Shown here piece after piece: positions 1-17,235 of a stretch of DNA of 17,235 bases. A model generated the notes under the pieces. That model saw nothing but the letters and a program-made list of their open reading frames with translations, ran no database searches and had not been told where the DNA came from. Origin of the DNA: Verrucomicrobiota bacterium (GTDB taxonomy: Bacteria > Verrucomicrobiota > Verrucomicrobiia > Verrucomicrobiales > Akkermansiaceae); NCBI GenBank assembly GCA_026397695.1, contig JAPLUJ010000686.1:1-17235 (forward strand), in the 5' to 3' direction. The position numbers were made by a program, and so were the translations under genes. Numbering within the stretch: position 1 is the stretch's first letter; each line of letters starts with the position of its first letter.

Positions 1-2304
1 TATACCGAAGCGCGGCTCCATCCGTTAGGGTTGGCGATGATGGACGACCTCGACAAGGACACGGTGGACTTCATCCCCAACTACGACGGTTCGCAAACCG
101 AGCCGTCGGTGCTGCCCGCCGCATTCCCTAACTTTCTGGTCAATGGCAGCACCGGCATCGCGGTGGGCATGGCCACCAATCTGGCGTCGCACAATCTCGG
201 CGAAGTGGTCGATGCCATTTGCGCGCAGATTGACAACCCCGAGATCACCCTGCCCGAGTTGATGCATTACATCAAAGGTCCGGACTTCCCGGTGGCCTGC
301 GAAATCCGCGGCATCCGCGGCATCGAGGAATACTTCCGCACTGGGCGCGGCTCGATGCGCATGCGCGGCAAAATGGAGATCGAGGAAAACGCCGCTGGCC
401 GCGCGTTCATCATCATCCGCGAAGTCCCGTATGGCGTGAACCGCGCCACCCTCCAGGAGCGCATCGCCGAACTGGTCAATGAAAAAATCCTCACCGGCAT
501 CTCCGGCATGCGCGACCTGTCCGCCGAGGACACCCGCATCGAAATCGAGTTGAAGCGTGATGCCCGCCCGCAGGTGGTCATGGCGCAACTCTTCAAGCTC
601 ACCTCGATGGAGACGTCGTTCAGCGTGAACATGCTGGCGATCCACAAGAACCGCCCGAAACAGTTCTCCCTCAAGGAAGCCATCGACGCTTATATCGAAC
701 ACCGCCGCGAGGTGGTCATCCGGCGGACGCGCTGGCTGTTAGGAAAGGCGGAGGAACGCGCGGAGCTGCTCGAAGCCTTCCTGCTGGCGCTCGGACATCT
801 GGATGATTTCATCAGGATCATCCGCTCCTCGAAAAACCGCGATGAAGCCCGCGAACGCCTCGCCGCCTATCAGTTTCCGCTGGCCACCGCCGAAGCACTC
901 GGCATTCTGATCCGCGCGCAGGCATCTATTTCCGGGGACACCTATATCTTCAGCGAGCGCCAGGTGAATGCCATCCTCGAGCTCCGGCTCTATCAACTAA
1001 CCGGCATGGAGCGCGACAAGGTGAAAGCCGAATACGATGCGGTGCTGGTCGATATCAAGGATTTGTTGGACATCCTTGCGCGTGAGGAACGGGTGCTGAT
1101 CCTCATCAAGGACGAGTTGCGGGCGATCAAGGACAAGTTCGCCACGCCGCGCAAATGCACGATTGTCGCCGAAGTGGGCGAAGTCGCCATGGAAGACCTC
1201 ATCGCCAATGACGCGATGATTGTCACGCTTTCACACCGCGGCAATATCAAGCGCACGCCCGCCACTGAATACCGGGTCCAGGGACGCGGCGGGAAAGGTC
1301 TCAAAGGCATGGAAACGCGGACCACCGGCAAGAACGAACCGGACGATTTCATCGAGCATCTGTTCAGTGTCCAAGCGCACGATTACCTTTTGTTTTTCAC
1401 CAACACCGGCCGCATGTATGTGGAACGGGTGTATGAACTCCCGGAAGGATCGCGCACCGCGATGGGCCGCAGCATCCAGAATGTGCTCAACCTCAAACCC
1501 GAAGAAAAAATCGCCGCGCTGCTGCGCCTCGAGCGCACCGTGGACGACAACGGCAATGACATCACCTTCCGCGCGGAGGCGGGCTTCGTGTTCTTCGCCA
1601 CCCGCAGTGGCAAGGTCAAGAAAACCGCTCTCAATGAGTTCCGCAACTACCGCAAGGACGGCCTCATCGCCATCAACCTTGAGGAAAACAACGAGCTGAT
1701 AGGTGTGCGCCTCACGTCGGGCTCCGATGAAATCATCCTGGTCACCCATGAGGGCATGAGTCTGCGCTTCCACGAGGACGACACCCGCCCGCTCGGCCGT
1801 AGTACCGCCGGCATGATGGGAATCCGTCCGGTCAAAGGGGATTTTGTCATCGGTCTGGCGCTCGTCACCCAGGGTTCCACCTTGTTAGTTGCTGCGGAAA
1901 ACGGCATCGGCAAGCGCACTACCTTCGAGGACTACCGCAAACAAACCCGCGGCGGCAAAGGCATCATCACCATGAAGGTCACGGACAGAACCGGACCTGT
2001 GGTCGGCGCGGTCACCGTGACGCCCGAGGACGAACTCATGCTGATGACCTCCAGCGGCCAAAGCATCCGGATCCGCGCGGCCGAAGTCCGCGCTACCGGC
2101 CGCAACGCGCAAGGCGTCAAACTTCTCACCCTCAAGGATGGGGAAAAACTCCAGGATATTTCCATTGTCATCCCGGATGGTGAGGATGCCGAAGCCGCGC
2201 TGGCTGCAGCCGACGAGGACGAATCCCGGGATGAGTTATCTAACGAAAATGCGGACGCGCCGTCTAACGCATCGTCCGACGAGCCCAGCGATGAACCCGC
2301 CTGA
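1..2304 (+). CDS. gyrA: DNA gyrase subunit A, 5'-truncated by the window edge
   Basis: This is the breakage-reunion subunit of the A2B2 gyrase that introduces negative supercoils. The reading frame is open from base 1. The first codon (TAT, in YTEARL) aligns with the catalytic tyrosine of the R-Y-T motif, so about 120 N-terminal residues, including the winged-helix domain and the quinolone-resistance region, lie outside. Visible in order are the tower and coiled-coil region ([25 protein letters not shown], then the long helices around HRREVVIRR) and the C-terminal DNA-wrapping beta-pinwheel. The GyrA box at 1279-1299 reads QGRGGKG instead of the canonical QRRGGKG. Later blades carry [10 protein letters not shown], and the protein ends in an acidic Glu/Asp/Ser tail of about 40 residues, as GyrA often does. 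A near-canonical box favours GyrA over ParC. hypD follows after 11 bp on the same strand. Confidence 0.93.
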
Positions 2305-2315
2305 AACGTCGAAAA

Positions 2316-3446
2316 ATGCCCAATCCTTTGCCGCCGCCATCAGGATCTGTGAAATTCATCGGCGAATACCGCGACCCTGCTGCGGCGCATGCCCTTGCTG
2401 CGGAAATCGCCCGCATCATCACCCGCCCGTGGACGCTCATGGAGGTTTGCGGCGGACAAACGCATGCGATCCTGCGCTTCGGCATCGACCGTTTGCTGCC
2501 GCCCATGCTGCGCTTGATTCATGGCCCCGGTTGTCCGGTGTGCGTGACTCCCGCCGGCCTGATCGACCAGGCGGTTATGCTAACACGCCAGCCGGAGGTG
2601 ATTTTGTGCTCGTTCGGCGACATGTTGCGGGTGCCCGGGCGGCAGGGCGACTTGTTGCACGCCAAGGCTGCAGGCGGCGACGTGCGGGTGGTCTATTCTC
2701 CACTCGATGCGCTGGCCCTCGCCCGCCGCGAACCCACCCGCGAAGTGGTTTTTTTCGCCATCGGCTTTGAAACCACCGCCCCGGCCAACGCGATGGCCGC
2801 GCACCAAGCCATGACCGGTGGCGTGAACAACTTCTCACTGTTGGTTTCCCAGGTGTTAGTCGGGCCGGCGATGGACTTCATCCTGCGTTCTCCCGGGTCG
2901 GAAGTGCAGGGGTTTCTGGCCGCTGGCCATGCCGCCGCCGTCACCGGCGTGGCGGAGTTGCAAGAACTTAGCCGCCGCCATCGCGTGCCTGTGGTGGTCA
3001 CCGGATTCGAACCGGTGGATCTGCTAGATGGCATCCTGCGCTGCGTGCGCCAGTTGGAACACGGCCGCGCCGAACTGGAAAACGCCTATGCCCGGGCGGT
3101 GCGCCCCGAGGGGAACCTCCCCGCGCTGGCCATGACCCATCGCGTCTTCGAGGTGATCGACCGCGAATGGCGCGGCCTCGGCGTGTTGCCCGCCAGCGGC
3201 CTCGGCCTGCGCGAGGAATACGCGCAGTTCGACGCCGCCCGCCGCTTCCATCTCGGCCCCCCCCCCACCGGCGGCGACGAGGAATGCCAGGGCGGACAGG
3301 TCATGCTCGGCACCTTGCGCCCCGACCAGTGCCCGGCCTTTGGCACCCGCTGCCGCCCGGAACATCCGTTAGGTGCACCAATGGTGTCCTCCGAAGGCGC
3401 CTGTGCCGCCTACTTCCGCTTCCGCAGCCCGCCCGCCGCCAGTTGA
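2316..3446 (+). CDS. hypD: Hydrogenase maturation factor HypD
   Basis: HypD is the iron-sulfur scaffold that, with HypC, assembles and carries the Fe(CN)2CO group for [NiFe]-hydrogenase in the cytoplasm. The 376-residue product matches the usual length of about 370. It has CGGQTH at 45-50 with the family cysteine, GPGCPVC at 70-76, GFETT at 150-154, and a C-terminal Cys set at 324, 339, 346 and 363 (within PLGAPMVSSEGAC) suited to the 4Fe-4S cluster. The ATG at 2316 is chosen because the motif spacing fits and it lies 11 bp after gyrA; no strong ribosome binding site is visible. No other hyp or hydrogenase genes are in the window, so this hypD is detached from the usual hyp cluster. A run of ten C at 3257-3266 encodes PPP at 315-317; the frame is intact across it. 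Confidence 0.95.
   Translation: MPNPLPPPSGSVKFIGEYRDPAAAHALAAEIARIITRPWTLMEVCGGQTHAILRFGIDRLLPPMLRLIHGPGCPVCVTPAGLIDQAVMLTRQPEVILCSFGDMLRVPGRQGDLLHAKAAGGDVRVVYSPLDALALARREPTREVVFFAIGFETTAPANAMAAHQAMTGGVNNFSLLVSQVLVGPAMDFILRSPGSEVQGFLAAGHAAAVTGVAELQELSRRHRVPVVVTGFEPVDLLDGILRCVRQLEHGRAELENAYARAVRPEGNLPALAMTHRVFEVIDREWRGLGVLPASGLGLREEYAQFDAARRFHLGPPPTGGDEECQGGQVMLGTLRPDQCPAFGTRCRPEHPLGAPMVSSEGACAAYFRFRSPPAAS
3257..3266 (+). repeat. Run of ten C inside hypD
   Basis: A C10 homopolymer lies within the hypD reading frame and codes for part of Gly314 and for Pro315-317. It is upstream of the last four cluster-binding cysteines, so a one-base slip would remove most of the 4Fe-4S site. Such runs are prone to slippage and to sequencing error. 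Confidence 0.9.
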
Positions 3447-3475
3447 ACTCATGACCCATAACTCTATGAATTCTT

Positions 3476-4183
3476 TCACAGGGTTTCGGCCCAATGCAGG
3501 ACGGCTTCACCTATCAGGTGGGCTACTTCGCGGTGCGGGATGCGGGCGGTGTTGACCACGAGATCGTATTGGAGGATGTCGTCGATGTCCGCGTGAAAGT
3601 AATTTTTGAGATACCGTTGGCGGCCGCGGTCCTGTTTGCGGATGAACTCGCGTGCGGCTTTGTCGTCGAGTTGGTTACGGGCCATGACCTGTTGGACGCG
3701 ATGTTCCAGTGGTGCGACGAGGCGGACATGGAACACGTTCTGCATGCGCCGGGTGATGATATTGGCGGCGCGGCCGACCAGGATGACATGGCCGAGTTCC
3801 GCCAGATGCAGAATTGTTTCGATGGTCTGTTGCAGCAGCGTTCTGGAGGGTGGGTGCAGGCCGAGCATTTCCTCCACCGCATCGTGGATGGCCGAGACGC
3901 GGTCCTCCGGCATGAACTTGGCGATTTCCTTCGGGAGCTTGTGCTCCTCCAGGACTTTTTCGGCGAGATTCTTGTCAAAAACCATCCACTGACACGGGGT
4001 GGGGGCGCGTTCTTGCAGGTACTCTGCCAGTTCCCCGGCGATGGCCATGGCGCCGGAACCGATTTGGCGTGAGATCGTCACGGCTGGCCGGGGCTTGCTG
4101 CCAGCGAACTGCCGCCGGGTCTCAGGATTCAACTGGCAATTGATGAACGTATGATACGTGTCCACGTTGGTTCCGATATTCAT
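3476..4183 (-). CDS. Cytidylate-kinase-like family protein
   Basis: This 235-residue protein belongs to the cytidylate kinase-like group, which is related to but distinct from Cmk. The exact substrate is not known to me. After a hydrophilic N-terminus of about 33 residues comes a P-loop-like segment TISRQIGSGAMAIAGELA (36-53), which lacks the classical Walker-A lysine, as many members of this group do. It is followed by VILVGRAANII (nucleotide-kinase core) and a C-terminal block, RKQDRGRQRYLKNYF then DDILQYDLVVNTAR, that is characteristic of the family. A good ribosome binding site, AGAAAGGA, sits at 4190-4197, a few bases before the ATG, which supports this start. It lies 96 bp downstream of asnS on the same strand and converges with hypD, 29 bp apart. 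Confidence 0.8.
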   Translation of the reverse strand: MNIGTNVDTYHTFINCQLNPETRRQFAGSKPRPAVTISRQIGSGAMAIAGELAEYLQERAPTPCQWMVFDKNLAEKVLEEHKLPKEIAKFMPEDRVSAIHDAVEEMLGLHPPSRTLLQQTIETILHLAELGHVILVGRAANIITRRMQNVFHVRLVAPLEHRVQQVMARNQLDDKAAREFIRKQDRGRQRYLKNYFHADIDDILQYDLVVNTARIPHREVAHLIGEAVLHWAETL

Positions 4184-4279
4184 AATGATTCCTTTCTCGA
4201 TGAAGGTTCAACTTATCACCAGTCCGACGATGGACTCTACCCCAAGGCGGCGGCCAAGTCAGGCATTTTTTGCGAAATC

Positions 4280-5641
4280 TCAGAATTCGCAATGTCCCGG
4301 GGTCCGGGCAAAGGGGATGACGTCGCGGATGTTGGCCATGCCGGTGACGAACATGAGCAGGCGCTCGAAGCCGAGTCCGAAACCGGCGTGCGGGACGCTG
4401 CCAAATTTCCGCAGGTCCACATACCAATTGTAAGCCTCCGCATCGAGGCCGTGCTTGGCGAAGTTGGCCATCAGCACGTCGAGCCGTTCCTCGCGCTGGC
4501 TGCCGCCGATGATTTCGCCGATGCCTGGAACCAGCACATCCATGGCTGTGACGGTTAGATCGTCGTCGTTGCGGCGCATGTAGAACGGTTTGATCTCCAG
4601 CGGATAGTTGAAAACCGTCACCGGCTTTTTGAAATATTCTTCGGTGAGCCAGCGTTCGTGTTCGGACTGCAGGTTGAGGCCGTAATCCACGGGGTAGGCG
4701 AAATCCACCCCGCTGGCCTTGAGCAACGCGACGGCCTGCGTGTAGGTAATCCGCTCGAATGGTCGGCTGGCGACGAATTCGAGGCGCTCATGCAATCCCT
4801 TGTCGACGAATTTTTCGAAGATCGCGAGGTCGCCGTCGTGGTGATCCAACATCTCGCGGACGAGGAATTTCACCAGCGTCTCGGCGAGGTCCATGTCGCC
4901 GGCGAGGTCGCAGAACGCGACTTCGGGTTCGATCATCCAGAACTCGGCGGCGTGGCGCGAGGTGTTCGAGTTTTCCGCGCGGAAGGTCGGGCCGAAGGTA
5001 TAGATGTTAGACAGAGCACAGGCGAAGGTCTCGCCCTCGAGCTGGCCGCTGACGGTTAGATAGGCGCGTTTGCCGAAGAAATCGCGGGTGTCCTGGGAGA
5101 TTTGGTCATCGGGCAGGGTGGTGACGCGGAACATTTCCCCGGCGCCCTCGCAATCGCTGGCGGTGATGATGGGCGTGTGGACGTAGCAGAAATCGCGTTC
5201 CTGGAAGAACCGGTGGATGGCATAGGCCATGCGGCTGCGGGTGCGGAACACCGCGCCGTAGAGGTTGGTGCGGGGCCGCAGGTGGGCGATGGTGCGCAGG
5301 AACTCGGCGCTGTGGCCTTTTTTCTGCAATGGATAATCGTCGGGTGCCTCGCCTATCAGTTTGATAGATGTGGCCTGCAATTCCCATTGTTGACCCGCAG
5401 CGGGTGAGGGGATCAATTTTCCGTGCGCTTCGAGCGCGGCGCCGGTGGTCATTCTAACGATCTCGTGGTAGCCGGGGATGCCGGCGTCGGCGATGATCTG
5501 GAGGTTGCCGAGGCAGGAGCCGTCGTTGAGTTCGAGGAACGAGAATGCCTTGGAGTCCCGGCGGGTGCGTATCCAGCCGGCCACCTGTAGGTCAGCGGCG
5601 GGTTCGGTGCTGCGGAGAACGTGCTTGATCAGTGAGCGCAT
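4280..5641 (-). CDS. asnS: Asparaginyl-tRNA synthetase
   Basis: A class IIb aminoacyl-tRNA synthetase that charges tRNA-Asn in the cytoplasm. The 453 residues are close to the usual 460 or so. The N-terminal OB-fold anticodon-binding domain (about 18-100, VAGWIRTRRDSKAFSFLELNDGS) is followed by the class II catalytic domain with motif 2 (FRAENSNTSRHAAEFWMIEPE region, 220-240) and motif 3 (GFGLGFERLL near 420). The C-terminus ends RTPGHCEF, close to the usual RTPGNAEF, which supports asparaginyl rather than aspartyl specificity. The start overlaps the end of the upstream CDGSH gene by 13 bp, suggesting translational coupling. A perfect 7-bp dyad (4270-4276 / 4286-4292) spans the stop codon. 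Confidence 0.96.
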   Translation of the reverse strand: MRSLIKHVLRSTEPAADLQVAGWIRTRRDSKAFSFLELNDGSCLGNLQIIADAGIPGYHEIVRMTTGAALEAHGKLIPSPAAGQQWELQATSIKLIGEAPDDYPLQKKGHSAEFLRTIAHLRPRTNLYGAVFRTRSRMAYAIHRFFQERDFCYVHTPIITASDCEGAGEMFRVTTLPDDQISQDTRDFFGKRAYLTVSGQLEGETFACALSNIYTFGPTFRAENSNTSRHAAEFWMIEPEVAFCDLAGDMDLAETLVKFLVREMLDHHDGDLAIFEKFVDKGLHERLEFVASRPFERITYTQAVALLKASGVDFAYPVDYGLNLQSEHERWLTEEYFKKPVTVFNYPLEIKPFYMRRNDDDLTVTAMDVLVPGIGEIIGGSQREERLDVLMANFAKHGLDAEAYNWYVDLRKFGSVPHAGFGLGFERLLMFVTGMANIRDVIPFARTPGHCEF

Positions 5642-5886
5642 GGTTTCTGCACGGATTTATGGGTACCGTCGCAGAGCGGAGGATTGTTAGTGGATTTGCA
5701 CTGGCACCACCACACGGTTTGTTTTCCGGTCACTTCGTGTTGCACCGGGTGTAGGCCGGTACCCTTGTGGGATCCGTCGCAAAACGGTTGCCCGGCGGAG
5801 CGTCCGCAGGCACACCACCAATAGACTCCCGCTGCAACTTCCTGTGCCAGCGGCTTGGTATCACAAACGATTGGTTTTTCAGTCAT
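5629..5886 (-). CDS. Tandem CDGSH iron-sulfur domain protein
   Basis: This small protein of 85 residues carries two CDGSH-type 2Fe-2S domains. The first is CACGRSAGQPFCDGSH (about 25-40) and the second CQCKSTNNPPLCDGTH (about 61-76); each shows the C-x-C...C-D-G-[ST]-H pattern that gives the 3-Cys/1-His cluster ligation of mitoNEET-like proteins. The arrangement resembles the mitochondrial CISD3/MiNT type, which also has two such domains in one chain. Its role is probably redox or iron-sulfur transfer, but the partner is unknown. The 3' end overlaps the asnS start by 13 bp, and a small membrane-protein gene ends 27 bp upstream, so the three look co-transcribed. No clear ribosome binding site precedes the ATG. 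Confidence 0.88.
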   Translation of the reverse strand: MTEKPIVCDTKPLAQEVAAGVYWWCACGRSAGQPFCDGSHKGTGLHPVQHEVTGKQTVWWCQCKSTNNPPLCDGTHKSVQKPCAH

Positions 5887-5913
5887 GGGGATGACTCTAA
5901 ACCTGATTGCGCA

Positions 5914-6117
5914 TCAGCGCGAGGCGAAAATCGAAAACCCCGCCGATTCCTTACCGGTGGGGACATTGTCGGCCATGGACGGGTTCTTGGGAACTGCGGA
6001 CACGGGGTATTTCCCGGGTCTCAAATAACGCTGGGCGGGAACGTGAACCATGAATGTCACTGCCAGCCATCCCACGAGGATGACCGACGAACCACTGACA
6101 AAAAAGCGGAGCTTCAT
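5914..6117 (-). CDS. Small putative membrane-anchored protein
   Basis: A 67-residue product of unknown function. It starts with a basic residue pair (MKLR), followed by one hydrophobic segment (about residues 5-26, FFVSGSSVILVGWLAVTFMV) and then a polar tail rich in Pro, Ser and Lys. This fits a single-pass membrane protein with the tail outside, or an uncleaved signal anchor. It lies 27 bp upstream of the CDGSH gene on the same strand and is the first gene after a divergent region, so it could head the CDGSH-asnS operon. No convincing ribosome binding site is present. It could be a chance reading frame, but the coherent topology and tight spacing argue for a gene. Confidence 0.55.
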   Translation of the reverse strand: MKLRFFVSGSSVILVGWLAVTFMVHVPAQRYLRPGKYPVSAVPKNPSMADNVPTGKESAGFSIFASR

Positions 6118-6232
6118 CTGATGTTACGGAAACGTTAATGATTTCCGCTGGCGGTTTTTGCGATGGATTCCTGCAAGATGCAACTTCAATTATCGGGCTG
6201 GCGGATGTTTTTCCGGGAAGGGCAAAAGAAGG

Positions 6233-6261
6233 TTGTCGGGATCGGTGGCCGTCGCTAGATT
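6233..6261 (+). promoter_or_regulatory. Candidate sigma70-type promoter for accD
   Basis: A TTGTCG at 6233-6238 and a TAGATT at 6256-6261 are 17 bp apart, each matching four of six consensus bases. They lie about 115 bp upstream of the accD ATG in the divergent gap. This is a by-eye match only. On the opposite strand, GATAAT at 6189-6194 could be a -10 box for the minus-strand operon, but I see no matching -35. Confidence 0.3.
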
Positions 6262-6300
6262 GCGGCGGCAACAGCCGAACCGCAGCACTGCGCAAGCGGA

Positions 6301-6348
6301 GCGGAGAGCGCCAAGGGCACAGGGCCAAAGGCCATGCCGCCACTCCGC
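6301..6348 (+). promoter_or_regulatory. Nested hairpin in the accD leader
   Basis: Three complementary blocks nest within 48 nt: GCGGAG (6301-6306) with CTCCGC (6343-6348), GGCA (6316-6319) with TGCC (6335-6338), and GGCC (6323-6326) with GGCC (6330-6333) around an AAA loop. This gives 14 base pairs with internal loops, ending 26 nt before the accD ATG. It could shape accD translation or be an early terminator; there is no U-run. Confidence 0.35.
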
Positions 6349-6374
6349 AGCCGGCCACACAACCCACCATTCTC

Positions 6375-7205
6375 ATGGGCATTTTCAGCAAACCCCACCT
6401 GCACCCTGGTAACCGCCGTGATGACGTGCCGGAAGGCCTCTGGGACAAGTGCCCGGATTGTGGCACAATGATCCATAACCTCGAACTCCAACAGAATCTT
6501 CACGTCTGTCCGCACTGCGGCCACCATTTTCTCATGGCTGCCCACGCGCGCATCGGCATGCTCGCCGACGGCGGATCCTTCGAGGAAACGGCGGCGGACC
6601 TCGTTTCCGCCAACCCTCTCGGGTTTCATGGGTATGCCGAGAAAATCGCGGTTTTGCAGGAGAAAACCGGGTTGAACGATGCCGTCGTCACGGGCCGCCT
6701 CACCCTCGGCGGCCACCGTGCGATGATCGCCGTGATGGATTTCAGGTTTTTCGCCGGCTCGATGGGATCGGTGGTCGGTGAAAAAATCACCCGCGCCATC
6801 GAGTTGGCCACTGCCGAAATGCGCGGGGTCATCATCATATCCGCCTCCTCCGGCGCACGGATGCAGGAAGGCATGCTCTCGCTGATGCAAATGGCCAAGA
6901 CCTGCGGGGCTCTGGCGCGGCTTGCCGCAGCGCGGCTGCCCTACATTTCCCTGTTCACCCATCCCACCACCGGCGGCGTGACGGCGGCATTCGCCACCCT
7001 CGGCGACGTCAACCTCGCCGAGCCCAAGTGCATGATAGGATTCGCCGGCCCGCGGGTCATCAAGGAAACGACCCATCAAAATCTGCCGGCCGGTTTCCAG
7101 ACGGCGGAGTTCATGTTAGAGCATGGCTTGATCGATGCCATCGTGCCCCGTTCGATGCAGCGGGAGCGGCTGGCCAGCTTGTTAGGTTACATGCTGCCGC
7201 AGTGA
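6375..7205 (+). CDS. accD: Acetyl-CoA carboxylase carboxyltransferase subunit beta
   Basis: The beta subunit of the acetyl-CoA carboxylase carboxyltransferase, which with AccA moves the carboxyl group from biotin to acetyl-CoA, the first committed step of fatty-acid synthesis. The N-terminal zinc ribbon has Cys26, Cys29, Cys45 and Cys48 (CPDCG...CPHCG). The crotonase-like core shows GSMGSVVGEKI, ISASSGARMQEG, HPTTGGVTAAFA and AGPRVIKETT. The frame is open back to 6138, but the stretch before the ATG at 6375 has no family similarity and is low-complexity. Starting at 6375 gives 276 residues beginning MGIFSKP, as AccD proteins commonly do. No Shine-Dalgarno site precedes it. It converges with the hypothetical gene ending at 7225. 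Confidence 0.95.
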   Translation: MGIFSKPHLHPGNRRDDVPEGLWDKCPDCGTMIHNLELQQNLHVCPHCGHHFLMAAHARIGMLADGGSFEETAADLVSANPLGFHGYAEKIAVLQEKTGLNDAVVTGRLTLGGHRAMIAVMDFRFFAGSMGSVVGEKITRAIELATAEMRGVIIISASSGARMQEGMLSLMQMAKTCGALARLAAARLPYISLFTHPTTGGVTAAFATLGDVNLAEPKCMIGFAGPRVIKETTHQNLPAGFQTAEFMLEHGLIDAIVPRSMQRERLASLLGYMLPQ

Positions 7206-7224
7206 CCCTCAGTTCCCCGTGTGC

Positions 7225-7701
7225 TCACCCTTCGCCCGGCGGGGTGACCACCACGACGCGCTCCACGCCGCATTTCGAGAATTCCTCCCAGTAGCGTTTT
7301 TCCCAGGCGGTGGTGCGGGCGCGGCGGTCTTCCTCGCTGAGTTTTTCCCAGGCGGCGAAGCCGATGGCGCGGGCGAGGTCGCGGTCGGCCATGCGCACCG
7401 CCAGTTCGTCCCAGAAACTCTCGTTACGGAATTCATCGTAGCATTCGTGGTAAAACAAGCGCTCCTCCATCTCCTGCTTCACCCGGAACCGCTGGCTCTC
7501 CTCGTCAAACTCAATCCAATCCCCGAGCCCGGAATGGCCGGCCTTTTCCAAGATCTTGCTCTCCAATTCCTCGAAGGCCGCCAGCCGTTCGCTGGCGGAT
7601 TCCTTCTGGTTCCATGACGCGACATTGGCCGCAAGGCTCACCATTTCCACCAATGTGGCAAGTTCCTGATCTGACAAGCGCAAGTGCATTCGTGCCCGCA
7701 T
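7225..7701 (-). CDS. Hypothetical protein, charged and mostly helical
   Basis: I do not recognise this 158-residue protein. It is rich in Glu, Arg and Trp and looks largely alpha-helical and soluble (LSDQELATLVEMVSLAANVAS, then EMEERLFYHECYDEFRNESFWDELAVRMADRDLA, here divided at will). There is no signal peptide, membrane segment or known motif. The frame extends to 7923, but the upstream part crosses the intergenic palindrome and the heptamer repeat and is not protein-like. The ATG at 7701 is preferred because a GGAG lies eight bases upstream; an internal ATG at 7689 is the alternative. It converges with accD (19 bp) and is divergent from the aminopeptidase gene. The regular amphipathic pattern and a good ribosome site support a real gene. 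Confidence 0.7.
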   Translation of the reverse strand: MRARMHLRLSDQELATLVEMVSLAANVASWNQKESASERLAAFEELESKILEKAGHSGLGDWIEFDEESQRFRVKQEMEERLFYHECYDEFRNESFWDELAVRMADRDLARAIGFAAWEKLSEEDRRARTTAWEKRYWEEFSKCGVERVVVVTPPGEG

Positions 7702-7792
7702 CCAACCATCTCCACGACCAACCCGCAAGTCTGCAACTGTGGTCGGGTTGGCACCCGGGTGCATGACAAAAAAATCAAGGAGGGGCGATCTC

Positions 7793-7874
7793 CTGAATCG
7801 CCCTCGCCCATGGGATGCCAATGGTGGGTGGTTGACCTCAGCCCATTGGCACTTCATGGGCAACGGCGGATCGG
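7793..7874. repeat. Large intergenic palindrome (about 82 nt)
   Basis: The arms 7793-7824 and 7843-7874 are inverted copies with few mismatches around an 18-nt loop. The inner 18-bp block (7807-7824 with 7843-7860) has one mismatch and two G-U pairs. Pairing is better as + strand RNA because the G-T pairs become C-A on the other strand. Both strands translate to a similar CQW...PLA.HG string, as expected for an inverted repeat. It could be a REP/MITE-like element or a structured transcript. Confidence 0.6.
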
Positions 7875-7903
7875 AGTTCCGGTGAAATGGTTCCTCCGAG
7901 ATT

Positions 7904-7924
7904 CTGCAATCTGCAATCTGCAAT
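7904..7924. repeat. Tandem heptamer (CTGCAAT)3
   Basis: Three perfect head-to-tail copies of CTGCAAT lie between the palindrome and the aminopeptidase gene, followed by a diverged copy. In the + strand they translate to CNLQSAI, a string I recall from many spurious reading frames in environmental bacteria, so this is probably a dispersed short tandem repeat family. Confidence 0.85.
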
Positions 7925-8006
7925 CCGCGTTCCCCTATTCCCGATCTACAAGCTCCCCGCGACTTGGTACTTGGAAAACCGGCTGCCAGCGGCTATCCAC
8001 AGTGCC

Positions 8007-9107
8007 ATGCACGACGCACGCATCGACGCCCTCGCCCGCCAACTGGTCCGTTATTCCACCTCGCTCAAGAAGGGCGAAAAGGTTCTTCTGGATCTTTATG
8101 ACGCCCCGGAAGCCATCGGCCTCGCCTTGATCCGCGAGGTGCGGGCCAAGGGAGCACTGCCGTTTTTGCGCATCCACCAGGCCGGCCTGACCCGCGAAAT
8201 GCTGCGCGGCGCGGACGCCGAACAATACACGATTCTCGCCCAGCACCTGCTGACGGAAATGAATAGCATGGACGCCTATATCACCATCCGCGGCAGCCAT
8301 AACATCGCCGAAACCTCCGACGTCCCGGCGGGAAAAATGAAACTCGCGATGAAACACCTGCGCCCGGTAACCGATTACCGGGTGAAAAAGACCAAGTGGT
8401 GCGTGCTGCGCTGGCCAACTCCCGCGATGGCGCAACAGGCGGGCATGAGCACCGAGGCGTTCGAGGATTTCTATTTCAGGGTTTGCCTGCTCGATTACAA
8501 GGCGCTCATCCCGGCGATGGCCGCCCTCAAGAAACTCATGGATCAAACGGACCGGGTGGAAATCACCGGCCCTGGCATCGACCTGCGCTTCTCGATCAAG
8601 GACATTCCGGCGGTGTTCTCCGGCGGAAATTTCAACATCCCTGACGGCGAGGTTTTCACATCACCCGTCCGCGATTCGGTGGAAGGTTGCATCACCTACA
8701 ATGCCCCGTCTATCTATCAGGGAATCCCGTTCGACGGCATCCGCCTGGAATTCGCCAAGGGCAAAATCATCAAGGCCGAGGCCGGCGCGAAAACCCGCCA
8801 GATTAACAAAATCCTCGATAGCGATGAAGGCGCGCGTTACATCGGCGAATTCGCCCTCGGCTTCAACCCGGAGATCCGCGAGCCGATGCGCGACATTCTG
8901 TTTGATGAGAAAATCGCCGGGTCATTCCACTTCACCCCCGGCCAGGCCTACGAGGAGGCGGACAACGGCAACCGCTCGCAAGTCCACTGGGACATGGTGT
9001 GCATCCAACGCACGGACTACGGCGGCGGCACCATCCGCTTCGACGGGAAAATCATCCGCCAAGACGGCATCTTCCTGCCCAAGGCCCTCGCCAAACTCAA
9101 CGGCTGA
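8007..9107 (+). CDS. M29-family metallo-aminopeptidase
   Basis: A cytoplasmic aminopeptidase of peptidase family M29 (AmpS/PepS/aminopeptidase T type), which removes N-terminal residues from peptides using two metal ions. The 366 residues are slightly shorter than the roughly 410 of characterised members. The likely metal ligands are all present: Glu215 ([11 protein letters not shown]), Glu281 ([10 protein letters not shown]), His308 (GSFHFTPG), and His327 and Asp329 (QVHWDMV). The N-terminal substrate-entry domain covers about 1-180. The frame is open upstream to 7887, but that stretch runs through the heptamer repeat, so the ATG at 8007, which begins [14 protein letters not shown], is chosen. 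No ribosome binding site is evident. A GNAT gene follows 49 bp downstream, probably in the same transcript. Confidence 0.9.
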
Positions 9108-9156
9108 ACGCGGCGGTGTCGGGTATCCGTTAGACACATCTCATGCAAACCGCGTC

Positions 9157-9678
9157 ATGCAAATCGTCCATTGCAGCCACGACCGCCATGCCGCGCAGAT
9201 TCTCGAGATCTTCAATGACGCGATTGTAACATCGACCGCGCTCTTCGACTACCAACCGCGCACTGCGGATTTCATGGTCTCGTGGTTCAAGACCAAGGAG
9301 GCTAACCGATTTCCGGCCATCGGATTTGAGGACGCCGCCGGCAAACTCCTCGGCTTTGCCAGCTACGGCAGTTTCCGCGCTTGGCCCGCCTACAAGTATT
9401 CGGTGGAGCACTCTGTTTATGTTCGCAAAGGTCATCGCCGCCAAGGCATCGGGCGCAGGCTCATGCAGGAGCTCATCACCGCGGCCCAGGCCCAGGATTA
9501 CCATCTGATGGTTGGCGGAATCGAGGCTGCCAACACGGGCAGCATTGCGCTCCACGCATCTCTGGGGTTCACCCTGGCCGGAACCATTCGTCAAGCGGGC
9601 TACAAGTTCGGGCGCTGGCTGGATCTCAGTTTCTACCAACTGATCCTTGCAACGCCTGCGAACCCCAGTGACACCTAA
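9157..9678 (+). CDS. GNAT N-acetyltransferase, phosphinothricin/MnaT-like
   Basis: An acetyl-CoA-dependent N-acetyltransferase of 173 residues, closest in pattern to the Pat/MnaT (YncA) branch that acetylates amino-acid-like substrates such as phosphinothricin or methionine sulfone. The branch signature is clear: FNDAIVTSTALFDYQPRT near the N-terminus, VEHSVYVRKGHRRQGIGRRL with the acetyl-CoA loop RRQGIG at 94-99, Glu84 in the usual catalytic-base area, and the closing pattern N-x2-S..LH..LGF..AG...AGYKFGRWLD. The real substrate cannot be told from sequence. The ATG at 9157 fits the usual family N-terminus; the longer upstream frame is a shadow of the aminopeptidase gene. Confidence 0.88.
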   Translation: MQIVHCSHDRHAAQILEIFNDAIVTSTALFDYQPRTADFMVSWFKTKEANRFPAIGFEDAAGKLLGFASYGSFRAWPAYKYSVEHSVYVRKGHRRQGIGRRLMQELITAAQAQDYHLMVGGIEAANTGSIALHASLGFTLAGTIRQAGYKFGRWLDLSFYQLILATPANPSDT

Positions 9679-9738
9679 AGGCGTGTAATTAAGCCAACCG
9701 TGCAAACCGGCTGCTTAACTGTGAGCATTGTTTTGGTG

Positions 9739-9770
9739 AAATCATGACGGGTCAAATCATGGATTATAAC
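9739..9770 (+). promoter_or_regulatory. Candidate control site upstream of the epimerase operon
   Basis: Two copies of AAATCATG (9739-9746 and 9754-9761) lie 15 bp apart, immediately followed by TATAAC at 9765-9770, a five-of-six match to a -10 box. There is no good -35 at the right distance, so the direct repeats could be an activator or repressor site. The surrounding 262-bp gap (9679-9940) is the only long non-coding stretch before the three-gene operon and is locally AT-rich; I see no gene in it. Confidence 0.35.
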
Positions 9771-9940
9771 ATAAGGATCTGGTCGCGGCGCGACCATTGA
9801 ATAGCGCTCCCTGTTCGCCCGCTCTGTCCTCTGATAGCTCTTGCCAAAATCCGCATGTTGCAGGTAGGATTGCGCGCGTTGAGGGTGAGACGCCGATGAG
9901 CGGCGGGCTTGCAATTCAACGCGCCAACACCCACCCATTT

Positions 9941-10990
9941 ATGCAAGAACAGAAAAGAGTCGTGGAAAAAGACCCTCCGCCGCGCAAGGACGACCTGATA
10001 GTCATCACCGGTGCGGGCGGATTCATCGCCGGCAACCTTGCCCGCTACTTTACTAACAAGGGATTCACGCGCATCCGCGCCGTGGACAAGAAGCCGCTCT
10101 ATGAGTGGTATCTCCATGTGCCCGGGGTGGAAAACCTCTGCCTTGACGTGAGCCGGGAGGCTAACTGCCAGCGCGTTTGCGAAGGCGCGGTGGAAGTCTA
10201 TAATCTCGCCGCCGACATGGGTGGCATGGGGTTCATCGAGCGCTTCCGCGTCGAGTGCCTGCGCTCGATCCTCATCAACACCCACATGGTCGAGGCCGCC
10301 TACCAAGCGGGTGCGCGGCGCTACTTTTACGCGAGTTCGGCGTGTGCCTACAACACGCTGCTGCAGGAAGACCCGAATGTGCGCGCGCTCAAGGAGAGCG
10401 ACGCCTATCCGGCGATGGCCGAGCGCGGATATGGCTGGGAGAAACTCATCTCCGAGCAGTTCTGTCAGGAATACTGGCATGAGCGCGGCATGAAGACCTT
10501 CATTGCACGCTTCCACAATGTCTATGGCCCGCATGGTACTTGGGACGGCGGCCGCGAAAAGGCACCCGCCGCGATATCACGCAAGGTCATTGAAGGCCTG
10601 GATAAGAATGACCTGCGCATCAACATCTGGGGCAACGGCGAGCAAACACGCAGCTTCATGTATATCGATGACTGTGTGCAGGGCATCGACAAGATCATGC
10701 ATTGCGACGAACTCATCGCCACGCCGATCAACCTCGGATCCAGCGAGATGGTTTCCATCAACACGCTGGTGAGCAAGGTAGAGAAAATAGCGGGCGTGAC
10801 GATGCAGCGCAGCTATGACCTCGACGCGCCACAGGGCGTGGCTGGACGCAACTCCGACAACACCTTCATCCAACAGGTTTTGCATTGGGAACCTAGCACC
10901 TCGCTCGACCAGGGCATGGCCGTCACCTACGCATGGATCAAGGAACAATATCAAAAACGCAAGGCTGGCGAACGCGTGGGCATGGGCTGA
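9941..10990 (+). CDS. GDP-mannose 3,5-epimerase-like extended SDR protein
   Basis: This extended short-chain dehydrogenase/reductase matches plant GDP-mannose 3,5-epimerase, which converts GDP-D-mannose to GDP-L-galactose and GDP-L-gulose. A close relative has been characterised from the verrucomicrobium Methylacidiphilum. The NAD-binding TGAGGFIA is at 23-30, followed by NLAADMGGMGFI (88-99). The catalytic set is intact: Cys135 in SSACAY, Tyr164 and Lys168 in YGWEK, and Lys207 in GGREKAPAA. Other plant-like blocks are RFHNVYGPHGTW, QTRSFMYIDDC, GSSEMVSIN, GRNSDN and TYAWIKEQ. The 349-residue length is typical. The ATG at 9941 is chosen; an in-frame ATG at 9896 would add 15 residues. The kinase-like gene follows after 8 bp, so it heads a three-gene operon. 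Confidence 0.9.
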   Translation: MQEQKRVVEKDPPPRKDDLIVITGAGGFIAGNLARYFTNKGFTRIRAVDKKPLYEWYLHVPGVENLCLDVSREANCQRVCEGAVEVYNLAADMGGMGFIERFRVECLRSILINTHMVEAAYQAGARRYFYASSACAYNTLLQEDPNVRALKESDAYPAMAERGYGWEKLISEQFCQEYWHERGMKTFIARFHNVYGPHGTWDGGREKAPAAISRKVIEGLDKNDLRINIWGNGEQTRSFMYIDDCVQGIDKIMHCDELIATPINLGSSEMVSINTLVSKVEKIAGVTMQRSYDLDAPQGVAGRNSDNTFIQQVLHWEPSTSLDQGMAVTYAWIKEQYQKRKAGERVGMG

Positions 10991-10998
10991 CGAACCGC

Positions 10999-11793
10999 AT
11001 GACTCCTTCGCCAGTCACCCGCTATCTGGGTTCCATCCCCAACCGCCTGCAACTCGCGGGCGGCTGGATCGACCAGCCGTTCGTTTCCCAACACAACCCG
11101 CAGCCGCCCGGATCGATGGTGGTGGTGCAAATCGAACCGGACTTCCGTCCGATGGATCGATCCGGCATCGCCAGTGGCACCCGCGCCATCGCCATGAAAA
11201 TCTGGAAAGGCAAGCTGCCTAACCGATCTGCGGAGGCATTGGTGCGCGAGCTCTACGCTGCCGAAAACCATGGCAAAGCCGAGCCGAGCGGGTCGCAGGA
11301 CATGATCGGATTGGTCTATCCCGGGGTGAACCGCCTGGATTACGACTTTCATGTGCACGGGGGCGTTTTCCCGGCGCACATCGAATCGTGCAAGCGGGTC
11401 AAGGTCGCGCGCTGGCTGGACAAGGTGTTACATCTGATACCGGTCGAAGCGCGGCCCGATGGCTACAGCCCATTGGGCTGCCAGAACCTCGATCCCAAAT
11501 GGGTGGCACGCCTCGCCCGGGCGGGCCGCGATTGCTACGATGCCATCGTCCGGATGGATGTCATGGCGCTCGGCGCAGCGCTCAATTTGAACATGCAATG
11601 TTGGGAGAAATTGCTGCCGCACACCGTCCGGCATCCCTTGCTCCGGGTGGATTTGCTGCCCCTGCTCAAGGCCTATCAGAAGCAATACCCCGGCGCGATG
11701 TATTCTGGTTGCGGCGGCGGCTATCTGATAGTCGTGGCGCACGAGCCGGTGCCCGGCGCATTCCACATCAAGGTCCGCACCACCCCACCATGA
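10999..11793 (+). CDS. Compact GHMP-type sugar kinase-like protein
   Basis: I infer a small-molecule kinase of the GHMP superfamily (264 residues). Motif 1 is visible as NRLQLAGGWIDQP (15-27), like the AGGGTDLP of heptose and fucose kinases. A phosphate-loop-like SGIASGTRA is at 55-63. SGSQDMIGLVYPG (97-109) resembles the GGxQDQ block that carries the catalytic Asp in HddA-type kinases. The C-terminal SGCGGGYL (236-243) fits motif 3. The protein is shorter than typical GHMP kinases (about 320-350), mainly because motifs 1 and 2 are only about 30 residues apart. Its neighbours, an NDP-sugar epimerase 8 bp upstream and a nucleotidyltransferase overlapping by 4 bp (ATGA), suggest it forms a sugar 1-phosphate. 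The substrate is unknown. Confidence 0.65.
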   Translation: MTPSPVTRYLGSIPNRLQLAGGWIDQPFVSQHNPQPPGSMVVVQIEPDFRPMDRSGIASGTRAIAMKIWKGKLPNRSAEALVRELYAAENHGKAEPSGSQDMIGLVYPGVNRLDYDFHVHGGVFPAHIESCKRVKVARWLDKVLHLIPVEARPDGYSPLGCQNLDPKWVARLARAGRDCYDAIVRMDVMALGAALNLNMQCWEKLLPHTVRHPLLRVDLLPLLKAYQKQYPGAMYSGCGGGYLIVVAHEPVPGAFHIKVRTTPP

Positions 11794-12602
11794 ACAAGGT
11801 CATCGTTTCCGCTGGTTTAGACAACCTGTCATCGCGTGACATGCGCTTCCTCGAGGAAGCGGCCAAGCACGGCGAACTCCACGTGCTGCTGTGGTCCGAC
11901 GAGGCCATCCGCCACATCACGGGCAACCCGCCCAGCCTGCCACTCGCCGAACGCGAATACTTCGTCCAAGCCGTCCGCTACGTCGCTCGCATCCATCTAT
12001 CGGAAGACTCGTTAGATCCCGCCACGCTGCCCGATCTCGGCGGCTTGCGGCCGGACATCTGGTGCGTCGATGAAGCGAGCGCTTCAGCCGCGAAGGAGGC
12101 GTATTGCACCGCGCACGGCATCACATACCGCCGCATCCCGGATCTAACATGCGCCGCATTCCCCGTACCGGCACCGCTGCCTCTCACGGGACGCAAGAAA
12201 GTCGTGGTCACCGGTTGCTACGACTGGTTCCACACCGGGCATGTCCGGTTTTTCGAGGAGTGCGCGGAGTTGGGCGACCTGTTTGTGGTGGTCGGCCACG
12301 ATGCTAACATCCGCCTGCTCAAGGGTGACGGTCATCCGATGTTCCAAGAAGACGAGCGCCGTTATCTGGCAGGCTCCATTCGTTATGTTACCCAGGCACT
12401 GGTTTCCTCAGGTATGGGCTGGCTGGATGCCGAACCGGAAATCCATACCCTCAAACCGGATATCTATGCCGTGAACGAAGATGGTGACAAACCGGAAAAA
12501 CGTGCGTTTTGCGCCCGCCTCGGCCTCGAATATGTGGTGCTCAAGCGCACCCCCAAACCCGGCTTGGCCCGGCGCACCAGCACGGATTTACGCGGGTTCT
12601 AA
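11790..12602 (+). CDS. Two-domain cytidylyltransferase-like protein with a degenerate N-terminal domain
   Basis: A 270-residue protein made of two copies of the HxGH nucleotidyltransferase fold. The C-terminal copy (about 136-270) has the intact signature TGCYDWFHTGHVRFFEE with HTGH at 148-151, and ends with RRTSTDLRG, like the RTxxISTT segment of such enzymes, so it probably joins a nucleoside monophosphate to a phosphorylated substrate. The N-terminal copy (1-125) aligns with it, including REYFVQAVRYV against RRYLAGSIRYV, but has LSSRD where FHTGH should be, so it is probably non-catalytic. The layout recalls ethanolamine-phosphate cytidylyltransferase. It is translationally coupled to the kinase-like gene through the ATGA overlap at 11790-11793. 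A sugar 1-phosphate substrate is my inference from the operon. Confidence 0.75.
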   Translation: MNKVIVSAGLDNLSSRDMRFLEEAAKHGELHVLLWSDEAIRHITGNPPSLPLAEREYFVQAVRYVARIHLSEDSLDPATLPDLGGLRPDIWCVDEASASAAKEAYCTAHGITYRRIPDLTCAAFPVPAPLPLTGRKKVVVTGCYDWFHTGHVRFFEECAELGDLFVVVGHDANIRLLKGDGHPMFQEDERRYLAGSIRYVTQALVSSGMGWLDAEPEIHTLKPDIYAVNEDGDKPEKRAFCARLGLEYVVLKRTPKPGLARRTSTDLRGF

Positions 12603-12633
12603 CAGTCATGACGCGGATCGGGGGCGATGGGCG

Positions 12634-13926
12634 TTATTTCAACGAGAAAACCGCCAGAGTGGTGTTGTTGCGCACGATCAGCTTGCCGTCGGCGATGATC
12701 GGAGCCGTCCAACTCTTGCCGCCTAACGGTTTGAAGCGGCCCAACTCCTGGTATTTATCCACGGCGAGTTTGACCATGGCCAGTTCACCGCCCTTGCCGT
12801 CAAACACCAAGGCCACTCCGTCAATGCCGGTGGACCCACCCATTTCAAAACCCGGCTGTTTCCAGGCCACCTTGCCGGTCTTCGGGTCCATGCAGGTCAG
12901 GTTCCCCGAGTCTTCGGTGCTGTATAGATGGCCTTCGAAAAACAGCGGCGTGCCGAAGCGCGACTGCAAGTCCTTGTTCTCCCAGAGGATCTTGGCCTCG
13001 TTGTCGGAGAACTCCACCAGCGCACAGCCGTGGCCATAACCCGAGGTGATGAAAATGGTGTTGCCCATCACAATCGGGGTGGCGCCGTTCACGTCGTATT
13101 CGGTCTTCCAGGGAACCCTCCAGAGTAGCTTGCCATCCGCCGCATCCACGCCTATCAGGCTAACACCGGTAAACACAATATAGAGCTTCTGCGAACCGGC
13201 CATCGTCATCACCGGGGTCGCGTAGCCGGAAACGTCGCTGCCGCCGCCTTGCCAGAGGGTGTCGCCGGTGAGTGGATTCAATGCCACCACGGAGGCATCG
13301 GGGCCGCCCGGACAAACGATCAGCTTGTCGCCGTCAATGAATGGCGATATGGCATACTCCCATCGCGGTTTCTTGCCCTTGAAGGTGGCGCGGATGTCCT
13401 TGTCCCAAATCTTTTTGCCGGTCTTCTCATCCAGGCAGGTCACCAGTCCCAAACGACCGTTCACATAAACCTTGCCTGCCAGAATCAACGGAGTGGAGTT
13501 TGAAAAACCGAAATTCGCGGCTTTTTTATCCTCATAACTGTACGTCCATACGTCCTTGCCGGTCGCCATGTCGATCACCCGCACCACATCCTCGGTGCCT
13601 TTGTGGTCGATGATGAAAAGCTTGCCGCCTGCCACGGCGGGCCCGGCAAACCCGCCATCGGTGAGAGGAACACTCCACAGCATTTTCGGCGCACTCTCGT
13701 TCCAATTTTTCCGAATGCCGGTCTCCGCTGAGAAACCGTCACCCTTGGGCCCCAGAAACCGCGGCCAATCCGCCGCATGCAGCGCCACCGGCAGGAGCGC
13801 CACCGCTACGGGCAGGATCATGGCTGCCAGAGATGGGCATTTGCGCGCGGCCGCAAAGAAGCAAGCCACAGCATGATGTGAAGACCGGGAGAACCGAGGG
13901 GCGGGCAGGGTGGTAACGTGTTTCAT
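12634..13926 (-). CDS. Exported PQQ-like beta-propeller protein
   Basis: This 430-residue protein has repeated beta-propeller blades of the PQQ-binding-like / BamB type. Several blades carry the tryptophan-docking pattern (ATGKDVWTY, KTGKKIWDK, LTGDTLWQG, ADGKLLWRV, KTGKVAWKQ). A hydrophobic segment at about 36-50 (MILPVAVALLPVALHA) followed by ADWPRFLGP looks like a signal peptide cut after AHA-type residues, so it should act in the periplasm or cell envelope. The n-region would be about 35 residues, unusually long, so a later start is possible. Proteins starting WPRFLGPxGDG are frequent in Planctomycetes and Verrucomicrobia, often of unknown role. Residues for PQQ binding cannot be judged, and a quinoprotein dehydrogenase function should not be assumed. 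It converges with the nucleotidyltransferase gene (31 bp). Confidence 0.85.
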   Translation of the reverse strand: MKHVTTLPAPRFSRSSHHAVACFFAAARKCPSLAAMILPVAVALLPVALHAADWPRFLGPKGDGFSAETGIRKNWNESAPKMLWSVPLTDGGFAGPAVAGGKLFIIDHKGTEDVVRVIDMATGKDVWTYSYEDKKAANFGFSNSTPLILAGKVYVNGRLGLVTCLDEKTGKKIWDKDIRATFKGKKPRWEYAISPFIDGDKLIVCPGGPDASVVALNPLTGDTLWQGGGSDVSGYATPVMTMAGSQKLYIVFTGVSLIGVDAADGKLLWRVPWKTEYDVNGATPIVMGNTIFITSGYGHGCALVEFSDNEAKILWENKDLQSRFGTPLFFEGHLYSTEDSGNLTCMDPKTGKVAWKQPGFEMGGSTGIDGVALVFDGKGGELAMVKLAVDKYQELGRFKPLGGKSWTAPIIADGKLIVRNNTTLAVFSLK

Positions 13927-14065
13927 GAGGTGATGGCCGTGACCATACCCGCCCGCCGCACCTTGCCAAGGATTACTTGTTGGCGGTTGCCAGGGGATTT
14001 TTCGGACTTGAAATCATCACGGCATGGATCACCCGCGCCGTGAAGAAGGCACGAACAAATCATGA

Positions 14066-14103
14066 CCCTGCAAACCGGCAACCTCATGATTGCCGGTGCA
14101 GGG
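14066..14103 (-). terminator. Strong hairpin downstream of the small basic gene, possible terminator
   Basis: CCCTGCA-AA-CCGGCAA (14066-14081) pairs with TTGCCGGTGCAGGG (14090-14103), giving 14 base pairs with a 2-nt bulge and an 8-nt loop. In the minus direction it lies about 50 nt after the stop at 14154 and is followed by TCATGATTTGTT, only a weak U-rich tail. The surrounding 227-bp gap (13927-14153) shows no gene. Confidence 0.4.
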
Positions 14104-14153
14104 ATCAAGCTGAAGTCGCAGATGCGGTAGCTCGTCAACTGACGGCCGCGCGA

Positions 14154-14420
14154 TCAAACGGCGTCAGCCAGCAGCTTTTCGCCCTTGCGGATGATGGCGG
14201 GGCTCAATTTGCCGTCCACGCGCTTCGAGCCGTCGAGCAGCGCCTTGAGTTCCGCCAGGGTTTTCTCTGCCGCCGCGAGCGACTTCTTGGCGTTGCCCTC
14301 GAATTTCTTGTCCGGGAAGTAGCGGGTGAAGGTGGTGCCGGCCTTGCACAGGCTTAAACGCCAGCCTTCAAACGCTGATTTCTCGTAGTCGAAACGGGTT
14401 AGATTCTTTTTAGATTTCAT
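14154..14420 (-). CDS. Small basic protein, possibly AP2-like DNA-binding
   Basis: An 88-residue lysine-rich protein. The segment FEGWRLSLCKAGTTFTRYFPDKKF (roughly 14-37, quoted in part) followed by a helix (AKKSLAAAEKTLAELKALL) recalls the three-strand-plus-helix AP2/integrase-type DNA-binding fold, where a GWR-type strand and an F-T-R-Y-F strand precede the helix. This is pattern recognition, not a database match. The ATG at 14420 is chosen. The frame is open to 14510 and would then include a run of nine threonines from the 9-bp repeat directly upstream, which I think is leader. No ribosome binding site is seen. The AT-rich stretch 14480-14520 could hold the promoter. It is separated by gaps from both neighbours, so it is probably a single-gene unit. 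Confidence 0.6.
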   Translation of the reverse strand: MKSKKNLTRFDYEKSAFEGWRLSLCKAGTTFTRYFPDKKFEGNAKKSLAAAEKTLAELKALLDGSKRVDGKLSPAIIRKGEKLLADAV

Positions 14421-14447
14421 GGTGGTTGTGGTGGTTGTGGTGGTAGT
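14421..14447. repeat. Three tandem 9-bp units abutting a start codon
   Basis: GGTGGTTGT occurs twice and GGTGGTAGT once, head to tail. On the minus strand this reads as ACAACCACC-type units that touch the ATG at 14420, replacing any Shine-Dalgarno sequence. Because 27 is a multiple of three, the units are also in frame with the gene and would code for Thr9 if translation began upstream. Confidence 0.85.
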
Positions 14448-14541
14448 ATCCGGCCCAATATGCACCCCATTGCTAGAAAATCCAGTGATTTTTTCGGTTA
14501 TTTTTTCCATTTATTTTCGCTGGCGGCACCGCATGACACCG

Positions 14542-14559
14542 CCTGCAAGCAATTGCAGG
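14542..14559. repeat. Short perfect hairpin after the mutase gene
   Basis: CCTGCAA and TTGCAGG pair around GCAA, a 7-bp stem with a 4-nt loop, 127 nt past the mutase stop in its direction of transcription. No U-run follows directly. The rest of the 265-bp gap 14421-14685 contains only weak dyads such as CTGCC/GGCAG; I see no gene in it. Confidence 0.4.
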
Positions 14560-14685
14560 TGACTCCAGCGCCACGCCAGGCGCGAGGCTTGTGGCTGCCG
14601 GGGACCGGGCAATCCCAGGCAGAGACGGTTCAAAGGGTGTCGCCACCGCTTGGGCGAACCGCCAGCCGCTGCGGTGAAATGATTT

Positions 14686-15252
14686 TCAATCCTTGATCTG
14701 CTCTAACAGAAGATGCAGGATTTTGCGGGCGGAGTCGGGGATGACGGTGCCGGGGCCGAAGATGGCGGCGGCGCCGTTTTGATAGAGATACTCGTAGTCG
14801 CGGGCGGGGATGACGCCGCCGCAGACCACCATGATATCGTTGCGGCCGAGTTCATTGAGTTCGGCGATGAGTTCGGGCAGCAGGGTTTTGTGGCCGGCGG
14901 CGAGCGAACTCATGGCGACGACATGGACGTCGTTTTCGACGGCTTGGCGGGCGGTTTCCGCAGGGGTTTGGAACAACGGTCCGATATCGACGTCGAAGCC
15001 CATATCGGCGTAGGCGGTGGAGACGACCTTGGCACCGCGGTCGTGGCCGTCCTGGCCCATTTTGGCGACCATGAGGCGCGGTCGGCGGCCTTCGATGGCC
15101 TCAAATTGTTTGATGAGATCAGGGATGTCTTTCATGTCACCTTGGTTGCTGAATTCCTTGCCATAAACTCCGGAGATGGTGCGAATGACGGCTTTGTAGC
15201 GGCCGAAATGGATTTCCATGGCGTCGGAGATTTCGCCGAGGTTGGGCGGCAT
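14686..15252 (-). CDS. Methylmalonyl-CoA mutase large subunit, C-terminal (B12-binding) part, out of frame with the N-terminal part
   Basis: This frame holds the end of the mutase large subunit: the last part of the barrel region ([21 protein letters not shown], 6 onward in part, then SGVYGKEF), the linker, and the complete cobalamin-binding Rossmann domain. The B12 motif D-x-H-x2-G is present ([12 protein letters not shown]), with [21 protein letters not shown] and GGVIPARD downstream, all standard for methylmalonyl-CoA mutase. An ATG at 15252 exists, giving 188 residues, but the break is inside a helix of the substrate domain, not at the natural boundary used by split archaeal-type mutases, so this looks like the downstream half of a frameshifted gene rather than a true separate subunit. 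Confidence 0.85.
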
Positions 15253-16852
15253 CGATGGCGAGGGCTAGCAGGTTGCCCGCGGTGCCACCAGCACAATCGG
15301 TGAGTGCTTGCAGCGTGGCTTGGCAGCGGGTCTCGTCGCGTTCGGCGCGGAGTTGGTGGAGACGTTCGATTTGGGAAATTCTAACAGCCGTATTGTCCAC
15401 GTCGAGGGTCTCGATGGGTGCTTCCCGGGCGAGGCGGTATTGGTTCACGCCGACGATGATTTCCTCGCCCGAGTCGATGCGCGCCTGGCGGCGGGCGGCG
15501 GCCTCTTCGATGCGCATTTTCGGGATGCCGGCGGCGACTGCCTTGGACATGCCGCCGAGATTTTCGGCTTCCATGATATGGGCCCAGGCGCGGTGGATGA
15601 GTTCGTGGGTGAGGGCTTCCAGATAGTAGGAGCCGCCCCACGGATCGATGACGCGGCAGATTGCGGTTTCGTCCTGCAGGAAGATCTGGGTGTTGCGGGC
15701 GATGCGCGCGGAGAAATCCGTGGGCAGGGCGATCGCTTCGTCGAGCGCGTTGGTATGCAACGACTGGGTGTGACCGAGCGTGGCGGCCATGGCCTCGATG
15801 CAAGTGCGCGCGATGTTGTTGAACGGGTCTTGTTCGGTGAGACTCCATCCGGACGTCTGCGAGTGGGTGCGCAGGGCGAGTGACTTCGGGTTTTGCGGGT
15901 TGAAGGTGTTGACGATTTTCGCCCACAGCACGCGCGCGGCGCGCAGTTTCGCCACTTCCATGAAATGGTTTTTCCCCTGCGCCCAGAAAAACGAGAGGCG
16001 TGGCGCGAAGGCATCGATATCGATGCCCGCCGCGATGCCGGTGCGGAGATATTCCCAGCCGTCGGCCAGGGTGTAGGCCATTTCGAGGTCGGCGGTGGCA
16101 CCGGCTTCCTGCATGTGATAACCGGAAATTGAGATTGAGTTGAATTTCGGCATGTTGCGCGAGGTGAACTCGAAGATATCGGCGACGATTTTCATCGAGG
16201 GACCTGGCGGATAGATATAGGTATTGCGCACCATGTATTCCTTGAGGATGTCATTTTGGATGGTGCCCGCGAGTTGGTCGAGCGAGGCGCCTTGCTCCAA
16301 GGCGGTGACGATATAGAAGGCGAGGATGGGCAGCACCGCGCCATTCATCGTCATTGAGACGGAAACCTTGTCGAGCGGGATGCTGTCGAAGAGCAATTTC
16401 ATATCGAGGATCGAATCGATGGCGACTCCCGCCTTGCCGACATCGCCGGTCACGCGCGGGTGGTCCGAGTCATAACCGCGGTGGGTGGGGAGATCGAAGG
16501 CGACTGATAGACCTTTCTGGCCGGCGGCGAGGTTGCGGCGGTAGAAGGCGTTGGATTCCCCGGCGGTCGAGAAACCCGCGTATTGGCGGATCGTCCATGG
16601 TTGGAAGCAATACATCGTGGCATAGGGACCGCGGAGAAACGGCGCGATGCCCGCCTGATACTGCAAGTGCTCCATGCCGGCGATGTCGTCTGCCGTGTAA
16701 AGCGGCTTGACGGGGATGTTCTCCAGCGTGTTCCAGACGATCGCGCCGATGGGTTTTCCGTGGTCCTTTTCGAGTGCGGCGCACCACTCATCATAGCCGG
16801 TGGCGGACGGCGTGGCGGAGTAGGGGATATTTGCGAAATCGGGGCGGCTCAT
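15137..16852 (-). CDS. Methylmalonyl-CoA mutase large subunit, N-terminal (substrate-barrel) part, frameshifted
   Basis: This is the TIM-barrel part of adenosylcobalamin-dependent methylmalonyl-CoA mutase, which interconverts (R)-methylmalonyl-CoA and succinyl-CoA. Typical blocks are [73 protein letters not shown] and [10 protein letters not shown]. Tyr81 matches Tyr89 of the Propionibacterium enzyme, and the Arg in [11 protein letters not shown] matches Arg207, both markers of methylmalonyl rather than isobutyryl specificity. The sequence is family-like through codon 536 (ending at 15245), then about 35 unrelated residues follow to a stop at 15137, while the true continuation lies in another frame. 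The leader (16853-16930) contains a heptamer repeat and no ribosome binding site. Confidence 0.9.
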
Positions 16853-16859
16853 GGGGTAG

Positions 16860-16892
16860 AGACAGAAGATTTTGAGACAGAAGACAGAAGAC
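16860..16892. repeat. Heptamer repeat AGACAGA between the mutase genes
   Basis: AGACAGA occurs at 16860-16866, 16875-16881 and 16882-16888, with a partial copy to 16892. It lies in the 78-bp gap between the two mutase subunit genes, directly upstream of the large-subunit ATG. It has the same 7-bp period as the CTGCAAT repeat near 7904 but a different unit. Confidence 0.8.
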
Positions 16893-16930
16893 TATATATG
16901 GAACCCGGCAATTTAGGAACGGCTCTGGAG

Positions 16931-17235
16931 TTAGAGGCGGCGACCGGTGATCGCCGCGACGAGAAGCTGTTGGTTGAGTTCGTAGTGGTTGCTGCGGACG
17001 TTGACGAAATCATCAACTCCGGCGGCACGCCAGGCGGCCTCGTGATCACCGGGCGTGCCGGCGACAAGCAGGATGACGTCCGGTCTGGCCGCTTTGACGG
17101 CGGCGGCCAACGGGGCGACGGATTCCAGATAGGTGGCATCGTCCGCGGTGATCACGGCGATGGCCGCCGTGCTGGCGGTTAGAGCGTTCACGGCATCCCC
17201 GGTGGTGATGAAATCGCGGGTGGCATCGACAGCGA
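16931..17235 (-). CDS. Methylmalonyl-CoA mutase small subunit, 3' end only
   Basis: About 100 C-terminal residues are visible; the frame stays open to the window edge, so the start lies outside. The segment TASTAAIAVITADDATYLESV, quoted in part, then PDVILLVAGTPGDHEAAWRAAGVDDFV, matches the end of the degenerate cobalamin-domain-like region of the MutA-type small subunit, which is non-catalytic and pairs with the large subunit. A GTG at 17191 is in frame but is internal, since the upstream codons still fit the family. It is 78 bp upstream of the large-subunit gene on the same strand, the usual mutA-mutB order. Confidence 0.8.
   Translation of the reverse strand, partial: AVDATRDFITTGDAVNALTASTAAIAVITADDATYLESVAPLAAAVKAARPDVILLVAGTPGDHEAAWRAAGVDDFVNVRSNHYELNQQLLVAAITGRRL

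What the first reader, a model, noticed from the sequence alone, without database searches (positions are those of the whole stretch)
9941..12602. Three-gene operon: GDP-mannose 3,5-epimerase + compact GHMP-type kinase + two-domain nucleotidyltransferase
Seen: spacings of 8 bp and a 4-bp ATGA overlap, and intact epimerase catalytic residues. Known: GDP-mannose 3,5-epimerase makes GDP-L-galactose/L-gulose; GHMP kinases make sugar phosphates; HxGH enzymes make NDP-linked products. Inference: the set could both make and salvage an unusual L-sugar nucleotide (sugar to sugar 1-phosphate to NDP-sugar, with the epimerase linking to the GDP-mannose pool), perhaps for an envelope or exopolysaccharide. 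I do not know a described pathway with this trio.
Basis: partly seen in the sequence, partly recalled or inferred. Interest (0 to 1): 0.72.

Follow-up and report, generated by a model that had tools for sequence, protein, structure and literature searches.

The report
Predicted GDP-linked L-galactose utilisation operon
Three linked bacterial genes probably let microbes use the rare sugar L-galactose by tagging it with a nucleotide and flipping it into mannose, a route not found in the papers searched.

Summary
In detail: GDP-mannose 3,5-epimerase (GME, 9941-10990), a 264-aa compact GHMP-type kinase (10999-11793) and a two-domain HxGH nucleotidyltransferase (11790-12602), 8 nt apart and overlapping by 4 nt. 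The trio is a conserved module: of 68 named loci with enough flank, 50 hold all three in order, from records of several phyla. The kinase has no Pfam match but is a shortened relative of the L-fucokinase domain of FKP, whose sugar-contact residues are invariant in 50 of 50 sequences. In relatives the two enzymes are fused. Neighbours point to sugar use: GH29 genes nearest to an exo-alpha-L-galactosidase (21 of 80 loci; 10 of 11 interrupted trios), an L-fucose-symporter-like permease, AraC, and ManC. Best reading: a Leloir-like route L-galactose -> L-galactose-1-P -> GDP-L-galactose -> GDP-mannose -> mannose-1-P. Nothing is shown biochemically; substrate, GTP use and direction are inferred; the window's own copy lacks these neighbours, though GH29, permease and ManC genes lie elsewhere in its genome. 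The distant fused class often sits with sugar-nucleotide genes, so a biosynthetic role stays open.

The parts
9941..10990 (+). GDP-mannose 3,5-epimerase (GME) homologue, 350 aa; proposed to turn GDP-L-galactose into GDP-D-mannose
   Evidence: E 3.8e-80 and 2e-79 to GME structures 8sg0 and 2c59; key residues S133, C135 (10343-10345), Y164, K168, N193, K207 (10559-10561), R237, R303
10999..11793 (+). compact GHMP-type kinase, 264 aa, related to the L-fucokinase domain of FKP; proposed anomeric kinase for L-galactose
   Evidence: profile A5 vs PDB: FKP E 4.1e-6 for the whole sequence, no single stretch significant alone; hhalign to 25 FKP kinase domains 97.8%, E 1.1e-12, 238 columns (96.0%, E 4.8e-9 with other column settings); two other GHMP groups gave no match
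11038..11079 (+). kinase motif 1 (PNRLQLAGGWIDQP): R16, W23, D25, equivalent to FKP R592, W599, D601
   Evidence: invariant in 50 of 50 rows of A5; FKP roles from passages of PMC11982464; equivalence
11161..11184 (+). kinase glycine-rich loop (SGIASGTR), about 80 residues closer to motif 1 than in FKP
   Evidence: assigned by eye against the FKP sequence GSGLGTSS printed (hhalign did not place it); Ser/Thr at position 59 in 35 of 40 and at 61 in 40 of 40 trio-class rows; FKP numbering
11287..11301 (+). kinase SGSQD: Q100 and D101, equivalent to FKP Q761 and its proposed general base D762
   Evidence: invariant in 50 of 50
11713..11727 (+). kinase motif 3 (GGGYL)
   Evidence: G239-G241 in 50 of 50; Y242 invariant in A5
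11790..12602 (+). two-domain HxGH nucleotidyltransferase, 270 aa; proposed to make GDP-L-galactose from L-galactose-1-P
   Evidence: PF01467 42.2 bits, cut-off 21; rfaE_dom_II 58.7 bits, far below its cut-off 181.5
12231..12242 (+). HTGH, the only HxGH motif, in the C-terminal domain
   Evidence: HxGH in the C-terminal half of 33 of 33 relatives

Best explanation
A GDP-linked, Leloir-like pathway that feeds L-galactose into mannose metabolism. In the full version of the locus, a GH29 (once GH95) enzyme frees L-galactose from a glycan and a FucP-type permease imports it; the compact kinase phosphorylates C1 to L-galactose-1-P; the HxGH nucleotidyltransferase makes GDP-L-galactose; GME inverts C3 and C5 to give GDP-D-mannose; mannose-1-P guanylyltransferase run backwards gives mannose-1-P, so that GTP and pyrophosphate are recycled. 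Shown here: gene content, order, conservation, residues, neighbours. Inferred: L-galactose as substrate, GTP as nucleotide, direction of flux, and that the bare trio in the window works with the unlinked GH29, permease and ManC genes of its genome.
For: (1) Trio in order in 50 of 68 loci with enough flank; 39 contiguous. (2) 10 of 11 interrupted trios hold GH29 genes and nothing else of my query set; GH29 in 21 of 80 loci, all on the trio's strand; about 2.5 genes expected from the GH29 density of 32 of these genomes, 7.1 at the highest density. (3) Nearest solved structures of the two such GH29s tested are 7snk and 7ljj/7lnp; 7snk and 7ljj are both BpGH29 exo-alpha-L-galactosidase (PMC12316285 passages). 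(4) A permease whose representative is closest to the L-fucose-proton symporter 3o7q (E 1.6e-69) in 10 of 80 loci, all same strand (one, L086, only 27% identical); AraC next to the epimerase in 29 of 80. (5) Rhizomicrobium electricum DSM 21034: AraC divergent, then GME, kinase, nucleotidyltransferase, ManC, permease on one strand. (6) FKP residues for L-fucose recognition and catalysis invariant in 50 of 50; FKP accepts L-galactose and makes GDP-L-galactose. (7) Nucleotidyltransferase and kinase fused in 21 of 21 loci L008-L028. (8) G020, G053, G007: GME-kinase-ManC and no close nucleotidyltransferase; the 13 trio-linked ManCs group apart from 3 distinct others (99/99). (9) Three alphaproteobacterial genomes with operon and permease (G309, G311, G312) give no L-fucose isomerase match, so the permease need not serve that route; their completeness is not stated. 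(10) The window's genome holds a GH29 67% identical to an operon GH29, a FucP-like gene (53%) and a ManC (35%).
Against: No enzyme assay. Known HxGH transferases use ATP or CTP (recalled), so GTP use would be unusual. The window's own trio and its 94% twin have none of these neighbours in the DNA held. 59 of 80 loci show no GH29 and 70 of 80 no permease in the DNA held. 10 of 68 loci lack the epimerase and 8 of 68 the nucleotidyltransferase nearby; G211 has GME-kinase with neither nucleotidyltransferase nor ManC in the 18 kb fetched. G007, G020 and G053 also carry an FKP-like protein (402-421 bits, cut-off 721), which weakens point 8. The kinase lacks about 80 residues between motif 1 and the glycine-rich loop. 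GH29 enzymes are mostly fucosidases and FucP carries L-fucose. The fused class often sits with nucleotide-sugar or glycosyltransferase genes (4 of 6 loci scanned).
Confidence: 0.58

Rival explanations
1. Biosynthesis with salvage: GME makes GDP-L-galactose (or GDP-L-gulose) from GDP-mannose for an envelope or exopolysaccharide, and kinase and nucleotidyltransferase recover the free sugar.
For: Of 6 fused-class loci whose neighbours were scanned, 4 hold nucleotide-sugar or glycosyltransferase genes: GMD about 4 kb downstream in L115, a glycosyltransferase and an Fcl-like gene (424.5 bits, cut-off 500) in L129, a nucleotide-sugar dehydrogenase in L125, a TviC-like epimerase in L116; L114 and L122 do not. 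In L215-L217 (window's genus) the fused gene adjoins a GME homologue at 56-57%. Bacterial GME has been linked to LPS (PMC8787198 passages). The window's trio has no catabolic neighbour.
Against: Trio-class loci repeatedly hold GH29, permease, AraC and ManC, the first, second and last always on the same strand. Glycosyltransferases were not screened for there.
Confidence: 0.22
2. L-fucose route: kinase and nucleotidyltransferase act like FKP on L-fucose to make GDP-L-fucose, and GME turns it into GDP-D-rhamnose (6-deoxy-D-mannose) or is only loosely coupled.
For: Closest kinase relative is L-fucokinase; GH29 and FucP are mostly fucose-specific (recalled); FKP's Km for L-galactose is about 100-fold higher than for L-fucose.
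Against: GME and ManC fit GDP-mannose and GDP-L-galactose; the nearest GH29 structure is an alpha-L-galactosidase; the window's genome and 8 of the other 15 genomes searched have a strong L-fucose isomerase match (E below 1e-70), so fucose has its own route there.
Confidence: 0.12
3. Another substrate, such as D-arabinose, L-gulose or a heptose, or a middle protein that is no longer a kinase and only binds the sugar.
For: Compact size and altered glycine-rich loop; FKP also takes D-arabinose; the nucleotidyltransferase resembles HldE domain II; a heptose kinase structure (3k85) is a weak hit (E 0.02) of the fused protein.
Against: Sugar-contact and general-base residues invariant; HldE model score far under cut-off; trio co-inheritance.
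Confidence: 0.08

Closest known systems
Leloir pathway of D-galactose (GalK, GalT, GalE; recalled)
   Same: Logic: anomeric GHMP kinase, nucleotidyl transfer, epimerisation on the nucleotide sugar, return to a hexose-1-phosphate
   Different: L-sugar, GDP instead of UDP, FKP-like compact kinase, HxGH transferase or ManC, double C3/C5 epimerase
FKP, L-fucokinase/GDP-fucose pyrophosphorylase of Bacteroides fragilis (PMC11982464, passages)
   Same: Kinase is a relative with the same sugar-contact residues; kinase plus nucleotidyltransferase make a GDP-L-sugar; FKP accepts L-galactose
   Different: Kinase over 100 residues shorter, about 80 of them between motif 1 and the glycine-rich loop; transferase with HxGH instead of the FKP type; epimerase to GDP-mannose added
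Plant L-galactose pathway to vitamin C (GME: PMC8787198, passages)
   Same: GME links GDP-mannose and GDP-L-galactose
   Different: Opposite direction proposed; no GDP-L-galactose phosphorylase or L-galactose dehydrogenase is part of the trio (neighbours not screened for them)
L-galactose catabolism by dehydrogenases in Luteolibacter LG18 and Phocaeicola vulgatus (PMC12632266, passages)
   Same: Same sugar; Luteolibacter is in Verrucomicrobiota, probably the window's phylum (its 94% relative L083 is labelled Akkermansiaceae)
   Different: Oxidative route through L-galactonate and tagaturonate, without anomeric kinase, nucleotidyltransferase or GME
HldE/HddA heptose activation (recalled)
   Same: Sugar kinase plus HxGH transferase (HldE); GHMP kinase (HddA)
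   Different: Transferase far below the HldE cut-off; neighbours not screened for heptose genes

Membership tests
GDP-mannose 3,5-epimerase | full-length similarity to characterised GME | tested here: met
   E 3.8e-80 over about 330 aa; next family (GDP-fucose synthase) E 1.4e-22
GDP-mannose 3,5-epimerase | SDR triad, Cys-Lys acid/base pair and substrate residues | tested here: met
   8 of 8 residues conserved
GDP-mannose 3,5-epimerase | activity on GDP-mannose/GDP-L-galactose | not testable with these tools
   needs an assay
GHMP kinase, fucokinase group | profile similarity along the domain | tested here: met
   hhalign 97.8%, 238 columns, E 1.1e-12, or 96.0%, 231 columns, E 4.8e-9; PDB profile search E 4.1e-6. 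The 25 FKP domains were the 25 of 30 fetched that carry a motif-1 pattern, which favours the match
GHMP kinase, fucokinase group | sugar-contact and general-base residues R, W, D, Q, D | tested here: met
   invariant in 50 of 50
GHMP kinase, fucokinase group | canonical glycine-rich loop and Pfam GHMP domains | tested here: inconclusive
   loop variant GIASGTR; no Pfam hit in the window protein; PF08544 matched 10 of 50 rows of A5, which has 10 fused-class rows
GHMP kinase, fucokinase group | fold | not tested
   structure prediction switched off
HxGH nucleotidyltransferase | PF01467 and HxGH | tested here: met
D-glycero-beta-D-manno-heptose-1-P adenylyltransferase (HldE II) | curated model cut-off | tested here: not met
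   58.7 of 181.5 bits
Leloir-type sugar entry | kinase, nucleotidyl transfer and epimerase encoded together with uptake and hydrolase genes | tested here: inconclusive
   met in part of the relatives, not at the window's own locus; direction and substrates unassayed

The most novel reading that the evidence does not exclude
A new, phylum-spanning GDP-based Leloir cycle for L-galactose: a compact fucokinase-like kinase, an HxGH guanylyltransferase (or, in some lineages, a dedicated ManC-type enzyme doing both pyrophosphorylase steps) and GME running towards GDP-mannose, with GTP and pyrophosphate regenerated so that the net cost is one ATP per L-galactose turned into mannose-1-phosphate.
Probability: 0.48. 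Interest if true: 0.82.

Novelty: new variant of a known kind. Interest (0 to 1): 0.7.

Why it matters
It would be a further entry route for L-galactose beside the dehydrogenase route, would give bacterial GDP-mannose 3,5-epimerase a catabolic role, would assign two large families whose kinase part is hardly annotated (compact kinase: 7465 of 8000 scored candidates pass E 0.001; fused form: 7993 of 8000; both searches were capped), and would supply an enzyme set for making GDP-L-galactose or GDP-mannose from free sugars. A named strain with the whole operon makes it directly testable.

Tried and rejected
Heptose activation (HldE/HddA): not preferred because the HldE model scores far under its cut-off, HddA is not among the PDB profile hits of A5, and the trio carries GME. 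HddA (3k85) appears weakly (E 0.02) for the fused protein, and neighbours were not screened for heptose genes, so this is not closed.

Other GHMP groups as kinase relatives: 30 loci were fetched; two groups of 13 and 10 sequences, which I take by eye for galactokinases and homoserine kinases, gave no hhalign match (0.3% and 0.5%). 5 of the 30 had no frame with my loop pattern, and L150 and L160, which look HddA-like by eye, were single and were not compared. One search used another alignment setting (-mact 0.1). Its 25 FKP domains are those of 30 fetched loci with a motif-1 pattern; L182, L189 and L203-L205 were dropped.

Structure prediction: off for all sessions, so no fold search. The link to GHMP rests on profiles and residues.

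One search gave 0 papers, probably because the comma in the enzyme name cannot be searched. One search included a 10-base reference by mistake; A1 was not used. One search (promoter/terminator scan) gave 3 promoter-like sites against 1.3 in shuffles and 1 terminator-like site against 3.0; not used.

Gene calls in scripts take long open frames and in this GC-rich DNA often pick antisense frames, and part of the output was cut; neighbours were therefore counted only by tblastn with named representatives, so genes outside that set, glycosyltransferases included, are uncounted. The 80 loci are the best 80 of 272. The genomes (39, 14, 16) are chosen subsets; the 32 used for GH29 density were picked partly because their locus held GH29. 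GH29 was found by Pfam in genomes and by tblastn in loci.

Literature: 0 papers for L-galactokinase, L-galactose kinase or L-galactose-1-phosphate guanylyltransferase. By title and start of abstract, none of the papers listed (15 of 60; 4 of 4; 5 of 5; 12 of 18; 9 of 9; 12 of 19; 5 of 247; 18 of 18) describes this route. The library holds open-licence papers only, so this is weak evidence of absence. Seen as passages only: PMC8787198, PMC12632266, PMC11982464, PMC12316285, PMC10154630. Robb et al. on BpGH29 was not read; it is known here through PMC12316285.

Full report
What is there. The three genes are as described: GME 9941-10990, kinase 10999-11793, nucleotidyltransferase 11790-12602, on the + strand, 8 nt apart and then overlapping by ATGA. 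The window is contig C491 of a 4.5-Mb draft genome in 759 contigs, 82.78% complete; the kinase occurs once in it. GC of the trio (0.603) equals that of the rest of the window (0.600).

Gene 1. It matches GME structures over about 330 residues (E 3.8e-80), far ahead of GDP-fucose synthase (1.4e-22). The eight residues that a review names as important (passages of PMC8787198) are present: S133, C135, Y164, K168, N193, K207, R237, R303. The review states that GME sets up an equilibrium between GDP-mannose, GDP-L-galactose, GDP-L-gulose and GDP-D-altrose, and that the balance is unfavourable to forward ascorbate synthesis, which suits a flux towards GDP-mannose.

Gene 2. No Pfam family matches the window protein. 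Its homologues are numerous and very similar: 7465 of 8000 scored candidates pass E 0.001, and the best 120 are at least 78% identical. A 50-row profile (A5: 40 trio-class, 10 fused-class rows) hits the FKP fucokinase chain in the PDB at 4.1e-6, with no single stretch significant alone. Profile-profile alignment with 25 FKP kinase domains gives 97.8%, E 1.1e-12, 238 columns, or 96.0%, E 4.8e-9, 231 columns with other column settings; those 25 are the ones of 30 fetched loci that carry a motif-1 pattern, which favours the match. Two other GHMP groups gave nothing. In FKP, R592, W599, D601, Q761 and D762 hold the sugar or act in catalysis, D762 as proposed general base; [quoted passage not shown] The equivalents R16, W23, D25, Q100 and D101 are invariant in 50 of 50 rows; FKP T602 is replaced by an invariant Gln. 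Missing are about 80 residues between motif 1 and the glycine-rich loop; the loop assignment (SGIASGTR) is by eye. I call it a compact fucokinase-like kinase, activity predicted, not shown.

Gene 3. One intact HxGH domain at the C-terminal end and a degenerate copy in front: HxGH in the C-terminal half of 33 of 33 and in the first 60 residues of 0 of 33. It passes PF01467 but not the heptose adenylyltransferase model. In distant relatives (31-40% in the kinase) a single nucleotidyltransferase domain is fused in front of the kinase, in the same frame, in open frames of 380-524 aa, in 21 of 21 loci L008-L028. The fused family too is large: 7993 of 8000 scored candidates. The fusion is good evidence that the two act in sequence.

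Distribution. 33 of 288 genomes drawn from the phylum have a match to the kinase; in 21 it is the fused form of L008-L028, and some of the rest are fragments. In the window's genus 5 of 73 do: the window's genome, one 94% relative, and three with the fused form. The trio class in 80 named loci (best 80 of 272) comes from records labelled Verrucomicrobia/Limisphaerales, Acidobacteria, Alphaproteobacteria, Planctomycetota/Phycisphaerae and Kiritimatiellae; labels of metagenome bins can be wrong. The patchiness fits horizontal transfer of a module, while the three genes' distances correlate at 0.76-0.78 over 50 loci.

Neighbours. In 68 loci with enough flank, the epimerase lies upstream in 58, the nucleotidyltransferase downstream in 60, both in 50; 39 are contiguous; of 11 interrupted trios, 10 hold GH29 genes, and the eleventh has a 458-nt gap without a match. 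GH29 genes occur in 21 of 80 loci, all on the trio's strand. At the density in 32 of these genomes (375 matches in 155.4 Mb), 2.5 genes would be expected in the 1.04 Mb held, 7.1 at the highest density. The nearest solved structures of the two tested are 7snk and 7ljj/7lnp, both BpGH29 exo-alpha-L-galactosidase of Bacteroides plebeius; this is similarity, not proof of specificity. L081 has a GH95 gene after the kinase; GH95 enzymes that release L-galactose are known (PMC10154630 passages). A permease whose representative is nearest to the L-fucose-proton symporter structure is in 10 of 80 (27 to 100% identical to the two representatives), a ManC-type gene in 10 of 80, all on the same strand; AraC lies next to the epimerase in 29 of 80, 26 of them divergent. 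Rhizomicrobium electricum DSM 21034 has AraC divergent and then GME, kinase, nucleotidyltransferase, ManC and permease in a row.

Replacement. In G020, G053 and G007 the order is GME, kinase, ManC, with no close nucleotidyltransferase in the genome (best E 1.1e-6 to 3.1e-6). Of the 8 named loci without a nucleotidyltransferase downstream, L038's genome has one elsewhere (E 2.5e-95); the other 7 genomes gave only partial matches, and I did not look for ManC elsewhere in them. G211 has neither next to its GME-kinase pair. The 13 trio-linked ManCs group apart (99/99) from 4 rows, two of which are the same gene and on a long branch. One reading is that ManC-type enzymes can stand in for the guanylyltransferase step, which argues for GTP; but G007, G020 and G053 also carry an FKP-like protein (402-421 bits, cut-off 721) that could do it.

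Fucose or galactose. Of 16 genomes searched for the L-fucose isomerase N-terminal domain, 9 have a strong match (E below 1e-70), the window's among them; G319 has a clear but lower one (111 bits); G303 a 45-position and G308 a partial, sub-cut-off one; G309, G311, G312 and G414 none. The first three of these are alphaproteobacterial operons with permease. So the permease need not feed the isomerase route, and where that route exists the trio is likely to do something else. GME and ManC act on 6-hydroxyl sugars (established knowledge). This favours L-galactose without excluding L-fucose; a missing gene in an incomplete genome is possible.

The window itself. Its trio has no such neighbours; upstream is a GNAT gene, downstream a PQQ-repeat gene on the other strand. 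Elsewhere in the genome are 8 GH29 matches; among the contigs fetched one (L143 3322-4878) is 67% identical to an operon GH29, with a permease relative at 53% (L141 2406-3800) and a ManC at 35% (L145 2579-3658). Function is therefore assigned by orthology.

Against. Of 6 fused-class loci whose neighbours were scanned, 4 hold nucleotide-sugar or glycosyltransferase genes and 2 do not. In L215-L217, of the window's genus, the fused gene adjoins a GME homologue at 56-57% identity; in L215 and L216 genes that by eye look like GMD or GDP-fucose synthase and sulphate activation lie near. So the same chemistry can serve synthesis. Most loci lack hydrolase and permease within the DNA held. No assay exists.

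Novelty. Described L-galactose catabolism goes through dehydrogenases (PMC12632266 passages). The searches named in Tried and rejected found no L-galactose kinase or guanylyltransferase paper and no listed paper on catabolic use of GME. The enzyme kinds are known; the combination, the compact kinase and the proposed direction are new, hence a new variant of a known kind.

Noticed in passing
L008-L028, L114 8263-9396, L115 6663-7796: A very large family fuses one HxGH nucleotidyltransferase domain to the compact fucokinase-like domain (7993 of 8000 scored candidates); some lie near GMD or an Fcl-like gene, so it may be an alternative to FKP for GDP-L-fucose salvage.
   Followed up: partly
L215 8775-11025, L216, L217: Three genomes of the window's genus carry the fused form next to a different GME homologue (56-57% identity); in L215 and L216 genes that by eye are GMD- or GDP-fucose-synthase-like and sulphate-activation-like lie near, and in L215 a second HxGH protein of 360 aa (6870-7949).
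   Followed up: partly
L208 8183-8995: Rhizomicrobium electricum has a second copy of the trio-class kinase (65% to the window's) without epimerase or nucleotidyltransferase matches in the 17 kb fetched.
   Followed up: partly
window 14686-15252 and 15137-16852, minus strand: A methylmalonyl-CoA-mutase-like reading (by eye) is split over two overlapping frames; possibly a frameshift or a sequencing error.
   Followed up: no
window 11790-12134: The N-terminal half of the nucleotidyltransferase is a duplicated domain that lacks HxGH in 33 of 33 relatives aligned yet is kept; it may bind a nucleotide or the kinase, or regulate.
   Followed up: partly
L032-L036, L040, L053-L058 and others: An esterase gene (18 of 80 loci), a GH43 gene (7 of 80) and an NTP_transferase-like gene (10 of 80) recur on the opposite strand near the trio.
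   Followed up: partly
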